Positions 1-64,000 of a stretch of DNA of 64,000 nt are shown here, piece after piece. The stretch comes from Thermococcus gorgonarius (GTDB lineage: Archaea > Methanobacteriota_B > Thermococci > Thermococcales > Thermococcaceae), in NCBI RefSeq assembly GCF_002214385.1, contig NZ_CP014855.1, positions 1,178,001 to 1,242,000 on the forward strand, in the 5' to 3' direction. Within the stretch, counting starts at the first letter, position 1; every line of letters starts with the position of its first letter. A program made the translations under genes and the position numbers. The notes beneath the pieces were generated by a model. The model was not told where the DNA came from, did no database searches, and saw nothing but the letters and a program-made list of their open reading frames with translations.

Positions 1-674
1 AACATGCTGTAGATAAGCTCATTAGCCTCTATAAGAATCGAGTAGCCCAAATACCAGAGTCCCAGAGATCTAACCCCTCTCGCATAGACAACGCAAGAAG
101 GGAACAACAAAAACTCACTCCAAAAGAGGAGAAGCTCTCTGCCAAGACCACAACATTTAGGGAGGTTGATAAGGCTGTCGCCCAAGCCTTGGGGGTGGAT
201 TTTCACAATACAGCGATAAAAAAGGAAATTTATGCTCGTCTTGGGGAACTGTTAATCTATACCCTCTTGCAAGCTGGAATCACCGATAGAGACAAAATAG
301 TTGAGTACAGTCAAAGAATTGTTGATAACCCAGAAGCCCTTTATTCCTACATAAAGAGGCAACTTGATGCTCTAATTAAAAGCGCCGATACTAAGACTAT
401 TGTAGCTCTGCAGGAGGAGAACCAAGAGCTCAAAGTAAAAGTGAAAACTTTAGAAAACGAATGCGCCCAATTAAAAAACAGGCTGAATGAGTGCATGGAA
501 ACTGCGGAGTACATTATTAGGACACTACTAACCGAAGACCAACTGAAGAGTCTCTATATATGGATAATAGAAAGAGACACAATAAAACGCAGAATGGATA
601 TACTCACTCAGCAGAAATTTGTAGCAATAATCAATAGCTTAATCTCCCAAAACAATGAGTTACATGAGCTTTAG
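1..674 (+). CDS. Unrecognised coiled-coil protein, 5' end outside window
   Basis: The reading frame is open from the first bases of the window to a TAG at 672-674, so the start lies upstream and at least 223 residues are encoded. A TTG at 189 is an in-frame codon, not a convincing start. The middle part is a heptad-rich coiled coil (VALQEENQELKVKVKTLEN and onward), preceded by helical, charged sequence. I recognise no family. The DNA is AT-rich compared with genes from 1.5 kb on, which suggests transferred DNA or the edge of an integrated element. The last 15 bases overlap the 3' end of the convergent gene at 660-1013. Confidence 0.6.
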   Translation, partial: HAVDKLISLYKNRVAQIPESQRSNPSRIDNARREQQKLTPKEEKLSAKTTTFREVDKAVAQALGVDFHNTAIKKEIYARLGELLIYTLLQAGITDRDKIVEYSQRIVDNPEALYSYIKRQLDALIKSADTKTIVALQEENQELKVKVKTLENECAQLKNRLNECMETAEYIIRTLLTEDQLKSLYIWIIERDTIKRRMDILTQQKFVAIINSLISQNNELHEL

Positions 675-1013
675 CTCGATGAACGCATCCAGCTCAAATA
701 ATTCTAATGGTATGAGTTCAGAATCTCCTTCACTAAGATCCCTTAGGTACAACTTATCACCCCTGCGACTAATTGACCAAAATTCCACTGTGCCTGGGGG
801 CAGGGCACTCCTTAGCAACCCGATATCAGCTGGGTAATCCCCGTCTGAGCCTCTCTTAGAGGAAAGTACTAGGACTAAACTCTTCTTTCCGTTGCTCAAT
901 ATTACAGTGTCCAAGCAAACAAGTTCTGTTGAGAGCTTTTGGACAGCTTGTTTGATGGTAGCGGCCAATTTTGCCCGCTTAAAAATTGCATCAATCTCAA
1001 CGTCATCTAGCAT
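660..1013 (-). CDS. Unrecognised 117-residue protein
   Basis: The ATG at 1013 is preferred over the in-frame GTG at 1022 because a GGGGTG ribosome binding site lies just upstream with about six bases of spacing. The product is soluble, mixed alpha/beta, with no signal peptide and no motif that I recognise. It ends convergently with the coiled-coil gene, overlapping it by 15 bases, and is transcribed divergently from the AbrB-like gene at 1132. The shared AT-rich intergenic region has repeated ATTATC/GATAAT half-sites. Function is unknown; composition suggests accessory DNA. Confidence 0.55.
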   Translation of the reverse strand: MLDDVEIDAIFKRAKLAATIKQAVQKLSTELVCLDTVILSNGKKSLVLVLSSKRGSDGDYPADIGLLRSALPPGTVEFWSISRRGDKLYLRDLSEGDSELIPLELFELDAFIELKLM

Positions 1014-1030
1014 CGTCAACACCCCGTGTT

Positions 1031-1077
1031 TATTATCGTTTTATGATAATTATTATCGTATCAAGATATTTAAATTT
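1031..1077. promoter_or_regulatory. Divergent promoter region with ATTATC/GATAAT repeats
   Basis: Three half-sites sit at 1032-1037 (ATTATC), 1045-1050 (GATAAT) and 1052-1057 (ATTATC). The last two form a perfect 13-base inverted repeat, and TATTATCGT is directly repeated at 1031 and 1051, exactly 20 bases apart, so the copies lie on nearly the same DNA face. A TTTAAAT TATA-like element follows at 1069-1075 for the rightward gene. This arrangement fits an operator for a dimeric regulator, perhaps the AbrB-fold protein encoded next door. That assignment is inference. Confidence 0.45.
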
Positions 1078-1131
1078 TTCTGTCTTAACAATGGTTAAAA
1101 ATTCCCGTGGCATATTTTGATAGGTGGTACC

Positions 1132-1434
1132 GTGGACGTCCTAGCAAAGTTCCATTCAGTAATCCACACATCATGGAGGATTATAATCCCCAAAGCCACA
1201 AGGGAATTTTATGAGATAGAACAGGGTGACGTAGTGGAGCTCCTTCTTATTAAATATCAAGATAAAAAGCCGCAGATAAAGAAACAATTCTTGGGAAAAG
1301 TGGGAGAGCATGGATCCGTGATAATACCCAAGACTGTCCGGGAGGTCATGGACTTAAAACCCAAGGAGATAGTGGAAGTAATAATGCTAGATCATCATAA
1401 ACCGACCATGAGACAGGTTAAAGAGAATAAGTGA
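1132..1434 (+). CDS. Tandem AbrB/SpoVT-fold DNA-binding protein
   Basis: Two copies of the swapped-hairpin AbrB/MazE pattern are visible. The first is around residues 5-40, with IIPKATREFYEIEQGDVVEL. The second is around residues 55-90, with GSVIIPKTVREVMDLKPKEI. The family binds DNA as dimers and includes transition-state regulators and VapB/MazE antitoxins; having both copies in one chain could give a monomeric DNA-binding unit. The GTG at 1132 is chosen because AGGTGG lies four bases upstream; a TTG at 1117 is less likely. No toxin gene is adjacent, so a regulatory role, possibly on the divergent promoter or the hsd operon that starts 94 bases downstream, is more likely than a simple antitoxin role. 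Confidence 0.75.
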   Translation: MDVLAKFHSVIHTSWRIIIPKATREFYEIEQGDVVELLLIKYQDKKPQIKKQFLGKVGEHGSVIIPKTVREVMDLKPKEIVEVIMLDHHKPTMRQVKENK

Positions 1435-1449
1435 ACATTTACTAAAGCT

Positions 1450-1461
1450 AGTGCTAGCACT
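1450..1461. promoter_or_regulatory. 12-base perfect palindrome upstream of hsdM
   Basis: AGTGCTAGCACT is a perfect palindrome between the AbrB-like gene and hsdM, about ten bases before a TATA-like CTTATAT (near 1473-1479). Its place just upstream of the promoter fits an operator. It has no loop or T-run that would suggest a terminator. Confidence 0.3.
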
Positions 1462-1527
1462 TCCCTCTTAAACCTTATATCCTTCAATCCCCATAACTTC
1501 CCAGAGAGATAACAAAGGGTGGTAACC

Positions 1528-3072
1528 TTGGAGAAGAAGCTAACCGATTACGTTAAAGTCAGGGAGAGAAAGACCGTAACGAGGGAGGAAATCGAGAGGG
1601 TTCTGAAGAAGGGGGCCGATCTGATAAGAACCCGCGTCGATTACAAGTACCTTCTCCTTCTGCTGTTCCTGAAGAGGATAAGCGATGAGTGGGAGAAGGA
1701 GTTTGAGAGGTACGTTGATGAGCTTGTGAAGAGTGGATTAAGCAGAGAAGAGGCCGAGGAGATAGCGCTGAAGGACGAGAGCGCCTACACCGTGAGGTAT
1801 CCCCCGGCCTACCTCTGGAGGAAGCTCCGCGAGAAGGACGTCGAAAAGCTTCCCCAGACCCTTTCTGAGGCTTTAAAAAAGCTCGCCGAGCTGAACCCCA
1901 ACCTCAGGGGCGTTGTTGACCGCTTCGACTTCATGGAGTTCCTCCTCCACAGGGACAACGCCGAGATACTAAAGGGCCTCTTCGAGCTGTTCAGCGGGCT
2001 TGACCTCAGGGATGCTTCCCCCGACGTTCTTGGAGACGCATATGAGTGGATTCTGAGGTACTTCGCTCCCCAGAAGGCGAAGGAGGGCGAGGTCTACACG
2101 CCGAGGGAGGTTATCAGACTGCTCGTTGAAATCCTCGACCCCAAGCCAGGCGAGGAAGTCTACGACCCAGCCCTCGGTTCGGGCGGCATGCTCATAGGAA
2201 GCTACCTCCACGTGAAGGAGAAGTTCGGCGAGGCGGAGGCCAAAAAGCTCTTCCTCTACGGCCAGGAAGTCAATCCAACGACCTACGCTTTAGCCGAGAT
2301 GAACATGATGATCCATGGCATTAAAGACGCCAAGCTGGCCGTGGGTGATACACTCCTCAGGCCCGCCTTCAAGGAGGGGGAGAAGTTAAAGCGCTTCGAC
2401 GTCGTCATCGCCAACCCGCCCTGGAACCAAGACGGCTACGGCGAGGAGGTTCTCAAAAAGGCCGAGTTCACGGAGCGCTTCAGCTACGGCTACCCGCCGA
2501 ACAACTCCGCCGACTGGGCTTGGATACAGCACATGCTGGCAAGTGCAAAGGAAGACGGAAGGGTCGGGATAGTCATAGACAACGGCGCCCTCTTCAGGGG
2601 CGGGAAGGAAAAGAAGATAAGGGCCAAAATCCTAAAGGAAGACCTTCTTGAGGCTGTCATCCTGCTCCCGGAAAAGCTGTTCTACAACACCGGAGCACCG
2701 GGGGCGATAATGATCTTCAACCGGGCGAAGCCTGAGGAGAGGAAGGGGAAAGTCCTCTTCATCAACGCCTCGCGGGAGTACGAGCAGCACCCAGAGGTCA
2801 GGAAGCTCAATCGCCTCGGGGGGAAGCACATCGAGAAGATAGTTAAAGCTTACAGGGAGTTCAAAGAGGTCGAGGGCTTTTCGAGGGTTGTGGGCGTAGA
2901 CGAGATAAAGGAGAACGACTACAACCTCAACGTGACGCTCTACGTCTTCCCGATGGAGGAAGAGGAGGAGATCGACGTCAAAGCCGAGTGGGAAGAGCTG
3001 AGGAAGATCAACGAGGAGCTTGCTGAGGTAGATGAGAAGATAGAGGGGTATTTGAGGGAGCTGGGGTATTGA
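1528..3072 (+). CDS. hsdM: Type I restriction-modification system, DNA methyltransferase subunit M
   Basis: The protein transfers a methyl group from S-adenosylmethionine to adenine N6 in a bipartite DNA target chosen by HsdS; two M and one S make the modification enzyme and HsdR adds cleavage. Residues 1-170 are the helical HsdM N-terminal domain. The SAM-binding motif I is DPALGSGGML near 213, and the catalytic motif IV is NPPW near 296, so the enzyme looks intact at 514 residues. The TTG at 1528 follows GGGTGGT by four bases; the GTG at 1519 lies inside that site and is the alternative. The C-terminal end is highly charged. The next gene begins 13 bases downstream, so co-transcription is likely. 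Confidence 0.95.
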   Translation: MEKKLTDYVKVRERKTVTREEIERVLKKGADLIRTRVDYKYLLLLLFLKRISDEWEKEFERYVDELVKSGLSREEAEEIALKDESAYTVRYPPAYLWRKLREKDVEKLPQTLSEALKKLAELNPNLRGVVDRFDFMEFLLHRDNAEILKGLFELFSGLDLRDASPDVLGDAYEWILRYFAPQKAKEGEVYTPREVIRLLVEILDPKPGEEVYDPALGSGGMLIGSYLHVKEKFGEAEAKKLFLYGQEVNPTTYALAEMNMMIHGIKDAKLAVGDTLLRPAFKEGEKLKRFDVVIANPPWNQDGYGEEVLKKAEFTERFSYGYPPNNSADWAWIQHMLASAKEDGRVGIVIDNGALFRGGKEKKIRAKILKEDLLEAVILLPEKLFYNTGAPGAIMIFNRAKPEERKGKVLFINASREYEQHPEVRKLNRLGGKHIEKIVKAYREFKEVEGFSRVVGVDEIKENDYNLNVTLYVFPMEEEEEIDVKAEWEELRKINEELAEVDEKIEGYLRELGY

Positions 3073-3085
3073 GGTGGTGATGAGT

Positions 3086-4780
3086 ATGATAGATGTTGAA
3101 GGAGAGCAGATAGGTAAACAACACCCCCTTTTTGAGTACCTCCCTGAGTTACAGGGTATACTAAACAACAACAGTTTTCCGGTTTTGGTCTTTTATAGGC
3201 GGGTTAAGTCAAAGACTACGGAAGTATCACAAAGAATAGTCAAAGACGACACCAAGCAGCATGCTCTTGTTAACGTCTTACAAAAAATCCTCAGTAATGC
3301 TCATGAGATAAAGGAAATGGACACCCTTGATTTGACACCTAATAGAGAATTCTGGATAATCTCTCTATTAGATTCGTATCCCAACATTGACGTCACCCAT
3401 GCCCAGTTCCTGTTAAATGACTTTACCTTTAGTATGACTTCAAGGATGAGAGAAGAGGAGAAGTATGGAATCCTAATTATTTCCAAAGATATGGTCATGC
3501 TCTGCCATAGCAAATTTGGAGAAGTGACAATAACTCCTGATTTTGAAGTATTGCCTCGCATGTTAGACTCTGATAACATAATCAGATTTGTTGCATTTAT
3601 TAAAAAGAAAAATGGCAAAATTCATGTCAAATATCACGAAGATTATAAAACTAAATTCCTTATGGAATGGTTAGGAGTATCTAAAAAAGAGCTCTTCTCG
3701 TACATGGGAGGAAAATATAGATTTGAAAGTGAATTTGGTGGAATAAAAATAGCACTGGAATTTACAGAAGAGGATGTTTATAAATTAATTACTGGACGTT
3801 TCAAAGGAATATCTCTAAAAGATGGACAGTTAATGTTTGAATCTCCTATAGATGGAGTCCCTATAAACTTAATAAGAATCGGGAAAAAGCCCTATTCAGA
3901 TTTTGAAGAATTTAAACAGGATTTCCTGGTAGAATACTTCACTGTAGACAAAATTGTTCAGAAATACAAGGAACTCCTCAATTCTCATTATACAACCTCA
4001 GGATTATACCAAGCTTTTGACGACTTAAAAGAGGTCACAATTCTATCCCGAAAAAGCGGGAAAACTGAGAAAACAATCCCTAAGAGAATAGATAACCTTA
4101 TCCCAATTTTTGCAACAAGAAATAAAGTTGAGATTAAAGAGAACCTTCTAAAAAATATTGGGATGAAAGTCCTAAACGGGGAACATGTCCGGATATTCCA
4201 TGTTGGTGATGAGTTTTCCAGCAAACCCACTATTATAAAGTCCCTTGAAATATACAATACTCTAAGCATATCAGAGGCACTATCTGAAATAATATCTGCA
4301 ACTAATACATCAGAAACAGGTAGATCATACATTGATAAGCTACTACTTTATGTAGCACTAAAACTACTGGTATCAGAGAATCAGGACAAAAAACTCTCCT
4401 TTTTCTTAGATAGGCTTTCAGAGAAAATCCTGAGCTATATCCAAATATCCGAAACCAAAAAAGTACTGAGAAAAGAAGATGTAATAATCGAATACAAATC
4501 TCGTGAAGAACTAGATGGGAAAGATAAGGCTATAATTGATAGAGTATCCAAAGACTTGAAATCGAAACTAGAAAATGGCACCGTAGTAGTGTTTTATTTT
4601 GGATTTGATGAAAAATCAAGAAGTTTTGATCCAATTAGCATGGGTCGCATTAACGATAATCGCCTAAGAATTTGGGAGAACGGAGTAAAAACAAAGACCA
4701 AAGCAAGTAAAGTGTATTTCCATGCAATACCAAAAGAGGACTCAAGGAAAGGTATGGTATTAATGGTAGCAATCAAGTAG
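3086..4780 (+). CDS. Unrecognised 564-residue protein inside the type I R-M operon
   Basis: The gene sits between hsdM and hsdS with spacers of 13 and 10 bases, so it is almost surely part of the operon. GAGGTGGTG at 3071-3079 places the start at ATG 3086. I recognise no family. The product is soluble, without membrane segments or signal peptide. Residues 90-190 look like a compact alpha/beta domain (FIKKKNGKIHVKYHEDYKTK region), and a helical middle follows. A faint resemblance to DUF4868/KwaB-type defence proteins is only an impression. The DNA is clearly more AT-rich than hsdM and hsdR, which points to separate acquisition. Possible roles are a helper of restriction, an anti-anti-restriction factor, or an independent defence effector. 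Confidence 0.8.
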   Translation: MIDVEGEQIGKQHPLFEYLPELQGILNNNSFPVLVFYRRVKSKTTEVSQRIVKDDTKQHALVNVLQKILSNAHEIKEMDTLDLTPNREFWIISLLDSYPNIDVTHAQFLLNDFTFSMTSRMREEEKYGILIISKDMVMLCHSKFGEVTITPDFEVLPRMLDSDNIIRFVAFIKKKNGKIHVKYHEDYKTKFLMEWLGVSKKELFSYMGGKYRFESEFGGIKIALEFTEEDVYKLITGRFKGISLKDGQLMFESPIDGVPINLIRIGKKPYSDFEEFKQDFLVEYFTVDKIVQKYKELLNSHYTTSGLYQAFDDLKEVTILSRKSGKTEKTIPKRIDNLIPIFATRNKVEIKENLLKNIGMKVLNGEHVRIFHVGDEFSSKPTIIKSLEIYNTLSISEALSEIISATNTSETGRSYIDKLLLYVALKLLVSENQDKKLSFFLDRLSEKILSYIQISETKKVLRKEDVIIEYKSREELDGKDKAIIDRVSKDLKSKLENGTVVVFYFGFDEKSRSFDPISMGRINDNRLRIWENGVKTKTKASKVYFHAIPKEDSRKGMVLMVAIK

Positions 4781-4790
4781 GGTGAGTATT

Positions 4791-6005
4791 ATGCAAACAA
4801 AAAAGACTCCAATCGGCGAGATTCCTGAGGATTGGGAAATTACAAAGCTTGGAGAGGTCGTAGAGATTTACGATAATCTAAGGGTTCCACTTAGTGAAAT
4901 TGAAAGAGCAAATAGAAAAGGGCCTTACCCGTATTGTGGAGCAAATGGAGTCATCGATTACATCGATGAGTACATCTTTGATGGGGAATACATCCTCTTG
5001 GCTGAAGATGGTGGATATTATGGTTCCTTCGAATCCTCCGCATATATCATGACTGGAAAATTCTGGGTTAATAATCACGCCCACGTATTGAAAGCAAAAG
5101 AAGGAGTTGCTGATAACTGGTTTATCCTTTATGTTCTAAATTTTCTAGATTTAACCCCCTATGTAGTTGGTTCAACAAGAAAGAAACTTAATCAAAAGCA
5201 CATGAAACAAATTTTAATCCCCCTCCCACCCCTCTCCGAGCAGAGGAAAATCGCCGAGATACTGAGGACGATTGACGAGGCGATTGAAAAGACCGACTTA
5301 GCTATCGAGCGGACGGAGCGGCTCAAAAAGGGCCTTATGCAGAGGCTTTTGACCAGAGGGATCAGGCACGAGCGGTTCAAGAAGACCGAGCTGGGCGAGA
5401 TCCCGGAGGAGTGGCGGGTTGTTAGGTTGGGAGAAGTAGCTGAGATAAGGAGGGGTGCTTCACCTCGTCCAAAGGGAGACCCAAGATACTTTGGTGGAGA
5501 AATACCTTGGATAAAAATATCAGACATTTCTAAGTATAAAAAAGGATTGTACTTGATAAAAACAGAGGATACTGTTACAGAGGAAGGCAAAAGCAAAAGT
5601 GTGTACTGCACAGATGGAACTTTGATAGTCTCAAACAGTGGTACCATCGGAGAGCCAGCGATAATAAAAACTGGAAAAGGTGGCTGCATACATGACGGCT
5701 TTATAATGATAAACCCTCGTGATGGAGTAGATAAGATTTTCCTGTACTATTTCTTTGAAGCAAAAAAGGAAGAATTCCATGCAAAAGCCCAAAAAGGAAC
5801 TCAGGGGAATATGAATACAAAATTATGGAAAACAACAAAACTCCCCCTCCCACCCCTCTCCGAACAAAAGCAAATCGCCGAAATCCTCTCGACCGTTGAC
5901 AGGAAGCTCGAACTCCTGAGGCAGAGAAGGGAGAAGCTTGAGGGGATAAAGAGGGGCCTGATGAAGGACTTGCTGACCGGAAGGAGGAGGGTAAGAGTTG
6001 AGTAG
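4791..6005 (+). CDS. hsdS: Type I restriction-modification system, specificity subunit S
   Basis: HsdS chooses the bipartite recognition sequence. The 404-residue chain has the standard two-fold pattern. Target-recognition domain 1 begins at IGEIPEDWEITKLGEV, and a conserved helical spacer follows (LPPLSEQRKIAEIL, near 145-190). Domain 2 begins at ELGEIPEEWRVVRLGEV and is followed by a second spacer (LPPLSEQKQIAEIL, near 350-400). The recognition domains are AT-rich while the spacers are GC-rich, the usual mosaic left by domain swapping. The start at ATG 4791 has GGTGA five bases upstream. The last eight bases overlap the next gene. It should work with the upstream hsdM and the distal hsdR. 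Confidence 0.95.
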   Translation: MQTKKTPIGEIPEDWEITKLGEVVEIYDNLRVPLSEIERANRKGPYPYCGANGVIDYIDEYIFDGEYILLAEDGGYYGSFESSAYIMTGKFWVNNHAHVLKAKEGVADNWFILYVLNFLDLTPYVVGSTRKKLNQKHMKQILIPLPPLSEQRKIAEILRTIDEAIEKTDLAIERTERLKKGLMQRLLTRGIRHERFKKTELGEIPEEWRVVRLGEVAEIRRGASPRPKGDPRYFGGEIPWIKISDISKYKKGLYLIKTEDTVTEEGKSKSVYCTDGTLIVSNSGTIGEPAIIKTGKGGCIHDGFIMINPRDGVDKIFLYYFFEAKKEEFHAKAQKGTQGNMNTKLWKTTKLPLPPLSEQKQIAEILSTVDRKLELLRQRREKLEGIKRGLMKDLLTGRRRVRVE

Positions 6006-6324
6006 CGCGCTTCAAAAATTACGGGAATTCGTCGAATACGTTGAAAAGAAGGCCAAAGAAGCCCCTTATGGCCTTGACCCTCAGGAGGTTACTTTGATTT
6101 GGCTAAACTTTGAGCAGTTAAAGGCGCTTGCCGAGAATGATATGAATGACATAAACATTTCTGATTTAATTTCCCTCGAAGCTAAATTTAACACAATCCT
6201 AGCTGAGGCCCAGAGTAGGTTTAAAATTCATAAAAAGCAAGTTGAATGCAGGTGGTTAAAATACCTATGTGCCCTCCTCATCGGTGGGGGCCTGCTGGGG
6301 CTGGTGATAAAACTGCTGGGTTAA
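5998..6324 (+). CDS. Small protein with C-terminal membrane anchor, in hsd operon
   Basis: This 108-residue product is helical and charged for its first 85 residues. It ends in one hydrophobic segment (LKYLCALLIGGGLLGLVIKL), typical of a tail-anchored protein facing the cytoplasm. The TTG start overlaps the hsdS stop (TTGAGTAG), and GGAGGAGG about eight bases upstream supports it, so translation is coupled to hsdS. I know no family. Its presence suggests that part of the restriction complex, or a sensor, is tied to the membrane, but this is inference. Confidence 0.7.
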   Translation: MSSALQKLREFVEYVEKKAKEAPYGLDPQEVTLIWLNFEQLKALAENDMNDINISDLISLEAKFNTILAEAQSRFKIHKKQVECRWLKYLCALLIGGGLLGLVIKLLG

Positions 6325-6421
6325 CGCCTGTTAACAGATTAACAACCAAGGAGTTAAAGGTCTTCTCCGTTAATCCATTAACCACAACCCTTTTATAGGG
6401 CTTTGATGTTAATCCGTTAAC
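6320..6421 (+). promoter_or_regulatory. Promoter with repeated GTTAAC-type sites before HEPN-MNT-hsdR
   Basis: GTTAATCCATTAAC at 6369-6382 and GTTAATCCGTTAAC at 6408-6421 are near-identical dyads that flank a TATA-like TTTTATA at 6391-6397. Upstream lie GTTAAC at 6320 and 6330 and ATTAAC near 6338. The gene start is at 6430. Sites on both sides of a TATA box are the usual layout for repression, and toxin-antitoxin pairs commonly repress themselves. If so, the same control would set the level of hsdR, which follows in the same transcript. Confidence 0.6.
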
Positions 6422-6429
6422 GTGATAGC

Positions 6430-6762
6430 ATGGGCAGGCTCGAAGACCTGAAGGCCAATGTGGAGGAATACTTCCAGAGCGCCGAGCTTTTATTCAAGCA
6501 AGGACTGAACAACGCGGCGTTTATGATGTACTTCAAGGCCCTCGTGGCGATAACCGATTACATACTCTGGCGCGACCTCAGGGTGTTGCCCGAGAACCAC
6601 AGAGAGAGGTTTAGAATCGTAAAACCCCGTTATCCGGAGCTTTACAACGTCTTGAGTTATTACTTCCCCTATTACCGCGACACCTACACGAAGAGGGTTG
6701 ACGACAGAGTTCTGGTGGCGATAAGGAATGACGTCATCAGGCTTAAGGAGAAAATTGAGTGA
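6430..6762 (+). CDS. HEPN domain protein (toxin-like partner of MNT)
   Basis: The 110-residue all-helical protein matches small HEPN proteins (AAFMMYFKALVAITDYIL helix, then LPENHRERF and a YR.TY helix). In HepT-MntA pairs the HEPN protein is an RNase or inhibitor target and its partner nucleotidyltransferase neutralises it by adding nucleotides. An R-x5-H stretch (RVLPENH) is visible, but it is not placed as in canonical HepT, so RNase activity is uncertain. The gene overlaps the nucleotidyltransferase by eight bases and follows its own promoter. It may therefore be a toxin module, or simply part of the restriction locus. Confidence 0.75.
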   Translation: MGRLEDLKANVEEYFQSAELLFKQGLNNAAFMMYFKALVAITDYILWRDLRVLPENHRERFRIVKPRYPELYNVLSYYFPYYRDTYTKRVDDRVLVAIRNDVIRLKEKIE

Positions 6763-7336
6763 ACTGGCAAGGGACTTTAAGGAGAAAAACCCGGACGTCT
6801 GGGATATCCTGCTCTACGGCTCCTCGGTTAAGGGTAAGGAGAGGCCAAACGACGTTGACATTGCGGTGATTCTAGAGGAGGGCGATCCCTTTAAGATGGC
6901 CTTCCACTTCAAAACTGCCCTTGAAGAGGCCGGCTTTTCTCCCGAGGAGCTTGACGTTAAGGGTTTCCTCCTCAAAGAGCTGTTCGACGAGAACAACCTC
7001 GTTAGCTTAGCCCTTCTCGTCGAGGGTTACTCCCTCCTTAAAGGCAGGTTCCTCTACGAAAGTCTAAACGCAAGGGGCTACACCCTCTTCAGGTTCTCGT
7101 ACTCATCCCTCCCCCAGAACGAGAAGGTTCGCTTTATCTACAGCCTCCGCGGAAGGAGGAAGGAGGGAGGAATACTCAAGAGGCTCAACGCCCTTGAGCT
7201 CGCTCCCGGGATTGTCCTCGTCCCGATCAGCGCCACCTTCGAGTTCGCGGAGTTCCTCAGGCGCTGGGGACTGGATTACGAACGTGCTCCCGTGCTGATG
7301 GGCGAGCTTACCGGGGTGGTGGTAGGGAATGAATGA
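6755..7336 (+). CDS. MNT-type nucleotidyltransferase (antitoxin-like partner of HEPN)
   Basis: Residues 18-38 hold the minimal nucleotidyltransferase signature, GSS at 22-24 followed by DVD at 33-35. The family transfers nucleotides to a partner protein or is an inactive relative. A C-terminal half of about 110 residues follows, longer than in typical MntA, without a family I can name. The TTG at 6755 overlaps the HEPN stop (TTGAGTGA) and has AAGGAG four bases upstream; an in-frame ATG at 6728 would overlap HEPN by 35 bases and has no clear site. The gene overlaps hsdR by eight bases, so HEPN, MNT and HsdR are translated as a coupled set. Confidence 0.8.
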   Translation: MSELARDFKEKNPDVWDILLYGSSVKGKERPNDVDIAVILEEGDPFKMAFHFKTALEEAGFSPEELDVKGFLLKELFDENNLVSLALLVEGYSLLKGRFLYESLNARGYTLFRFSYSSLPQNEKVRFIYSLRGRRKEGGILKRLNALELAPGIVLVPISATFEFAEFLRRWGLDYERAPVLMGELTGVVVGNE

Positions 7337-10277
7337 GACGCCCGAATACCTCCAGTGTGAGGGGCCGATCATCGAGCGGCTCAAAAACCTCGGCTGGGAA
7401 TACAGGAAAGGAGCCGAGGTTCTCAAAGACGAAAAAGAGCCCCTTCTCGTCACCCGCCTAAAGAGGGCCATCGCGAGGATAAACGGGGTTTCGGAGAGCG
7501 AGGCTGAGAGGGTTATTAACCTCCTCAAAACGACCCCCTTCGGCGTCGAAGGTCACAGGAGGGTTTTGGAGTACCTAAAGGAAGGCGTCCCCCTGAGGGA
7601 CGAGGAGACTGGCGAGCCGAAGCGCGTTCTTCTTATTGACTACGAAAACATCGAGAACAACGAGTTTTTAGTTGCCAACCAGGTGGGCTACCCCTTCAGA
7701 ACAAAGATCCCTGACCTCGTTCTCTACGTTAATGGGATCCCCCTCGTGGTAATTGAGTGCAAGCGCCTCAAGAGGGACTGGAAAAGGGCCTACAGGCAGG
7801 TCAAGGGCTACGAAAAGGAGATGCCCGAACTCTTCAAGTACGTCCAGTTCAGCGTGGCCGTTGGGGATAGGGTCGTTTACTTCCCCAACGTCCCGTGGCT
7901 CGATGACGTTCCAGTATACGAGTGGAGGGGAGAGAGCTTCGACGAGCTGGACAACATAATGGAGCCCCTCACACCGAGCAACCTCCTCGACATCCTGAGG
8001 TACTTCATATTCTACCGAGAGGACAAGGGGACGATTACGAAAGTCCTTCCGAGGTACATGCAGTTCAGAGCGACGAACAAAATAGTTGAGCGGGCCGTTG
8101 GCTACGCGAGGGGAGAGAACGAGAGAAACAGGGGACTAATATGGCACTGGCAGGGGAGCGGAAAGACGCTCACGATGATATTCTCGGCCTACAAGATAAA
8201 GCGCCTCCTCGGCAATCCAACGATCTTCTTCATCGTGGACAGGCAGGAGCTTGAGGAACAGCTGGCCGGGGAGCTTAAGTCCATAGGCCTTAGCTTTGAG
8301 GTTGTGGAATCTATAAACCACCTCAAAGAGGTCCTGACCCACTCAGACGGCAAGAGGGGTATATTCGTCACGCTGATTCACAAGTTCAGGGAGGAAGAGC
8401 TCAATAGCCTTCGGGAGGAGCTTAAGAGGGAGAGCAGAAGAAGAAAGACGATAATGAACAGGCGGGACGTTATAGCGTTCATAGACGAGGGTCACAGAAC
8501 CCAGTACGGCGAGCTTGCCGCAACAATGCGCTCCATCCTGAAGAATGCCTCCTTCTTTGCCTTCACGGGGACGCCGATAGCCAAAAAGCACAGGGACACC
8601 TACGCGACCTTCGGCTACCGCGACGAGCCCTACCTCGACAGGTACTTCATACTCGACTCCATAAGGGACGGCTTCACGGTAAAAATCGCCTACCAAGCGA
8701 GGCTCGAAGAGGACGTCCACCTGAGGAAGGAAGACCTTGAGGCTTTCCTCACCTCAAGGCTTGAGGAGATACCGGAGGAGTACCGCGGAAAGGTCAAGGA
8801 GAGGCTGAAGAAGAGGCTCAACGCCATCAAGGTCTTTCTGAAGAACCCGAAGAGAATAGAGACCATAGCCGAAGACATCGCGAGGCACTACAGGGAGAAC
8901 GTTGAACCCTTCAAGGCCATGGTTGTTGCCGTTGACAGGGAGGCCTGTGTCCTCTACAAGAGGGCGCTGGACAAGTTCTTGCCCCCGGAATACAGCGAGG
9001 TCGTGATGACATTCAACCGAGATGATCCAGAGATAATCGGGGAATACTTCAACGAGCTGGTAGAGAGATACAAAACGAAGGACCAGGGCGAGATAAGGGA
9101 GGAGATCGTGAAGAGGTTCAAGACAGGGGAGACCCCCAAGATACTCATCGTCACGGACATGCTGCTCACGGGCTTTGACGCGCCGATACTCCAGACAATG
9201 TACCTTGATAAACCACTCAAGGAACATCGCCTCCTCCAAGCGATAGCAAGGACTAACAGGCCCTTCATCAAGAACGGTGAAAACGTCAAGGCCTTCGGTC
9301 TCATCGTTGACTACGTTGGAATCTTCAAGGAGCTCAAAAAGGCGCTCGCGATATACGACGAGGTGGACATCAAAGGCGTCGCCTACGACGTGGAGAAGAT
9401 TAAGAGGGAACTCAGGGAGAAGATAAGCCAGGCTCTAAGCTTCTTCGACGGCCTTGAACTCGGAAAGGACAGGGAAACGATCATGAAGGCCGTCCTCATC
9501 CTCTTCCAGAAAGAGAAGGGTGAGGAGTTTCAGAAACTTTACAGGGAGATAAGGTCGTACTACAAGCTCCTGAGGGAGGACAAAACCGAGTTCAAGGAGG
9601 CCTTCTCGTGGCTCACGGAGGTTTACTACGCCTATAACGCGAAGGTCAACGGCCTCGACCCAGAGATCGAGCAAAAGATGGACAGGTTCTTCGAAGAGGC
9701 CCTGAGGTTCATCCACGAGACCGTGGACATTGGAAAGCTGAAGAGAGACTTCCCAATAGTTGAGCTTGACGAGGAGTTCCTCAGGAAGATTATGAAAGCC
9801 AGAAACAGAGAAAGGGCTTTCTACGACCTCCTCTTTGCCGTCAGGCACTACGTGAACACCCACAGGGGGCCGTTAACGGACGACTTGGTTGAGAGGGTTG
9901 AGAGCATAGTGGAGCGGTGGAAGAGCAGAAAAGAAGAGATTGAGAAGCTTTATCAGGAACTCTTTGAGATAGCCGAGAAAATACAGAGGAGAAACAGGGA
10001 GCGGAGAGAACTAGGCCTGAGTGAGCTGGAGTACGCCCTCGTCATGGTGTTCAAGAGGCACGTCAAGGGAAACACTCACGAGCTGATAAGAGATGTAAAG
10101 GAACTCCTGCGTGAAACTGAGCCCCTCAGGTTCCCGCGCTGGCAGGAAAAGGCAGAGGTCGTCAGCGAGCTTTCGAGGACGGTTATGAAGTTCATCGTCC
10201 GCAAGTACAGGGGAAGATACGACGACCTAATGAAGACGAGGGAAGACATCCTCGAGGTGCTCAAGCGGTGGGGCTGA
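7329..10277 (+). CDS. hsdR: Type I restriction endonuclease, subunit R
   Basis: HsdR cleaves DNA after ATP-driven translocation by the R-M complex. At the N terminus the nuclease core is PDLVLY (Asp129) with IECK (Glu143, Lys145) and a QVKGY motif near 157. The superfamily 2 helicase motifs follow: Walker A WQGSGKT at 274-280, DEGH near 384, FTGTPI near 413 and a motif VI RTNRPF. The C-terminal 300 residues are a helical subunit-contact region. At 982 residues all key motifs are present. The ATG overlaps the MNT stop and follows GGTGGTGG. The gene is separated from hsdM/hsdS by the toxin-antitoxin pair and an extra promoter. Confidence 0.97.
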   Translation: MNETPEYLQCEGPIIERLKNLGWEYRKGAEVLKDEKEPLLVTRLKRAIARINGVSESEAERVINLLKTTPFGVEGHRRVLEYLKEGVPLRDEETGEPKRVLLIDYENIENNEFLVANQVGYPFRTKIPDLVLYVNGIPLVVIECKRLKRDWKRAYRQVKGYEKEMPELFKYVQFSVAVGDRVVYFPNVPWLDDVPVYEWRGESFDELDNIMEPLTPSNLLDILRYFIFYREDKGTITKVLPRYMQFRATNKIVERAVGYARGENERNRGLIWHWQGSGKTLTMIFSAYKIKRLLGNPTIFFIVDRQELEEQLAGELKSIGLSFEVVESINHLKEVLTHSDGKRGIFVTLIHKFREEELNSLREELKRESRRRKTIMNRRDVIAFIDEGHRTQYGELAATMRSILKNASFFAFTGTPIAKKHRDTYATFGYRDEPYLDRYFILDSIRDGFTVKIAYQARLEEDVHLRKEDLEAFLTSRLEEIPEEYRGKVKERLKKRLNAIKVFLKNPKRIETIAEDIARHYRENVEPFKAMVVAVDREACVLYKRALDKFLPPEYSEVVMTFNRDDPEIIGEYFNELVERYKTKDQGEIREEIVKRFKTGETPKILIVTDMLLTGFDAPILQTMYLDKPLKEHRLLQAIARTNRPFIKNGENVKAFGLIVDYVGIFKELKKALAIYDEVDIKGVAYDVEKIKRELREKISQALSFFDGLELGKDRETIMKAVLILFQKEKGEEFQKLYREIRSYYKLLREDKTEFKEAFSWLTEVYYAYNAKVNGLDPEIEQKMDRFFEEALRFIHETVDIGKLKRDFPIVELDEEFLRKIMKARNRERAFYDLLFAVRHYVNTHRGPLTDDLVERVESIVERWKSRKEEIEKLYQELFEIAEKIQRRNRERRELGLSELEYALVMVFKRHVKGNTHELIRDVKELLRETEPLRFPRWQEKAEVVSELSRTVMKFIVRKYRGRYDDLMKTREDILEVLKRWG

Positions 10278-10930
10278 AATACACGACTATAATCCGGAAC
10301 GTTAAGTACCCGAGGATCGAGATAAAGCCCAGCGGAGAGGTAAAGGTGATTGTGCCCCCGAACCAAGATCCCGCTGAGCTGGTTCGACTAAAGAGTGAGT
10401 GGATAAACAAAAAGCTCAGAGAAATTGATGAAATCAGAAACCAGTTCAAGGGTCTTTCGGACAAGCTGTTGCTGAACGGGGAATTTTATGAGGTTATACG
10501 GGGCGAAGAGTTCTCAGTGAACCCAAAGTTCAAATTTATACTCCTCCCTGAAAACGACCTTAAAGTCCTGAAGGGGTGGCTCAGGAATCAGCTCAGGAAA
10601 GAACTTGACTTCAAAGTCAGGCTCTTCGCATCAATACTCGACGTCAAATACAGGAAGATATACATCAGATTCCAGAAGACTAAATGGGCGAGTTGTTCAA
10701 AAAAGGGAAACCTGAGCTTCAATCTGATGCTAATGGCTCTCCCCGAGAGCCTCAGGGACTACGTTATAATCCACGAGCTCGCCCACCTCAGGGAGTCCCG
10801 GCACACTGGGAGGTTTTGGGAGATTGTAGGGACTTATTATCCCGATTACAAAAAGGCTGAAATAGAACTTAGGAAATACTGGCTTCTCCTTGAGTGGAAC
10901 GAAGTGTGGAAAAATTTAAGGAAAGTTTGA
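10268..10930 (+). CDS. YgjP/WLM-type zinc metallopeptidase (DUF45)
   Basis: The zinc site is HELAH at 169-173 with a third His at 179 in the SRHTGRFW stretch, typical of the YgjP-like (M48-related) family. The N-terminal half holds the beta-rich region found in this family, followed by KTKWASCSKKGNLSFN. Genes of this family are often found next to type I hsdR genes, as here: the GTG start overlaps the hsdR stop by ten bases. The role is not well established; proteolysis of a restriction subunit or of a phage protein is possible. Confidence 0.88.
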   Translation: MGLKYTTIIRNVKYPRIEIKPSGEVKVIVPPNQDPAELVRLKSEWINKKLREIDEIRNQFKGLSDKLLLNGEFYEVIRGEEFSVNPKFKFILLPENDLKVLKGWLRNQLRKELDFKVRLFASILDVKYRKIYIRFQKTKWASCSKKGNLSFNLMLMALPESLRDYVIIHELAHLRESRHTGRFWEIVGTYYPDYKKAEIELRKYWLLLEWNEVWKNLRKV

Positions 10931-10953
10931 ATTTTCTAGGCTTGGTGATACCT

Positions 10954-11766
10954 ATGAAGCTCACAATCCTTTTCGAGAACCATGCTGGCTACAGAAAAGG
11001 CCTCCTCGGCTACCACGGCTTTTCTGCTCTGGTGGAGCACAACGGGAGGAAGGTTCTGGTCGATACCGGAACGGACGGAGAAGTTCTCCTCAGGAACATG
11101 GAGGCCCTTGAGGTTTCTCCTGGGGAGATAGACGCGCTCTTCATAACCCACGGTCACTACGACCATACGGGTGGCTCGAAGGCCTTTCTTGAGGCAAGGG
11201 GCGGGAAGATTGATGTCTACGCCCATCCGGGCATCTTCCAGCGCAGAGTTGCGCTTAAGCCGAAGCTCAGGGAGATAGGGATTCCCTTCACGAGGGAGGA
11301 GCTTGAGGGCCTTGGTGCCAGATTTCACCTGAGCCCGAAACCTTTGGAGTTTTTACCGGGCTTTCTGAGCTCGGGTGAGATAGAGAGAAGGCACTGGGAC
11401 AGAGCTGTGGGCTACCTTGTGGAGAACGGTGAATACATCAAAGACCCGGTTAAAGACGACATGGCCCTCCTCGTGGATCTGGGGGAAGAGATTGCAGTAA
11501 TAACAGGCTGCGGCCACAGCGGGATCATCAACATAGCGGAGCACGCTGTAAGACTCACGGGAAAACCGATTAAGGCCCTCATTGGAGGTTTCCACCTGAG
11601 GGGGGCCAAACCGGAGATGCTCAAAGAGGCAGTAGTCAAGCTGAAGACCCTCGGAGTGAAGAAACTCTACGCTGGCCACTGCACGGGGATTGAGGAGTAC
11701 GCGTATTTGAAGACGGGCTTCGGAGAAGTCGAGCCGCTGTACGTGGGGAAAGTGGTGGAGATATGA
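10954..11766 (+). CDS. Metallo-beta-lactamase fold hydrolase, COG1237-like
   Basis: The protein has the zinc motif HGHYDHTGG and further ligands in TGCGHSGIINI and GGFHL, the pattern of the MBL-fold family often annotated as 7,8-dihydropterin-6-methyl-4-(beta-D-ribofuranosyl)-aminobenzene-phosphate synthase-like. ATG 10954 is the start because GGTGAT lies four bases upstream; a longer frame to 10894 would run back into the metallopeptidase gene. It is 270 residues long, the usual size. The true substrate in Thermococcales is not clear from sequence. It follows the defence island and marks the return to core genes. Confidence 0.85.
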   Translation: MKLTILFENHAGYRKGLLGYHGFSALVEHNGRKVLVDTGTDGEVLLRNMEALEVSPGEIDALFITHGHYDHTGGSKAFLEARGGKIDVYAHPGIFQRRVALKPKLREIGIPFTREELEGLGARFHLSPKPLEFLPGFLSSGEIERRHWDRAVGYLVENGEYIKDPVKDDMALLVDLGEEIAVITGCGHSGIINIAEHAVRLTGKPIKALIGGFHLRGAKPEMLKEAVVKLKTLGVKKLYAGHCTGIEEYAYLKTGFGEVEPLYVGKVVEI

Positions 11767-11767
11767 G

Positions 11768-12049
11768 CTAAACCACCCCTTTCTCCTCAAGCTCCTTCAC
11801 GAGGAGCGCTATGTTGCAGATGCCCTCCAAAACGCTTCCAAAGTTCGGGGTCTCGCCGAACTGGGCGAATAATGACCCGAAGGAGGGGTGCCATGCATCG
11901 ACCTGCTCACGTCCCTTGGCGGTGATAATGTAAACCACCCAGCCCTTCTCCTTGAGGGCCTCAACCAGCTTCCAGGCGTTAGTCATATCGTTCTCATCGT
12001 GTATCTCAACGCCGTACTCTTCCTTCACCCTTTCGAACAGCTCGTTCAT
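11768..12049 (-). CDS. Conserved hypothetical protein, 93 residues
   Basis: A small acidic, soluble protein with an alpha/beta pattern (WVVYIITAKGREQVDAWHP in the middle). The start has GGTGAG a few bases upstream. It looks like a compact single-domain protein with conserved tryptophans, but I cannot name its family. It ends convergently one base from the MBL-fold gene. Confidence 0.75.
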   Translation of the reverse strand: MNELFERVKEEYGVEIHDENDMTNAWKLVEALKEKGWVVYIITAKGREQVDAWHPSFGSLFAQFGETPNFGSVLEGICNIALLVKELEEKGVV

Positions 12050-12094
12050 CCTCTCACCGGTTGAACTTGGGTGTCGCCTTTTAAACTCCTTCGC

Positions 12095-12829
12095 TCAGAG
12101 GAGCATCTTAAGAGCTATTATCACGAGCAGAACCGCAAACAGGCGCCTTATTAGAGACGGTTCAACCCTGTGGACGGTTAGGGCACCATAGTGCGCCCCC
12201 ACGATGAGGCCAGGGGCCAGGAGGAGGGCCATGTGGATGTCAACCTGTCCGAGGCGGTAGTGGGCGATAGTGCCAGCTAAGGCCGTGAAGAAGAGCGAAA
12301 GGCTCGAGGTTCCGACGGCGTAGCGCATCGGAATGCCCACAAAGGTATGAAAGAGCGGAACGTTCAGAACGCCACCACTTATCCCAAGCAAGCCACTGGT
12401 TAAACCAGCGAGAATTCCGACGATTGGAACGCGGAGGTAGTTTACATCTCCAGCGGTTTCTCCGTGGCACTTCCCCCTGCTCCGTATGAGGGTGTATGCT
12501 AAGTAGAGGAGAAGAACCGCGAAAATAAGTCGAAGCGCCCGCTCGGGCGTTACCGCGGAAAGGTAGGCCCCAATTATGGCAAAGGGTACCGAAAAGGCCT
12601 CCTTTATGAGGACGACCTTGAAGAGAACCGCCCCCCTTCGGAGGTGAGTGTAAGCTGATGCAAGGGCGCTGATCGTGATGCAGGCTAAGCTCGTGCCTAT
12701 CGCCAGGTGTATCGGCTCCCCAAGGAGGACTAATGTCGGAACTATGAGGAAGCCACCGCCGACACCTAGCAGGCCAGCGATGAAGCCAATGCCAAGGCCG
12801 ATAAAGAAGTCCAGCAGGTAATTCAACAT
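12095..12829 (-). CDS. TauE/SafE family permease, copy 2
   Basis: The 244-residue product has about eight membrane segments in two homologous halves. Each half starts with the glycine-rich signature of the family (FIAGLLGVGGGFLIVPTLVLLG, then AGLTSGLLGISGGVLNVP). Members export or import sulfite, sulfoacetate or other small anions in the cytoplasmic membrane. It lies directly downstream of a paralogue, 32 bases away on the same strand, suggesting a duplicated pair or a two-subunit transporter. The substrate cannot be told from sequence. Confidence 0.9.
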   Translation of the reverse strand: MLNYLLDFFIGLGIGFIAGLLGVGGGFLIVPTLVLLGEPIHLAIGTSLACITISALASAYTHLRRGAVLFKVVLIKEAFSVPFAIIGAYLSAVTPERALRLIFAVLLLYLAYTLIRSRGKCHGETAGDVNYLRVPIVGILAGLTSGLLGISGGVLNVPLFHTFVGIPMRYAVGTSSLSLFFTALAGTIAHYRLGQVDIHMALLLAPGLIVGAHYGALTVHRVEPSLIRRLFAVLLVIIALKMLL

Positions 12830-12861
12830 GAAGGGAAATCAAAAAAGGTAACTTAAAAAGC

Positions 12862-13638
12862 TCACGGAACCGCAAAGCCAAGCCCCTTGAGCACCATCCT
12901 GATGGCCAGAAAGGCCAGAACAACGGCGAAGGCCTTGCCGAGTGAAGATGCTTTAGTTCTCTTCGCTATCCTCGCCCCGAGCTGGGCGCCGATTATGAGA
13001 CCCGGCACGAGGAGGAGAAGCCACTCCACCTCAACGTTGCCCATCATGTAGTGCTTCAAAGCCCCGCTCGTTGCCGTGAAGACGATGGCAAAGCTTGAGG
13101 TCGCCACCGCGTAGTGGATTGGCAGTCCCATCGCCGTCAGAAACGGCACGTTTATCGCTCCTCCCCCGATGCCTAAAAGCCCGCTGGCTATTCCCGCTAT
13201 GAAGCCGCCAAGGGGGATGAGCCTGTAGTCGAGATTCACATCTTCAAGCCTGACCTCGTGCGGCTCGGCGCTCTTCTTCCTGTAAATCCTTATCGCGACG
13301 AGGAAGAGGACTATACCGAAGATAACCTTTAGCTGGGAGGCGCTTATGTAGCTCGTCGCCCATGCGCCTATATATGCTCCGGGTACGGCGGTTGAAGCGA
13401 GCAAAAGACCAGCTTTGTAGTGGATTCTGCGCTGCCTGTGGTAGGCTATGGCCGAGCTGAGCGACGTGAAGACCACAGCTGCACTCGAAGTTCCAACGGC
13501 GTGGTGTATCTCGACGCCGAGGAAGTTGAGGGTAGGCACTACCAAGAATCCCCCGCCGAGGCCAAACATCGCCGCAAGGATTCCGATGAAGACTCCAACG
13601 CTGAAGTAACCCAGGTATTTGAGTATGAGCTTGAGCAA
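12862..13638 (-). CDS. TauE/SafE family permease, copy 1
   Basis: The 258-residue membrane protein has the same two-half structure as its neighbour (GILAAMFGLGGGFLVVPTLN and AGIASGLLGIGGGAINVP). About eight transmembrane helices are visible. It is the upstream gene of the tandem pair and has its own upstream space of 67 bases. The two proteins are clearly paralogous but diverged, so they probably have separate or paired functions in anion transport. Confidence 0.9.
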   Translation of the reverse strand: MLKLILKYLGYFSVGVFIGILAAMFGLGGGFLVVPTLNFLGVEIHHAVGTSSAAVVFTSLSSAIAYHRQRRIHYKAGLLLASTAVPGAYIGAWATSYISASQLKVIFGIVLFLVAIRIYRKKSAEPHEVRLEDVNLDYRLIPLGGFIAGIASGLLGIGGGAINVPFLTAMGLPIHYAVATSSFAIVFTATSGALKHYMMGNVEVEWLLLLVPGLIIGAQLGARIAKRTKASSLGKAFAVVLAFLAIRMVLKGLGFAVP

Positions 13639-13705
13639 ACGACCACCTCCACTGTTCTCGTTGTTTCATCTCCATCTAAGCATGAAATTGAAGGGGGTTA
13701 AAAGA

Positions 13706-14701
13706 CTAAAGCTCAAACGCTATCGCCTCGATGAGCTTTATCAGCGCCTCAAGGTCAGCTAAGTGGAGCGTCTCGACCTCGCTGTGGAGGTACTTGATGG
13801 GCACGCTCAAAGCCAGGACCTCGCTCTTGTGCTGGAAGACCGAAGCATCGGTTCCACCCCCGGTAACGCCGACCTGGAGAGGAATCTCGTTCCTGCGGGC
13901 GATTTCGGCGACCTTTCTTGCGAGAGCTCTGGTGTAGATGGCCGAGTTGTCAACGGCCCTTATCACCGCACCCCCGCCGAGCCTGACGTCGCCAGTTAAG
14001 TCCCCGCAGCAGGCGAAAGAATCCACGGCAAAGGCGTACTTGGGCGAGTACTTCTCCGCCAGAAAGCGCGCGCCCTTGAGGCCTATCTCCTCCTGGACGG
14101 TGAAGGCAAAGATGTATCTGCCATCGAGGTCGTGGTCAACGAGGTCTTTGATGGCCTCAACGAGGGCAACCACTCCAAAGCGGTCATCCAGCGAGCGGGT
14201 CGAGACGTAGCGGTTGTTCAAAACCGCGAAGTGCTTCTTGAAGACGGCATAGTCAAGAACCTTAACGCCGAGCTTCTCCGCTTCCTCCCTGCTCTTCGCA
14301 CCTATGTCTATGACGAGCTTGGTCCACGGAACCGTGTCGAACTTCCGCTCAAGGTTGAGGTGCACCGGAAGTGCCCCGATAACGCCGTCGAGCTTCCCGT
14401 TCTCGGTGATGACATCCAAATGCCTCCCGTACAGAAGGCGGTCGTCTATCCCCCCGATTTTTCTGAAGGTCAGCTTTCCGTCGGGCCTTATTCCCGTAAT
14501 GAGCAGACCTATCTCGTCCATGTGGGCCATGAAGATGGCCTTAAGATCGCCCTCACCGAGCTCGACGACGAGGTTTCCGATGGAGTCAACGGTGTAGTCC
14601 GCGTAGGGCTCTATCCACTCGATAAGCTTTTCCCTGACCTTCTCCTCATAGCCGGAGATGCCCGGTATGGAAGTTATCTCCCTGAGTTCCTCAACTAGCA
14701 T
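13706..14701 (-). CDS. M42 family metalloaminopeptidase
   Basis: The protein is an M42 (TET/FrvX-like) peptidase that removes residues from peptides in large cytoplasmic assemblies. Metal ligands are visible in MAHMDEIG, STRSLDDRFG, VQEEIGLKG, AVDS and YLHSEVE, so it seems active. ATG 14701 is preferred over GTG 14710, which lies within the GAGGTGGT binding site. It is 331 residues long, typical of the family. It lies ten bases from the hydroxyacid dehydrogenase upstream and is probably co-transcribed. Confidence 0.92.
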   Translation of the reverse strand: MLVEELREITSIPGISGYEEKVREKLIEWIEPYADYTVDSIGNLVVELGEGDLKAIFMAHMDEIGLLITGIRPDGKLTFRKIGGIDDRLLYGRHLDVITENGKLDGVIGALPVHLNLERKFDTVPWTKLVIDIGAKSREEAEKLGVKVLDYAVFKKHFAVLNNRYVSTRSLDDRFGVVALVEAIKDLVDHDLDGRYIFAFTVQEEIGLKGARFLAEKYSPKYAFAVDSFACCGDLTGDVRLGGGAVIRAVDNSAIYTRALARKVAEIARRNEIPLQVGVTGGGTDASVFQHKSEVLALSVPIKYLHSEVETLHLADLEALIKLIEAIAFEL

Positions 14702-14711
14702 CTCAACCACC

Positions 14712-15713
14712 TCAGAGCATCTTAACTTTTTCAGGCGGGCGGATTTTGAGGACTTCCCGGTTCACGAGGTCCTTTGGAACCTCACCACGCAGAACCGCGA
14801 GGAGGTTCTTCACTGCTTGGAAGCCCATGTCCTCCATCGCCTCCCTTGAGAGACCAGCGTGGTGGGGCGTTAAGACGGTTTCCCACTCGTACTTGAAGAG
14901 CTCGTGCTCCTGAACTGGCTCTTTCTCGAAGACATCGGTGGCGTAACCCTTGAGTTTGCCCTCCTCGATGGCCTTAACGACCGCTTTCTCGTCCACGAGG
15001 GTTCCCCTCCCAATGTTCACCAGATACTTGCCCTCAAGGAGCTTTATCCGCTCCTCGTTGATGATGTGGTAGGTCTCGGGAGTTGCGGGAAGCGCTAAGA
15101 TCACTATGTCGCTTTCCCTCAGGACGTTCTCCAGCGGTTTGTAAACTGCACCAACCTCCTTCTCGATGTCCTCCTTCCTTGAGCGCGACCAGTAGAGGAT
15201 TTCCGTTCCCATAGCTTTCATTCTCCTCGCTATCGCCTTCCCTATTGCTCCCATGCCGAGGATTCCCACCTTCTTGCCGTAGACCGTCTCTATGTCCTTG
15301 AAAGAGCTCCATATCATGGCGTGGCTCTCCCACTTGCCGGAACGGATGAGCCTGTCGGTGTATGCTATCTTCCTGAGAAGAGCGATGGTCAGGCCAACGG
15401 CAAACTCAGCGACTGCCTCACTCAGAACGCCGGAGACTTTGGTAACGTAGATTCCGCGCTCTGTTGCCGCTTTCACGTCAACGTGGTCGTAGCCAGCTGA
15501 ATGACAGCTTATCACCTTCAGCCTCTCGGCTTTCTCGATGACTTCCTTTGGGAAGGGGTTCAAAGGTGATATTATCACGCCGTCAAATTCACCAATCCTC
15601 TTCTTGAGCTCTTCAACAGTCGGATAAAGGATGAACTCGACGTCAGCGTACTTTTTGAGCTCTTCCACGGGTTTGCTCTTCATCTTAAAAAGAACCGCCA
15701 CCTTCGGCCTCAT
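14712..15713 (-). CDS. D-2-hydroxyacid dehydrogenase (glyoxylate reductase-like)
   Basis: The enzyme reversibly reduces 2-oxoacids, such as glyoxylate or hydroxypyruvate, with NAD(P)H. The Rossmann motif is GILGMGAIGKAIARRM and the substrate/catalytic segments are NIGRGTLVD and HHAGLSREA (catalytic His). The N-terminal domain carries SGVLSEAVAEFAVGL. ATG 15713 follows GGTGGTACC; an upstream extension to 15785 would enter the promoter region. The length, 333 residues, fits the family. It diverges from pdxS across a 140-base intergenic space. Confidence 0.9.
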   Translation of the reverse strand: MRPKVAVLFKMKSKPVEELKKYADVEFILYPTVEELKKRIGEFDGVIISPLNPFPKEVIEKAERLKVISCHSAGYDHVDVKAATERGIYVTKVSGVLSEAVAEFAVGLTIALLRKIAYTDRLIRSGKWESHAMIWSSFKDIETVYGKKVGILGMGAIGKAIARRMKAMGTEILYWSRSRKEDIEKEVGAVYKPLENVLRESDIVILALPATPETYHIINEERIKLLEGKYLVNIGRGTLVDEKAVVKAIEEGKLKGYATDVFEKEPVQEHELFKYEWETVLTPHHAGLSREAMEDMGFQAVKNLLAVLRGEVPKDLVNREVLKIRPPEKVKML

Positions 15714-15803
15714 GGTACCACCGTTAAGATATCCGTCGAAATGGTTAATAAACCTGTCGGGAGAATTAGACGGCAGTAAAAACATTCACACAAAGTGGAA
15801 AGG

Positions 15804-15810
15804 CTTATAT
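15804..15810 (+). promoter_or_regulatory. TATA box for pdxS-pdxT
   Basis: CTTATAT lies about 50 bases before the pdxS start. With the usual 25-base spacing transcription would start near 15832, leaving a short leader that contains GAGGTGAT at 15843-15849. Confidence 0.4.
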
Positions 15811-15853
15811 CCTCTTTTTCAAATCCACATCTGAAAGAGAAGAGGTGATGGAT

Positions 15854-16861
15854 ATGGGAAAGCTCGATATTATCCAGGCTAAGGGAACGGAGAGGCTGAA
15901 GAGAGGCTTCGCCAAGATGGTGAAGGGCGGAGTCATAATGGACGTTACCAACGCCGAGCAGGCGAGAATTGCTGAAGAAGCGGGTGCAGTGGCCGTTATG
16001 GCCCTCCACCGCGTTCCGGCCGACATTAGAAAGGCCGGCGGAGTAGCCAGAATGGCACCGATAGAGAAGATCCAGGAGATAATGGACGCGGTAACTATTC
16101 CCGTGATGGCCAAGGTCAGGATTGGCCACGTCGCCGAGGCGAGGATCCTTGAGGCCCTAGGCGTTGACATGATAGACGAGAGCGAGGTTCTCACTCCGTC
16201 AGACCCGTACTTCCACATTGACAAGCGCGAGTTCAAGGTCCCGTTCGTCTGCGGCAACAGGAACCTCGGCGAGGCCGTCAGGAGGATATGGGAAGGCGCG
16301 GCCATGATGAGGACGAAGGGTGAAGCTGGAACCGGAAACATCATCGAAGCGGTCAGGCACGTCCGCCTTCTCAAGGACAACATCGCCCTAATCCAGCGCA
16401 TGACGGACGAGCAGATCTACGGTGTTGCCGAGAAGTTCGCCGAACCCTACCTCAGGCTCGCCTTTGAGGTTAGAGAGATAAGCGGCCTCCCGAAGCAGGT
16501 TCTTGAGAACGAGCCGGTCTACGGCCACTACACCTACCGCGAGATCGTGGAGGGACTCTATAAGATCCTTCTGGAGATCAAAAAGCTCGGAAGACTACCG
16601 GTCGTCAACTTCGCGGCTGGTGGCGTTGCCACACCGGCGGATGCCGCCCTGATGATGCAGATGGGCATGGACGGTGTCTTCGTCGGTTCCGGAATCTTCA
16701 AGAGCTCCAACCCGCCGAAGATGGCAAGAGCTATAGTCGAGGCCGTAAACCACTGGGACGAGCCCGACGTTCTTGTGGAGATAAGCAAGGAGATCGGCGA
16801 GCCCATGCGCGGCCAGGACATTGAGGAGCTTGAAGTCCGCCTAGAGGAGAGGGGCGTCTGA
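15854..16861 (+). CDS. pdxS: Pyridoxal 5'-phosphate synthase, lyase subunit
   Basis: PdxS makes pyridoxal 5'-phosphate from ribose 5-phosphate, glyceraldehyde 3-phosphate and ammonia. It forms a dodecamer supplied by PdxT. The TIM-barrel chain is highly conserved ([20 protein letters not shown], Lys in [28 protein letters not shown]). ATG 15854 follows GAGGTGAT by four bases. It has 335 residues, the family length. pdxT follows after 33 bases, giving the standard two-gene operon. Confidence 0.98.
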
Positions 16862-16894
16862 CCTCTCTTTTCTGTTTAATTTGGGGTGGTCGGA

Positions 16895-17488
16895 ATGGTC
16901 AAGGTAGGAGTTATTGGCCTCCAGGGCGACGTGAGCGAGCACATTGATGCGACCAAAAAAGCCCTCGAAAACCTCGGCGTTTCCGGCGAGGTCATCTGGC
17001 TCAAAAAGCCGGAGCAGCTTGAGGGAGTCTCCGCGATAATAATCCCCGGCGGCGAGAGCACCACAATATCGAGGCTCATGGTGAAGAACGGCCTCTTTGA
17101 GCCGGTCAAAAAGCTCGGCGAGGAAGGCCTGCCAATAATGGGCACCTGTGCTGGCTTGATAATGCTCTCAAAGGAAGTTATAGGGGCAACGCCAGAGCAG
17201 AAGTTCCTTGGGTTACTCGACGTTAAGGTGAACAGGAACGCATACGGCAGACAGGTGGACAGCTTTGAGGCTCCAGTTAGGCTTGCCTTCAGCGACGAGC
17301 CCTTCACTGGAGTCTTCATCCGCGCCCCGAGGATAGTGGAGCTCCTTAGCGACAGGGTAAAGCCAATAGCCTGGCTTGGGGACAGGGTTGTGGGAGTTGA
17401 ACAGGACAACATAATCGGCCTGGAGTTCCACCCCGAGCTGACAGACGACACGAGAGTTCACGAATACTTTTTGAGGAAGGCCCTTTGA
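16895..17488 (+). CDS. pdxT: Pyridoxal 5'-phosphate synthase, glutaminase subunit
   Basis: PdxT hydrolyses glutamine and channels ammonia to PdxS. The class I amidotransferase triad is in GTCAGLIM (Cys) and FHPE (His and Glu), with the GGESTT substrate loop near residue 50. The ATG at 16895 has GGGGTGGT four bases before it. It is 197 residues, typical. The gene lies directly downstream of pdxS and must act with it. Confidence 0.98.
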   Translation: MVKVGVIGLQGDVSEHIDATKKALENLGVSGEVIWLKKPEQLEGVSAIIIPGGESTTISRLMVKNGLFEPVKKLGEEGLPIMGTCAGLIMLSKEVIGATPEQKFLGLLDVKVNRNAYGRQVDSFEAPVRLAFSDEPFTGVFIRAPRIVELLSDRVKPIAWLGDRVVGVEQDNIIGLEFHPELTDDTRVHEYFLRKAL

Positions 17489-17667
17489 TTTTATCATTTC
17501 TTCTATGAAAGTTCAAAGGCAAAGAAGCCGGATTCACCCAAGCAGACGCGTTAGATATGTGAGCTCTCTCGTCCCAGGTGTTTCTATCCAGTACAACGAC
17601 AGGAGAAAAATAAGGGGCTGAAAAGCAGGGAATAAACTGGGATGGGTCTCTTCACTATCTTCTCGCT

Positions 17668-18336
17668 TCAGTCGAGCATGGCCAGGACTTTGTCCACCTC
17701 GTTTGAGACCTCGACGTCGAAGAGGTGTATCGTAGGCAGGAGCCACCAGAGGCGGTACTGGTGGGCCTTGTCCTCCTCGCCGAAGTACTGGAAGACGAAC
17801 CTTCCAAAGCCCGTCATGTCGCGGTGTATGTCCCTGACCTCCCTTAGAACCCTTCTGACCTTCGGCGGATACTCCTCGTAAGGCAGGGGCAGGCTCTTCA
17901 CGAAAACCCTGTCCTTGAAGAAGTCAGTAGTCAAGCCCACGCTTCCGACGTGCTTCTCCAGCTGGTTGAACTTCTTCTCGGTCCAGAAGCGGTGGAGGAT
18001 TAGTCTTGGATCCTCCTTCGCCAGCGGGAAGTTGCCCTCCTCTGTGTCGAGCCAGAACTCGAGGTAGGGCTGACCCCTCTCTATGACTATCCTCGCCAGA
18101 AGCCTGGCGTCCTTTGGTATCTCCCTCTGGGTTTCGCTAATGTGATATTCCTTGCCGTCCTGCGTGTAGGTTTCGCCTTCCTCCCTGGTTCCGGCCTTTG
18201 AGACAAAGTAGGCCTCCTTGCCGTCAATAGTTCCGAGGTGAAGGTCGTAGCCCCAGGCCTTCAGGTCTTTAAACTTGAACCTCCTCTCGGCGGGGACAAC
18301 TCCTGTGTTCTCGACTATGTAGTAGCCTTCGAGCAT
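17668..18336 (-). CDS. Conserved hypothetical protein, 222 residues
   Basis: A soluble, charged protein with no signal peptide or membrane segment. It starts with MLEGYYIVENTGVVPAERR and carries many aromatic and acidic residues, suggesting a compact enzyme or binding fold. GGTGAG precedes the ATG at 18336. I cannot name the family. It diverges from twy1, sharing a 120-base promoter region, but nothing else links it to wyosine synthesis. Confidence 0.8.
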   Translation of the reverse strand: MLEGYYIVENTGVVPAERRFKFKDLKAWGYDLHLGTIDGKEAYFVSKAGTREEGETYTQDGKEYHISETQREIPKDARLLARIVIERGQPYLEFWLDTEEGNFPLAKEDPRLILHRFWTEKKFNQLEKHVGSVGLTTDFFKDRVFVKSLPLPYEEYPPKVRRVLREVRDIHRDMTGFGRFVFQYFGEEDKAHQYRLWWLLPTIHLFDVEVSNEVDKVLAMLD

Positions 18337-18458
18337 TTTTTCTCACCACATGTAAATAAAATTGCGGCCTTATAAAGTTTTTCGGGAACAGTGTTGGTCA
18401 ATCAGGTTTTTAAAGCACCCGACGAAAACACAACAAAGATTGGAGTTAGGTGAGACTA

Positions 18459-19460
18459 ATGGCGATAGTTGTGAGATCAAACCCAAACATGCCTGAGGAA
18501 ATCGCTCTCCTCTTCAGGAAACAGCACTACGAACTCGTTGGGAGGCACAGCGGGGTAAAGCTCTGCCACTGGCTCAAGGAGAGCCTTACCAGGGGTAGGT
18601 TCTGCTACAAGCAGAAGTTCTACGGCATAGCGAGCCACCGCTGCCTCCAGATGACACCGGTTTTGGCCTGGTGCACCCACAACTGCATATTCTGCTGGCG
18701 CCCTATGGAGGGCTTCCTTGGGACTGAACTACCGGAACCGTGGGACGACCCGGCTTTCATCGTAGAGGAGAGCATAAAGGCCCAGAGAAAGCTCTTGGTT
18801 GGCTACAAGGGCAACCCGAAGGTTCCGAAGGAGAAGTTTGAAGAGGCCTGGAATCCGAAGCACGCTGCCATAAGCCTCTCCGGCGAGCCGATGCTGTATC
18901 CTTACATGGGGGACCTTGTTGAGGAGTTCCACAAGAGGGGCTTTACCACTTTCATAGTCACGAACGGAACCGTTCCCGAGAGGCTTGAGGAGATGATAAG
19001 GGAGGACAAGCTCCCAACCCAGTTCTACGTCTCGCTCACCGCTCCCGACCTGGAGACGTACAACAGGGTTAACGTTCCCATGATCCCCGACGGCTGGGAC
19101 AGGATAAAGGAAACTCTTAAGCTGATGAAAGACGCTCAGACGAGGACGGTAATAAGGCTGACCCTTGTTAAAGGCGAGAACATGCACAACCCGGAAGGCT
19201 ATGCCAAACTGATAAAGCTCGCGAACCCAATGTTCGTCGAGGCAAAGGCCTACATGTTTGTGGGCTTCTCAAGGAACAGGCTTACCATCAACAACATGCC
19301 CAAGCACGAGGAGATCAAGGCCTTCGCGGAGGAGCTGGTTAAGCACCTCCCCGGCTATCACATCGAGGACGAATACGAACCCAGCAGGGTCGTTCTCATA
19401 ATGCGCGACGACGTTGATTCCAATGGAAGGGGCCTGAACGGAAGGTTCATAAAGGACTGA
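18459..19460 (+). CDS. twy1: S-adenosylmethionine-dependent tRNA 4-demethylwyosine synthase
   Basis: This radical SAM enzyme condenses N1-methylguanosine-37 of tRNA-Phe with pyruvate to form the tricyclic base of wyosine. Cysteines 72, 76 and 79 (WCTHNCIFCW) bind the radical SAM cluster. Cysteines 36, 49 and 62 have the 13-13 spacing of the second cluster in archaeal enzymes. ATG 18459 follows TAGGTGAG. The 333 residues fit the archaeal form, which lacks the flavodoxin domain of eukaryotic TYW1. A tRNA-Phe gene lies in this window at 62516-62592. Confidence 0.96.
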   Translation: MAIVVRSNPNMPEEIALLFRKQHYELVGRHSGVKLCHWLKESLTRGRFCYKQKFYGIASHRCLQMTPVLAWCTHNCIFCWRPMEGFLGTELPEPWDDPAFIVEESIKAQRKLLVGYKGNPKVPKEKFEEAWNPKHAAISLSGEPMLYPYMGDLVEEFHKRGFTTFIVTNGTVPERLEEMIREDKLPTQFYVSLTAPDLETYNRVNVPMIPDGWDRIKETLKLMKDAQTRTVIRLTLVKGENMHNPEGYAKLIKLANPMFVEAKAYMFVGFSRNRLTINNMPKHEEIKAFAEELVKHLPGYHIEDEYEPSRVVLIMRDDVDSNGRGLNGRFIKD

Positions 19461-19608
19461 TTCGGCTTAGACAATCTAGCTCTCTTCTTTTTCCAAAAAC
19501 TCACTTAAAATGGTGAAGCAACATCCAGAAAACTTTATGTATTCCTGGAGGGAGTTATTACGGTTAAGGTCACGGGATCTTTCAACCGTTGAGATTGGGT
19601 GATGTGGC

Positions 19609-20709
19609 GTGAGAGCTTTGATAATAGGGATTGGACAGTGCGGGACTAAAATAGCAGACATCTTTTCCCTCGTGGATTTTGAGAGCCTGGCCATAAACAC
19701 TTCAAGGGGCGACCTAGACTATCTAAAGCACATTCCGCCGGAGAGAAGAATACTGATAGGCGAGAGCCTAACCGGGGGGAAGGGAGTAAACGCCAACCCC
19801 GTTCTGGGGAGAGAGGCCATGAAGCGCGATCTCCCCATGGTCATGAAAAAGATCTCCTCGATCGTGGGTTATGAAGACGTTGATATATTCTTTCTCACAT
19901 TCGGATTTGGCGGTGGAACCGGAGCCGGTGGAACGCCCGTTCTTGCCGAGGCCCTGAAAGAAGAATATCCGGATTCGCTGGTAGTTGCGATAGGGGCACT
20001 ACCCCTAAAGGAAGAAGGGATAAGACCAACGATAAACGCGGCGATAACCATAGATAAGCTTTCAAAAGTTGCCGATTCAATAATCGCCATAGACAACAAC
20101 AAGCTCAAGGAAGGAGATCTGGATATAAGTCAAGCGTACGAGAGGATAAACTACACAATAGTCGAGAGAATAGCATCACTTCTGGCGCTTATAGACGTCC
20201 CGGGAGAACAAACCCTTGACGCAAGCGATCTTAAGTTCGTTCTCAAGGCCTTCGGAAGCTTTGCCACGGTTGGCTATGCCAAGGCCCGGGCCGATCAGGT
20301 GAAAAGCCTCTCAAGGCTTATAACAAGGTCTTTCGAAAGCGAGGGACTCTACCTGGAAGCTAACGTTGAATCCGCCCTCTACGGTCTTGTGGCAATTCAC
20401 GGCCCGCCGGAAGTGCTGAAGGCTAGGGACATATTCGAGGCCCTGGACGAGCTGACCGGGAGGATAAAAGGCAAGCAGATCTTCAGGGGTTTCTACCCGG
20501 ATCCTCGGGAGAGGGATGTTGAGGTTGTGACCCTCTTGAGCGGGATTTACGAGAGCAAAAGCATAGAGGACATAATAATCACGGCAAAGAGGTACGCCAA
20601 GTCCTTCATGAAAGCAAAAGCTGAAGCAGAAGAAAAGAAAAAGACCCTCCTGAATGGACTCCCGGACTTCGATGACATTTACCCGACGGAGGAGGGGATC
20701 GATGGGTGA
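19609..20709 (+). CDS. Tubulin/FtsZ-superfamily GTPase, non-canonical
   Basis: The 366-residue protein has the tubulin signature GGGTGAG at 101-107, the N-terminal GIGQCGTKIAD nucleotide-binding loop, and DASD at 204-207, which corresponds to the catalytic loop that completes the neighbour's GTPase site. It therefore should form GTP-dependent filaments. It is not a classical FtsZ: the tail lacks an FtsZ peptide and ends in a charged coil. GTG 19609 has GGGTGAT upstream. It is the first gene of an operon of membrane and pilin-like proteins, which suggests assembly or positioning of a surface structure rather than cell division. It could also be a CetZ-like shape protein. Confidence 0.88.
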   Translation: MRALIIGIGQCGTKIADIFSLVDFESLAINTSRGDLDYLKHIPPERRILIGESLTGGKGVNANPVLGREAMKRDLPMVMKKISSIVGYEDVDIFFLTFGFGGGTGAGGTPVLAEALKEEYPDSLVVAIGALPLKEEGIRPTINAAITIDKLSKVADSIIAIDNNKLKEGDLDISQAYERINYTIVERIASLLALIDVPGEQTLDASDLKFVLKAFGSFATVGYAKARADQVKSLSRLITRSFESEGLYLEANVESALYGLVAIHGPPEVLKARDIFEALDELTGRIKGKQIFRGFYPDPRERDVEVVTLLSGIYESKSIEDIIITAKRYAKSFMKAKAEAEEKKKTLLNGLPDFDDIYPTEEGIDG

Positions 20710-21313
20710 AATAAGGGACTCCGTGGAAGTTGCCCTAGAGCTGGACGAGAAGGGAGTTTATTCCCACATAGCCGAGGAGAGCGCCGAGGACATCAGGAGA
20801 ATAATATCTTCCATAGACGCCGAGAGGGCCATGAAAAAAGGCTTTAAGGTCTACTACAAAGACGACTGGGACGAACTCATAAGAGAGAGGATAAGGAAAG
20901 GAAAAAGGCACACCGCATTCGACTTCTACAACCCAGCACTCCTGGACATATGGGAAGCAAAGGTCAAGGAGCTCAAGAATGTAAAAAAGGCCGAATATTT
21001 CCTTTACGCATTAATAGGAGCCACGTCCTTATCGTTAATCCTCGCCGGCCTGTACCTCTGGCGGCCCCTGGTGTTAGTGAGCTTAATCCCGCTGCCCCTG
21101 GTGGTGTGGGTCTACGACAGGACGAGGGAAAAAAGGGATCTTATATACCACCAGCTCGCACAGTTCTTCATAGACGAGATGAAAGCCCTCCTAACAAGAC
21201 ATTCCCTCGCCCCGGAGAAGTTCAGCTTTAAAGTCTTCAACGACGACTACTTTGAAGTTAAGACGGTGAAGAAGGGCCTAGAGACAGTTGCGGTTGTCGA
21301 TACATCCAAGTAA
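20702..21313 (+). CDS. Two-helix membrane protein coupled to the FtsZ-like gene
   Basis: The 203-residue protein has about 95 residues of charged cytoplasmic sequence and then two adjoining transmembrane helices (YFLYALIGATSLSLILAGLY and LVLVSLIPLPLVVWVY). A cytoplasmic tail of about 65 residues follows. The ATG overlaps the GTPase stop (ATGGGTGA), so the two are translated together. I know no family. It is a good candidate for the membrane anchor of the tubulin-like filament. Confidence 0.82.
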   Translation: MGEIRDSVEVALELDEKGVYSHIAEESAEDIRRIISSIDAERAMKKGFKVYYKDDWDELIRERIRKGKRHTAFDFYNPALLDIWEAKVKELKNVKKAEYFLYALIGATSLSLILAGLYLWRPLVLVSLIPLPLVVWVYDRTREKRDLIYHQLAQFFIDEMKALLTRHSLAPEKFSFKVFNDDYFEVKTVKKGLETVAVVDTSK

Positions 21314-21376
21314 TGAATTTTCATCATGGACAAGTGTTAAATACACCTAACCTCAAAAACAATGTGAGGGGGAGAG

Positions 21377-21985
21377 ATGAGCAGGAAGGGACAGGTCTCA
21401 CTGGAATTCCTCTTTGTGTTCACGATAATGATTGTTCTTCTAGCTTATTCAATCAACAACGTAACGTTTAGAGAGGGTTCAGCATCTGTTGAAAACCTGA
21501 AGATACAAGTGGCACTTGAGGAGAAGAACCTGGCCAATGCAATCTCAAACACGATAAGCCAGGTCTACGCCCAGGGGCCGGGTTCAAAGGCCACCAGTTA
21601 CATCCACGTAAATTATCTCAAAGATCCGCAGATGCTGGAAAAGGCGACAGGAGTAAAAAGCCCCAGAGTATTTATAACCTACAGAAACGGCACGTTCATA
21701 ACGATTACCGGAACGGGATCTGCCGTGGTCCTCGCAGGGCCGAATAAGAACACCTTCTGGAGTGAATCCATGTATAGGAAGATACTGTCATCCAATAGCT
21801 CAATCTGGTCCCCAAGTGGAAGCGTTAACATGGATTCCACAACGGCATACGGCCTGGAGATAAACCCGAACGACCTGCCCCCAACCCTCAGGATAGTGGT
21901 AGAGTGGAATCCCGATGTACCCGACAGCTGGGAATTCAACTCAACAGCTGGAGAGATCAGGATAAATATAAATCCCGGTGGGTGA
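21377..21985 (+). CDS. Pilin-like protein with class III signal peptide
   Basis: The N terminus RKGQVSLEFLF followed by a hydrophobic helix is the archaeal class III (type IV pilin) signal: cleavage after Gly by a prepilin peptidase and Glu at position +5. The mature part is mostly beta, with Asn-Thr/Ser sites suited to N-glycosylation. It has 202 residues. GAGGGGGAGAG gives a strong ribosome site. A TTAAATA box near 21336 could give this part of the operon its own promoter. It is followed after one base by the next pilin-like gene. Confidence 0.85.
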   Translation: MSRKGQVSLEFLFVFTIMIVLLAYSINNVTFREGSASVENLKIQVALEEKNLANAISNTISQVYAQGPGSKATSYIHVNYLKDPQMLEKATGVKSPRVFITYRNGTFITITGTGSAVVLAGPNKNTFWSESMYRKILSSNSSIWSPSGSVNMDSTTAYGLEINPNDLPPTLRIVVEWNPDVPDSWEFNSTAGEIRININPGG

Positions 21986-21986
21986 A

Positions 21987-22421
21987 ATGAAGAGGGCGCA
22001 GATTACATTCGATTTCCTCATAGCCGTAATGCTCATAACCGTCACAGTTGCGGGGATTGTCTCAATAGCATCCGGTGAGATAGGGAGCGCAAGAATACTC
22101 GACACCACGGCAAAGTTGAAGGCCTTTGCCGTTGATCTGAGGGACACGGCGGTTAAATCGTATTCGGTGGGGACAAACTTCACGATAATCAAGAGCTCCC
22201 CAATCAGACTTTCAAACGGCGACAAAATAACCGTAAAACTCTATTCCAGGAATTCCACAATACTCATCACGGCCGAACTCGGCGGAAAAACTTTCGTTGT
22301 CGGACAGAACGTGCCGGTTCCACTATGTGACTCAAATGTTGAGCTAACGCCCGGGGACGAAAGCTTTAACGTGACTGCAGTCAGCGTTGGGGGGCGGAGC
22401 TGTGTCACAGTTAAGAAATAA
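21987..22421 (+). CDS. Pilin-like protein
   Basis: The N terminus KRAQITFDFLIAVML has basic residues, an Ala-Gln cleavage pair and Asp at +5, then one hydrophobic helix, as in pilins. The mature part is about 120 residues with a Cys pair (CDSNVEL and RSCVTV). ATG 21987 follows GGTGGGTGA and lies one base after the previous stop. Probably a minor subunit of the same surface assembly. Confidence 0.8.
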   Translation: MKRAQITFDFLIAVMLITVTVAGIVSIASGEIGSARILDTTAKLKAFAVDLRDTAVKSYSVGTNFTIIKSSPIRLSNGDKITVKLYSRNSTILITAELGGKTFVVGQNVPVPLCDSNVELTPGDESFNVTAVSVGGRSCVTVKK

Positions 22422-22881
22422 AGCCAGGGCTCAGACCGCCCTTGAGGTGCTGTTCCTGACGGGGATAATCCTCCTGGGGGCGGCGTTAGTGGTGAGGCCG
22501 TACCTTAAGAACAACAGCAGCTCAGAGCTCATACTTCACGTTAGAGGGGCCGCCGAGAGCGCCTGCGCTTATTTAAACACCGGAGTGGTCTTAAAAGACG
22601 AGAAATACACGTCGTTAAACGATGTGATAGTCTCGGCCAACTACTCCTCAATCGGATGCATCGTGAGAGGCGTTGGAATAACACAGGAAGATGAGGGCTC
22701 AGTGTCCATTAAAGTGTCCGTGGAATATCACAAAAACCTTGATCGAGACCAACTCAAAGACGCGATATCTGACTTCATAAAAAGGGAGCTGAAGTCGAGG
22801 AGCGGGTTCACGGAGAAGGATGGGGAACTGTATCACTGGAAGAGGAGAGTTAAGATAGACCTTGAGGTGAGAAAAGAATGA
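22402..22881 (+). CDS. Pilin-like protein
   Basis: The N terminus ARAQTALEVLFLTG again shows an Ala-Gln site with Glu at +5 and a hydrophobic helix. GTG 22402 is preceded by GGGCGGAG and overlaps the previous gene by 20 bases. Two cysteines (SACAY, IGCIV) may form a disulfide. The 159-residue chain ends in a charged helical region. Translational coupling to both neighbours points to a fixed subunit ratio. Confidence 0.8.
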   Translation: MSQLRNKARAQTALEVLFLTGIILLGAALVVRPYLKNNSSSELILHVRGAAESACAYLNTGVVLKDEKYTSLNDVIVSANYSSIGCIVRGVGITQEDEGSVSIKVSVEYHKNLDRDQLKDAISDFIKRELKSRSGFTEKDGELYHWKRRVKIDLEVRKE

Positions 22882-24389
22882 GCGCGAGACGTGCCCAGCT
22901 TCTCTCCCTTGACGCTATGGTTTCCCTCGTGATCGTCATATTTGTGTTCACCACAGTAATAAACACTTCATCCGCCCTAAAGGGAGAGATAACCTCAATG
23001 CTCGGCTGGTACGAGAGGGCCAACATAGCGGACAACATGCTCGACGTTATGGTAAAGACCCCAGGCGAGCCCACCAACTGGTATCAGAACCCTGATTCCG
23101 TTAAAATCGTTGGAATCGGGAGTAACTACTCTCCAACCGGTGCCGACTACAGGCGGGTTAAGGCTTTGGCCCTGAATTTTGATAAACCAGCCGTTTTGAG
23201 CGCTTTAAATAACATGAGCATGGGCAAAGACTTCCTCCTCGAGTTCTACCTCTCGTCCTTCAATGTGAGCATCGATGGTAGATTTCCGATAGTTTACATA
23301 CCAAACATCACGTTCGCAGATAGAAGAGGTACTGGGCTTAGGTTTGACCTTCAGGGGAGCCCCGATGGCAACGACTACTTCTCCGTGAGTTACATTAAGA
23401 TCACTAAAGCAAACGGCAGCGTCTACATAAATGAGAACATAACAGCGCTCAGCAACAATGGACAAAACATCGAAGTAAACCATGGAGACATAATTGAAAT
23501 CGTCACTGCTTCAACCACGTACCTAACGACCACGAGTGCAGATATTCCTCAGGAGCTTTGCAACGAGAAGTATTCCAATAATTCCAATAATAACTGTGTA
23601 ATCGGACCTCTCCCTGAAAACACAAGGATTATAATTTATCTCACGAACCCAGAAAGTAACTTACAGATACAGCTGGAGACAAAGTGGGATTGGAAGCGCA
23701 TCCGCCTGGCTCCCGGACAAGGAAACGTCATCGTCACAGCTTCCGCCTATGACAATGTCACTCCCGAGATCCCCTCCAGCTACACCTTCTACACGAACCT
23801 CATGGAAAAGAAGACGCCCACCTACTGGTTCGCTGTCATCAACGGAACTCCCACCCAGAATAGAAACCTCATCCTCGCCTCCATGGACAGATCACCTTGG
23901 GTAGAGCCCGTTGAGAGAAGGATAACGATAGCTCGCCTCGAGTACAACCTATCCGCAGGGCCGTCAGCAACGGACCCAATGGTTTACGGCCTGCTCACCA
24001 GTCCACTACCTCAGGGTGCTTACCTCTCGGTCAGCACTACCTCCAATACCACTGGAAACGTCACGTTCGTTGCGGTATCAGGTTCACGTTTCCTTGGGCT
24101 GATGGTCTACAGAGACGAGCAGGGGGGCTATCTTAAAGGAGTTCTGATAGGGAACACGACCCCAGGTGTTGTTCGTAGGTTCTACTCTGGAACAAATTCC
24201 TCTATTTTAATACCACTCAAGGACATCTTTGGTGAGGAGAGCAACGTAGTAATAGGTCTGTGGCTCTATTCCCTCGATGGATGGGATAGAAGTGAGGTTT
24301 CCATCGACATCATGCCAAGCATAGAGTGGAGCCTTGAGCCGAAGGCCGAGCAGGCCTTTGTAAAACTAACGGTGTGGGATGACTCATGA
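22878..24389 (+). CDS. Large secreted protein with pilin-like N terminus
   Basis: The 503-residue protein begins RRAQLLSLDAMVSLVIVIFV, a pilin-like basic/hydrophobic start with Asp where the +5/+6 acid sits. The rest is a beta-rich extracellular domain with many N-glycosylation sequons and a Cys pair near 230. It overlaps both neighbours by four bases (ATGA). The LDAM-SLV start is shared with the next gene, suggesting a duplication. Likely a tip or adhesive subunit. Confidence 0.8.
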   Translation: MSARRAQLLSLDAMVSLVIVIFVFTTVINTSSALKGEITSMLGWYERANIADNMLDVMVKTPGEPTNWYQNPDSVKIVGIGSNYSPTGADYRRVKALALNFDKPAVLSALNNMSMGKDFLLEFYLSSFNVSIDGRFPIVYIPNITFADRRGTGLRFDLQGSPDGNDYFSVSYIKITKANGSVYINENITALSNNGQNIEVNHGDIIEIVTASTTYLTTTSADIPQELCNEKYSNNSNNNCVIGPLPENTRIIIYLTNPESNLQIQLETKWDWKRIRLAPGQGNVIVTASAYDNVTPEIPSSYTFYTNLMEKKTPTYWFAVINGTPTQNRNLILASMDRSPWVEPVERRITIARLEYNLSAGPSATDPMVYGLLTSPLPQGAYLSVSTTSNTTGNVTFVAVSGSRFLGLMVYRDEQGGYLKGVLIGNTTPGVVRRFYSGTNSSILIPLKDIFGEESNVVIGLWLYSLDGWDRSEVSIDIMPSIEWSLEPKAEQAFVKLTVWDDS

Positions 24390-26434
24390 GAAGGGGGTTT
24401 GTTTTCACGCTCGATGCAATGCTCTCGCTCGTCCTGGTAACCCTGTTCATAACCAGTATAGTCGCAATAACCAGCAGTACCTCTCAGGTTTACTCCACTT
24501 ACATGAGGTCGCAATCCGAGTACATAGCCACAGACACCCTTGAGACCCTCAGAACGGTCTCACTGAACCAGCTGGTTCCCCCGGAAAAGGTAGATGAGTG
24601 GTTGAATGATGGAACCCTCGATGAAGAACTCGTGAGCCCGGAAATGACCCCCCTTGATATAGTCGCAACCTACTGGGCCACCGAACCCCTGTATCCCTCC
24701 AAAAACCTCAGCCACAAGGCGGAAGTAATCCTCGGCTACATCCTTAATCAGAGGTTGAAAGGATACAACTACGAGCTCCTCATAAACAACTACACGAGCC
24801 CCTACCTGAGGAAAGTTGGTTCTAACTATTCAGAGGCCCCCGACGTCTCCCCGGCCACACTGGTTATGAGCGGCTACGCCTACAACCAGACGCCGAGGGG
24901 ATACATGGCGAGGGCTTATTTGACGAAGGCCACAACGACCCAGGAGAAGCTCTATGGCTGGATGTGGGTTTTAGCTTCTGGAGCCTTATCAAATACCCTA
25001 ACAATCACGAGGATTATAAACTTCCCCTGGGATGCTCAGATACTCGAAGCCGATGGAAAGTTCGTTGCTCGACAGGGAGAAATGGTAACCTTGTATATAA
25101 ATGGTGCGAACGTCAGTAGTTGGCCCGGGCAGATAAACCTGAACAACCTCGCAAACTACCTTGGGCCCGGTCCAAACAACATAACCCTCGTCTATTCAAA
25201 TGCCCAAGGGGATGAAATAGGTTCCGGCAGCGGCACTACCATGTACGTTAAATATAAAACTGACAGCCCTCTGGTTGAGGATCCGGGTTTGTTTGAGGTT
25301 TATGACGTTACATCAGAGAGAACAGGCTTTATGTACCTCTTTGAGCTCTTTGTCCCGGGAAACATAAGTAGCATCAATATGAAGTTTAAGATCCGTAACG
25401 TTAGTACCGTTAGGCTTTACTATGGTCTGGGAGGCAATTTGACCCTTCTGCTGACCAAATCCGCCAACTCCAGCGGGGATGCAGTTGTCAGTTTTACCGA
25501 CCAGGAGATAAAAGGTGCCCTCAGCAACCTCGGCGTTTCGTACTCAAATTTAAGTAAGATGGTCTTTGATTTCGTGGTTGGCTTCGATGCATATTACGAG
25601 AATGAAAAGTGGTATTACGAAGGTGGTGACTACTACAACGACGGTGCTGATCGTGAGAGAAGATTGTACGGGTATCCGGACTCGTACGTCCGCATAACCT
25701 ATACAACCCCCGTTTCCGTTACTCTCTATTCGATTCCTCTCTCGGTGTATTTCCCCTACGGCGACAACAGAGTGACATATGATGGCAATGGACTGCAGGT
25801 CAGGTATAGCCTTCCTCCCCGCGTTCAGCCGTGGTACGCCGACTGGTGGGTTGGATACATCTTTGAGGGTTCCACTACTCAGGTTTTATCTGAGAACGGA
25901 AGGGAATTCTACAGGGGGCCCCTCGGTAGGTACGCTATCCGCGTTGCCTACACCAGACTCTACGACTGGATGATGGTTCCGGGGCAGGAGAACTCCTTTG
26001 AGATAAGCATGGAGAACGGAAATTCCTACATCAGAGATTATGAAACCCGCGGGATTATCTACTACTTCCTCAAGGCCTATGCAGGTTACGGAGATGTCTT
26101 CAAAAAGTTCATGCGTCCCGGGTGCAAGGGATACAACATAACTTACTACTGGCAGGACAGTTCAGTGGCCACGCCACAGCAGGCTTACATCCTTGCTGGA
26201 GACGCACCCTACTGTGATGTTACCACTGAACAACTCTTGGCCAACAGGAGTACTTACGCCGTTGATGACGCAATAATAAGGCTTTTCAACAACCTCGGCG
26301 GCGATGGCACCCGGAGCAGTCCCATACTCGTAAAGCTCCCAAATGAGGGGAATATAGACTTCGCCTCGATGGGCAACATACCAGGCCTCTTCCAGCCCAT
26401 CCAGATAACGTTAAGGGTGTGGAGGGAAGGATAA
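24386..26434 (+). CDS. Large secreted protein with pilin-like N terminus
   Basis: At 682 residues this is the largest product of the operon. It begins RRGFVFTLDAMLSLVLV, one hydrophobic helix that would anchor it, followed by a long extracellular region rich in Tyr, Asn, Gly and Ser with many sequons. Two late cysteines (RPGCKGY and PYCDV) may pair. It overlaps the previous gene by four bases and the next by one. I recognise no enzymatic domain. An adhesin-like role is plausible. Confidence 0.8.
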   Translation: MRRGFVFTLDAMLSLVLVTLFITSIVAITSSTSQVYSTYMRSQSEYIATDTLETLRTVSLNQLVPPEKVDEWLNDGTLDEELVSPEMTPLDIVATYWATEPLYPSKNLSHKAEVILGYILNQRLKGYNYELLINNYTSPYLRKVGSNYSEAPDVSPATLVMSGYAYNQTPRGYMARAYLTKATTTQEKLYGWMWVLASGALSNTLTITRIINFPWDAQILEADGKFVARQGEMVTLYINGANVSSWPGQINLNNLANYLGPGPNNITLVYSNAQGDEIGSGSGTTMYVKYKTDSPLVEDPGLFEVYDVTSERTGFMYLFELFVPGNISSINMKFKIRNVSTVRLYYGLGGNLTLLLTKSANSSGDAVVSFTDQEIKGALSNLGVSYSNLSKMVFDFVVGFDAYYENEKWYYEGGDYYNDGADRERRLYGYPDSYVRITYTTPVSVTLYSIPLSVYFPYGDNRVTYDGNGLQVRYSLPPRVQPWYADWWVGYIFEGSTTQVLSENGREFYRGPLGRYAIRVAYTRLYDWMMVPGQENSFEISMENGNSYIRDYETRGIIYYFLKAYAGYGDVFKKFMRPGCKGYNITYYWQDSSVATPQQAYILAGDAPYCDVTTEQLLANRSTYAVDDAIIRLFNNLGGDGTRSSPILVKLPNEGNIDFASMGNIPGLFQPIQITLRVWREG

Positions 26435-27876
26435 TGAAAAGGAGGGGCTTTTTACTGAATTCGGCCACTCTTATTCTTATTATTCCGCTCCTTCTCCTTC
26501 TGGCGACGTACGAGGACATTTCATCCCAGATCATGACTGCCCAGAGCGAGAGGAGCCAGCTGGAGAGAACATACGATGTGGTATCGTTTCTCAATCTTGA
26601 GTTCCAGAAAGCCCTCGAGATTTCAGGAAAGAGGGCCGTAGTTGCGGCCGTTGATTACGTTGCAACGACGAGGAACTTCATAACAGACGACATGGCAAAC
26701 AACACGATAGCCGATTTAATACTCAACGGTAATTCTCCTTCAATAAGAAACTACGACCTGGATAGAATTATGAAAGGCCAAACCCTCAGAACATGGTTCT
26801 CCAACCTTAGCCCCCTCCTGCTGGAGCAGGGCTACATTCTGTCCGGGGATATCTCAAAAGCGGACATCACAGTTGCACTGCTTGACGCGTTTACAATTGT
26901 CATTAAGGCGAAGATCCCCCAGGTGACAGTTAAGGACTTATCGGGTAAAGTCGTTTACAACGGCCAGATTCCTTCAAACGGCGGCTACATTTACTCAACC
27001 GTTGACCTCCGCGGCCTTGAGGACCCGATGTTTTCGGCAGTTACCGGAGGGGAATATCAGAGATCACTCCAGGCATGCCAGTATCCCTATCCCGAATTCG
27101 GTATGAGGCCCGTCATATGGGCCAACGGCTCGGGGTCTTCAAACGTTAACTATTTAGTGGGAAGATTTGGCACGGACTTCTGGTACAGCTCCACACATAT
27201 CTGGGACAAGAATGATCCAAAAAATTACATAACCAACCTAACAATGGATGGAGTTCCGGTTAAAACAGATTCACTCATCTTCCACAACGGTGATCTCGGA
27301 GTGCTCCTGTTCCCGGAGGTTTCACGTGGCTCCAATACAGGTTCAACTGCCCCGAAGGCCAGTGCCTACAACATCGAACCCCTTATGCTCTGCATCAACG
27401 AGATGGAGCGCGTTGGGGACATTGCCGGGGACATACGGTACATAGCAGTTCCATGGGGAATGTCTTTCTTTGAGAGACTTGAGGGCAGTGATCGGAACCA
27501 TGACACCTACGTACAGCTTGCCGAGAAGATGCAGGACGAGATGGGTATCAGCTACGGCGATAAGCACTATCCCATCGGACTTGTCAGTTTTATGGTGCCA
27601 ACACATAGTGGACAGGCCTTCGATGAAAAGCTCAACAAGCTGTTCTCAGTGGTTCTCCAAAGGCGTCCAGATGAAAACGTGAACAGCGTAGACTATTGCT
27701 TCCTCGCTCACTATTTCCCAGAAAAACTCACAATTACCCAGAACTTGTGCAACAAGGAAGTTTACAGGGTGTACGGCATTTCCGATTCTCCCGACAGGAA
27801 GAACGTGTACTTCTTCTTGGACGAGCAAACCGCCGAATACATAATGGGCACATCAGACCTCCTCCAGATAGGGTGA
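26434..27876 (+). CDS. Secreted protein with pilin-like N terminus
   Basis: The ATG at 26434 shares a base with the previous stop (TAATG). The chain of 480 residues begins MKRRGFLLNSATLILIIPLL, again basic then hydrophobic, without the +5 acid. A helical stalk follows (residues 30-100), then a beta-rich domain with four cysteines. No family is recognised. It seems to be the sixth consecutive exported protein of this operon. Confidence 0.8.
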   Translation: MKRRGFLLNSATLILIIPLLLLLATYEDISSQIMTAQSERSQLERTYDVVSFLNLEFQKALEISGKRAVVAAVDYVATTRNFITDDMANNTIADLILNGNSPSIRNYDLDRIMKGQTLRTWFSNLSPLLLEQGYILSGDISKADITVALLDAFTIVIKAKIPQVTVKDLSGKVVYNGQIPSNGGYIYSTVDLRGLEDPMFSAVTGGEYQRSLQACQYPYPEFGMRPVIWANGSGSSNVNYLVGRFGTDFWYSSTHIWDKNDPKNYITNLTMDGVPVKTDSLIFHNGDLGVLLFPEVSRGSNTGSTAPKASAYNIEPLMLCINEMERVGDIAGDIRYIAVPWGMSFFERLEGSDRNHDTYVQLAEKMQDEMGISYGDKHYPIGLVSFMVPTHSGQAFDEKLNKLFSVVLQRRPDENVNSVDYCFLAHYFPEKLTITQNLCNKEVYRVYGISDSPDRKNVYFFLDEQTAEYIMGTSDLLQIG

Positions 27877-27888
27877 AGAGGTGAAATC

Positions 27889-28653
27889 ATGGCGCTTGAT
27901 GAAGTTCTTTACTCACTGGGGGAAGCTACGGAGGCACTCGTTTCAAGGATAGGTAATACGATAAAGGACATAGCGTTTCCGGAGAAAACAGAAAGACCAC
28001 CAGAATTCAAATTCCTGAAAAAGCTCGTAAAAAAAGACTTCACCCCACACGAGTTCATTAGCCTCAAACTTCAGCTCGTTTTCCTGACTTATCTCGTCCT
28101 CTCACTACTTACAGCCGTTTCACTGAAGAGCCACGCATACCTTTCCCTCCTGTTCATCGTGGAGCTCCTTTATATACGGTACATCATAAGGAAGACCTGG
28201 GACTTCATAATAAACCCCGGGGCATACCGCTTTTTCTATTACGGGATATCCACCCTGGCTTTCCTCTCCTTTGAGGGGTACCTGGTTCTCAGAGAGCTGA
28301 AACCCGAGGTCTATTATTACTATGCATACCTGATGGTAATCCTGGCAATCGTCCTAATCTTCCGCTGGTACTTCAAGAGAAAATTCGGCAGGGACTACAC
28401 TTACGGCGTTGTGGAGGAGGTGAAGAATGACCTCGTCAGGGTTTTCATCCACGACGACATAGCGGCCAACGTCAAGCCCGGTTATTACTGGCTCCCTGAA
28501 GTAGAGGATGCCAAACCCGGGCGCGTCGTCAAAATTCTCATCGAGGATAGGGCATTTAGAAGCGCGAAGCCTCTCAGAATCCTCGAGGTGTATTTAGAGG
28601 ACACGGGTCAGTCCTCCCAGACGGAGACGGAACCAAAGGAAGAAATCGAGTAG
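27889..28653 (+). CDS. Polytopic membrane protein, DUF2101-like
   Basis: The 254-residue protein has a soluble N-terminal helix region, then about four or five transmembrane helices (residues 65-160), and a cytoplasmic beta-rich tail. It resembles the Thermococcales family that I recall as DUF2101, of unknown function. It follows the pilin-like genes by 12 bases and GAGGTG precedes its ATG. By position it could be the inner-membrane platform of the assembly, although it shows no similarity to TadC/ArlJ that I can see. Confidence 0.75.
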   Translation: MALDEVLYSLGEATEALVSRIGNTIKDIAFPEKTERPPEFKFLKKLVKKDFTPHEFISLKLQLVFLTYLVLSLLTAVSLKSHAYLSLLFIVELLYIRYIIRKTWDFIINPGAYRFFYYGISTLAFLSFEGYLVLRELKPEVYYYYAYLMVILAIVLIFRWYFKRKFGRDYTYGVVEEVKNDLVRVFIHDDIAANVKPGYYWLPEVEDAKPGRVVKILIEDRAFRSAKPLRILEVYLEDTGQSSQTETEPKEEIE

Positions 28654-28883
28654 AGGATGAGGAGATAAACCGAGTGGTGGGGTTCTATCAGGTTCGTCTT
28701 GGCAAAGCTTTCGCCTTTTCTCGGTATTTTCAACGATTCCACCGCACTGCAATGGGGAGAGACAAAGGCTACCTCCCGCTGAAACTCAACATCGTAGCCC
28801 AGACCCCGGCAGATCCGCCGGAGGAACGACTTAAATTCCTTCCATTTTGAAATGTTCGTTTTATAATAAATCGTGTGCCCCAA
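28608..28883 (-). CDS. Probable small conserved protein, 91 residues
   Basis: A TTG at 28883 is preceded by GGTGAT (spacing three) and, about 35 bases further up, by a TTTAAA box near 28917, so a real gene is likely. The product is basic, soluble and has a natural amino-acid composition (SVYLLILYSISSFGSVSVWED at the end). It overlaps the DUF2101-like gene tail to tail by 46 bases, which is unusually long and lowers confidence. Confidence 0.5.
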   Translation of the reverse strand: MGHTIYYKTNISKWKEFKSFLRRICRGLGYDVEFQREVAFVSPHCSAVESLKIPRKGESFAKTNLIEPHHSVYLLILYSISSFGSVSVWED

Positions 28884-28941
28884 AGTATCACCGGAAAAAG
28901 TAATCAGGAAATCTTTAAAAGTTTTTCGCCTATGAATTCCG

Positions 28942-28999
28942 GGCGATGATGACTAAACCCGTTGCAGAAAGATGAAGAGAGGATCGACTAGCTGAGCTC
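28942..28999 (+). ncRNA. Candidate C/D box guide RNA
   Basis: ATGATGA (C box) at 28946-28952 and CTGA (D box) at 28992-28995 are 50 bases apart end to end. Between them are a D'-like CAGA near 28965 and a C'-like ATGAAGA near 28972, three bases apart. The two guides are about 12 nucleotides each. The flanks GGGC and GCTC can pair as a terminal stem. This is the layout of archaeal 2'-O-methylation guides. The internal boxes are imperfect and the D box overlaps the end of guaAa on the other strand. Confidence 0.45.
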
Positions 29000-29557
29000 C
29001 CCACAGAGCTCCGCGAAGTTGCGGTAGATTTCCGCACCACGCTCGGTGTGGGCCACCTCGGGATGGAACTGCACGCCGTAGATTGGCAAATCCTTGTGCT
29101 TCATTGCCTCAACCGGGCAGGTCTCGCTCCTCGCGAGCAGCTTGAAGCCCGGGGGAAGCTCCTTAACCTCGTCCATGTGGCTCTCCCACACCTTTAACTT
29201 TCTGGGGAGGCCTCTGAAGATGTCGTTCTCCTCAAGGATTTCGATCTCAACTAAACTGTACTCCGCCTTATCGCCCCTTCCGGCCTTCCCGCCGAAGTGC
29301 CTCGCTATCAGCTGGTGGCCGAGGCAGATACCGAGGATAGGCACGTTGAACTCGTCGTAGTGCTCCAGGATTGCCTCACAGTTGCCTGTTTTGTTTATGT
29401 CCGGCCCGCCCGAGAAGATTATGCCCTTCGGCTTCATCGCCTTTATATCCTCAAGCGGCGTCGTGTTGGGAATTATCTTCGCCTCGACGCCGAGATAGCG
29501 GAGCGTTCTCCAAATCCTGTGGACGTATTGCCCGCCGTTGTCCATAATCACTATCAT
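28988..29557 (-). CDS. guaAa: GMP synthase, glutamine amidotransferase subunit
   Basis: This subunit releases ammonia from glutamine for conversion of XMP to GMP. The triad lies in LGICLGHQ (Cys), FHPE (His, Glu); GGPD marks the oxyanion loop. It has 189 residues, as usual where archaea split GMP synthase in two. The ATPase subunit lies at 30253-31176 on the same strand, separated by a VapBC-like pair that overlaps this gene by four bases. The set is probably one transcript. Confidence 0.97.
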
Positions 29558-30003
29558 GAACTCACCCCCAGGGCTTTGAAAAACTCGTCGGATTCTTCAA
29601 CCAGATAAAATGCCTTTAAACCGAGGGATTTGGCCAAGTCGGCCATTTTTCTGTCGTTGGTTATTAAAATTGCCCCAATGAATTCAGCCGCTGCTATAAA
29701 GTACAGGTCAGGAACCCTGTGAGCGGTTTTAAACGCAAGCTCCCTAAGGCGGGAGATTATAAGTTCCTCCTCCACCAATCCAGATAGGAGGGAGAGGTAT
29801 ATTTCATGAGCCTCTCTCGTCTCTTCTTCCTCTAAAAACCGTCTCATTACTGAGATAAACTCAATTTCACCAAAGATAGGCGCGTAAAGTTCCGCAAGGC
29901 CTTTTTCTGCAAGTTTTGCGACCCTCTTTGCGATTTCAGTCCTGTCCGGGTAGAACCCAGAAAACAAGTTGACGATGACAGAAGTATCGATGACCACTTT
30001 CAT
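29554..30003 (-). CDS. PIN-domain RNase toxin, VapC-like
   Basis: The 149-residue protein has the PIN acidic residues: DTSV near the start, a Glu in IFGEIEF, and the C-terminal DLYFIAAA and [10 protein letters not shown]. VapC proteins cut RNA, commonly tRNA or rRNA, and are held by an antitoxin. It overlaps guaAa by four bases downstream and the antitoxin by four upstream, so it is translated within a gua transcript. Confidence 0.88.
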
Positions 30004-30209
30004 GGCCTCTCCTCCCTGAGCCTGAGAAGGTAATCCTCTGGGGACTCGTCGAATTTCTCTGGGGTTATTACCTTTCTAAACTTCTCTGTCATCGCGACTA
30101 TGTCACCCTTAAGGATTTTGATTCTCACTTTCTCGTGTTCCCTGAGTTTCAAGGGCTTCAAGGGCTTCAGCACGCCGTTTTCATAAACTGCCTCAATTAT
30201 CTCATCCAT
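30000..30209 (-). CDS. DUF104/AF2212-type antitoxin
   Basis: The 69-residue protein begins with the family pattern DEIIEAVYENGVLKPLKPL, found in small archaeal antitoxins paired with PIN toxins. The tail is charged and probably binds the toxin. It starts 43 bases after the guaAb stop and overlaps vapC by four bases. Confidence 0.85.
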   Translation of the reverse strand: MDEIIEAVYENGVLKPLKPLKLREHEKVRIKILKGDIVAMTEKFRKVITPEKFDESPEDYLLRLREERP

Positions 30210-30252
30210 GCTCCCACCGTTTTAAGCTCAACTCAAAAATAAATAAAGGTTC

Positions 30253-31176
30253 TCACTCAAACTCTATTGTTGCAGGAGGCTTGTTGGTGATGTCGTAGAG
30301 CACCCTCCCGACCTCGGGGATCTCGCTCGTTATCCTGAAGGCTATCCTCTGGAGCACCTCGAAGGGGACGTTCATTGCATTGGCAGTCATCCCGTCGAGG
30401 CTCTCAACGACGCGAACTGCTATGGTTTCCTTGTAGGCCCTTATGTCGCCCTGGACTCCGACGGTTTTAACGCCGAGAAGAACCGCGAAGGCCTGCCAGG
30501 GCTTCAGCCCGGCCTTCTCAATCTCCTCCTCGACTATGGCGTTCGCTTCCCTCACGATGGCGACCTTCTCCGGCGTTACCTCCCCGAGGACTCTCACTGC
30601 CAGCCCCGGCCCTGGAAAGGGCATTCTGTTGTATATCTTCTCGGGAAGGCCGAGCTCCTTGGCGAGCTCCCTCACTTCGTCCTTGTAGAGGTCCCTTAGC
30701 GGCTCGATGAGCTTGAGGTTGAGCCTCTCTGGGAGGCCGCCGACGTTGTGGTGGCTCTTGATCTTCCCCCTGCTCTCAATCCAGTCCGGGGCGATGGTTC
30801 CCTGAATGAGGAATTGGGCATCTATCTCCTTCGCGACCTCCTCAAAGACCTCGATGAAGACCCTGCCGATGATCTTCCTCTTTTCCTCGGGGTCGGTTAC
30901 GCCCTTAAGCTCACTGAAAAAGCGCTCGCTCGCGTCAACGTAGTGCAGGTTAAGGCCGAACTCGTCGCGGAAGGTCTTAACGACGAACTCAGGTTCACCC
31001 TTGCGCATAAAGCCTGTGTTGACGAAGACCGCGTGGAGTCTATCGCCTATTGCTCTGTGGGCAAGAACCGCGGCCGTCGAGCTGTCCACACCACCGGAGA
31101 GCGCTATTAGAGCCTTTCCATCACCGACGGTCGTCCTTATCTCCTCAACTTTCTCCTCGATGAACTTCTCCCACAT
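30253..31176 (-). CDS. guaAb: GMP synthase, ATP pyrophosphatase subunit
   Basis: The subunit adenylates XMP and accepts ammonia to form GMP. The PP-loop is [12 protein letters not shown] near residue 30; the C-terminal dimerisation domain has [11 protein letters not shown]-like sequence ([15 protein letters not shown]). ATG 31176 follows AGGTGGTG; a GTG at 31185 lies in that site. It has 307 residues, the usual size. It heads the guaAb-antitoxin-toxin-guaAa transcript. Confidence 0.97.
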
Positions 31177-31243
31177 GAGCACCACCTTTTTGTAGGCGTT
31201 TGAGGGTCAATATATAAACTTATCCTCACGAAGTTTAACAAAT

Positions 31244-31734
<491 letters not shown>

Positions 31735-32937
31735 TTAAGTCCTGAGTTCCTCAACGGGGAGCCTCATCCTGGAGGAGACTAGGAGGAGCAGTATTCCAAG
31801 AAGGCTCATGCCTAGGTATATCGCCATTCCCACAGCAACGCTTTTCACCAGGACGAGCATGACGTTCGGAGCGACTGCGTTGGCTGAGTTGGAGATCAAA
31901 CCAAGGGCAAAGCTGGCCTCAGGGTAGATTTCCTTCGGATAGGCCGCTGGAGCGGTCGTCCAGAAGGCAGGGCCTGTTCCCTGGACGATACCGGCTATGG
32001 CAAAGCCGAGCAGAGCAAGGGTGTAGTCGTTCGCGCTCGTCGCTTTCCAGACGACGAAGAGGCCTATGAAGGTCACGAGGTAGGAGAGGGTCATAACGCT
32101 AACGATGGCTTTGAAGAGGCCGCGGTTGGAGGTGTTTTTGACTGAGAGGCGATAGCCAAGGTAGCCCATGACTATCGACCAGAATCCCATTGAGGCTTCA
32201 AGGACTATGACCAGATTGGCCTTCTGTGCCTCGGAGAAGCTCACGTGGTGAAGGGTGAACGAGCCAAGGGTGAAGACTATCCATAGGGCCGGGAAGAATG
32301 TGAATCCAAAGACCCAGGTAAAGGGCATCTTCCAGACGTTGGCCCCCTTTGCTGAGTGCTTCTCCTTGGGTATCTCAAAGTCCTCAACGAACAACCACCA
32401 GAGGACAAGCATTAGGTACATAAGGGCGGCGGAGATAATGAAGGCCTCTCTGACTGAGGACCAGCTCGCTTCACCTCCACCCACCCATTTGGCAAGCTTT
32501 ATGCCGTAGATCCCACCCCAGAAGATTCCTGAAAGGACTACCCCCTTGGCAAAGGGCCTCTCGGCCAGGAAGAGTCTCGCGATCTGGTTGCTGAAGACTG
32601 CTATCAGCGCAACGATGAAACCCTGGAAGAAGCGCAGCGCAACGATTCCCCACCAGTTTGGCAGGAAGGGAATCAGGAACTGAGGTATAGCCGCGAAGCT
32701 GACTATTAGAGCCACGCTTCTCTTGAAGGAGCCCTTAAAGAGGCTGGTTCCTCCAAGGAGGAACGCGACGAAAAGGCCGACGACGTAGGCAGGCTGCTGG
32801 TAATTAAAAACCGTCTCAGTTATGCCGTAATGAGTGATAACCGCACCCTTAAACTTCTCGAGCATGTGCATCGTCCCAAAGCCGGCCGCGACGAGCAGCA
32901 TGTCCATGATAACGAACTTCCACCGGTTATCTCTCAA
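31735..32937 (-). CDS. Major facilitator superfamily transporter
   Basis: The 400-residue protein has about 12 transmembrane helices in two halves with the family loops (RFFQGFIVALIAVFS, RLFLAERPFAKG). The TTG start at 32937 has GGGGTGAT upstream. The substrate is unknown. Its place between guanine-nucleotide genes and a decayed purP makes a nucleobase or nucleoside worth testing, but sequence does not show it. Confidence 0.88.
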   Translation of the reverse strand: MRDNRWKFVIMDMLLVAAGFGTMHMLEKFKGAVITHYGITETVFNYQQPAYVVGLFVAFLLGGTSLFKGSFKRSVALIVSFAAIPQFLIPFLPNWWGIVALRFFQGFIVALIAVFSNQIARLFLAERPFAKGVVLSGIFWGGIYGIKLAKWVGGGEASWSSVREAFIISAALMYLMLVLWWLFVEDFEIPKEKHSAKGANVWKMPFTWVFGFTFFPALWIVFTLGSFTLHHVSFSEAQKANLVIVLEASMGFWSIVMGYLGYRLSVKNTSNRGLFKAIVSVMTLSYLVTFIGLFVVWKATSANDYTLALLGFAIAGIVQGTGPAFWTTAPAAYPKEIYPEASFALGLISNSANAVAPNVMLVLVKSVAVGMAIYLGMSLLGILLLLVSSRMRLPVEELRT

Positions 32938-33186
32938 ACTATCACCCCCAAATCGGTATGAGTCATGGGTAGCAAGATGTAGCTTAGGTGGAGATTTAAA
33001 AACGTTCCTCGAATTAGATGTGGCGTTTCCGGAAAAAACCGCAATTTAATTAGTTTTTACAGAAATCCAAAAAATATTCTGCGGATTAAAGCCGGTTTAG
33101 TGTTTCCAGTAAAAAGGAAACAAAGGTCACGCCCCTACCCAGAGTTCAATCTCCCTCTCAATCGGCAGCGGTCGGCTATAATTACC

Positions 33187-35627
33187 TCAAGCCCTTCTCA
33201 GGAACAAAAGGAGACCCAACGTGAGGAATATGGAGAGCAGGCTTAAGTAACGGAGGGGAACGAAGGGGTCTTCAAAGCTCAGCTCAAGCTCGTGCTCCCC
33301 AGCTGGGAGGTTCAGCTCGATGAGGCCAAACTCACTGTTCTTCTCCACCGAAATCTTCTTTCCGTCAACACTCGCCTCCCAGTGAGGGAAGTAGTTCTCG
33401 CTTACAATTACTTTCGAAGGTCTTTCAAGGCTGTACCTGAGCCTTATCCTCCCATCGCCGAGCTCAAGAACGGTGTAGTTCAGCTCTGGAACCCCGAGAT
33501 ATGGGGTGAGAAGCTCTTTCAGGATGGATTTCTCGTAGTCATTGCTGGTATAGATTGCATGGTATGGAAAGTTAAGACCGACAAAGTAGACGCGCCCTTT
33601 GCCATAATCTTTATAGCCAAGAACCGTAAGGTCCCAAACTTAATGAGGGGCACTATACTCCCAGTATAAGCGGTGGCAGTCCAGGGCTGGCCCTCGTACT
33701 GGAACTCGGAGAACTTCGAGGTGTTGAAGAAAGTTGAACTGAGGTTGGCCCTCCCTTGAACCTTTACTATTAGAGACCTCACCCCCATGCGCTCCGCCTC
33801 TGCATCCGGGCTTCTGAAGGTGTTGACGACCAGAATACCACCGTTCTTAACGTACTCCTGAAGGTCGAACCATGCTCCAACGTCCCTGTACTTGTAGCCG
33901 TTCAGGATGACAAGAGAGTAACTGGAGAGCTCTTTAGCGTAATCGTCCACAAAGCTTCCGCGTTCGTAGGGAACTTCAAGGTCAATCGGCCAGTCGCCGA
34001 TAACGAGGATACCAGTCTTGGGCTGGAGGAAGGTGAAGTTGCTCCAGCGGTAGAGGTGGAAGGGGCCGGAGAAGTATACCTCCTCAAAGCCAAAGCTTCT
34101 GAGGTTCCTTGTTATGTCCCCGTAACCCCTATAGTTTTCATCCGTTATAACGTACTTCACAGAGTATATCCTGAGGGCTTTCTCAGCGAACCCTGGATCC
34201 TTTTCCATAGCGTAGTTCAGGTAAGAGTGCTGGGGATAAGCAGGATCGCCCTGTCTGTACCATCCGTCTAAAGAGGGCTTTCCCGCGAGGGCCGGCGTAT
34301 AAGCAACCCTGCAACCATGGGTTATCGCAACGGCCGGCTGATAAAACCTCCAGCCGGTCGAGTTGTCGTTCTTAATGTAATTCAGAACGGCCAGGTAATC
34401 TCCGGGAAAGTCCTCGGAATTTAATGAGTTAACCTGAAGTCTAACGTCTGAAAGGGGGAGGACAAGGAAGAACACGAGGAGAATTCCAGCAACTGCCTTT
34501 CTTTTTTCACCGTTCCCGATTTTTTGAGTGATAAGCCCACTGGGAACTTCAAAGAGAGCACCGACGCCGATTGCCGAAGCGAAGGGAACAAAGTCTATCC
34601 ACCTCCAGGGGGGTATCATGTCTAGGAGGGGAAGCCTGTTGAGGAAGGGAGTTGGGCCGTAGTAGCCAAGAGAAAGCAATATAGCCGTGAGAGAAGCCCC
34701 GAGAAGGCCCGCCCCAAGAAGTCTCTCTGGCTTCTCCTTTTTCACTAAAAGGACTACAATCCCTATGATCCCCATATAGAAAGCCAGCCCCTGGTAAAAG
34801 GACCAAGGATCCGAATGGATCAGTATATTCGAGAATTTTATACTCTGGAATTTAAATAGATATTCAATTCTGTTCTCCTTTAGGAAGTGGGCGTTGCCCT
34901 TCTCCAGCAAAAACGGAAGAACCCAGAAGGATGAAATGGAAAAGGCTGTAACACCGGCTATGAACAGGTTAAGGGCTATGTCTCTAATTTCATTCCTCCT
35001 CGTTATCCAGATGTAGGGGAGAAAAAACGTTACCATCAGCCCAAAGCTCACGAAAAGGGTGTGGTGAGCTAATCCCACAGCGGCCAGAAAGAGGCCCGAG
35101 AGCACGGCGTATCTCCAGTTTTTGCGGGTTATATAAAGTAACGCCAGAATGAAAAGGGGGGCAAGGTTGATTGCAAAGAACCTCGGAAAGTTCCCCTCAG
35201 GCGAGAGAACCCTTAGATGGTAGACTGAGAAGGCGTAGACGATTCCTGACAAGTAAGAAGAAGCATCGGAGAAGCCGAGCTCTTTGAGGAGAATCCTGGT
35301 GGACAGGGCACCCACCAGAATTGCCAGCAGGACGGTCAGTTTATAGCCCGTTATCGCGGATGAAGCTATTTTACCCAGGAGAGCACCAACAAAGTATGAG
35401 AGGGGCGGGTAAAACCTCAGGAAGGGGTAGCCGCTGTACCAGTCCTCAATCCATGAGGAGTAGCCCTGCATAAGCTTCCATATTTTGAAGAGGTGGCCGT
35501 AGGCGTCGCCTCCCCAGGAAGGAGGATAGCCCGAAGAGAGGAACCCCCTTAACACGAAGAGCGAGAAGAAGAAAACAGAGAGTATAAAGAGGGCCTCACG
35601 GATTTTAACGCTTCTGATTTCAACCAT
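33187..35627 (-). pseudogene. PTPS-related large membrane protein, one-base frameshift
   Basis: From ATG 35627 the frame reads about 13 membrane helices (DWYSGYPFLRFYPPLSYF early, typical of the PTPS-related/YfhO type) and then an extracellular domain. Near 33640 the frame breaks. One base earlier the sequence continues as KVWDLTVLGYKDYGKGRVY, then VSENYFPHWEASVDGKK and a final membrane helix LSIFLTLGLLLFLRRA, ending at a TGA at 33187-33189. Restoring one A in TTAAGTTTGG would join the two into about 813 residues. Such proteins are thought to act in surface glycan or lipid-sugar work. It may be a recent pseudogene or a sequence error. Confidence 0.8.
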
Positions 35628-35644
35628 CCCTCATCCCATCCCTT

Positions 35645-36385
35645 TCATCCGATTATTGAGGCGAGGTAGTCGAAGAGGGGTTCGAGGAACGGGAACTCGG
35701 GGACCTGAGTGTTATCGGTGACCTTTGCTCCACTTTTGCCGTCATCGGTACCAACAGGCTCCCATTCAAAGAAGTCATCCTGACCGTCTTCGAAGTCCTC
35801 AGTCTTCTCGCCTTGCGCGTAAGTGTAGACAACGTTGTCTAAGTATAGATCGAATTGTTTCCCTCCGCTGAATATTCCCCCGGCTTCAATAGAGCTTATG
35901 CTCTGGGGAGTGTTCTTAGATTGGCTATATACCAGTTGGCCGTCTATGTAATAAAGCAGGTTTTTAAGCTTGTTGTTATTCGGATTATAAACGACCTCGA
36001 TCCTGTATGTATGTGGAGACGAGCCATCGCTGGTGGTATATACCGGAGTACTGCCTGAGGGATCACTCGTGCCGGAGAAAATAGCCACCGTCCCGTTCTT
36101 CCAGAAGAATCCCCAAGCACGTCCATTGCTGTCCACAAGGGCCATAATAGCCACGTACTGCGTTCCCTGGGTATAGTTGAAGGCGTAAGCGTCCCACTGA
36201 ATGCTGAGGGGGTACTCGCTGGAGTTAACCTGCCGGTATACATAATAGGAACTGTCCAGGCTGTGATCCCACACGTGGAGCATTTGGCCACTCATTTCAG
36301 CACTGCTAACGTTTCCTAACCCCATGAGGACGAGCACGAGCGTTATGATAGGAACTGCAACCTTCACTCTCTCAACACCAACCAT
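35645..36385 (-). CDS. Secreted protein with VPEFP tail, next to archaeosortase
   Basis: The 246-residue chain has a signal peptide (residues 1-28), then a beta-rich domain of the concanavalin/LamG kind (VYRQVNSSEY to YLDNVVYTYAQ), an acidic linker and the tail TQVPEFPFLEPLFDYLASIIG. VPEFP matches the start of archaeal PEF-type sorting tails, but a long hydrophobic helix and basic end are missing. ATG 36385 follows GAGGTGA. The gene lies 120 bases downstream of the archaeosortase with its own TATA-like boxes. Good candidate for its substrate or a decayed one. Confidence 0.75.
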   Translation of the reverse strand: MVGVERVKVAVPIITLVLVLMGLGNVSSAEMSGQMLHVWDHSLDSSYYVYRQVNSSEYPLSIQWDAYAFNYTQGTQYVAIMALVDSNGRAWGFFWKNGTVAIFSGTSDPSGSTPVYTTSDGSSPHTYRIEVVYNPNNNKLKNLLYYIDGQLVYSQSKNTPQSISSIEAGGIFSGGKQFDLYLDNVVYTYAQGEKTEDFEDGQDDFFEWEPVGTDDGKSGAKVTDNTQVPEFPFLEPLFDYLASIIG

Positions 36386-36409
36386 ATCTCTCACCTCTAT
36401 TATTTATAC

Positions 36410-36470
36410 CTGGTTCGACTTTAAATAACCTTTAGTCAGACCTTCGAACAATTTATGCTGAGTCAACTTA
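36410..36470 (-). promoter_or_regulatory. Promoter region of the VPEFP-protein gene
   Basis: Read on the minus strand, AATTTATAAG near 36468 and TTATTTAAAG near 36422 are TATA-like elements in the AT-rich gap between the archaeosortase stop and the secreted-protein start. The second is about 40 bases from the start codon. This would let the secreted protein be made at a higher level than the enzyme. Confidence 0.4.
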
Positions 36471-36504
36471 TAAATTTCCCAAGGTCTTTTCATCTCGATC
36501 CAGT

Positions 36505-36993
36505 TCAATTTGGATGAAGGCTCTTCATAAACGCGTTCGCGAGGAGAAGGACAACCACCGTGAACATGAGAAGCGGCCCTATGGTGTAATGGAACAGCGA
36601 AAAAGCTCCTTCACCAAGGGTATAGTATAGGTATATGGCCAGAAAAATCCTGGCGAGGTTCAGGAGGTATATCGTGGATACTCCGAAGATGTATTCTCTG
36701 AAGTGCCTCCTGAGCTTCGGAATCACAGAGTAGACCACGGTATAAAGGGCTATGCTGAACATCCCGCTACACTGCCAGGTTATCTCGAAGGCTACCCTCT
36801 CACTGGGCAGATATATTATATTCCCCAGGAGGGTGTTCTGGATGCCGACGATGGAGAGGAGGCCGTGTATGTTGGACGCTTCCACCTTTATCAGAGGGCC
36901 TCCAAACTTGACGCCCAAAACCATGACAACAACGGTTGAAACTATGAGCGAGCCTATGAACATGACAAGCTCAGGTATCTTCGGCAACTTCAT
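36505..36993 (-). CDS. Archaeosortase/exosortase family protein
   Basis: The 162-residue membrane protein has about five helices and the full exosortase triad: Cys75 in TWQCSGMF, Arg115 in LLNLARIF, His135 in LFHYTIG. This family cleaves C-terminal sorting tails of exported proteins and joins them to a lipid or another acceptor in the membrane. The ATG at 36993 is chosen; an ATG at 37002 abuts GGGAGG too closely. It overlaps the upstream regulator gene by 23 bases. Subfamily (for example ArtE-like) cannot be set by eye. Confidence 0.9.
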   Translation of the reverse strand: MKLPKIPELVMFIGSLIVSTVVVMVLGVKFGGPLIKVEASNIHGLLSIVGIQNTLLGNIIYLPSERVAFEITWQCSGMFSIALYTVVYSVIPKLRRHFREYIFGVSTIYLLNLARIFLAIYLYYTLGEGAFSLFHYTIGPLLMFTVVVLLLANAFMKSLHPN

Positions 36994-38134
36994 CGCCTCC
37001 ATCCTCCCTTGGCTTTATGAGGCCGTACTCCTCAAGTATGCTCAGGTGGTAGTGGACGGTGGACTTGCTAAGCCCGAGAACCCTGGAGATTTCGCTGAGG
37101 GACTTCCCTCCCCTAATCATTTTCAAAATTTCCCTCCTGGTTCTGTTCTCGAGAAGGAACGCCTTTATTGCCTCTTTTCTTTTTCCTGCGGGATAAAAAA
37201 TATTTGTATTGCCCACCTCTGTCTCATCTACATAACCGGACCTCTTGAGTACCGAGAGGTGCCATCGGGCATTGGTTCTCGAAATTGAGAACGTTGAGAC
37301 GACGTCGTTTATGGTTGTGTATCCTTTTGCTTTTACGTACTCGTAGATGCCCTTTCTGACCTCGTTCTTAAGGACTTCCCTCGCGGGAAGCATGTAGGCA
37401 CCCAACGCCAGAATAAGGCCTATCAAAAACTCTCTGAGCCTCTGAACGTGGGGGTTGTTGGAGTTGAGAGCGTATGCAATCGCGCCCGCAGAAGCCAGCG
37501 CCCCAACTGCCACACCGGTCAGGGGGATGCCACCTTTGTAGTGCCTTATGATTGCCACAATGAACTCCGCAACTGCCGGGTTTCTTGTGTCAAGATAGAG
37601 GGCGCTCGGGTTTATGGAAACAATAACAAGCCTTCCCCTACCGACTCTTAGCTCGCTGACCACGGGGATATCCCCCGAGATAAGAACTGGCTTGGCCTTT
37701 CCATCAACGAGGGCTATGCCGTAGGTGTCCGAGTCGTAAGTGAAGGGGGTAAACTTCAGGTCATTGTTCGATGATATCTTAACCAGGCCTATCTCCGTGA
37801 AGTTCACGGTTAGGCCAAGTACTCCTAATATTCCCGGTTTATCACTTTCCAGTGTTCGAAGGGTGTTAAGCCCAACTATGAGGGTTTTTCCGGACTTTAC
37901 TTCCCTCAAAAGGCCCGATGCTCTTTCCCTCATGCTTTCGTTTAGGAATCCATAGTTGAGGTCGAGGGCAAGGATTATGTCACCGTCTCCGCCGAGGGCA
38001 ACTTTTTCCTTCTCGGAGATAGCCTCGTAGAGGGACATATCTCCCCGATCCGAGTAGAGGTAGATAGCCGTCGCAGTTACTGAAGGTAAAATAAGGGTGA
38101 GAATAAAGATTAAGGTGAGTAGCTTTCTTACCAT
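36971..38134 (-). CDS. Membrane-anchored regulator with two winged helices
   Basis: The 387-residue protein has a signal peptide, an extracytoplasmic domain (residues 20-190) that resembles a glutamine-amidotransferase-like fold in outline, two membrane helices (about 200-250) and a cytoplasmic part with two ArsR-like winged helices (SISRTNARWHLSVLKRSGYV and GLSKSTVHYHLSILEEYGLI). It could sense something outside the membrane and control genes directly. It lies between the glycosyltransferase and archaeosortase genes and overlaps both, so it may regulate this locus. Confidence 0.82.
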   Translation of the reverse strand: MVRKLLTLIFILTLILPSVTATAIYLYSDRGDMSLYEAISEKEKVALGGDGDIILALDLNYGFLNESMRERASGLLREVKSGKTLIVGLNTLRTLESDKPGILGVLGLTVNFTEIGLVKISSNNDLKFTPFTYDSDTYGIALVDGKAKPVLISGDIPVVSELRVGRGRLVIVSINPSALYLDTRNPAVAEFIVAIIRHYKGGIPLTGVAVGALASAGAIAYALNSNNPHVQRLREFLIGLILALGAYMLPAREVLKNEVRKGIYEYVKAKGYTTINDVVSTFSISRTNARWHLSVLKRSGYVDETEVGNTNIFYPAGKRKEAIKAFLLENRTRREILKMIRGGKSLSEISRVLGLSKSTVHYHLSILEEYGLIKPREDGGDEVAEDT

Positions 38135-39482
38135 CCCTGGACCACCCCCCTCATGTACCGGAAGATGGCATTGACTTTTATTATCGAGAGCAGGGGGTTA
38201 TAAAGCACATAGTAGAGAAAGACGGCCGGAAGGTACCTGAAAGCCTTGGCCAGACCATGCTCTATCGCCATTGCAATTGAGCTCATGAGAACCCCCGGAA
38301 GGTACTGGAGAGTAAAAACGAGGAAAAAGAGGAACGCCATCACATTAGGAGGTAAGGTGAAATCGAGTATCCTGACGTCGAAAACGTACTGTAGAAGAAC
38401 TATCGTAGGGAACGATATCATACCAAACACCTGTATAAAGGACAGCAGGTACTCCAGAAGTACAATGTGGGTGAAGAGGAAGAAGCCCTTCTCACCGTAT
38501 TTTCTGTTCAGTATCATGTCCCTATGCTTGGCAATAACCTGAAGGCCTCCATAGTACCACCGGAGCCTCTGCCTGTAGGTTCCCTCCAGCTGGTCTTGGA
38601 ATAGGTGTAGACAATGGCGTTTGGCTCGAAGACAGAGTCAAGTCCCGCCCTGTAAGCTATCATACCGAGGTCAAAATCCTCCGCCAGTGTGTCTTTTGGC
38701 ACCGAGGGGAGCCTCTTGAGGAAGTAGGACTTGAAAGCCGAGAAAGCTCCAGGCACAACGAGGAGCCAGCCGAGATAGGACTGAACCCTCCTGCCAACCT
38801 CAAAGGAATGGAGGAACTCTATCTCCTGAAACTTTTCCAGAAGGTGACCTTTTCTAGGAGCGATTCGAATTATGCCGGTTGATACTCCAATTTTAGGCTT
38901 CGTGTAGAGGCTTTCCACGAGATACCTCAGGGACGAGCCCGTGCCAAAGTACGAGTCTGCGTCCATTGTGACTATCACGTCGCCGGTGGCCGCTTTTATG
39001 CCATCCTCAAGGGCTTTTGCCTTCCCGAGGTTCGTCTCGTGGGAAATTACCTTAGCTCCCCAGGAGGAGGCTATTTCAGCCGTCGCATCGAGGCTTCCAT
39101 CGTCAACAACTATGACCTCAACGAGGTTGAAGGGGTAGTCCTGGTAGTATATGCTCTCAAGGAGACGCTCTATGTTTATTCCCTCGTTGTATGCGGGAAC
39201 AACTATGGAAACTTTGGGATAGAGGCGGGGATATTTCGTAGCCCCCTCAGAACTGCGGAAGTAAATGTAAAATATGAAGTATGCGGTGTAAACGAGTATT
39301 ATGAAAGCACCGGTAAAGTAGAAAAGGTACCTAACGAAAGAATACACTGGATAGTGCTCAATCCCCGGAAAAAGAAACCTTGAAGTTTCCCAGGCAACGT
39401 ACTGAAGCATGGTGTAGTCTAAGTAGACCAGATAACTGGAGATTATGAATGCCGAGAGGTAAGAGGCTATCTTTCTTCTCAT
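38128..39482 (-). pseudogene. Family 2 membrane glycosyltransferase, one-base frameshift
   Basis: From ATG 39482 the chain has two membrane helices, then a GT-A domain: VVPAYNEGINIERLLESIYY, VVDDGSLDAT, MDADS and EDFDLG, as in hyaluronan/cellulose-type synthases. Near 38580 the frame breaks just before the product-binding motif. The next frame reads TYRQRLRWYYGGLQVIAKHR and then four membrane helices to the stop at 38128. Restoring one A in GGGAACC joins them (about 451 residues). It overlaps the regulator genes on both sides. Either a fresh pseudogene or a sequence error. Confidence 0.85.
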
Positions 39483-40789
39483 ACTTCGAACCACCTGACT
39501 AAAGACTTGGTCGGGTAAACTTCGTAGTCAAAGGTTATCTTCCTGAGCTCCACGACACCGTAAGCAGAGAGGCGCTTCAACGTTTCAAGGACGTCGTAGG
39601 GAGGCATGTTAAGAGACCTTGCCAGGTCGAGAACCCTAATGCCCGGGTTCATGGTAACCTTTTCCATCAGCTTTGGATGTCTTCCAATCGCCCAAGCTGC
39701 CATTCCCTCTATCTCCTTTCCCCTCGGGGTTACGAGAACGTCCCTCTCCCCGAACTCAGAGAGGTCTATAATTTCCGCCTTCCTCGAAATCTTCAGCACG
39801 GCTATTGGAAATTTCAGGCGTTTTGGCTCAACACCTAGCTCCTCCGAGAGCTCGCTTAGGGTTGCCCCCACCAAGACTTTCAGGGCATCAGTGAGCTCTT
39901 CCTGAAGTTTTCGCGATATGTACCTTGAAATGGGAAACGTGAGTGCCGCTATAGTAAGGATGAGGCCCCATGGGAGATAGCCGAGATAGGCCATAACGAA
40001 CAGAAGGAGGAAAGCCGTGAGCCCTATAAAGATGGGATTTAAGGCCAGCCTTTTTACTTTTAATTCTATAATCTCTCCGGTGGAAAGCCTGGGCTTTGAG
40101 GCCCTGTCATCGAGTCCCTTAATTGCTATGTCCCTGTAAATTGCGGCATAGTTCTCATCCTGTTCAACAAAGGCTCTAACGGGGTTAAATGTCATTAGCA
40201 CACCGATGCCCCTGCCGTAGTGTGCTTCGGTAATGGCAGGCTCCCCCGTGCTGTAGCGTGCTATTACATCGGCTCTCACGGGCCTGACCACGATGATCTG
40301 GAAGCTTGAGTTGTAGGGGTAGAGCTCCCCGCTGTAGTTAATATAAACTTCATCTCCGGATGATTTAATTCTCAGAAGGCTAACCCCCAGGACTTCGTCA
40401 AACTTCCTATTCCAGTGTTGGACATATGTGTTAAGGCCAAGAACAAGAACACCACCAACCTCCACGTACTGTTCGAGGGCATCAATTTCATTTTGAGAGA
40501 GTCTCCCACCATACGTCCACTGGAGGTTCAAATCAGGTATCCAGACTTCATCGTATTGGGCGAGATACTCAAGGCTGGATAAAGGTGATCTGTCGTCAGG
40601 AAGGTCTTTTCCCAGGTAGATGATATCAACTGTAAAGTTGTTCCCCAGGGAGTTGGCCATCATAACGTCATCTACGTCACTGCATACTACAAGTATTCTC
40701 GCGGGGGAATAACCTGAAGCCGGAGAAGGAACTAGGAGCAGTAAACTGATTAATATGATAACTAGGGGGCTTACCCTTTTCATAGTCAT
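39479..40789 (-). CDS. Membrane-anchored regulator with extracytoplasmic domain
   Basis: The 436-residue protein has a signal peptide, an extracytoplasmic domain (25-250, [14 protein letters not shown] and [13 protein letters not shown], GATase-like in pattern), two membrane helices (about 260-300) and a cytoplasmic winged-helix-like tail ([24 protein letters not shown]). A TATA-like CATTATAAG about 30 bases upstream suggests a leaderless transcript starting at or near the ATG. It is the first gene of the archaeosortase locus and has the same layout as the regulator at 36971-38134. Confidence 0.8.
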
Positions 40790-40863
40790 AGTCTAAGTTG
40801 TATTTGTGCTCTTATAATGTTTAGCCACTCCCTCGAACGGCCGATAAATCCTTTAGCATTTAA

Positions 40864-41386
40864 GGTGCTCCCTGTTGAAGCCGTCGAAAAGTTCGACACG
40901 ATTGATATAGACATGATAGTCATGAATATCAACGATCTGGCCTGCATCGGGAGAACCCGTTGTGCTCGTTGATTATCCAGCGATTAGAGAACCGGGTGAG
41001 AAAGTTTTCTCCGAGATTGCCAAAGATCAAAGCGATATTTGGCGACAACTGCTGTAATACCTGACCTCATCAATGGCTTTGACTAGCCGGAACGGCCATC
41101 GGAGTGGTTGAGAAAGGAAGAGCCATGGCAGACAAGAGAATAAGACCCGGTGATGCAATAATAAAGATTCCCAGCTCTGGTATTAATTCCAACGGCTTAA
41201 CCCTCGCTAGGAGGCTCTTGATTTCAATAGCAATAGCCAACGAGAATCTATGTTAAACCACTGGAGTTAATTGAAAGCGTCGAGAGGGGACTGTTAAACC
41301 TCAAGCGCCTGTACAGCCTCTCGCTGGACGAGATGTTCAGGCTCTTCAACATGAGGGCTGACATGGACGCTATAGGCAGGGGATAG
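40864..41386 (+). pseudogene. purM: Remnant of purM (AIR synthetase)
   Basis: Reading across several frames gives [20 protein letters not shown], then [19 protein letters not shown], then [28 protein letters not shown] and [18 protein letters not shown], and finally [17 protein letters not shown] to TAG 41386. These are the blocks of phosphoribosylformylglycinamidine cyclo-ligase in order. There are at least four frame breaks, internal stops and loss of the N terminus, so it is a clear pseudogene. It lies 650 bases in which no intact large gene is found. Confidence 0.8.
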
Positions 41387-41443
41387 GGTGAGAACTTTGG
41401 AGTAAGGCTTTAAACTCTCTTCCTAATCTTTTTCGGTGGTTCG

Positions 41444-41608
41444 ATGGAACTCACGATAAAGAAGAAGGCCTTCCTTGAGAACCTTCCCAGGCTCGTTGAG
41501 AGGGCCGTAGAAGAATACGGACTCAGGCTGAGAAAGATGGTGATAGAAAAAGACGATAAAGGCTGCTATACGGTTTTAATCACGTATGACTCGGAGTTTC
41601 GCCCGTGA
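41444..41608 (+). CDS. Small hypothetical protein, 54 residues
   Basis: ATG 41444 has GGTGG six bases upstream and opens a 54-codon frame to TGA 41606-41608. The product is charged and would fold as helix followed by two strands (LVERAVEEYGLRLRKMVIE, then CYTVLITYDSEFRP). No family is recognised. It sits between the purM and purC remnants, so it may be a true small gene or the last intact part of something larger. Confidence 0.5.
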   Translation: MELTIKKKAFLENLPRLVERAVEEYGLRLRKMVIEKDDKGCYTVLITYDSEFRP

Positions 41609-41659
41609 GCCTCCTTTAAAGCCCATATTGAGCCTTAACGAGGTCTCTCTTGTCAAAAT

Positions 41660-41887
41660 CAGAATAAGCCCTTGTCGGGGCTCTTCCCGGTTTTCATCTC
41701 CCAGAAGCGGCAGGTGTCGGGGCTTATCTCGCTGCCGAGCTTGAACTCTATCAGAATTATCCCGCGCCCCCTGAATGATATCCCCTCCATCTCCCCCTAC
41801 TTCAGACCAGTCTATGCTTAGAACATTTGCGTGATGGTTTATCCTCGGGCCGTGGAGAGGGTCATCCTCGTAGTAGAGCCCGCTCAT
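41660..41887 (-). pseudogene. purC: Remnant of purC (SAICAR synthetase)
   Basis: On the minus strand GLYYEDDPLHGPRINHHANVL matches the PurC region around its conserved DDxxxDPxIN sequence. After a frame change [19 protein letters not shown] and [14 protein letters not shown] match the catalytic EISPD region. The N- and C-terminal parts are missing and an internal segment is lost. SAICAR synthetase catalyses the eighth step of purine synthesis. This copy cannot make an enzyme. Confidence 0.75.
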
Positions 41888-41957
41888 GCCATCGCTCGAT
41901 TGACAAAAGAAGTTCAAAATAAAAGAATTTCTGAGACAGATTTACACACTCCGATAA

Positions 41958-43421
<1,464 letters not shown>

Positions 43422-43579
43422 CTACCTCCATGACCCTTTTTGACTCGAAAATGGCAAGGGTTTTTAAGGGTTGTGGCGATAAACGAGGGAGCTTACGTTA
43501 CTGAAGCGGTTGTCCAGAGCCCCTAACAAGACCCAAGCTTCCAAGAAAGAGATCAAAAATGACCGTGGAAAAAGGCTCT

Positions 43580-43747
43580 TCAACTTCCTCTGGCTTCGGC
43601 CCGGAGGATCAAGAAGAGGAGAATCATGAAGATAGTGATATAGTAGCTCACTCTGAAGGGCAGGACACCGACGAGGCCGAGGGTGTAAGCGGCCGTTAAA
43701 ATAAGGACGAGAAAGAGGAGCACCCGATAAGCCGTTTTACGCTCCAT
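43580..43747 (-). CDS. Small membrane protein with two helices
   Basis: From ATG 43747 (with GGTGAT four to five bases upstream) the product is 55 residues with two transmembrane helices (YRVLLFLVLILTAAYTLGL and VSYYITIFMILLFLIL). Function is unknown. It follows the zinc-ribbon gene by 47 bases on the same strand. Confidence 0.6.
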   Translation of the reverse strand: MERKTAYRVLLFLVLILTAAYTLGLVGVLPFRVSYYITIFMILLFLILRAEARGS

Positions 43748-43794
43748 AGACATCACCACGGGCTCGGGAGCGGCCAAGCTCATCACTCTTCAGC

Positions 43795-44406
43795 TCAGGA
43801 TTCCTCCTCATAGCCCCTGTATATCTCGAGACTTCTCCTGGCCCGGGCCCTGGGAATGTGGTGGCCCATTATGGCCACTATTTTATCGGCCTTGGCCTTT
43901 CCGTGGTGGAGCATTTTGTTCTCCGTCTTGATCTTCTCGATTTTGAACGTGTAGCCGCCGACCTCGACGACCTCGCCAACGGCGAACTCCTCGTTCCTTG
44001 GAACCTTGACGCGGAAGGCCTGAGTTATGCCCTTCGGGAGGTAGATGGACACCTTGATGACCTTTGGATAGGTCAGGCTCTCGCCCCAGAGAGTCTTGAC
44101 TTCCTCCACCCTAGCCCGATTGACGCGCTTGTTCTCGTCCAGCTCTATACCTGTAATCCGAACCTCATCGTCTTCGGTCTCCACGATGTCTCCCACTTTG
44201 ATTTCCTCGTCCTCCGGAAGCTCCGCGAAGGTTTTGAAGCTGACCTCATGCTTGCTGACCACGAGGGGGACCTTAATCAGCCTGGGAAGCGTAACGTGCC
44301 AGACGTTGCCGCAGTCGTTACATCTCAGCGTTAGCTCCCTTCCCCTCTCCCTTATCACCTCAACGTTCTCGCTACCGCACTCGGGACAGACAAATATCTC
44401 CTCCAT
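43795..44406 (-). CDS. HVO_0476-like zinc-ribbon protein
   Basis: The 203-residue protein starts with a zinc ribbon, CPECGSEN and CNDCGNVW, then has two small beta-barrel-like repeats (residues 45-110 and 110-170) and a basic C-terminal segment (HHIPRARARRSLEIYRG). It matches the archaeal HVO_0476 family, whose role is unknown but looks nucleic-acid related. ATG 44406 follows AGGTGAGG. Confidence 0.85.
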   Translation of the reverse strand: MEEIFVCPECGSENVEVIRERGRELTLRCNDCGNVWHVTLPRLIKVPLVVSKHEVSFKTFAELPEDEEIKVGDIVETEDDEVRITGIELDENKRVNRARVEEVKTLWGESLTYPKVIKVSIYLPKGITQAFRVKVPRNEEFAVGEVVEVGGYTFKIEKIKTENKMLHHGKAKADKIVAIMGHHIPRARARRSLEIYRGYEEES

Positions 44407-44507
44407 TTTCCTCACCTGTGGGAGAAAAGGAAAGGAGTTTATAAAGGTGCCCTATACCGGGGCCGGCCTGAATTTGCCGAATCCCAAATGGCAACGGGAT
44501 TGGCAAC

Positions 44508-46403
44508 TCAGAGCTGGCTTCCCTCCTCGGGGTTCTTGATCTTCAACAGCGGGCAGACCTCCATGCACTCCCTGCAGTGAACGCAGGAATCCCAGTCAAC
44601 CACTATCTTCTTGCTCTTCTCGTCTATGCTCAGCGCGTTTTCAGGGCATTTTCCAACGCAGACGCCACAGCCAACGCACTCGTAGGCGCGTTTGACGAGG
44701 TAATAGGCGCTCCACGCTTCTTCCTCGTTCGGCGCTCTGGCTTTCCTCGTCCCGGTCAGGAACTCAACCTCTCCAGCTTTAACGATGTCCCCCTCAACGG
44801 TAACCTCGCCGAGGATCGGGGCGACCTCAAGAAGGCGCTTTTTGTTCAATACCGTGTTGAACTCCAGCTCGTAGCCATCTGGCGTTTCCCTTATCTCAAC
44901 CCTCACCGGCTCCCAGGAGCGCTCCTCAGGAATTTCAACGCCGAGCTTCCTCGCTATTGACTTCTCACCTTTGCTTAACTTCTTCCAGCGCCAGAAGCCG
45001 TAGGTAATCCACTCCTCTGGAAGGTTAAGGCGTTTCCTCCAGTAGTCCAGGGCTTTGAACCACTTCTCCCAGAGTTCGGGCTTTTCCCTCTTGAGCCTCT
45101 CGAACTCGGCCAAAGAAGCGCTCGGGCAGAGGAAACAGCCTATCCTGTCAAAGCCCCTCTCGTAGAGCGGGTTGTATGGGAGCTTCCTGCTGAAGATGTA
45201 GAGCCAGACCTCTATCGCTCTCCAGTGGAATATCGGCGATGCCCCAATCTCGTTGGGCACCCACTCGTTCCTCCACACGCGGGGCTGCTTAAACCTCTTT
45301 ATGCTCTCGTACTTCCTCTGGCCGACGAACATGAGGACGCCTTTGGGGTAGTTCTCCTTTATAGCTAAAGTTATCGGGCCGAGCTTAGTAACCTTGCAGC
45401 ACCAGCGGTAGTCCCTTCCGGGCGGTGAGAAAACGTAGAGGGACCTCCAGAAGGCGTCGCCAGCGTCGGCAACTATGAACCTTATTCCCCTCGGCTCAAG
45501 CTCCTTCCTAAGCCTCTCCACATACTCCACCGTCTCGGGGAACTCTATGCCAGTGTTGTTGAAGAAGACTGTAAAGTCTCCTCCGAACTCCTCCAAGGCC
45601 AATCCAAGAACGGCTAGGCTGTCCTTTCCACCGGAGAAGGCAACCGCCACAGGGAGGTCGGAGTACTTGCTCGCAACGCGCCTCATGAACTCCCTGCTCT
45701 TCACGACCTTCTCTTCCAGCGCTATGCTGTTTGCCCTCAGGACGTCCTCCATTGTGGCCTTTCTGCCCTCGCGGTACATAACCATTTTCTGCCTCTTCGG
45801 CTTAACACCTGTTCCCCTCTCGCCCCTGATTAAAGCCTCGTAGTCCTTCTTCGCTATTCCTGTGGCAAAGACCTTGCCGTCCTCTGAGACGAGGATTACT
45901 TCATCGTTTACCCTTATGCTTGGGTCAGCTTCAAGGACACCCACAGCCAAAAGGTTCGCGCCCCTCTTTATCGGCTCCACTGCGCCTTTATCGACGATCA
46001 CCCACTTCTTCATTTTCTTTCCGTAGAGCTTCCAGAGTGCTATTGCACCTTCAACCTTTAGGCCAGCCCTCCACCTGAGCTCGATTGGGTCGAACTTCAC
46101 GTAGCCAAAGATGTAGCCGTCGACTATGATCTCGTAGGCATCGTCCTCGCTCGGAAGCTTGTTGAGGAGGACAATCTTTCCGTCGAGGACTTTGCTTACA
46201 TCAACTCCAAAGTGCTCCCTAAAGACCGAGCTGATGAACTCGATGTCCTTTTCAAAAGCAAAACGCAGGTCGCCCGGTGGAGTTATGTCAAGTCTAAAAA
46301 CCCCCTCTTCTCCATGAACGGCACAGGCATCGCCGATGAGCGGGACGTTGCACTTCTCGCACCAGTTTATGTAAGCCTTACCGAGGAATACGGGCCTTCC
46401 CAT
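44508..46403 (-). CDS. PP-loop (PAPS reductase-like) protein with zinc, PUA-like and ferredoxin parts
   Basis: The 631-residue chain begins with a zinc ribbon (WCEKCNVPL ... CAVH), followed by a PUA-like RNA-binding region near 130-200. A PP-loop ATPase domain (AFSGGKDSLAVL) related to PAPS reductase comes next. The C terminus has two [4Fe-4S] motifs (CVGCGVCVGKCPENAL and CVHCRECMEVCPLL). PUA plus PP-loop plus clusters suggests an RNA-modifying, perhaps thiolating, enzyme rather than assimilatory sulfate reduction. ATG 46403 follows GGTGAG. It diverges from the stomatin gene. Confidence 0.85.
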   Translation of the reverse strand: MGRPVFLGKAYINWCEKCNVPLIGDACAVHGEEGVFRLDITPPGDLRFAFEKDIEFISSVFREHFGVDVSKVLDGKIVLLNKLPSEDDAYEIIVDGYIFGYVKFDPIELRWRAGLKVEGAIALWKLYGKKMKKWVIVDKGAVEPIKRGANLLAVGVLEADPSIRVNDEVILVSEDGKVFATGIAKKDYEALIRGERGTGVKPKRQKMVMYREGRKATMEDVLRANSIALEEKVVKSREFMRRVASKYSDLPVAVAFSGGKDSLAVLGLALEEFGGDFTVFFNNTGIEFPETVEYVERLRKELEPRGIRFIVADAGDAFWRSLYVFSPPGRDYRWCCKVTKLGPITLAIKENYPKGVLMFVGQRKYESIKRFKQPRVWRNEWVPNEIGASPIFHWRAIEVWLYIFSRKLPYNPLYERGFDRIGCFLCPSASLAEFERLKREKPELWEKWFKALDYWRKRLNLPEEWITYGFWRWKKLSKGEKSIARKLGVEIPEERSWEPVRVEIRETPDGYELEFNTVLNKKRLLEVAPILGEVTVEGDIVKAGEVEFLTGTRKARAPNEEEAWSAYYLVKRAYECVGCGVCVGKCPENALSIDEKSKKIVVDWDSCVHCRECMEVCPLLKIKNPEEGSQL

Positions 46404-46555
46404 TTCTCTCACCTGGGACGAGAAGGGGATGGGGGTTTATAAGGTAATAGGACGACCGGAGTTTTCTCCTTCCGGTATTGTCCAACTTTTTCCGAGGGAA
46501 CGTTTATAAGGAAAAATATTAAAAGAGACATGAAAATTTCCTGGTGGTGATGGTA

Positions 46556-47512
46556 ATGGGCTTCGCCGCTGTTGCACTCCTGATACTGGGCGGCTTTCTT
46601 TTGCTGCTGCTGGTGCTTGGAGTGAAGGTCATAAGGCCGTACCAGAGGGGCCTCGTGGAGAGGCTCGGAAAGTTCAACAGGATACTCGATCCGGGAGTCC
46701 ACTTCATAATCCCATTCATGGAGCGCGTTAAGAAGGTTGACATGCGCGAGCACGTCATCGACGTGCCACCTCAGGAGGTCATCTGCAAGGACAACGTCGT
46801 TGTCACAGTCGATGCCGTCGTCTACTACCAGATCCTCGACCCCGTTAAGGCCGTTTACAACGTGAGCAACTTCCTGATGGCGATAATCAAGCTCGCCCAG
46901 ACGAACCTCCGTGCCATAATCGGTGAGATGGAGCTCGACGAGACCCTCTCCGGGAGGGACATAATCAACGCCCGCCTTAGGGAAGAGCTCGACAAGATAA
47001 CCGACCGCTGGGGCGTCAAGATAACCCGCGTCGAGATACAGCGCATAGACCCGCCGAAGGACATCCAGGAGGCGATGGCCAAGCAGATGACGGCTGAGAG
47101 GGAGAAGAGGGCCATGATCCTCCTCGCGGAGGGTAAGAAGGAAGCGGCCATCAGAGAAGCTGAAGGTCAGAAGCAGGCGGCCATCTTAAAGGCCGAGGGT
47201 GAGAAGCAGAGGCAGATACTCATCGCGGAAGGTCAGGCCCAGGCAATAAGAAAAGTCCTCGAGGCGCTCAAGATGGCAGACGAGAAGTATCTCACACTCC
47301 AGTACATCGAGAAGCTTCCGGATCTGGCCAAGTACGGCAACCTCATAGTTCCCTACGATACCGAGTCACTGATAGGCCTCCTCAGGATACTCCAGAAGGT
47401 CAAGGAGACCCCGATACCTCCTGCACCGCCCAGCAACAAGGAAGAACCCCAGGGGACCGAGGGTGATATGGGTTCTGAAGACGTTGAGAATCTCAAAAAG
47501 CTGATGGAGTGA
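46556..47512 (+). CDS. Stomatin/prohibitin (SPFH) family membrane protein
   Basis: The 318-residue protein has one N-terminal membrane helix, then the SPFH domain ([40 protein letters not shown]) and a long Ala-Glu-rich coiled coil (about 185-260). In Pyrococcus the homologue is cut by the NfeD-type protease partner and forms oligomers in the membrane. The nfeD-like gene follows after five bases. ATG 46556 is chosen from several in-frame starts because GGTGGTGAT lies just before it. Confidence 0.93.
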
Positions 47513-47517
47513 GGGTT

Positions 47518-47943
47518 ATGGAAGCCCTCCCCATTTTTCTCCTCATCCTGGGCCTCCTCATAATCATCCTGGACATGATGGTCACGGCCTTCATAACGCC
47601 CATCGGCGTGGCCTTCGCGACCCTGGGCCTTTTCCTAGGTTTCGGCATGAACTTCATGGAGAGCTTCGTCCTGGCCCTGATAGCCGCGGTGATGGCTTAC
47701 ATAGCGGTCGGCAGGTACATCAGGAGGGACGTTGAGGACATCGGCGAGAGGGAGAGGAAGTACACCTTCGACCCCGTCGGGAAGGTCGGGAAGGTCGTTA
47801 AAGTCGGGGAGGATCACTACCTCGTGGAGCTCGAAGGGGACAGGTGGATAGCCATCAGCGAGGATGACCTCAAGCCCGGTGATAAAGTGGAGGTCACTGG
47901 GGTGGACGGTGTCAAGCTGATCGTGAGGAAAGCTAAGCAGTAA
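47518..47943 (+). CDS. Short NfeD-like membrane protein
   Basis: The 141-residue product has about three membrane helices (residues 1-65) and a C-terminal OB-fold ([20 protein letters not shown]), the form of NfeD without the serine-protease domain. NfeD proteins pair with stomatins, and the two genes are adjacent and surely co-transcribed. The start is placed at ATG 47518 after TGAGGG. Confidence 0.9.
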
Positions 47944-47981
47944 AGTTTTAACCCCCCTTTTTCACTTCCTCCGGTGATCGA

Positions 47982-48566
47982 ATGCATCCTGGAGGGTTTC
48001 TTGAAATAATCACCGGCCCGATGTTCGCCGGAAAAACCACAGAACTCATAAAGAGGGTCGAAAGGCAGGCCTTCGCCAAGAGGAAGGTCGCGCTCTTCAA
48101 GCCGGCAATAGATACCCGCTATTCTGCCGAAGAGGTTGTTGCCCACAACGGGCTGAGCTACGGGGCCTACGTCGTGCCAACGAACGAAGAAGGAGTGGAG
48201 CTAATAAGGGAGATAACCCTTAAGGAGGGCCTTGAGGTCATAGGGATCGACGAGGTGCAGTTCTTTCCGATGAAGATAGTAGAGGTTCTCAACGGTCTGG
48301 CAGATGAAGGGGTCTACGTCATAGCCAGTGGATTAAACCTCGACTTCAAGGGCGACCCGTTCCCAGTCACCAAGGAGCTCCTTGTGAGGGCCGACAACAT
48401 AGTATACCTTACCGCCGTCTGCACGGTCTGCGGAAGACCGGCAACGAGGAGCCAGAGGCTCATTGACGGAAAGCCCGCCCCAAGGAACTCGCCGGTCATA
48501 CAGGTTGGGGGGAGGGAGAGCTATGAGGCGAGATGCAGGGAACACCACATCGTCCCCGAAGGGTAA
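47982..48566 (+). CDS. tdk: Thymidine kinase
   Basis: The enzyme phosphorylates thymidine for salvage. Walker A is GPMFAGKT near residue 15, the DEVQFF motif holds the catalytic Glu, and the zinc site uses CTVCG and CREHH. It has 194 residues, the type II size. The gene follows a T-rich stretch after nfeD and overlaps the next gene by 44 bases. Confidence 0.96.
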   Translation: MHPGGFLEIITGPMFAGKTTELIKRVERQAFAKRKVALFKPAIDTRYSAEEVVAHNGLSYGAYVVPTNEEGVELIREITLKEGLEVIGIDEVQFFPMKIVEVLNGLADEGVYVIASGLNLDFKGDPFPVTKELLVRADNIVYLTAVCTVCGRPATRSQRLIDGKPAPRNSPVIQVGGRESYEARCREHHIVPEG

Positions 48567-48993
48567 GCTGGTCGAGGTAGTCCGCTGCAGGGGGCACGAG
48601 AACGTAAAAGCAACTCACCGCTCGACCCTGGAGTTCACGAAGGAGAACTACCTAACGCCAAGGGGGGACTGCATAATCTGTATCTCAGCGGACAAAGGAA
48701 TAAACGACCTGAGCGAGGAGTTCAGGGCTGCCCTTAAAGAGGGGAGAAAGCTCCTGATCAGGATAAAGGTCGGAGGCCTCGTGGACGAAATAACGGCCGA
48801 GGGCAGTCCGAACTTGATACTCGACCACCCCCACTCCATGGTCGTGAGGAAGAGTGACTACATAGACGCGAGGACGCTGGCGATAAGGGCCAACAAGGCA
48901 GCGAAAGACATAGACAGAAAGATAATAGAGAAGCTCAGAAATCCCCAGACAGAGGCACTCGTGGAACTAATAATTATCGATTCTGACCCGTGA
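48523..48993 (+). CDS. DUF371 family protein
   Basis: The 156-residue protein matches the archaeal DUF371 family (ATHRSTLEFTKENYLTPRGD and DARTLAIRANKAAKDIDR). Its function is unknown. ATG 48523 has GGGAGGGAGAG upstream and lies inside the tdk gene, so the two are translationally coupled; a longer frame back to 48463 would be spurious. Confidence 0.85.
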   Translation: MRRDAGNTTSSPKGKLVEVVRCRGHENVKATHRSTLEFTKENYLTPRGDCIICISADKGINDLSEEFRAALKEGRKLLIRIKVGGLVDEITAEGSPNLILDHPHSMVVRKSDYIDARTLAIRANKAAKDIDRKIIEKLRNPQTEALVELIIIDSDP

Positions 48994-49030
48994 AGGGGAC
49001 TCCACGTGAAGCCGCTCCTCTTTTTGGTTC

Positions 49031-49050
49031 ATGCCCGCGCAAGTGGGCAT
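49031..49050. repeat. Short inverted repeat after the DUF371 gene
   Basis: ATGCCC and GGGCAT, separated by eight bases, can form a small hairpin. It follows a CTCTTTTTGG stretch in the 154-base gap before the carboxylase gene. It may be part of the transcript end or an operator. Evidence is only the symmetry. Confidence 0.3.
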
Positions 49051-49147
49051 TCCAGTACAGATCTGTTCGCTTTTTGCCTAATAGTAACTCGTCATAAAAC
49101 GAAAAGCATTAAAAAGCCTGCGAGAATCATCAGGATGGGTGAGAGAA

Positions 49148-50959
49148 ATGGCGAGAGTTGAGATTATAGACACCACATTCAGGGACGCTCATCAGTCGCT
49201 CATAGCGACGCGCCTGCAGACGGAGGACATGTTAGCCATAGCTGAGAAGATGGACAGAATCGGATTCTACTCAATGGAGGTCTGGGGAGGGGCTACTTTC
49301 GATGTCTGCATCCGCTACCTCAACGAGGATCCCTGGGAGAGGCTTAGGCTGTTGAGGGAGAGCATAAAGAAGACCAAGCTCCAGATGCTCCTCCGCGGTC
49401 AGAACGTTGTCGGCTATAAGCACTACCCCGACGACGTGGTCGAAAAGTTCGTGGAGCTGGCCCATAAAAACGGGATAGACATATTCAGGGTTTTTGATGC
49501 CCTCAACGACGTCAGGAACATGGAGGTAGCGATAAGGAAGGCCAAGGAAGTGGGAGCGGAGGTTCAGGGTGCAATAGCCTACACGACAGGGAAGGTTTTC
49601 ACGCTCGAGTACTACATGAAGAAGGTTGAAGAGCTGCTAAAGCTCGATGTCGATGTCATAACCATAAAGGACATGGCTGGCCTTCTGACGCCCTGGAAGG
49701 CCTACGAGCTTGTCAGCGAGATAAAGGAGACCTACGGCGTTCCGGTCAACGTCCACACCCACTCCACGACTGGAATGGCGGTTGCGACTTACATGAAAGC
49801 CGTCGAAGCTGGAGCGGATTACATAGACACAGCCATAAGCCCGCTCGCCTTTGGAACGGCCCAGCCGGGCATACAAACGGTATGGCACGCCCTTCCTGAG
49901 GCCGTTGGCTCTCACCTCGACCGCGAGCTCATCCACGAGGTCTCGCGCTACCTCAAAAAGCTCCTGGACGAGAAGTACTCTGGATTACTCCACAAAGAGG
50001 CCCTCATGGTCAACCCCTACGTTCTCAAGTACCAGGTTCCCGGTGGGATGTACTCCAACCTGATAAGCCAGTTAAGGGAGATGAAGGCCCTAGACAGGCT
50101 CCAGGAGGTTTTGGAGGAGATACCGCGCGTAAGGGAAGACCTCGGCTGGCCGCCGCTGGTCACTCCAACAAGCCAGATTGTGGGCACCCAGGCGGTTCTC
50201 AACGTCCTTTTCGGCAGATACGAGCGCATAACGGAAGAAGTCAGGAACTACATCAAGGGCCTCTACGGCAGGTCGCCAGCGGAGGTAAATCCAGAGCTGA
50301 GGAAGCGCGTCCTCGGCGACGAAGAGCCGATAACAGTTAGACCCGGTGAGCTCCTTGAACCCATGCTGGAGAAGTGCAGGGAAGAGCTTGAGAAACTCGG
50401 CTACCTCGAGAAAGAGGAGGACGTTCTGACCTACTGCCTCTTCCCACAGATCGCCAAGGAGTTCTTTGAGAGGAGAAAAAGAGGAATAAAGACTTCCCCA
50501 ATGCCACCGGGTGCTCAAAAGCTCAAGCTCTACGTCAATGGAGTCGAGTTTGAGGTGGGGATTGAGGGCGTTGATTTGAGCGCGCTTAAATACTTGCCCC
50601 AAATAGCAGGTTCGGCTCAGACTCACACAACAGCTTCATCCATTGGCACGATGCCAGTTTCTGCCCCAAGTGTTCCTTCGCCTGTTCCCACCCCAGCTCC
50701 GGTCGCTCCTGCCGCGCCAGCGGCGCCGACTCCAACTCCAGCTGGCGAAGGCGTCGTCACGGCTCCAATGCCGGGCAAGATTCTTAGAATATTAGTCAAA
50801 GAAGGCGAACAAGTAAAGATGGGCCAGGGGCTGCTCATCCTCGAGGCCATGAAGATGGAGAACGAGATTCCAGCGCCAAAAGACGGTGTGGTTAAGAAAA
50901 TCCTCGTGAAAGAAGGCGACACCGTAAACACGGGCGACCCACTAATGGAGATCGAGTAG
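49148..50959 (+). CDS. Oxaloacetate decarboxylase alpha/pyruvate carboxylase B-type subunit with biotin domain
   Basis: Residues 1-460 are a carboxyltransferase TIM barrel plus conserved domain (DTTFRDAHQSLIATR, metal ligands in VHTHSTTG). An Ala-Pro linker (residues 500-535) and a biotinyl domain with the biotin lysine in EAMKMENE follow. The protein therefore moves CO2 between biotin and pyruvate/oxaloacetate. Whether it works as a carboxylase or a sodium-pump decarboxylase depends on partners that are not in this window. ATG 49148 follows GGGTGAG. It has 603 residues and looks complete. Confidence 0.92.
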   Translation: MARVEIIDTTFRDAHQSLIATRLQTEDMLAIAEKMDRIGFYSMEVWGGATFDVCIRYLNEDPWERLRLLRESIKKTKLQMLLRGQNVVGYKHYPDDVVEKFVELAHKNGIDIFRVFDALNDVRNMEVAIRKAKEVGAEVQGAIAYTTGKVFTLEYYMKKVEELLKLDVDVITIKDMAGLLTPWKAYELVSEIKETYGVPVNVHTHSTTGMAVATYMKAVEAGADYIDTAISPLAFGTAQPGIQTVWHALPEAVGSHLDRELIHEVSRYLKKLLDEKYSGLLHKEALMVNPYVLKYQVPGGMYSNLISQLREMKALDRLQEVLEEIPRVREDLGWPPLVTPTSQIVGTQAVLNVLFGRYERITEEVRNYIKGLYGRSPAEVNPELRKRVLGDEEPITVRPGELLEPMLEKCREELEKLGYLEKEEDVLTYCLFPQIAKEFFERRKRGIKTSPMPPGAQKLKLYVNGVEFEVGIEGVDLSALKYLPQIAGSAQTHTTASSIGTMPVSAPSVPSPVPTPAPVAPAAPAAPTPTPAGEGVVTAPMPGKILRILVKEGEQVKMGQGLLILEAMKMENEIPAPKDGVVKKILVKEGDTVNTGDPLMEIE

Positions 50960-51544
50960 CTACTCCTCTTTTCTCCCGTTTATCAGAACTATGTCTTCAA
51001 AGAATATGTGTCTCTTAGCGATAACCCTCGCAGTCAATCCGACTTTTTCCAGCCTTTTTAGTGTTTCCTCAACCCCTGTTATCGAGCTCTGGACTATCTG
51101 AACGACCCCGCCCGGTTTGAGGTAGTGCGGCACCTCATCTATGAACCTATCTAGGACTTCCCTTCCGCTTTCTCCACCGACGAGGGCCAGATCAATGAGC
51201 TGCTCCGGTTCACCGGGCAGGTAGGGAGCGTTGAAGGTTATCAAGTCAAATTCTCCCTCTACGTCCTCGAAGAGGTCACTGAGGCGGAACTCAACATTGT
51301 TAATACCGTTCAGTCTGGCGTTTTCTTTGGCCAGCTTTACCGCAATGGGGTTGATGTCAACACCGAGTACATAGCGAGCTTTCCTCGCCATCAAGAGCGC
51401 TATCAAACCTGTTCCCGTGCCCATATCAAGGGCAACGTCACCGGGCTTTACGGCGAGATTCTCCGCGAGCAGAAAGGTGTCTTCCGCGGGTTCGTACACC
51501 TGTGGGTGGAGCTTGAGCCTCAGGCCTTCATATTCCATGATCAT
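50960..51544 (-). CDS. HemK2/Mtq2-like methyltransferase
   Basis: The 194-residue SAM-dependent methylase has motif I DMGTGTGLIALLMA and motif IV NAPYLP, which takes the place of NPPY. This is close to archaeal and eukaryotic HemK2, which methylates glutamine of release factor aRF1 or lysine of other proteins. A TTTATA box centred near 51570 lies 26 bases from the start, so the mRNA is probably leaderless and starts at ATG 51544 or 51538. It is directly convergent with the biotin enzyme gene. Confidence 0.87.
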   Translation of the reverse strand: MIMEYEGLRLKLHPQVYEPAEDTFLLAENLAVKPGDVALDMGTGTGLIALLMARKARYVLGVDINPIAVKLAKENARLNGINNVEFRLSDLFEDVEGEFDLITFNAPYLPGEPEQLIDLALVGGESGREVLDRFIDEVPHYLKPGGVVQIVQSSITGVEETLKRLEKVGLTARVIAKRHIFFEDIVLINGRKEE

Positions 51545-51583
51545 GGTTGATAAAAGGAAAAGAGGGTTTATAGCCATGTCTAT

Positions 51584-52213
<630 letters not shown>

Positions 52214-52330
52214 TTATGATGAAGTTCTGAACTAATCGGATTCTTTGAAAAAACCAAATTATTACGGAAGTAACGGAATAATCAAGGAGTTCCTCAGGTT
52301 TTTAGGCTTTTGCAGGATTTTTCCGAAAAA

Positions 52331-52380
52331 TTTAAATTGACAGTGGCACACATCTCGATGCATCATTCAATACTGAGGTG
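52331..52380 (+). promoter_or_regulatory. Promoter and ribosome site of the subtilisin gene
   Basis: TTTAAATT at 52331-52338 is a strong TATA box; transcription should begin near 52360. GAGGTG at 52375-52380 is the ribosome site, seven bases before ATG 52388. The rest of the 290-base gap from 52097 shows nothing else clear. Confidence 0.6.
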
Positions 52381-52387
52381 AACAGAT

Positions 52388-53665
52388 ATGAACGAAAAAG
52401 TCGTTGTATCTTTGGTCGTTGCCCTGTTAGTGGCTTCAGTGTTAGCAGTTCCAACAACGGCCCAGGGACCAGATATGGTCAAGGTGGTTGTGACCGTGGA
52501 CAAGGCAAAGTTCAACCCGGCGGGCATACCTAAAATCGGTGGCCACGTGGTTTACCGGTTCAAGCTGATTGACGCGGTGGTTCTCGAAGTTCCGGCAAAC
52601 GCTATAGGAAAGCTCAAGAAGATGCCGGGCGTTGAGAAGGTCGAGTTCGACCACCAGGCGATTCTCCTTGGAAAACCACCGGGAGCCGGAAAGCCGAAGC
52701 CATCACAGCCCGCCCAGACAATTCCCTGGGGAATCGAGCGCGTTAAGGCTCCAGAAGCATGGAGTGTGACCGACGGCTCGACCAACGGCGTTATTCAAGT
52801 TGCCGTCCTCGACACCGGTGTTGACTACGATCACCCCGATTTGGCAGCTAACATAGCCTGGTGCGTGAGCACGCTCCGCGGTAAGATCTCCACAAAGCTC
52901 AGGGACTGCCAGGACCAGAACGGACACGGCACCCACGTCATTGGAACAATAGCGGCTCTCAACAACGAGATTGGAGTAGTTGGCGTTGCTCCTGGCGTCC
53001 AGATTTACTCGATAAGAGTTCTGGACGCGAGCGGAAGGGGCTCATACAGCGACATAGCGATTGGAATTGAGCAGGCCATCCTCGGTCCCGATGGAGTAGC
53101 TGACAAGGACGGCGACGGCATCATTGCGGGCGATCCCGACGATGACGCCGCCGAAGTCATAAGTATGTCCCTCGGTGGCTCAGCTGACGACAGCTACCTG
53201 CACCAGATGATACAGGAAGCCTACAAGGCAGGGATAGTTATAGTTGCAGCGAGCGGCAACGAAGGCGCTTCAAGCCCGAGCTATCCGGCGGCTTACCCGG
53301 AGGTCATAGCCGTTGGAGCTACCGACAGCAGTGACCAGGTTCCGTACTGGAGCAACAGGCAGCCGGAAGTCAGCGCTCCGGGTGTTGACATTCTCAGCAC
53401 TTACCCGGACGACAGCTACGAGACCCTCATGGGGACCTCTATGGCGACCCCGCACGTCAGCGGTGTTGTTGCCCTCATTCAGGCGGCTCACTACCTCAAG
53501 TACGGCACTGTGTTGCCGGTTGGAACCTTTGATGACATGAGCAAGAACACGGTCAGGGGAATACTGCACATTACAGCAGACGACCGCGGGCCAGCAGGCT
53601 GGGACGAGGATTACGGCTACGGTATCGTTAGGGCCGACCTTGCAGTCCAGGCAGCCCTCGGTTGA
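52388..53665 (+). CDS. Subtilisin-like serine protease, Tk-subtilisin homologue
   Basis: A secreted protease with signal peptide (1-25), propeptide (to about 110) and catalytic domain. The triad is Asp142 (VLDTGVD), His180 (NGHGTH) and Ser351 (GTSMATPH), with oxyanion Asn291. The Asp-rich insert [20 protein letters not shown] is the calcium-binding loop of Tk-subtilisin, which needs calcium to fold. Cys159 and Cys174 could pair. The 425 residues are complete. The match to Tk-subtilisin through the mature domain is very close. A T-rich terminator follows. Confidence 0.97.
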
Positions 53666-53670
53666 CTTCC

Positions 53671-53687
53671 TTTTTTCTGCCCTTTTT
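53671..53687 (+). terminator. T-rich terminator after the subtilisin gene
   Basis: TTTTTT at 53671-53676 and TTTTT at 53683-53687 follow the stop codon closely. Oligo-T runs of this kind end transcription in Thermococcales. The convergent ribosomal operon ends 60 bases further on. Confidence 0.6.
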
Positions 53688-53746
53688 CTGCTTTATATTG
53701 CAGAAAAGCCTTGCAGGTTCTCAGAAAGCAGGAAAGAAAAGGAAAA

Positions 53747-53917
53747 TCACTTCTTCCACTCTGTGTAGCCGCAGCGGCCGCAGCTCCAGCGGTCCTTGTG
53801 GTTGGCCATGAAAACGCCCGGCCCACAGCGCGGGCAGAACTTGTTCTTCCTGACGACCTTACCGCCCTTGACCTCGTAGAGCTTCCACTTCTGGCTGGTC
53901 TTTTTCTTCTTGGCCAT
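53747..53917 (-). CDS. rps27ae: Small ribosomal subunit protein eS31 (S27ae)
   Basis: The 56-residue protein has the zinc site Cys28, Cys31, Cys46, Cys49 (FCPRCGPG and SCGRCGYT) and a lysine-rich N terminus, [16 protein letters not shown]. It belongs to the small subunit, in archaea without the ubiquitin fusion of eukaryotes. GGTGGTGTAG precedes the ATG at 53917. It is the last gene of the ribosomal/RNA-polymerase operon. Confidence 0.95.
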
Positions 53918-53927
53918 CTACACCACC

Positions 53928-54224
53928 TCACTCCTCCTTCTTTTCGATCAAGCCGTCGCGAAGGAGTATGTACTCGGGCTCGATGTAGAGCATCCTCTCC
54001 CTCGTCTCGTAGGCCTTGGCGTAGCCCTTGGAAACGTTGCTTCCAAAGTAGCTCCTGATGTACTGGAGGACGGTCGTGTTCGGGTCGAGGTCGAGCATGG
54101 CAGCGAGCTTACCCTTCACCGCTTCCCTGCTCGGGGTAGGCTCGCCCTCGTGTATGATGTCGAAGTATATTTCCTTCCTCCCGAGGAGCTTGTTCTCCTT
54201 AATCTCGGTCACCTTAATCTCCAT
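53928..54224 (-). CDS. rps24e: Small ribosomal subunit protein eS24
   Basis: The 98-residue chain is a typical archaeal S24e ([18 protein letters not shown] and the [14 protein letters not shown] segment). ATG 54224 follows AGGTGG; a longer frame to 54260 is not needed. It lies ten bases before rps27ae and overlaps the preceding gene by about ten bases. Confidence 0.95.
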
Positions 54225-54750
54225 TTCGAACCACCTCCATCCTGGATAAGATGCGCGCACACCTGCGCTTGCATTCGGGTGTTACCTTTATAAGCACTAC
54301 CCCCTCGTCGGGTTGACCGTAGAGGACTACCGAACCGGTGGGGGCGTAAAGTACGGCCGGAATGGCCGCCAGATCCTCCTCACCGTTCACCTTGATGTGA
54401 ACACTCCGCCCTCTAAGGGCTATCCCGACACCTTTTCTGACGGCGTTTAATAAAGCTTTCGTCACGGTTCCCGGAGGATTTTTAACCGTCAAAACAACGG
54501 CATTTGAATCCACATCGGGGTTATAGTCCCTTCTTTTGGTTCTATGATCGTAGACCGCTAGGTTGGGTTCAATCCCCAATTTCAGAACGTTCTCCGTTAC
54601 AACGTCCCCTACAGTCACTAAAAAAGCTCCCTTTATCCTGTCCTTGATTCTCAGATAGGGCTCCGGGATCTTCCCCCGGATGAGCTCGCCGAGGGGTTCC
54701 TTAAGCTCCTCTCTGAGCTGAGGGGTTAGAAGAAAGTAAAAGTCCGACAT
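54214..54750 (-). CDS. GTP-dependent dephospho-CoA kinase (DUF359)
   Basis: This 178-residue protein belongs to the DUF359 family, shown in Thermococcus kodakarensis to phosphorylate dephospho-CoA with GTP, the last step of coenzyme A synthesis in archaea. Conserved acidic pieces are [18 protein letters not shown] and NGEEDLA. It lies one base after spt4 in the order spt4-kinase-rps24e that is typical for Thermococcales. Confidence 0.92.
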
Positions 54751-54751
54751 T

Positions 54752-54955
54752 TCATCTCACGCGGATTGCGTACTTTCCGGGCACTTTGGCAGCCTCGGGT
54801 ATGCTCTCCCTGAGCTTTTTAGCTATCCTGCTCTCCGTGTCAATGATTATAACGAGATCGAACCACTCGTCGCTTAAATCCCTGCTCCCGCAGACGGGAC
54901 AGCGGTCTTCGGTCGTTATGTAGTGGCAGTGCCTGCATGCTCTTTCTTTGGCCAT
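54752..54955 (-). CDS. spt4: Transcription elongation factor Spt4
   Basis: The 67-residue zinc protein has CRHCHYI and CPVCGS, then the ribosomal-like small fold (WFDLVIIIDTESRIAKKL). With Spt5 it clamps RNA polymerase during elongation. The gene is three bases after rpo7, its usual neighbour. Confidence 0.95.
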   Translation of the reverse strand: MAKERACRHCHYITTEDRCPVCGSRDLSDEWFDLVIIIDTESRIAKKLRESIPEAAKVPGKYAIRVR

Positions 54956-54958
54956 GGA

Positions 54959-55519
54959 TCACTCCTCCTTAGCTTTCTTTTTCTCCTTCTCTATCCAGTC
55001 CCTTTTACCGAGACCAGGCTGTCTCATGGTTAGGCCGATCTTGTTCTCCCTTATGACCCTGCTCTTGACGCTTATCGCTATTATCCTCGCCCTGACCTCG
55101 TCGCCAAGCTTTAGGATCCTCTTGGTTTCCTTACCAACGAACTGCTTGTTCTTCTCATCGAAGACAACGTAATCGTCCATGAGCTGGCTGATGTGAACCA
55201 AACCGTCCATCGGGCCGATTCTGATGAAGGCACCGTAGGGGGCGACGTCTATGACCTCGCCCTCCACAACTTCATGCATCTCCGGCTTCCAGACGAGAAC
55301 GTTGAACACAGCCTCGTGGTAAGTGGCACCATCACCGGGGACTATGACTCCATCGCTGATTTCCTCGACGTCCATAACGGCCAAAACTACTCCCTCGTCT
55401 CTATCGTAGATACCCTCGTAGGTCTTTCTCAGGACTTCCTTAGCTGCCTCCTTTGGATCCATTGTGAACATTCTCGGCGGAATCCTGACGACGTCCTTAA
55501 CCTTCAGGAGCTTGTACAT
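54959..55519 (-). CDS. rpoE: DNA-directed RNA polymerase subunit Rpo7 (RpoE)
   Basis: The 186-residue subunit forms the polymerase stalk with Rpo4. The N-terminal ribonucleoprotein-like fold is followed by an S1 RNA-binding domain (GAFIRIGPMDGLVHISQL). ATG 55519 follows GGAGGTAACG; the longer frame to 55534 overlaps this site. It has the usual lysine-rich tail. Confidence 0.96.
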   Translation of the reverse strand: MYKLLKVKDVVRIPPRMFTMDPKEAAKEVLRKTYEGIYDRDEGVVLAVMDVEEISDGVIVPGDGATYHEAVFNVLVWKPEMHEVVEGEVIDVAPYGAFIRIGPMDGLVHISQLMDDYVVFDEKNKQFVGKETKRILKLGDEVRARIIAISVKSRVIRENKIGLTMRQPGLGKRDWIEKEKKKAKEE

Positions 55520-55552
55520 GTCGTTACCTCCCAAATAAAGGATGAAAAGAGG

Positions 55553-56089
55553 TCACTCCTTCTTACCGAACTTCTCCTTGTAGAGCTCTATGGCGCGGAG
55601 TATTTCTTTCTTGGCCTCCTCGGCGTTGCCCCAGCCCTCAACGGTGGTGACCTTGCCCTGGAGCTCCTTGTACCTCTGGAAGAAGTGGGCTATCTCGTCG
55701 AGGAAGGCCTTCGGAACATCGTCGATGTCCTTCCAGTCCTCGAAGTACGGGTCCTCGACCGGAACTGCCAGAACCTTCCAGTCTTTATCACCGGAGTCCT
55801 CCATCTTCATTATGCCTACGGGCCTGGCCTCGATTATGGTGAGCGGGTAGACCGGCTCGCGCATTATGACCATGATGTCGAAGGGGTCGCCGTCGTCGTA
55901 CCAGGTCTGTGGGATGATTCCGTAGTCGACCGGGTAGAAGAACGGGCTGTAAAGGACGCGGTCGAGCTTAAGGAGTCCGGTCTTCTTGTCGAGCTCGTAC
56001 TTGTTCCTGCTCCCCTTCGGGATCTCTATGAGAGCGTACACAACGTCAGGAACGTTTGGTCCGGGCTCAAGCTCGTGGAACGGGTTCAT
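55553..56089 (-). CDS. ppa: Inorganic pyrophosphatase
   Basis: The 178-residue soluble class I enzyme hydrolyses pyrophosphate. The signature [10 protein letters not shown] gives the metal aspartates, with PVDYGIIPQ and the [11 protein letters not shown] segment. It stands at the head of the rpo7-spt4-kinase-S24e-S27ae gene run, 33 bases upstream. A TTTAAAA box near 56145 is a likely promoter for all. Confidence 0.97.
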
Positions 56090-56195
56090 CTCTAACCACC
56101 TCTTTTACCTTTCAGAAACTACTACCTATGGCTTTTAGGTTGGGCTTTTAAAGTTGTTGGTTAAAAGAACCTAAAAAAGTCAAGAAAGAAGGGCC

Positions 56196-57179
56196 TCAGC
56201 TGGCCTTTTTCCTCCTGTACTCGTAGGTTACATCACCATCAACTATCGCATAGACGTCGTAGTCACCTTCAACGTGATGAACCACAGGCCTGTCAACAAG
56301 ATCAAACACCTTCTCAAGATCACCAACGGACTTGAGCTCGACGGGATCGCTTTTGCCACCGTCCTTTGGTGTGCCCTCAACTATGAACTTCCTCAGATTT
56401 GAGAGCTCATCTTTCGGCTTCCTTTCCCTTCTCCCATAGAAAAAGCCCAGCGGCGGAAGGAAAAACAGGAAGGCCATCGCCGGAAACACTTTTCTGGCGG
56501 TCGAAACGCTGACGTCTTCCCAACCAACGCCGATGTGGTTTGGGGTCTCGTCTACATTTCTTACAACCTTGGTGTAATCCTTAGTTAATCCAGTGAAGAA
56601 CAGCATTCCGGAAGAGTCCCTCTCAAGGTCAATCCTCTGCTTAAAGGGTTCTCTGCCGGGTACGTTAACCTGAACGTCAAGGTAGGTATCACCCGAGGCC
56701 CGGTACAGTCCAGTGCCGCTCCTTACATCGGCAAGGTCATCCTCAAGGGCCAGAACGTTGAAGGTCACCGGTATGGAGAACGAACCCGTAAAACTGTCGC
56801 TCCACGAGTCCAGTGTGGTGTTAATTAGGTAAATTCGCTTTTTTCCAGAAGTAACGTAGTAGTCAGCTCTGAGGGTTGCCTTGTAACTGCCAGCGGCCCC
56901 GGGGCTGGTAGTGTAGGTGTAGTTCCCCCGGATCAAGGAGGTTATCTTCTCGGGATAGTAGTTCAAACTGGTTCCATTTTTATATATCCCACCCGAGAAG
57001 AACCCGGAGTTGCTCATACCGGCCTTTTCGGTGTAAAGTGTTTTGTAAGTAGCTCTCACAGTGGAGGGCTGCCTTGAATAAGCGGCCAAAGAATACGCCC
57101 CAAAAAAGAGCGCCATTCCAAGTGAGGCCACGACCATGGCCTTGATGAGGTTTTTTCTCTCAATATGAATCCTTTTCAT
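56196..57179 (-). CDS. DUF5305-like membrane protein of the TasA/SipW-type operon
   Basis: The 327-residue protein has an N-terminal membrane helix (MVVASLGMALFFGAYSLAAY), an external beta-rich domain, a second helix near 240 (PAMAFLFFLPPLGFFYG), and a cytoplasmic tail. It resembles the DUF5305 family seen beside signal peptidase I genes in haloarchaea. It is the last gene of the surface-fibre operon and may help assembly. Confidence 0.7.
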   Translation of the reverse strand: MKRIHIERKNLIKAMVVASLGMALFFGAYSLAAYSRQPSTVRATYKTLYTEKAGMSNSGFFSGGIYKNGTSLNYYPEKITSLIRGNYTYTTSPGAAGSYKATLRADYYVTSGKKRIYLINTTLDSWSDSFTGSFSIPVTFNVLALEDDLADVRSGTGLYRASGDTYLDVQVNVPGREPFKQRIDLERDSSGMLFFTGLTKDYTKVVRNVDETPNHIGVGWEDVSVSTARKVFPAMAFLFFLPPLGFFYGRRERKPKDELSNLRKFIVEGTPKDGGKSDPVELKSVGDLEKVFDLVDRPVVHHVEGDYDVYAIVDGDVTYEYRRKKAS

Positions 57180-57221
57180 AAGTTAACACTCTCCAGTAAG
57201 CTTTCAGAAAAACGAAAGGTA

Positions 57222-58154
57222 TCACGGGTCATCCCCGCCTTCGCAGGATACGGATACATTGAGACCGTTGCTGACGATTCCATAACCCTTGATCTCCGCC
57301 CCATTGTTCAGGGGGTAATCCCCACACGATGTGAACTCCTGCTGGTTACCGTTGTTGACCCTCGTGAATATCATCACGTCTATGTGCTCGCTACCACCGG
57401 CGGGAACCGTAACGTTCCACTCCATTTTGGTTGCGGGCATGGAGTAGCCATGGCCACCACCGTTAGCGGGGCTGAAGCTGTAGCTTCCGCTGCTGGCGCT
57501 CGTTTCTGCCAGGCTCACGTTGAACTCCGCTGGAATAGTGTCCGCTATGGTGAGGTCAAGGTCTTCGCCTGCTGGATTCGTCACCTCGATCCGGAACGTC
57601 CACCTCTGGAAGGTCTTCATGGGTATGTCGCTGGTGTTCCCCGAGAGAAGGGTCTTATTGATGGTGGGATCGCCAACAACCACGATCTTTATGGGACACG
57701 TGGATATTGATGCGCCTCCTCCATCCCACACAGCTCCCATGCTCACGGGGACCACATACTCCCCGGGGGCTACGTTGCCCGCTATAACATACCCCTGAAA
57801 CGTGTGTTCCTCACCGGACACCAGCGTTACCGGATTGCCGTCGTCGGTCTCTATGGACACATCCAGTCCTCCGGGCAGACCCGAATAGTCCGGGTAAAGC
57901 GTTATGCTCACAGGTTCATCCTCGAGCAGGTTGTTAGTTACATTAAGGGCGTCAAAGTACAGGTAGGAATTCGCCCTTAAGGTCACGACGGCGGCGTAGC
58001 CACCATCACACGTGAATCCCAGGTATTCCTTATCGTGGGGCACTACGGTAACGGCCACTTCCCTCGTGGAGCTGTAGCTCCTGAAGTTGCCGCTCGAACC
58101 AACCACGAGCAGGGTTCCCAGAACCAGCGCAATAAAAATAAAAGTCATCCTCAT
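57222..58154 (-). CDS. Secreted protein, relative of DUF1102 fibre subunits
   Basis: The 310-residue chain starts with a hydrophobic signal (MTFIFIALVLGTLLVVGSSG) ending in NFRSYSSTRE, the same NFR-Y-x-R motif found in the two DUF1102 proteins of this operon. The rest is beta-rich with a possible Ig-like part (VTNPAGEDLDLTIADTIPAEF) and several cysteines. ATG 58154 follows GGAGATGAT and lies two bases from the peptidase gene. Possibly a cap, base or crosslinking subunit. Confidence 0.75.
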   Translation of the reverse strand: MRMTFIFIALVLGTLLVVGSSGNFRSYSSTREVAVTVVPHDKEYLGFTCDGGYAAVVTLRANSYLYFDALNVTNNLLEDEPVSITLYPDYSGLPGGLDVSIETDDGNPVTLVSGEEHTFQGYVIAGNVAPGEYVVPVSMGAVWDGGGASISTCPIKIVVVGDPTINKTLLSGNTSDIPMKTFQRWTFRIEVTNPAGEDLDLTIADTIPAEFNVSLAETSASSGSYSFSPANGGGHGYSMPATKMEWNVTVPAGGSEHIDVMIFTRVNNGNQQEFTSCGDYPLNNGAEIKGYGIVSNGLNVSVSCEGGDDP

Positions 58155-58155
58155 A

Positions 58156-59232
58156 TCAATCATCTCCTGCCAGTTTGCTTAGGAGGCTTCTCCTCCCGAT
58201 TCTGATTCTCAAGATGTCCTCTCTGCTTATCTCAGCGAGATAGGAGAAGGCCAGCAGCACAGCGGTCAGCTCCAGGGCGTAAGCCAGGAGAGGGAGGTAG
58301 GGGTTTAGGGCATAGAGGAACCCAATCACTGTCTCGGGCAGTATCGCGGGATAGGTTCTCACATAAATTTCCTCTCGGTAGATCCTCGTATCCTCTGGAA
58401 CCGAGACCTTCACGCCCAAGACGTGGGAATCTCTCCCACCAACTGTGAACTCGTTCTCCTCCAGGAGCTTGATCCTGTCTCCCTTAGGCTCGACAAAGTA
58501 ATGGAAGGGGTAGAGGGCGTTGTTTTCCACGCTCAGATTCTTCTCAAAGGTGCTCCCGGGAAGGTACCAGCCCTCCCTCTGGCCTCCAGCGAGGGTTGAC
58601 GAGTAGGTGAACGCCAGAGTCCCCCACGATGCAACTGTGATGAAGAGGAAACCAGCCACTATTGAAACCGCTATCAAAGCGTAGACAGTACTTGCCCTGA
58701 TCTTCAGGTATCTCCTTCCTTTTCCCTTCTTATGTCTCTTTTTTCCTCCCCCCGAGCCCGAGAAGGTTATAAAGACGCCGAGAAGCAGAATGAGAGCTAT
58801 GGCATAGACGTTGGTAAGCCTGCCCCTAACTGATTCTATAAACGAGCCCCCTCCCCTTATGACGAGCGGATGCCCAAAAAGCGTCACCACTTTTCCTATC
58901 ACGTCGGCCTTTTTGACTATGGGGTAACCTCCATCCTGCTGATCCGTGGCGACGTTGTTGTCACCTTTGGTTATGTAGCCGGCTTCTGTAACGGCGAATA
59001 TTCTATGGACGGTCCAGCCGTCCCGTCTGTGAAAGACAATAATATCACCGACTTCCCCGCCCTTTGAGAGCGGGTTAATGAAGAACAGATCCCCCTTGTT
59101 TATCGTTGGGGTCATGCTCTCGGAATAAGCGTAGGATAAAAAAATGGGTCTGTCAAGGAGGAAACCAACGACTGAGGCAATCAAGATAACCACAATCACA
59201 GCTGTTATAATGCCTTCTATCAGTTTCCTCAT
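58156..59232 (-). CDS. Signal peptidase I (S26B type) with extra C-terminal membrane domain
   Basis: The peptidase part (residues 1-170) has Ser in YSESMTPT, His in TVHRIFAV and Asp in GDNN, the Ser-His-Asp pattern of archaeal/ER-type and SipW-type signal peptidases. After it come a basic stretch (GGGKKRHKKGKGRRYLK) and a second part of about 190 residues with two or three further membrane helices. The enzyme at 358 residues is thus twice the usual size. ATG 59232 has GGGATG upstream. Its place among DUF1102 genes fits a dedicated processing enzyme like SipW for TasA. Confidence 0.88.
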   Translation of the reverse strand: MRKLIEGIITAVIVVILIASVVGFLLDRPIFLSYAYSESMTPTINKGDLFFINPLSKGGEVGDIIVFHRRDGWTVHRIFAVTEAGYITKGDNNVATDQQDGGYPIVKKADVIGKVVTLFGHPLVIRGGGSFIESVRGRLTNVYAIALILLLGVFITFSGSGGGKKRHKKGKGRRYLKIRASTVYALIAVSIVAGFLFITVASWGTLAFTYSSTLAGGQREGWYLPGSTFEKNLSVENNALYPFHYFVEPKGDRIKLLEENEFTVGGRDSHVLGVKVSVPEDTRIYREEIYVRTYPAILPETVIGFLYALNPYLPLLAYALELTAVLLAFSYLAEISREDILRIRIGRRSLLSKLAGDD

Positions 59233-59286
59233 CCTCAACATCCCTTTAAAGATTAACAAAGTGGGGGCAAAGGCCCCGGAAAGAAA

Positions 59287-59817
59287 TCACGGTGCACATT
59301 CACCTGCGTGTGCCTCAAAGCTCATCTGGAACTGATCCATGCCGAGGGCGGCGTCGGTGTTGTCAAAGATCATGCCAACGGGTATGGGGTTACCGTGCTC
59401 AACTGTGAACTCTATGTTGTCGGCAGGTCCCGCTATAGGGTTGGTGTAGTTGCCCGCGAAGATGAGGACGTTGTCGTGGTAGGTCTTTATCTTAACACAG
59501 ATCGGGTAGTCGGTCTGGTTGTTCTCCCAGAGCTCGTTGCTTACCTGGAACATCTCCTCAAAGACGTAGGTGGTGTTCGGGCTCATGCCGTTTCCGCCGT
59601 TGTGGTTCGGGTTCCACTGGCTTATGTCCACGTAGAGCTTTCCAGCGTCGTAGGTTACGTAGGGCTGCAAGGCGGTCAAATCAATAAGCTCGTTGTCGTC
59701 TGAGACAACCTGGAATGATGCAGACCTATCTGCGGCATAGTACCTGAAGTTGGCACCGGCACCGACTGCCAGGAGCATTCCAATCATAAGGAAGGCCAGT
59801 CCAAATAGTTTATTCAT
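59287..59817 (-). CDS. DUF1102-like secreted fibre subunit
   Basis: The 176-residue protein has a signal peptide ending GAGA and then NFRYYAADRS, the start of the mature chain. The rest is a beta-sandwich-like domain (SDDNELIDLTALQPYVTY, SPNTTYVFEEMFQVSN). This is the TasA/camelysin-like pattern found in archaeal bundling pili proteins. The gene lies beside a paralogue and a signal peptidase. Confidence 0.82.
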   Translation of the reverse strand: MNKLFGLAFLMIGMLLAVGAGANFRYYAADRSASFQVVSDDNELIDLTALQPYVTYDAGKLYVDISQWNPNHNGGNGMSPNTTYVFEEMFQVSNELWENNQTDYPICVKIKTYHDNVLIFAGNYTNPIAGPADNIEFTVEHGNPIPVGMIFDNTDAALGMDQFQMSFEAHAGECAP

Positions 59818-59831
59818 CTTTCATTCCTCCT

Positions 59832-60437
59832 TCACTGGCTCTCTGGCTGTCCGCACTTGCCAACGAGTTCTGCTGGCTCGGTGCCGAGTCTGTAGGCTTC
59901 AATATGTATTACCGCGTTGTTGATCGTGCCTGGTGCGTCGTTTCCAACGGTGAAGTCCATGCCAACGCTAACTGCGTCGCCGTTGTTTACAACGAAGCAC
60001 ACGTCGTTCTTCGCCATGTCGCTCGCGTAAACCGTCTGACCGGTTGCACTGTCGTGTATGTCCATGTCAGCTCCGTAGAACTGAATAACTGAGTTGTCGC
60101 TGGTTATCCTGACGACTATGCTCATGTTTTCCTCCCACAGGTCGTTGCTCACGTTGAATACCTCGTCAAAGTTGTACTCTGAGTTCGGGCTGAGGCCGTT
60201 TCCGTATCCTGGCCAGTTCGGGTTTTCCGGGCTGATGTCAACCACGAGAACGCCGCCATCGTTTATGTACGCGTAGGGCTGCACTGGAGTCAGGTCGATG
60301 AGCTCGTTGTCATCGCTGACTATCTCCCAATGCACGCTCCTGTCCGCGTTGTAGTCCCTGAAGTTGGCTCCTGCCCCTAAAACGAGGCCAAAGGCCACCA
60401 ACAGGCCAAAAATTCCCAAAGCAATATTCTTTCTCAA
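59832..60437 (-). CDS. DUF1102-like secreted fibre subunit
   Basis: The 201-residue protein is a paralogue of the next gene. It has a signal peptide, then NFRDYNADRS, and the shared motifs SDDNELIDLTPVQPYAYI and LSPNSEYNFDEVFNVSN. The start is TTG 60437 with GGAGGCG upstream; that site lies in a perfect hairpin (60445-60460). It heads the five-gene operon and may be the main fibre subunit. Confidence 0.82.
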   Translation of the reverse strand: MRKNIALGIFGLLVAFGLVLGAGANFRDYNADRSVHWEIVSDDNELIDLTPVQPYAYINDGGVLVVDISPENPNWPGYGNGLSPNSEYNFDEVFNVSNDLWEENMSIVVRITSDNSVIQFYGADMDIHDSATGQTVYASDMAKNDVCFVVNNGDAVSVGMDFTVGNDAPGTINNAVIHIEAYRLGTEPAELVGKCGQPESQ

Positions 60438-60444
60438 TTTTTTC

Positions 60445-60460
60445 GCCTCCGTTTGGAGGC
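60445..60460 (-). promoter_or_regulatory. mRNA hairpin that hides the ribosome binding site
   Basis: On the transcript, GCCTCC AAAC GGAGGC forms a perfect six-pair stem with a four-base loop. The 3' arm GGAGGC is the ribosome site of the DUF1102 gene, whose TTG lies about seven bases on. Folding would block initiation, so this could be a heat- or protein-controlled translational switch. Only the sequence symmetry is seen. Confidence 0.5.
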
Positions 60461-60626
60461 ATCATGGAACAGGCCACGGTTGTGAGTGCTGGGTCTTCAA
60501 GAGACCTGCTTAAATTCCGCGGCACTCATTTGCCACATCAACTGCACCATATAGATGCCCCTTGGCGGGCAACCATTACGGTCGCGCCACAGTTGGTTGG
60601 ACCCCGGGATATATATGAAGTTGGGG

Positions 60627-60642
60627 GTTACCCGGGGGTAAC
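60627..60642. repeat. Perfect inverted repeat before the fibre operon
   Basis: GTTACCC and GGGTAAC with two bases between form a perfect 16-base dyad just after the end of the upstream regulator gene. It may be an operator for that regulator, or part of its transcript end. A TATA-like ATTTAAG near 60512 on the minus strand is the probable promoter of the fibre operon. Confidence 0.4.
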
Positions 60643-60648
60643 GCCACG

Positions 60649-61149
60649 TTACTCGCCATTACCATCAGGTTTTTTAGGTCTTTCCTTATCCACAGGCCTC
60701 AGAACCCGGTAGGTTTTTTCATGCTGAACCACTGCAACCAAGAAGTAAGTAAGTGAAGCAAACAGGAGTAGAAAGTTGCCGAACCAAAGGGCAGTAAGGG
60801 CAAAGATAAAGGAGATGCCCGCGTAGAAGGTACTCCAGCTTATGTCGTTTCTCCCAACAACTTCCATGTAGAGGGTGACGTTGTCGGGAACCCGGAGGAG
60901 CGTTATCACTCCGCGCTCGAAGGTCAAAACGCCTTCACGCTCAAGTTTGGGTATGTGGGTCTGCATGAGGCTCACGTAGACGCTCTTCCTGTGCTTCCTG
61001 TCGGTGTTTCCCTCTTTCTCCGCGATGTATTCGACTACCTCCCTCAGCTCGGCCCTGCCGTTCCTCATCTGAAGGAACTTAATAAGAAGCATCCTCCTCT
61101 CGTTTCCAAGGATCACGTTGGAGGGTGCGTTGCTGATCAACTCGCTCAC
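60649..61149 (-). CDS. Membrane-bound winged-helix regulator
   Basis: The 166-residue protein begins with a winged helix (ERRMLLIKFLQMRNGRAELREVVEYIAEKE and YVSLMQTHIPKLEREGVLTFERG), typical of archaeal DUF7344-like regulators. Two transmembrane helices follow (FYAGISFIFALTALWF and FLLLFASLTYFLVAVV). It sits upstream of the fibre operon on the same strand and overlaps the preceding winged-helix gene by four bases. It is a likely regulator of fibre production. Confidence 0.8.
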   Translation of the reverse strand: MSELISNAPSNVILGNERRMLLIKFLQMRNGRAELREVVEYIAEKEGNTDRKHRKSVYVSLMQTHIPKLEREGVLTFERGVITLLRVPDNVTLYMEVVGRNDISWSTFYAGISFIFALTALWFGNFLLLFASLTYFLVAVVQHEKTYRVLRPVDKERPKKPDGNGE

Positions 61150-61367
61150 CTCAACCGGTAATGCTTTCTTCTGTTGTATCTTCCGCCGTTGTAGAAGGTC
61201 TCGACCACACCGTTCAAGACGAGCTTTCTGAGAACCCTCTCGACCTTCTGCCTGGTGCAGTCAATGCCCATCTCGTTCAGAAACCTTGTGATAAACGCAA
61301 CACTAAGAGGCCCCCTTCTCTGGAGAAGGAGCCTGATCTCACGCTCAAGGTCTACCGTTCCATTCAT
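61146..61367 (-). CDS. Small winged-helix protein
   Basis: A 73-residue protein that is a single winged helix (GPLSVAFITRFLNEMGIDCT, VERVLRKLVLNGVVETFYNG). It overlaps the membrane-bound regulator by four bases, so both come from one transcript. It probably binds DNA near the fibre operon. Confidence 0.75.
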   Translation of the reverse strand: MNGTVDLEREIRLLLQRRGPLSVAFITRFLNEMGIDCTRQKVERVLRKLVLNGVVETFYNGGRYNRRKHYRLR

Positions 61368-61777
61368 AATTTCTCACCGCCTATATTCACTCTCAGTCTG
61401 ATTAAAGCGCCAGAATCTTAACAAGACAAGTTACTAAAATTCCACCTAACTCTACTAGGAGGTTCTCCTTAAAAGGCTTCCTAAAAAGTTCGATTTCACG
61501 GCTTTTTGTGCCGAAATAAGATTTCTCAGAGGATTTTTTGGAGAAAAACCCAAAGCTTGAGAGCTCTTCAAAGAATAAGGAGTGCCTTCAAAATTTGCCG
61601 ACAGGACTGAAGAGCACGGCTAAACCGACTTTGAAAAGGCCAGAGATAACGCAAGAAACCAGCAACATTCTGAACGTGATCTAGGGGTCAGCGGAAAAAC
61701 CAGGGGAATACCCAAGGGCACAAGTTATGATGAAAGGTAGAACACGGGGTTCGAAATTCGTCTGGAGCCCAGTTGGA
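61368..61777. other. Gap without genes, 410 bases
   Basis: No convincing gene or ribosome site is seen on either strand. The left part is AT-rich and may hold the promoter of the winged-helix pair. Near 61745-61756 GGGGTTCGAA repeats the T-loop core of the neighbouring tRNA-Gln, but in the opposite direction. It could be a tRNA fragment or chance, since TTCGAA is itself palindromic. Confidence 0.4.
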
Positions 61778-61853
61778 TGGTAGCCCCGCGGGGATTCGAA
61801 CCCCGGTCGCGGGATCCAGAGTCCCGCATGCTTGGCCGCTACACCACGGGGCT
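61778..61853 (-). tRNA. tRNA-Gln (anticodon CTG)
   Basis: The minus strand folds as a cloverleaf. The acceptor AGCCCCG pairs with CGGGGCT and discriminator A and CCA are encoded. The anticodon stem CGGGA/TCCCG has the loop CTCTGGA, anticodon CTG, for CAG codons. The T arm has GGTTCGAAT. No intron is seen. Confidence 0.95.
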
Positions 61854-61938
61854 GTACCCGTTGATTAGGTGTCGGGTTGCCTTTATAAATTTTATCCTGC
61901 GGAAAGGCATTTATACCTCCGATTACCAACATGCTCTG

Positions 61939-62211
61939 ATGAAGGATATGGACTTCGCCCTTTTCATGGAGAGGTACGGCTACAGGTTGCTTATGCTGAT
62001 AACGGTCTCTGTTATACTGGGTATAGTCCTGGCACCGTTCATCATGACGTTCTGGGCCTTCAGCAGCGATGGCTTGGCGGTTGCAGTTTCGGCGGTTATA
62101 GTCCTTGGCATAGGTGTACTCCTCATGTCGATCCCGAAGTTCTGGGACTTCGCCGACAAAATGCGCCACACCCATATTTTGGAGGACTGGAACGAGAAAG
62201 ATGGTGGTTAA
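61939..62211 (+). CDS. Small membrane protein, 90 residues
   Basis: Two transmembrane helices (LLMLITVSVILGIVLAPFIM and GLAVAVSAVIVLGIGVLLM) follow a short soluble start. A TTTATA at 61911-61916 lies about 26 bases from ATG 61939, so the mRNA is likely leaderless; no ribosome site is present. The function is unknown. The frame extends back through the tRNA, but that part is not coding. Confidence 0.7.
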   Translation: MKDMDFALFMERYGYRLLMLITVSVILGIVLAPFIMTFWAFSSDGLAVAVSAVIVLGIGVLLMSIPKFWDFADKMRHTHILEDWNEKDGG

Positions 62212-62427
62212 GAAAGTTGGCAAGCCTGATGAGTTTTAACCCACGATCAGGGCCAACTGGAGCTTAGACCAGTAAAAACATGCGGATTTTGATAAAACTT
62301 CTGCCCGGCAAAAGTTTTTGATGGCAGTTTACTCCATGGAGCGCTCAACGGAAGCTGGAAAATTAAGCATGGAACCCTTAAGAGCTGGAACTAGATAGTG
62401 TTCTTTCAAGGCTTCAGAAACAGGTTG

Positions 62428-62505
62428 TGGTGCGGTGGCCGGGATTTGAACCCGGGTCACCGGCTTGGAAGGCCGGTGTCCTAGACCAGGCTAGACTACC
62501 ACCGC
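62428..62505 (-). tRNA. tRNA-Gly (anticodon TCC)
   Basis: The acceptor GCGGTGG pairs with CCACCGC, and discriminator A and CCA follow. The anticodon stem CCGGC/GCCGG has loop CTTCCAA, giving TCC for GGA codons. The T arm has GGTTCAAAT. It lies 10 bases from tRNA-Phe on the same strand, so the two are likely cut from one transcript. Confidence 0.95.
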
Positions 62506-62515
62506 ATTACAAAAG

Positions 62516-62592
62516 TGGTGGGGCGAGGGGGATTTGAACCCCCGACACCCGGATCTTCAGTCCGGCGCTCTCCCAGGCTGAGCTACCGCCCC
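62516..62592 (-). tRNA. tRNA-Phe (anticodon GAA)
   Basis: The acceptor GGGGCGG pairs with TCGCCCC (one G-T pair), and discriminator A and CCA are encoded. The anticodon stem CCGGA/TCCGG has loop CTGAAGA, anticodon GAA, with G37, the base that Twy1 modifies after methylation. It is upstream of tRNA-Gly. Confidence 0.96.
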
Positions 62593-62656
62593 ACGCCCAA
62601 AGATAAAAGGCCAGAGTGGATTTATAAATCTTGCGGTGGGTTACCAGAGAAGGACA

Positions 62657-63372
62657 TCAAATCTTAGGCTCGACCGCGTAGACAGTCCTGTCCTCTCCTA
62701 TACCCTCAATGAGCCCGCGGTGTCTCCTCACGCAGCTCTCGCACTCGCCGCAGTGTATCGGCTTTCCGTCCTCAGTGAAGCCCCTCGGCATGTAGCAGGA
62801 GTTGGAGTACTCGTACTTGGCGTTTAACTCTTTCAAAAGCTTCGCTATCCCCTTCTTGTCGAGGTTGATGAGCGGGGCAACGACCTTGACCTCGCTTAGC
62901 GTTCCATATTTCAACATCTCGTTCATTCTCTCCACGAACTCAGGAGTGTTGTCCGGGAAAGTTGCTCCTTCCTCTGCGTTGAAGCCGACTATTATATCCC
63001 CACCGCCGAGGGCATCCAAAAGCGACGCCGCGACCGATATTAGCACAACGTTTCTCGCTGGAACCCAGACGCTCTTGGCAGTTTCCTGAGCAACACTCAT
63101 GTTTTCAAGCTCCTGAGCGGTAACTTTAGGCGTCTCCCCGCCTACAAGGGTCGTTCCGCGGAGCTTCGAGAACTCCTCAAGGAAGTCAAGCCTGATTATT
63201 TTCAGCGGGACGTTCAATTCTTTCGAAAAGAACTCCGCCACCCTGTTCGTCACTTTCTCCTCGTTGCTGCCGTAGTTGACGGTGAGCATTATTACCTCGT
63301 CGTAATTCCTCTTCGCCCAGTAGAGGCAGGCCGTTGAGTCCAGCCCGCCGGAGAACAGAACAACGGCGCGCT

Positions 63373-63376
<4 letters not shown>
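62657..63376 (-). CDS. queC: 7-cyano-7-deazaguanine synthase
   Basis: QueC turns 7-carboxy-7-deazaguanine into preQ0, the precursor of archaeosine at tRNA position 15. The PP-loop SGGLDST lies at 9-15 and the zinc site uses Cys in SCYMPRG and [11 protein letters not shown]. It has 239 residues. The ATG overlaps the PIN-toxin stop (ATGA), so its translation is coupled to the toxin-antitoxin pair upstream. Confidence 0.97.

Positions 63377-64000
<624 letters not shown>

Follow-up and report, generated by a model that had tools for sequence, protein, structure and literature searches.

The locus examined here raises the question of what a tubulin-superfamily GTPase does in the same set of genes as several pilin-like exported proteins. 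In the window, which is the whole stretch of 64,000 nucleotides of Thermococcus gorgonarius DNA that was analyzed, nine closely packed genes, all on the plus strand, occupy positions 19609–28653. The positions of the GTPase, the membrane protein, the six exported open reading frames and the polytopic (DUF2101) protein listed in a preliminary description were confirmed by inspection of the reading frames, and the nine genes look like a single operon:

Gene A (cetZ), 19609..20709, plus strand: tubulin-superfamily GTPase of 366 aa with a conserved C-terminal peptide (LLNGLPDFDDIYP)
Gene B, 20702..21313, plus strand: 203 aa; a long helix on the cytosolic side at the N-terminus, then a predicted membrane hairpin and a C-terminal domain in the cytosol; candidate membrane adaptor for CetZ
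Gene C, 21377..21985, plus strand: class III signal peptide protein of 202 aa, probable minor pilin; motif RKG|QVSLEF kept in orthologs
Gene D, 21978..22421, plus strand: 147 aa, pilin-type start KRA|QITFDF, probable minor pilin
Gene E, 22402..22881, plus strand: about 159 aa from GTG 22402 (the reading frame opens with TTG 22387), pilin-type start ARA|QTALEV, probable minor pilin
Gene F, 22878..24389, plus strand: 503 aa, pilin-type start RRA|QLLSLD, large exported domain
Gene G, 24386..26434, plus strand: 682 aa, pilin-type start RRG|FVFTLD, helix followed by a beta-rich domain
Gene H, 26434..27876, plus strand: 480 aa, atypical start KRRG|FLLNS, short form of a protein with DUF2341 in most relatives; candidate tip protein
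Gene I, 27889..28653, plus strand: DUF2101 polytopic membrane protein of 254 aa (Pfam DUF2101, 1e-80)

Conservation and published record of the cluster

Gene B starts at ATG 20702, after AGGAGGGG, and overlaps the end of cetZ by 8 bases, which is consistent with the translational coupling previously suggested for the GTPase and the membrane protein; an ATGA overlap joins genes E and F. Genes B and C are separated by 63 bases, in which a second promoter could sit. The preliminary description had made its reading depend on the gene order being kept in related species, and the same order was indeed found in all 19 loci compared, from relatives in six genera, so that the cluster goes beyond a chance association. 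Mean identity among orthologs was 85% for A and 58% for B (cytosolic) versus 35–49% for the exported C–H. The DUF2101 family of gene I was restricted to Thermococcales within the phylum, and was found in 0 of 14 control genomes.

The system had been supposed not to have been described before; the CetZ-pilin association in Thermococcales is, however, already known. An FtsZ-family GTPase in the clade 1 pilus loci of Thermococci was published by Makarova 2016 (PMC4858521), who credit Szabo 2007, and Brown & Duggin 2023 (PMC9856176) named the GTPase CetZ and reported its linkage to pilins in all the Thermococcales regions analyzed (15). The operon in the window is essentially the same as the latter cluster (arCOG05786-05790, 03821, 03822), with a single CetZ, pilin-family genes and a conserved order, save for the missing upstream cyclase-fold gene and the missing DUF2341 of gene H. 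In most relatives a secreted cyclase-fold protein is encoded directly upstream of cetZ, and its absence in T. gorgonarius corresponds to a loss in that lineage.

CetZ and its membrane partner

The product of gene A carries the motifs GFGGGTGAGG and TLDASDLK and matched the Pfam families Tubulin (1e-30) and CetZ_C (1.2e-14), both above cut-off; with the CetZ C-terminal domain model PF21011 it scored 54.6 bits (cut-off 21.6). The nearest solved structures were CetZ1, CetZ2 and M. thermophila CetZ. The possibility that gene A encodes a divergent cell-division FtsZ would agree with the shared superfamily and with about 30% identity to the FtsZ of the same genome, but it appears very improbable: the score with the FtsZ equivalog TIGR00065 (122.9 bits) was far under the cut-off of 295.2, two canonical FtsZ genes are already present elsewhere in the T. 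gorgonarius genome, and the tree places gene A with CetZ. In the latter, the FtsZ rows were split from the CetZ plus Thermococcales rows with 100/100 support, while the placement relative to M. thermophila CetZ was blurred by long branches. Gene A is thus a CetZ rather than an FtsZ, which bears out the initial view of the GTPase as not a standard FtsZ, and the phylogeny among FtsZ and CetZ families proposed as a check at that time gave the same answer.

The C-terminal tail motif GLPDFDD was found in 39 of the 39 loci examined. Of 94 Thermococcales genomes, 89 have both CetZ and gene B, and the other five, all of them fragmented assemblies, have neither; the partnership of the two is exclusive and obligate. 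The cytosolic N-terminal part of gene B is strongly conserved. The AF2 model of gene B had a mean pLDDT of 78.8, and no PDB structure with a matching fold came up at E ≤ 0.001. A weak gene B hit (E 3.6e-4) in a different family of the class lay on a contig without CetZ or the other operon genes. Gene B is considered a candidate Thermococcales membrane adaptor for CetZ, to which CetZ may bind. A peptide conserved beyond the GTPase core together with a membrane partner recalls FtsZ and its adaptors (FtsA, SepF, ZipA), by analogy of working only: the CetZ tail sequence differs, and no likeness of gene B to any adaptor was found.

Exported proteins and the pilus machinery of the genome

Genes C, D and E show canonical class III starts (R/K-G/A|Q...E/D at +5), and in F and G the acidic residue is at +6. 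Gene C matched Pfam Class_IIIsignal with 25.6 bits, above cut-off; gene E, with 18.2 bits, was under the cut-off of 23.7, and its start motif is also present in orthologs. Q8 and D12 of gene D are invariant in 16 orthologs. Class III signal peptide pilins, a mark of the clade 1 pilus, are hence found in the locus. In gene H the start KRRG|F precedes a hydrophobic stretch, and an acidic residue was found in 0 of 20 orthologs, so that the six pilin-type exported proteins described initially become five clear ones (C–G) and an atypical one. Pilin-type starts alone are not proof of filament assembly. The AF2 model of gene G (pLDDT 84.2) showed a helix at 10-57 and was beta-rich thereafter; Foldseek matched it only locally, to BcsB and other beta-sandwich proteins (whole-chain TM ~0.14), and the fold was dropped as a clue to function. 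A likeness of the operon proteins to DUF7287/DUF7288 was likewise discarded, the Pfam matches being weak, below cut-off and in few orthologs.

DUF2341, assigned by Makarova 2016 to PilY-like tip adhesins (PMC4858521), was found in 17 of 19 gene H orthologs and not in the window copy; a whole-genome search did not find it, and hence a PilY-like tip protein carrying it, anywhere in T. gorgonarius. The domain appears to have been lost in this lineage and is a usual, not a strict, feature of the clade 1 pilus; therefore the claim made below is that the operon works within such a pilus, not that the full set of clade features is present. The N-terminus of P. furiosus PF1304, a protein detected extracellularly (PMC3824201), matches gene H, of which PF1304 is likely the ortholog.

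The statement that no PilB/ArlI ATPase is present was correct for the operon and incorrect for the genome. A single PilB (674 aa) and two TadC genes, as in the clade 1 pilus, are encoded unlinked, 360 kb away, with no pilins adjoining; this was the only strong PilB in the whole-genome search, and no overlooked local ATPase was found in the operon. The clade 1 placement of the ATPase is taken from Makarova 2016 for Thermococci (PMC4858521). Among 40 genomes the pilin locus and PilB were never adjacent (minimum 31 kb, median 253 kb), and the cetZ-pilB adjacency in relatives that the wording of both papers could suggest was not seen. An EppA-type prepilin peptidase gene lies at 993-995 kb (Arc_PepC, 101 bits; cut-off 23.4), accompanied by that of a short class III protein, and short stand-alone class III pilins are encoded elsewhere. 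Since the genome gave no archaellin (PF01917) and no ArlI-type match, PilB is left as the one plausible motor that the searches turned up. The link of C–H to PilB rests on elimination, because the two loci are never adjacent, and we infer that these pilins use the unlinked PilB.

Class III minor pilins, EppA, PilB with two TadC, and short stand-alone pilins are shared with the archaeal type IV pilus of clade 1 (PMC4858521), represented by the Epd pilus of Methanococcus maripaludis, and the DUF2341 protein is shared by the relatives only. In contrast to that system, the pilin operon and motor locus of T. gorgonarius are unlinked, and CetZ and gene B are additional. The halobacterial cetZ2-pilB2/C2 locus (subclade 4F) likewise has a CetZ next to a type IV pilus cluster, but there cetZ2 is divergent from the cluster, the motor genes lie inside it, and the B–I families of Thermococcales are not detectable. 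A common origin was rejected, as B–I profiles run against 48 CetZ2 loci with flanks of up to 10 kb recovered only CetZ at E ≤ 10; this lack of similarity to the halobacterial pilus proteins speaks against the function proposed below.

Proposed function

The reading that we favor, with an even chance of being correct, is that the operon supplies the minor pilins and the tip protein of the known clade 1 type IV pilus, and that CetZ, tethered to the membrane, acts as an organizer. C–G, with H at the tip, would initiate and cap the pilus, the shaft of which would be built from the short stand-alone class III pilins after processing by the unlinked EppA-type peptidase; the single PilB and the two TadC platform proteins would push the pilins out. 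CetZ would assemble in the cytoplasm as a polymer or patch that gene B holds at the membrane by way of the conserved C-terminal CetZ peptide, and may set the location or number of pilus platforms. If the pilus of Methanococcus maripaludis is taken as a guide, adhesion or DNA uptake would be the most probable output: a transformation screen in that species yielded eppA and a DUF2341 gene along with genes of the type IV pilus. Some Thermococcales are naturally competent. A bolder version, put forward only tentatively, sees CetZ as a dedicated pilus-positioning cytoskeleton: the invariant GLPDFDD tail would attach to gene B, a membrane adaptor specific to Thermococcales, at its cytosolic domain, and the resulting patch of CetZ and B would recruit the minor-pilin complex or gate it, perhaps in the service of DNA uptake; if true, a tubulin-family polymer would organize a type IV filament directly.

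CetZ might instead be a general scaffold for cell shape or envelope synthesis; the pilin genes would then be co-transcribed because they too serve the envelope, and nothing mechanical would tie CetZ directly to a pilus. In Haloferax, CetZ1 has been implicated in cell shape, metabolic CetZ neighbors are also known (PMC9856176), and CetZ is much better conserved than the exported genes; a dedicated cluster of CetZ, membrane protein and pilins, in the same order in all examined loci, nevertheless exceeds a loose neighborhood, and we regard this explanation as unlikely, if worth keeping in mind. The original idea, that the six exported proteins form a short pseudopilus or secretion device of their own, organized by CetZ and either ATPase-free or using a shared ATPase, we hold to be unlikely. 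The lack of a motor gene in the operon or beside cetZ in relatives, the exported domains of F, G and H, very large for pilins, and the secreted protein upstream of cetZ in most relatives are in its favor; but the genome already encodes a motor, a peptidase and short pilins, and no pilins accompany the motor locus, so that no separate machine is needed and the missing ATPase does not imply a new surface-fiber or secretion system. Haloferax CetZ1 is also linked to motility (PMC9856176), and a service to the archaellum was considered; in T. gorgonarius, which keeps the operon with neither archaellin nor ArlI-type ATPase, that role was rejected as extremely improbable.

Beyond the published accounts found, the results add the invariant CetZ tail, the obligate partner B as candidate adaptor, the apparent losses of DUF2341 and of the upstream secreted protein in the T. 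gorgonarius lineage, and PF1304 as likely gene H ortholog. Haloferax has six CetZ. Thermococcales, with one CetZ and the same operon partners in every examined locus, thus offer a clean place to ask what CetZ does, and the genetics of T. kodakarensis makes its relation to the pilus testable. If CetZ positions the type IV pilus, a tubulin cytoskeleton would have a direct role in the building of a surface filament.

The cetZ operon and its conservation

The open reading frames reported in the preliminary description were borne out by an ORF check of the window (bases 1178001–1242000 of contig 1, the single contig of the 1,674,122-base genome). Both the relatives at order level and the gene cluster already published assign this genome to Thermococcales. 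The genes considered here are located as follows:

Window 19609–28653, + strand: nine genes, A (cetZ), B (membrane protein), C to H (exported proteins, candidate minor pilins) and I (DUF2101)
1,558,141: single strong secretion ATPase (PilB), preceded by a DUF515 membrane protein and followed by two TadC platform proteins
About 928.6, 993.4 and 1,261.4 kb: stand-alone short class III pilins, one adjoining an EppA-type peptidase

Genes A to I overlap or almost touch. A and B share 8 bases, with AGGAGGGG immediately 5′ of the gene B ATG, B and C are separated by 63 bases, overlaps of 1–20 bases were found at C/D, D/E, E/F, F/G and G/H, and H and I are spaced by 12 bases. From this spacing we infer that the nine genes would form a single transcript.

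Gene A showed Pfam Tubulin and CetZ_C matches, both above the cut-off, and scored 122.9 bits against the FtsZ model (cut-off 295.2 bits). Its nearest solved structures were 4b46, 4b45 and 3zid, which we take to be haloarchaeal CetZ1, CetZ2 and the M. thermophila CetZ, respectively (names partly via Brown & Duggin). A small tree separated FtsZ from the CetZ and Thermococcales sequences with full support, although it did not place the fast M. thermophila sequence. These results identify gene A as a CetZ, in agreement with the conclusion of Brown & Duggin 2023 for Thermococcales (PMC9856176) and with the initial view that the GTPase is not a standard FtsZ. Two further tubulin-superfamily genes of this genome are both of the ordinary FtsZ type.

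Orthologs of cetZ (81–96% identity) were found in 89 of the 94 genomes of the order, and the CetZ_C model matched the same 89 genomes and nothing else in the phylum. Gene B was present in exactly these genomes and absent from the same five, all of them fragmented assemblies; within the phylum, DUF2101 was restricted to Thermococcales. All 19 loci compared, which represent six genera, keep the order A-B-C-D-E-F-G-H-I, although in a few of them tblastn did not detect D or E, confirming that the operon first recognized from raw sequence is real and strongly conserved in related species. Mean pairwise identity was 85% for CetZ, 58% for B and 35–49% for the exported C to H. In one genome (G008, contig C1) the DUF2101 match and cetZ lie on opposite strands, about 35 kb apart, which points to either a local rearrangement or a paralog.

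Exported proteins and the secretion motor

Canonical class III starts were found in C, D and E, and in F and G the acidic residue stands one position later. H carries KRRGF and, after it, N and a leucine-rich stretch, and the acidic residue was absent in every ortholog examined. GspK, the tip pseudopilin of type II secretion, likewise lacks this residue, and by analogy a tip position would fit H. P. furiosus PF1304 (93.7 kDa; N-terminus published as MRRG/FIINSTLLILIIPLLLLAATYAEI) matches the H family at its N-terminus, and by N-terminus and size it would be a family member. Nine unique peptides of PF1304 were identified in culture supernatant (PMC3824201).

DUF2341, the basis for the PilY-like tip adhesins proposed in the clade-1 pilus class (Makarova 2016, PMC4858521), was present in H of 17 of the 19 orthologs; it was missing from H of T. 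gorgonarius and of its closest relative, and none was found anywhere in the T. gorgonarius genome. Directly upstream of cetZ, 18 of 20 genomes encode a protein of about 700–750 aa that has an N-terminus of the secretion type and contains squalene-hopene cyclase-like repeats (for example, loci L039:14067–16292 and L055:783–3038), noted by Makarova 2016 as arCOG03396 (PMC4858521). No such gene lies at cetZ in T. gorgonarius (window 19461–19608) or its closest relative, so both modules are missing in these two genomes. Another genome (L051) has a short H, yet the upstream protein is present. The L039 upstream protein also matched an A-macroglobulin thioester domain.

No pilin genes were found at the PilB/TadC locus, and neither an archaellin nor an ArlI-type ATPase was found in the T. 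gorgonarius genome. Across 40 genomes in which a single contig carries cetZ and PilB, the two genes were at least 31 kb apart (median 253 kb; some genome lengths rounded). Since no other strong secretion ATPase is present, by elimination the pilin-type proteins C to H most likely use the PilB at 1,558,141. The earlier statement that a PilB/ArlI ATPase is lacking thus holds for the operon, which contains no motor gene, but not for the genome.

The PilB ATPases of many Thermococcales are in open frames of about 1,100–1,200 aa in which the model match ends at position 238, which suggests inteins; that of T. gorgonarius has 674 aa and no intein. A small contig (G063, C403) carries two T2SSE matches of unusual strength (E ~1e-140), which look like contamination of that assembly.

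The CetZ tail and gene B

Near the CetZ C-terminus, past the GTPase core, GLPDFDD was present in all 39 loci read, which include a few from one genome taken twice; among twenty aligned orthologs, one (L050) showed GLPDFED. In contrast, halobacterial CetZ2 has another C-terminal end, with DDxLExLF-type peptides. In gene B the cytosolic N-terminal segment, which contains KGKRHTAFDFYNP, is strongly conserved; it is followed by a predicted membrane hairpin and a cytosolic end. The AlphaFold model of the gene B protein was helical, of moderate confidence, and had no PDB relatives. The CetZ tail and gene B look like a candidate polymer-adaptor pair, a possible tether. In their main text, Brown & Duggin (PMC9856176) describe the tail of halobacterial CetZ1/2 as negatively charged and mention no adaptor.

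In G096, which belongs to a different taxonomic family within the same class, a protein on contig C140 (L122:6135–6836, − strand) weakly resembles gene B in its hairpin and C-terminal region (E 3.6e-4). That contig carries neither CetZ nor another operon gene; the protein is possibly a distant relative.

Function and relation to earlier work

The system was initially regarded as not described before, but the association of CetZ with pilins is already known (Makarova 2016, PMC4858521; Brown & Duggin 2023, PMC9856176), and a role of CetZ as scaffold for pilus assembly was proposed in the latter study. In Methanococcus maripaludis a related pilus is required for DNA uptake, and the transformation screen in that species recovered eppA, a gene with DUF2341 and one for a MinD-like ATPase; the same source counts T. 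kodakarensis and P. furiosus among naturally competent archaea (PMC10133366). By analogy with the M. maripaludis pilus, DNA uptake or adhesion would be a reasonable output of the operon. The present analysis adds a wider census, the consistent separation of the pilin and motor loci, a conserved CetZ tail, an obligate membrane partner, two extracellular modules absent in the T. gorgonarius lineage, and a link between gene H and a P. furiosus extracellular protein.

Follow-up and report, generated by a model that had tools for sequence, protein, structure and literature searches.

We have found that ArtF, an archaeosortase encoded on the 64,000-nucleotide stretch of Thermococcus gorgonarius DNA analysed here (the window), stands in an exclusive one-to-one pairing with the C-terminal tail of a single secreted protein, SEC, that the design of this tail is odd, and that the conserved cassette carrying both genes has a shared promoter element. 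We propose with moderate confidence that the locus as a whole is a self-regulated surface-polysaccharide cassette equipped with its own archaeosortase. A more specific proposal, which we put forward tentatively, is that ArtF may be dedicated to a signal of new design (VPEFPFL and a surface-lying amphipathic helix, with neither a membrane span nor a basic stop) on one lectin-fold substrate, within a regulon of two membrane-embedded regulators that would couple envelope state (the MscS channel gene included) to polysaccharide display.

The ArtF cassette and its distribution

A first-pass annotation of the window had placed seven minus-strand open reading frames here, and we find each of them where it was placed (Table 1). 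It had recognised an archaeosortase with an intact Cys75-Arg115-His135 triad; that numbering starts from an internal ATG three codons downstream, and the same residues, Cys78, Arg118 and His138 in our frame, are invariant in an alignment of nine sequences. The TIGRFAM classification that it had proposed assigns the enzyme to ArtF (TIGR04293), whose family length it shares, and the general exosortase/archaeosortase signature TIGR04178 is also matched (49.6 against a cut-off of 23). ArtF is a predicted peptidase or transpeptidase. The secreted protein with a VPEFP tail is SEC, and the glycan-type membrane protein belongs to PF10131 (E 1.5e-61 in the window, 6.2e-67 in an intact relative), with the correction that its frame is shifted in the window. 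The processive glycosyltransferase holds as to family, since GT2 is nearest to PgaC/IcaA and next to the XrtG-associated glycosyltransferase, but not as to an intact gene, which a one-nucleotide deletion splits.

Table 1. Features of the cassette and its regulon (window positions unless another locus is named)
Feature	Position	Strand	Remarks
PF10131 (PTPS_related) membrane protein, presumed GT-C-type glycosyltransferase	33187..35627	-	frame split: ORF 33519-35627 plus remainder to 33187
SEC, secreted lectin-fold protein, presumed ArtF substrate	35645..36394	-	249 aa; signal segment, jelly roll, C-terminal helix
SEC C-terminal tail VPEFPFLEPLFDYLASIIG	35648..35704	-	invariant VPEFPFL, then amphipathic helix; no transmembrane segment, no basic cluster
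Regulatory element and TATA-like box upstream of SEC	36420..36450	-	TGTTCGAAGGTCTGACTAAAGGTTATTTAAA; kept in 9/9 cassettes
ArtF-family archaeosortase	36505..37002	-	165 aa; catalytic C78/R118/H138; TIGR04293 E 8.7e-57, 191.8 bits (cut-off 150)
REG2, membrane-anchored regulator	36971..38134	-	ectodomain, transmembrane segment, two winged HTH domains; HTH_20 E 1e-20, two stretches
GT2 polysaccharide synthase (PgaC/IcaA-like)	38128..39494	-	split into 38514-39494 and 38128-38517
REG1, membrane-anchored regulator	39479..40789	-	GH42-B/GATase1-like ectodomain, transmembrane segment, winged HTH; PF08532 E 6.5e-8
Second element copy, 22 nt upstream of REG1	40810..40839	-	weight-matrix score 23.2
ODP trio loci	L017:7725-9625, L021:5266-7172, L171, L182		behind ArtF regulon element

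ArtF is present in 9 of 94 Thermococcales genomes, and the gene order REG1-GT2-REG2-ArtF-SEC-PF10131 is common to all nine, although the PF10131 frame was not detected in the part of G019 examined; because the order is shared in this way, the arrangement is not due to chance. Three extra genes lie between ArtF and SEC in G072 and G026, and G076 and G081 each have a single locus with REG1 and GT2 but without ArtF. Beyond the Thermococcales, a search of 115 genomes of the phylum, at E 1e-8, gave no match to ArtF, a scan of GTDB contigs returned only Thermococcus and Thermococcales bins, and solved structures gave no convincing relative by sequence. The literature and profile libraries that we searched held no substrate, cassette, promoter element or biochemistry for ArtF, though an earlier statement on ArtF targets is possible (Haft 2012). 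Between the pair formed by the window and G072 and the group of G081, G067, G080 and G026, identity is 46-52% for ArtF and 67-79% for PF10131. The genes upstream are more divergent than PF10131, which argues for exchange between ArtF and SEC and suggests that the cassette is a mosaic.

Both glycan genes are interrupted in the window. One-nucleotide deletions break the GT2 frame near 38582, by comparison with relatives, and the PF10131 frame near 33634, by comparison with G072; in eight relatives GT2 and a small 129-aa frame of the window form one frame of 450-455 aa, and the PF10131 protein of relatives is likewise a single frame of about 810-830 aa. The deletions could stem from recent decay or from errors in sequencing. 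That the window cassette is in decay and has ceased to make polymer, with intact function in the relatives only, would fit these deletions, a truncated PurP-like fragment nearby and the small genome (1.67 Mb), but we consider it rather unlikely: both deletions adjoin runs of G, as is typical of sequencing error, GT2 retains 88% protein identity to that of G072, and no damage is seen in REG1, REG2, ArtF, SEC or either promoter element.

We also note some features of the surroundings. The PurP-like fragment, at 31249-31725 beside an MFS transporter, matches PF06973, which we take to be the PurP C-terminal domain, and is apparently truncated and perhaps frameshifted. On the other side, guaB (41958-43415) adjoins the cassette, and G017 and G014 have SEC-like proteins with VPFF tails encoded near guaB (L092, L093), which suggests that the vicinity of guaB is a recurrent site for surface genes.

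The SEC tail and its pairing with ArtF

Among the 94 Thermococcales, strong matches to SEC are confined to the nine ArtF genomes, and every one of the nine cassettes encodes it. A profile built from the C-terminal 36 residues of SEC, run on the same 94 genomes, gives one strong match in each ArtF genome (E 1e-19 to 1e-23) and none in the other 85, where the best match has an E-value of 0.013. VPEFPFL is invariant in the nine proteins although their bodies fall to 26-38% identity, and the G026 protein has acquired a different body but retains the signal peptide (77% identical to that of the window) and the tail (80-95% within its group). Further proteins with the same tail, for which the first-pass annotation had advised a search, were sought in the genome by codon pattern and by profile, and just one further VPEFP codon string came to light, within an unrelated frame. 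Its suggestion of a one-enzyme, one-substrate system therefore stands as regards the single VPEFPFL tail in each ArtF genome and 0/85 others, but has to accommodate a tail that is noncanonical. The nine sequences, on which the profile alignments rest, are related, so that the co-occurrence counts are not independent events; with that reading of the numbers, the pairing of ArtF and SEC is well supported by the genome comparisons.

A further argument comes from weak relatives of SEC, which end in tripartite VPFF tails in G014, G017 and G048 and in a tripartite tail of the PIPG/APIP type in G087; these four genomes have a different archaeosortase. An SEC-like body thus appears to carry whichever tail type goes with the archaeosortase of the genome it is in, and of the indirect arguments for assigning VPEFPFL to ArtF this is the strongest. 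We think it very unlikely that ArtF is a broad sorting enzyme which acts on other substrates with unlike tails and whose pairing with SEC is mere neighbourhood. The characterised archaeosortase ArtA does have several substrates (PMC7157517), and weak tail variants could escape both the profile and the codon search, but a second tail of the SEC kind is absent from the 94 genomes, and VPFF tails are absent where ArtF is the only archaeosortase, as we find it to be in G032, G080 and G081.

Known exosortase and archaeosortase signals include a membrane-spanning helix and a basic cluster after the motif (PMC1569441, PMC7157517). The SEC tail has the short signature motif near the C-terminus, in the form of the VPEFPFL common to all nine proteins, but differs in what follows: a part of about 14 residues with its charges on one face and a hydrophobic moment of 0.59-0.71, a value equalled by at most 0.9% of shuffles. 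No transmembrane helix follows the motif (the best 15-residue Kyte-Doolittle value is 0.8-1.2, against 1.9-2.9 in tripartite control tails, which combine high hydrophobicity with a low moment), and the three tails tested have no basic cluster at their end (0-1 basic residues in the last eight). AlphaFold predicts a helix for residues 237-248, a part of the model whose confidence is low (blocks of 56-59). Without two of the three features of known signals, the tail might not be acted on by ArtF, and because it fails the definition of such signals, cleavage of SEC is something that we infer.

It is therefore worth considering that the tail is a docking element and not a cleavage signal, its helix keeping SEC at the membrane or in contact with ArtF, GT2 or the PF10131 protein, with ArtF acting elsewhere, for instance on the end of the PF10131 protein or on a lipid-linked glycan. 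The strong amphipathicity of the tail and its want of a transmembrane segment would fit, and PF10131 proteins do finish with an ectodomain, a transmembrane segment and basic residues; a terminal transmembrane segment behind an ectodomain is, however, ordinary for membrane proteins of this kind. Since VPEFP is invariant and resembles known sorting motifs, and since SEC-like bodies elsewhere have archaeosortase-type tails, we regard docking as unlikely and prefer to read the tail as a signal for ArtF.

The body of SEC is predicted to be a jelly roll of the LamG/concanavalin type (pLDDT 79.8), the best structural match (Z 14.3) being to a region of a neuraminidase, followed closely by beta-glucanases and laminin G; sharing this fold is no proof that SEC binds sugar. 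SEC does not belong to a known CTERM family, PEF-CTERM included, since it matches no NCBIfam family at E 1 and no Pfam family above cut-off.

A shared promoter element and two membrane-anchored regulators

Alignment of upstream DNA revealed a conserved element, CGTTCGAAGnnCTGrCTAAnnATnTTATAAA, before SEC in 9/9 cassettes. With two mismatches allowed it is found in all nine ArtF genomes and in 1 of 85 others, and a reversed control pattern gave four matches in all. A relaxed scan together with flank alignment places the element before REG1 in three genomes (that of the window, G072 and G015). It also precedes an MscS channel gene (PF00924/PF21082) in six genomes; in G019, G032, G067, G080 and G026 this gene leads the cassette, and in the window's own genome it is unlinked to the cassette (C1:808413) and retains the element. 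A weight matrix trained on the SEC sites only scores the REG1 site of the window as listed in Table 1 and the MscS site of the same genome at 25.2, against best scores of 14-16 in shuffled 64-kb sequence. The element further precedes a trio of genes, one of which encodes an ODP-family metallo-beta-lactamase protein. Two genomes, G072 and G026, have this trio within the cassette; G015 and G032 have it far away, there too behind a copy of the element, which in G032 is weak. We also note a weak copy (L179:1507-1530; 13.1, the level of shuffled sequence) before a gene for a 163-aa protein in G019.

The two membrane regulators of the first-pass annotation are recovered, each with a hydrophobic segment at the N-terminus, then an ectodomain and a membrane span, and winged HTH domains at the C-terminus. 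REG1 is homologous to REG2 (E 3.5e-7); the fold of its ectodomain matches a GH42 beta-galactosidase domain (E 1.9e-9; B domain, GATase1-like; model mean pLDDT 72), and REG2 weakly matches the ectodomain of PF10131. The built-in sensing that had been suggested for the locus gains support from these regulators and from the shared element, with a ligand side that we can only infer. REG2, or REG1 together with REG2, probably binds the element, with REG2 the likeliest, because a locus in G076 that has REG1, GT2 and MscS, with no REG2, ArtF or SEC there, is without the element (best score 11.8). Binding by REG1 as sole factor is made less likely by the same locus, whose REG1 is, it should be said, only 48% identical. 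A role in defence was considered and set aside, since what PADLOC matches in the regulators is no more than their generic HTH regions.

A proposed mechanism and its relation to known systems

We envisage that GT2, judging from its family, would make and extrude a polysaccharide, and that SEC would be exported by way of its signal peptide, its amphipathic VPEFPFL tail coming to rest in or on the outer leaflet of the membrane. ArtF might then cut SEC in or near VPEFP through its Cys, Arg and His residues and transfer it to a lipid or glycan acceptor, so that anchored SEC could be dedicated to anchoring or organising the polymer, to which the PF10131 protein may add sugars outside. REG1 and REG2 would read the state of the envelope or glycan through their sugar-enzyme-like ectodomains and act on the shared element, through which they would govern the REG1 and SEC operons together with the MscS channel gene.

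A close parallel is the XrtG/Firmicu-CTERM system of Bacillota, in which a small exosortase likewise stands beside a GT2 and one small secreted substrate (PMC12854382), as in the core of the Aneurinibacillus XrtG locus. XrtG is the only match to ArtF among 72,556 plasmid records, its triad aligns, and ArtF is nearer to XrtG (E 8e-11) than to the second archaeosortase of its own genome (6e-4). Nevertheless, ArtF scores 36 against a TIGR03110 cut-off of 102.75, the cassette GT2 of an intact relative scores 111.9 against 363.95 for TIGR03111, and the XrtG substrate, unlike SEC, has a transmembrane segment and a basic tail. No homology was found between SEC and the Aneurinibacillus substrate, and the shared "PTPS" name is no link, the XrtG neighbour being a PTPS-fold protein (PF01242) unrelated to PF10131. 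By the cut-offs, then, the cassette is not an XrtG system, and its layout is similar and parallel to theirs. ArtA of Haloferax volcanii, which acts on PGF-CTERM proteins, resembles ArtF in its presumed mechanism, in which Cys attacks a C-terminal motif and the protein is passed on to lipid, but has diverse substrates with a motif, a hydrophobic domain and positively charged residues (PMC7157517). PEP-CTERM/EpsH systems are similarly tied to polysaccharide genes and have a conserved promoter element before substrate genes, whereas their tripartite tail usually occurs in many proteins and their element includes a sigma-54 motif (PMC1569441).

The second, distantly related archaeosortase of the window's genome (C1:1662227-1662496; L024:7174-7995, minus strand) passes the general TIGR04178 model only and falls in no named subfamily. 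Its neighbours (L024:2512-3450 and 3535-7209) end in tripartite VPFF tails, such tails occur in most Thermococcus genomes with this enzyme, and the two are apparently an undescribed enzyme/tail pair. Small ArtE-like archaeosortases, below the named cut-offs, also lie beside single proteins with tripartite tails of the APIP/APL type in G087, G090 and G060 (L156:6926-7913, L158:6704-8547, L157:6792-7877).

ArtA is the only archaeosortase described as experimentally studied in the literature that we found. From the cassette, ArtF gains one candidate substrate with a non-standard recognition tail, as well as a defined regulon, and with one enzyme and one substrate the signal that an archaeosortase needs therefore becomes testable. 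The cassette also suggests that archaea and Bacillota share a unit in which a small exosortase and a GT2 synthase are joined by a single dedicated surface protein.
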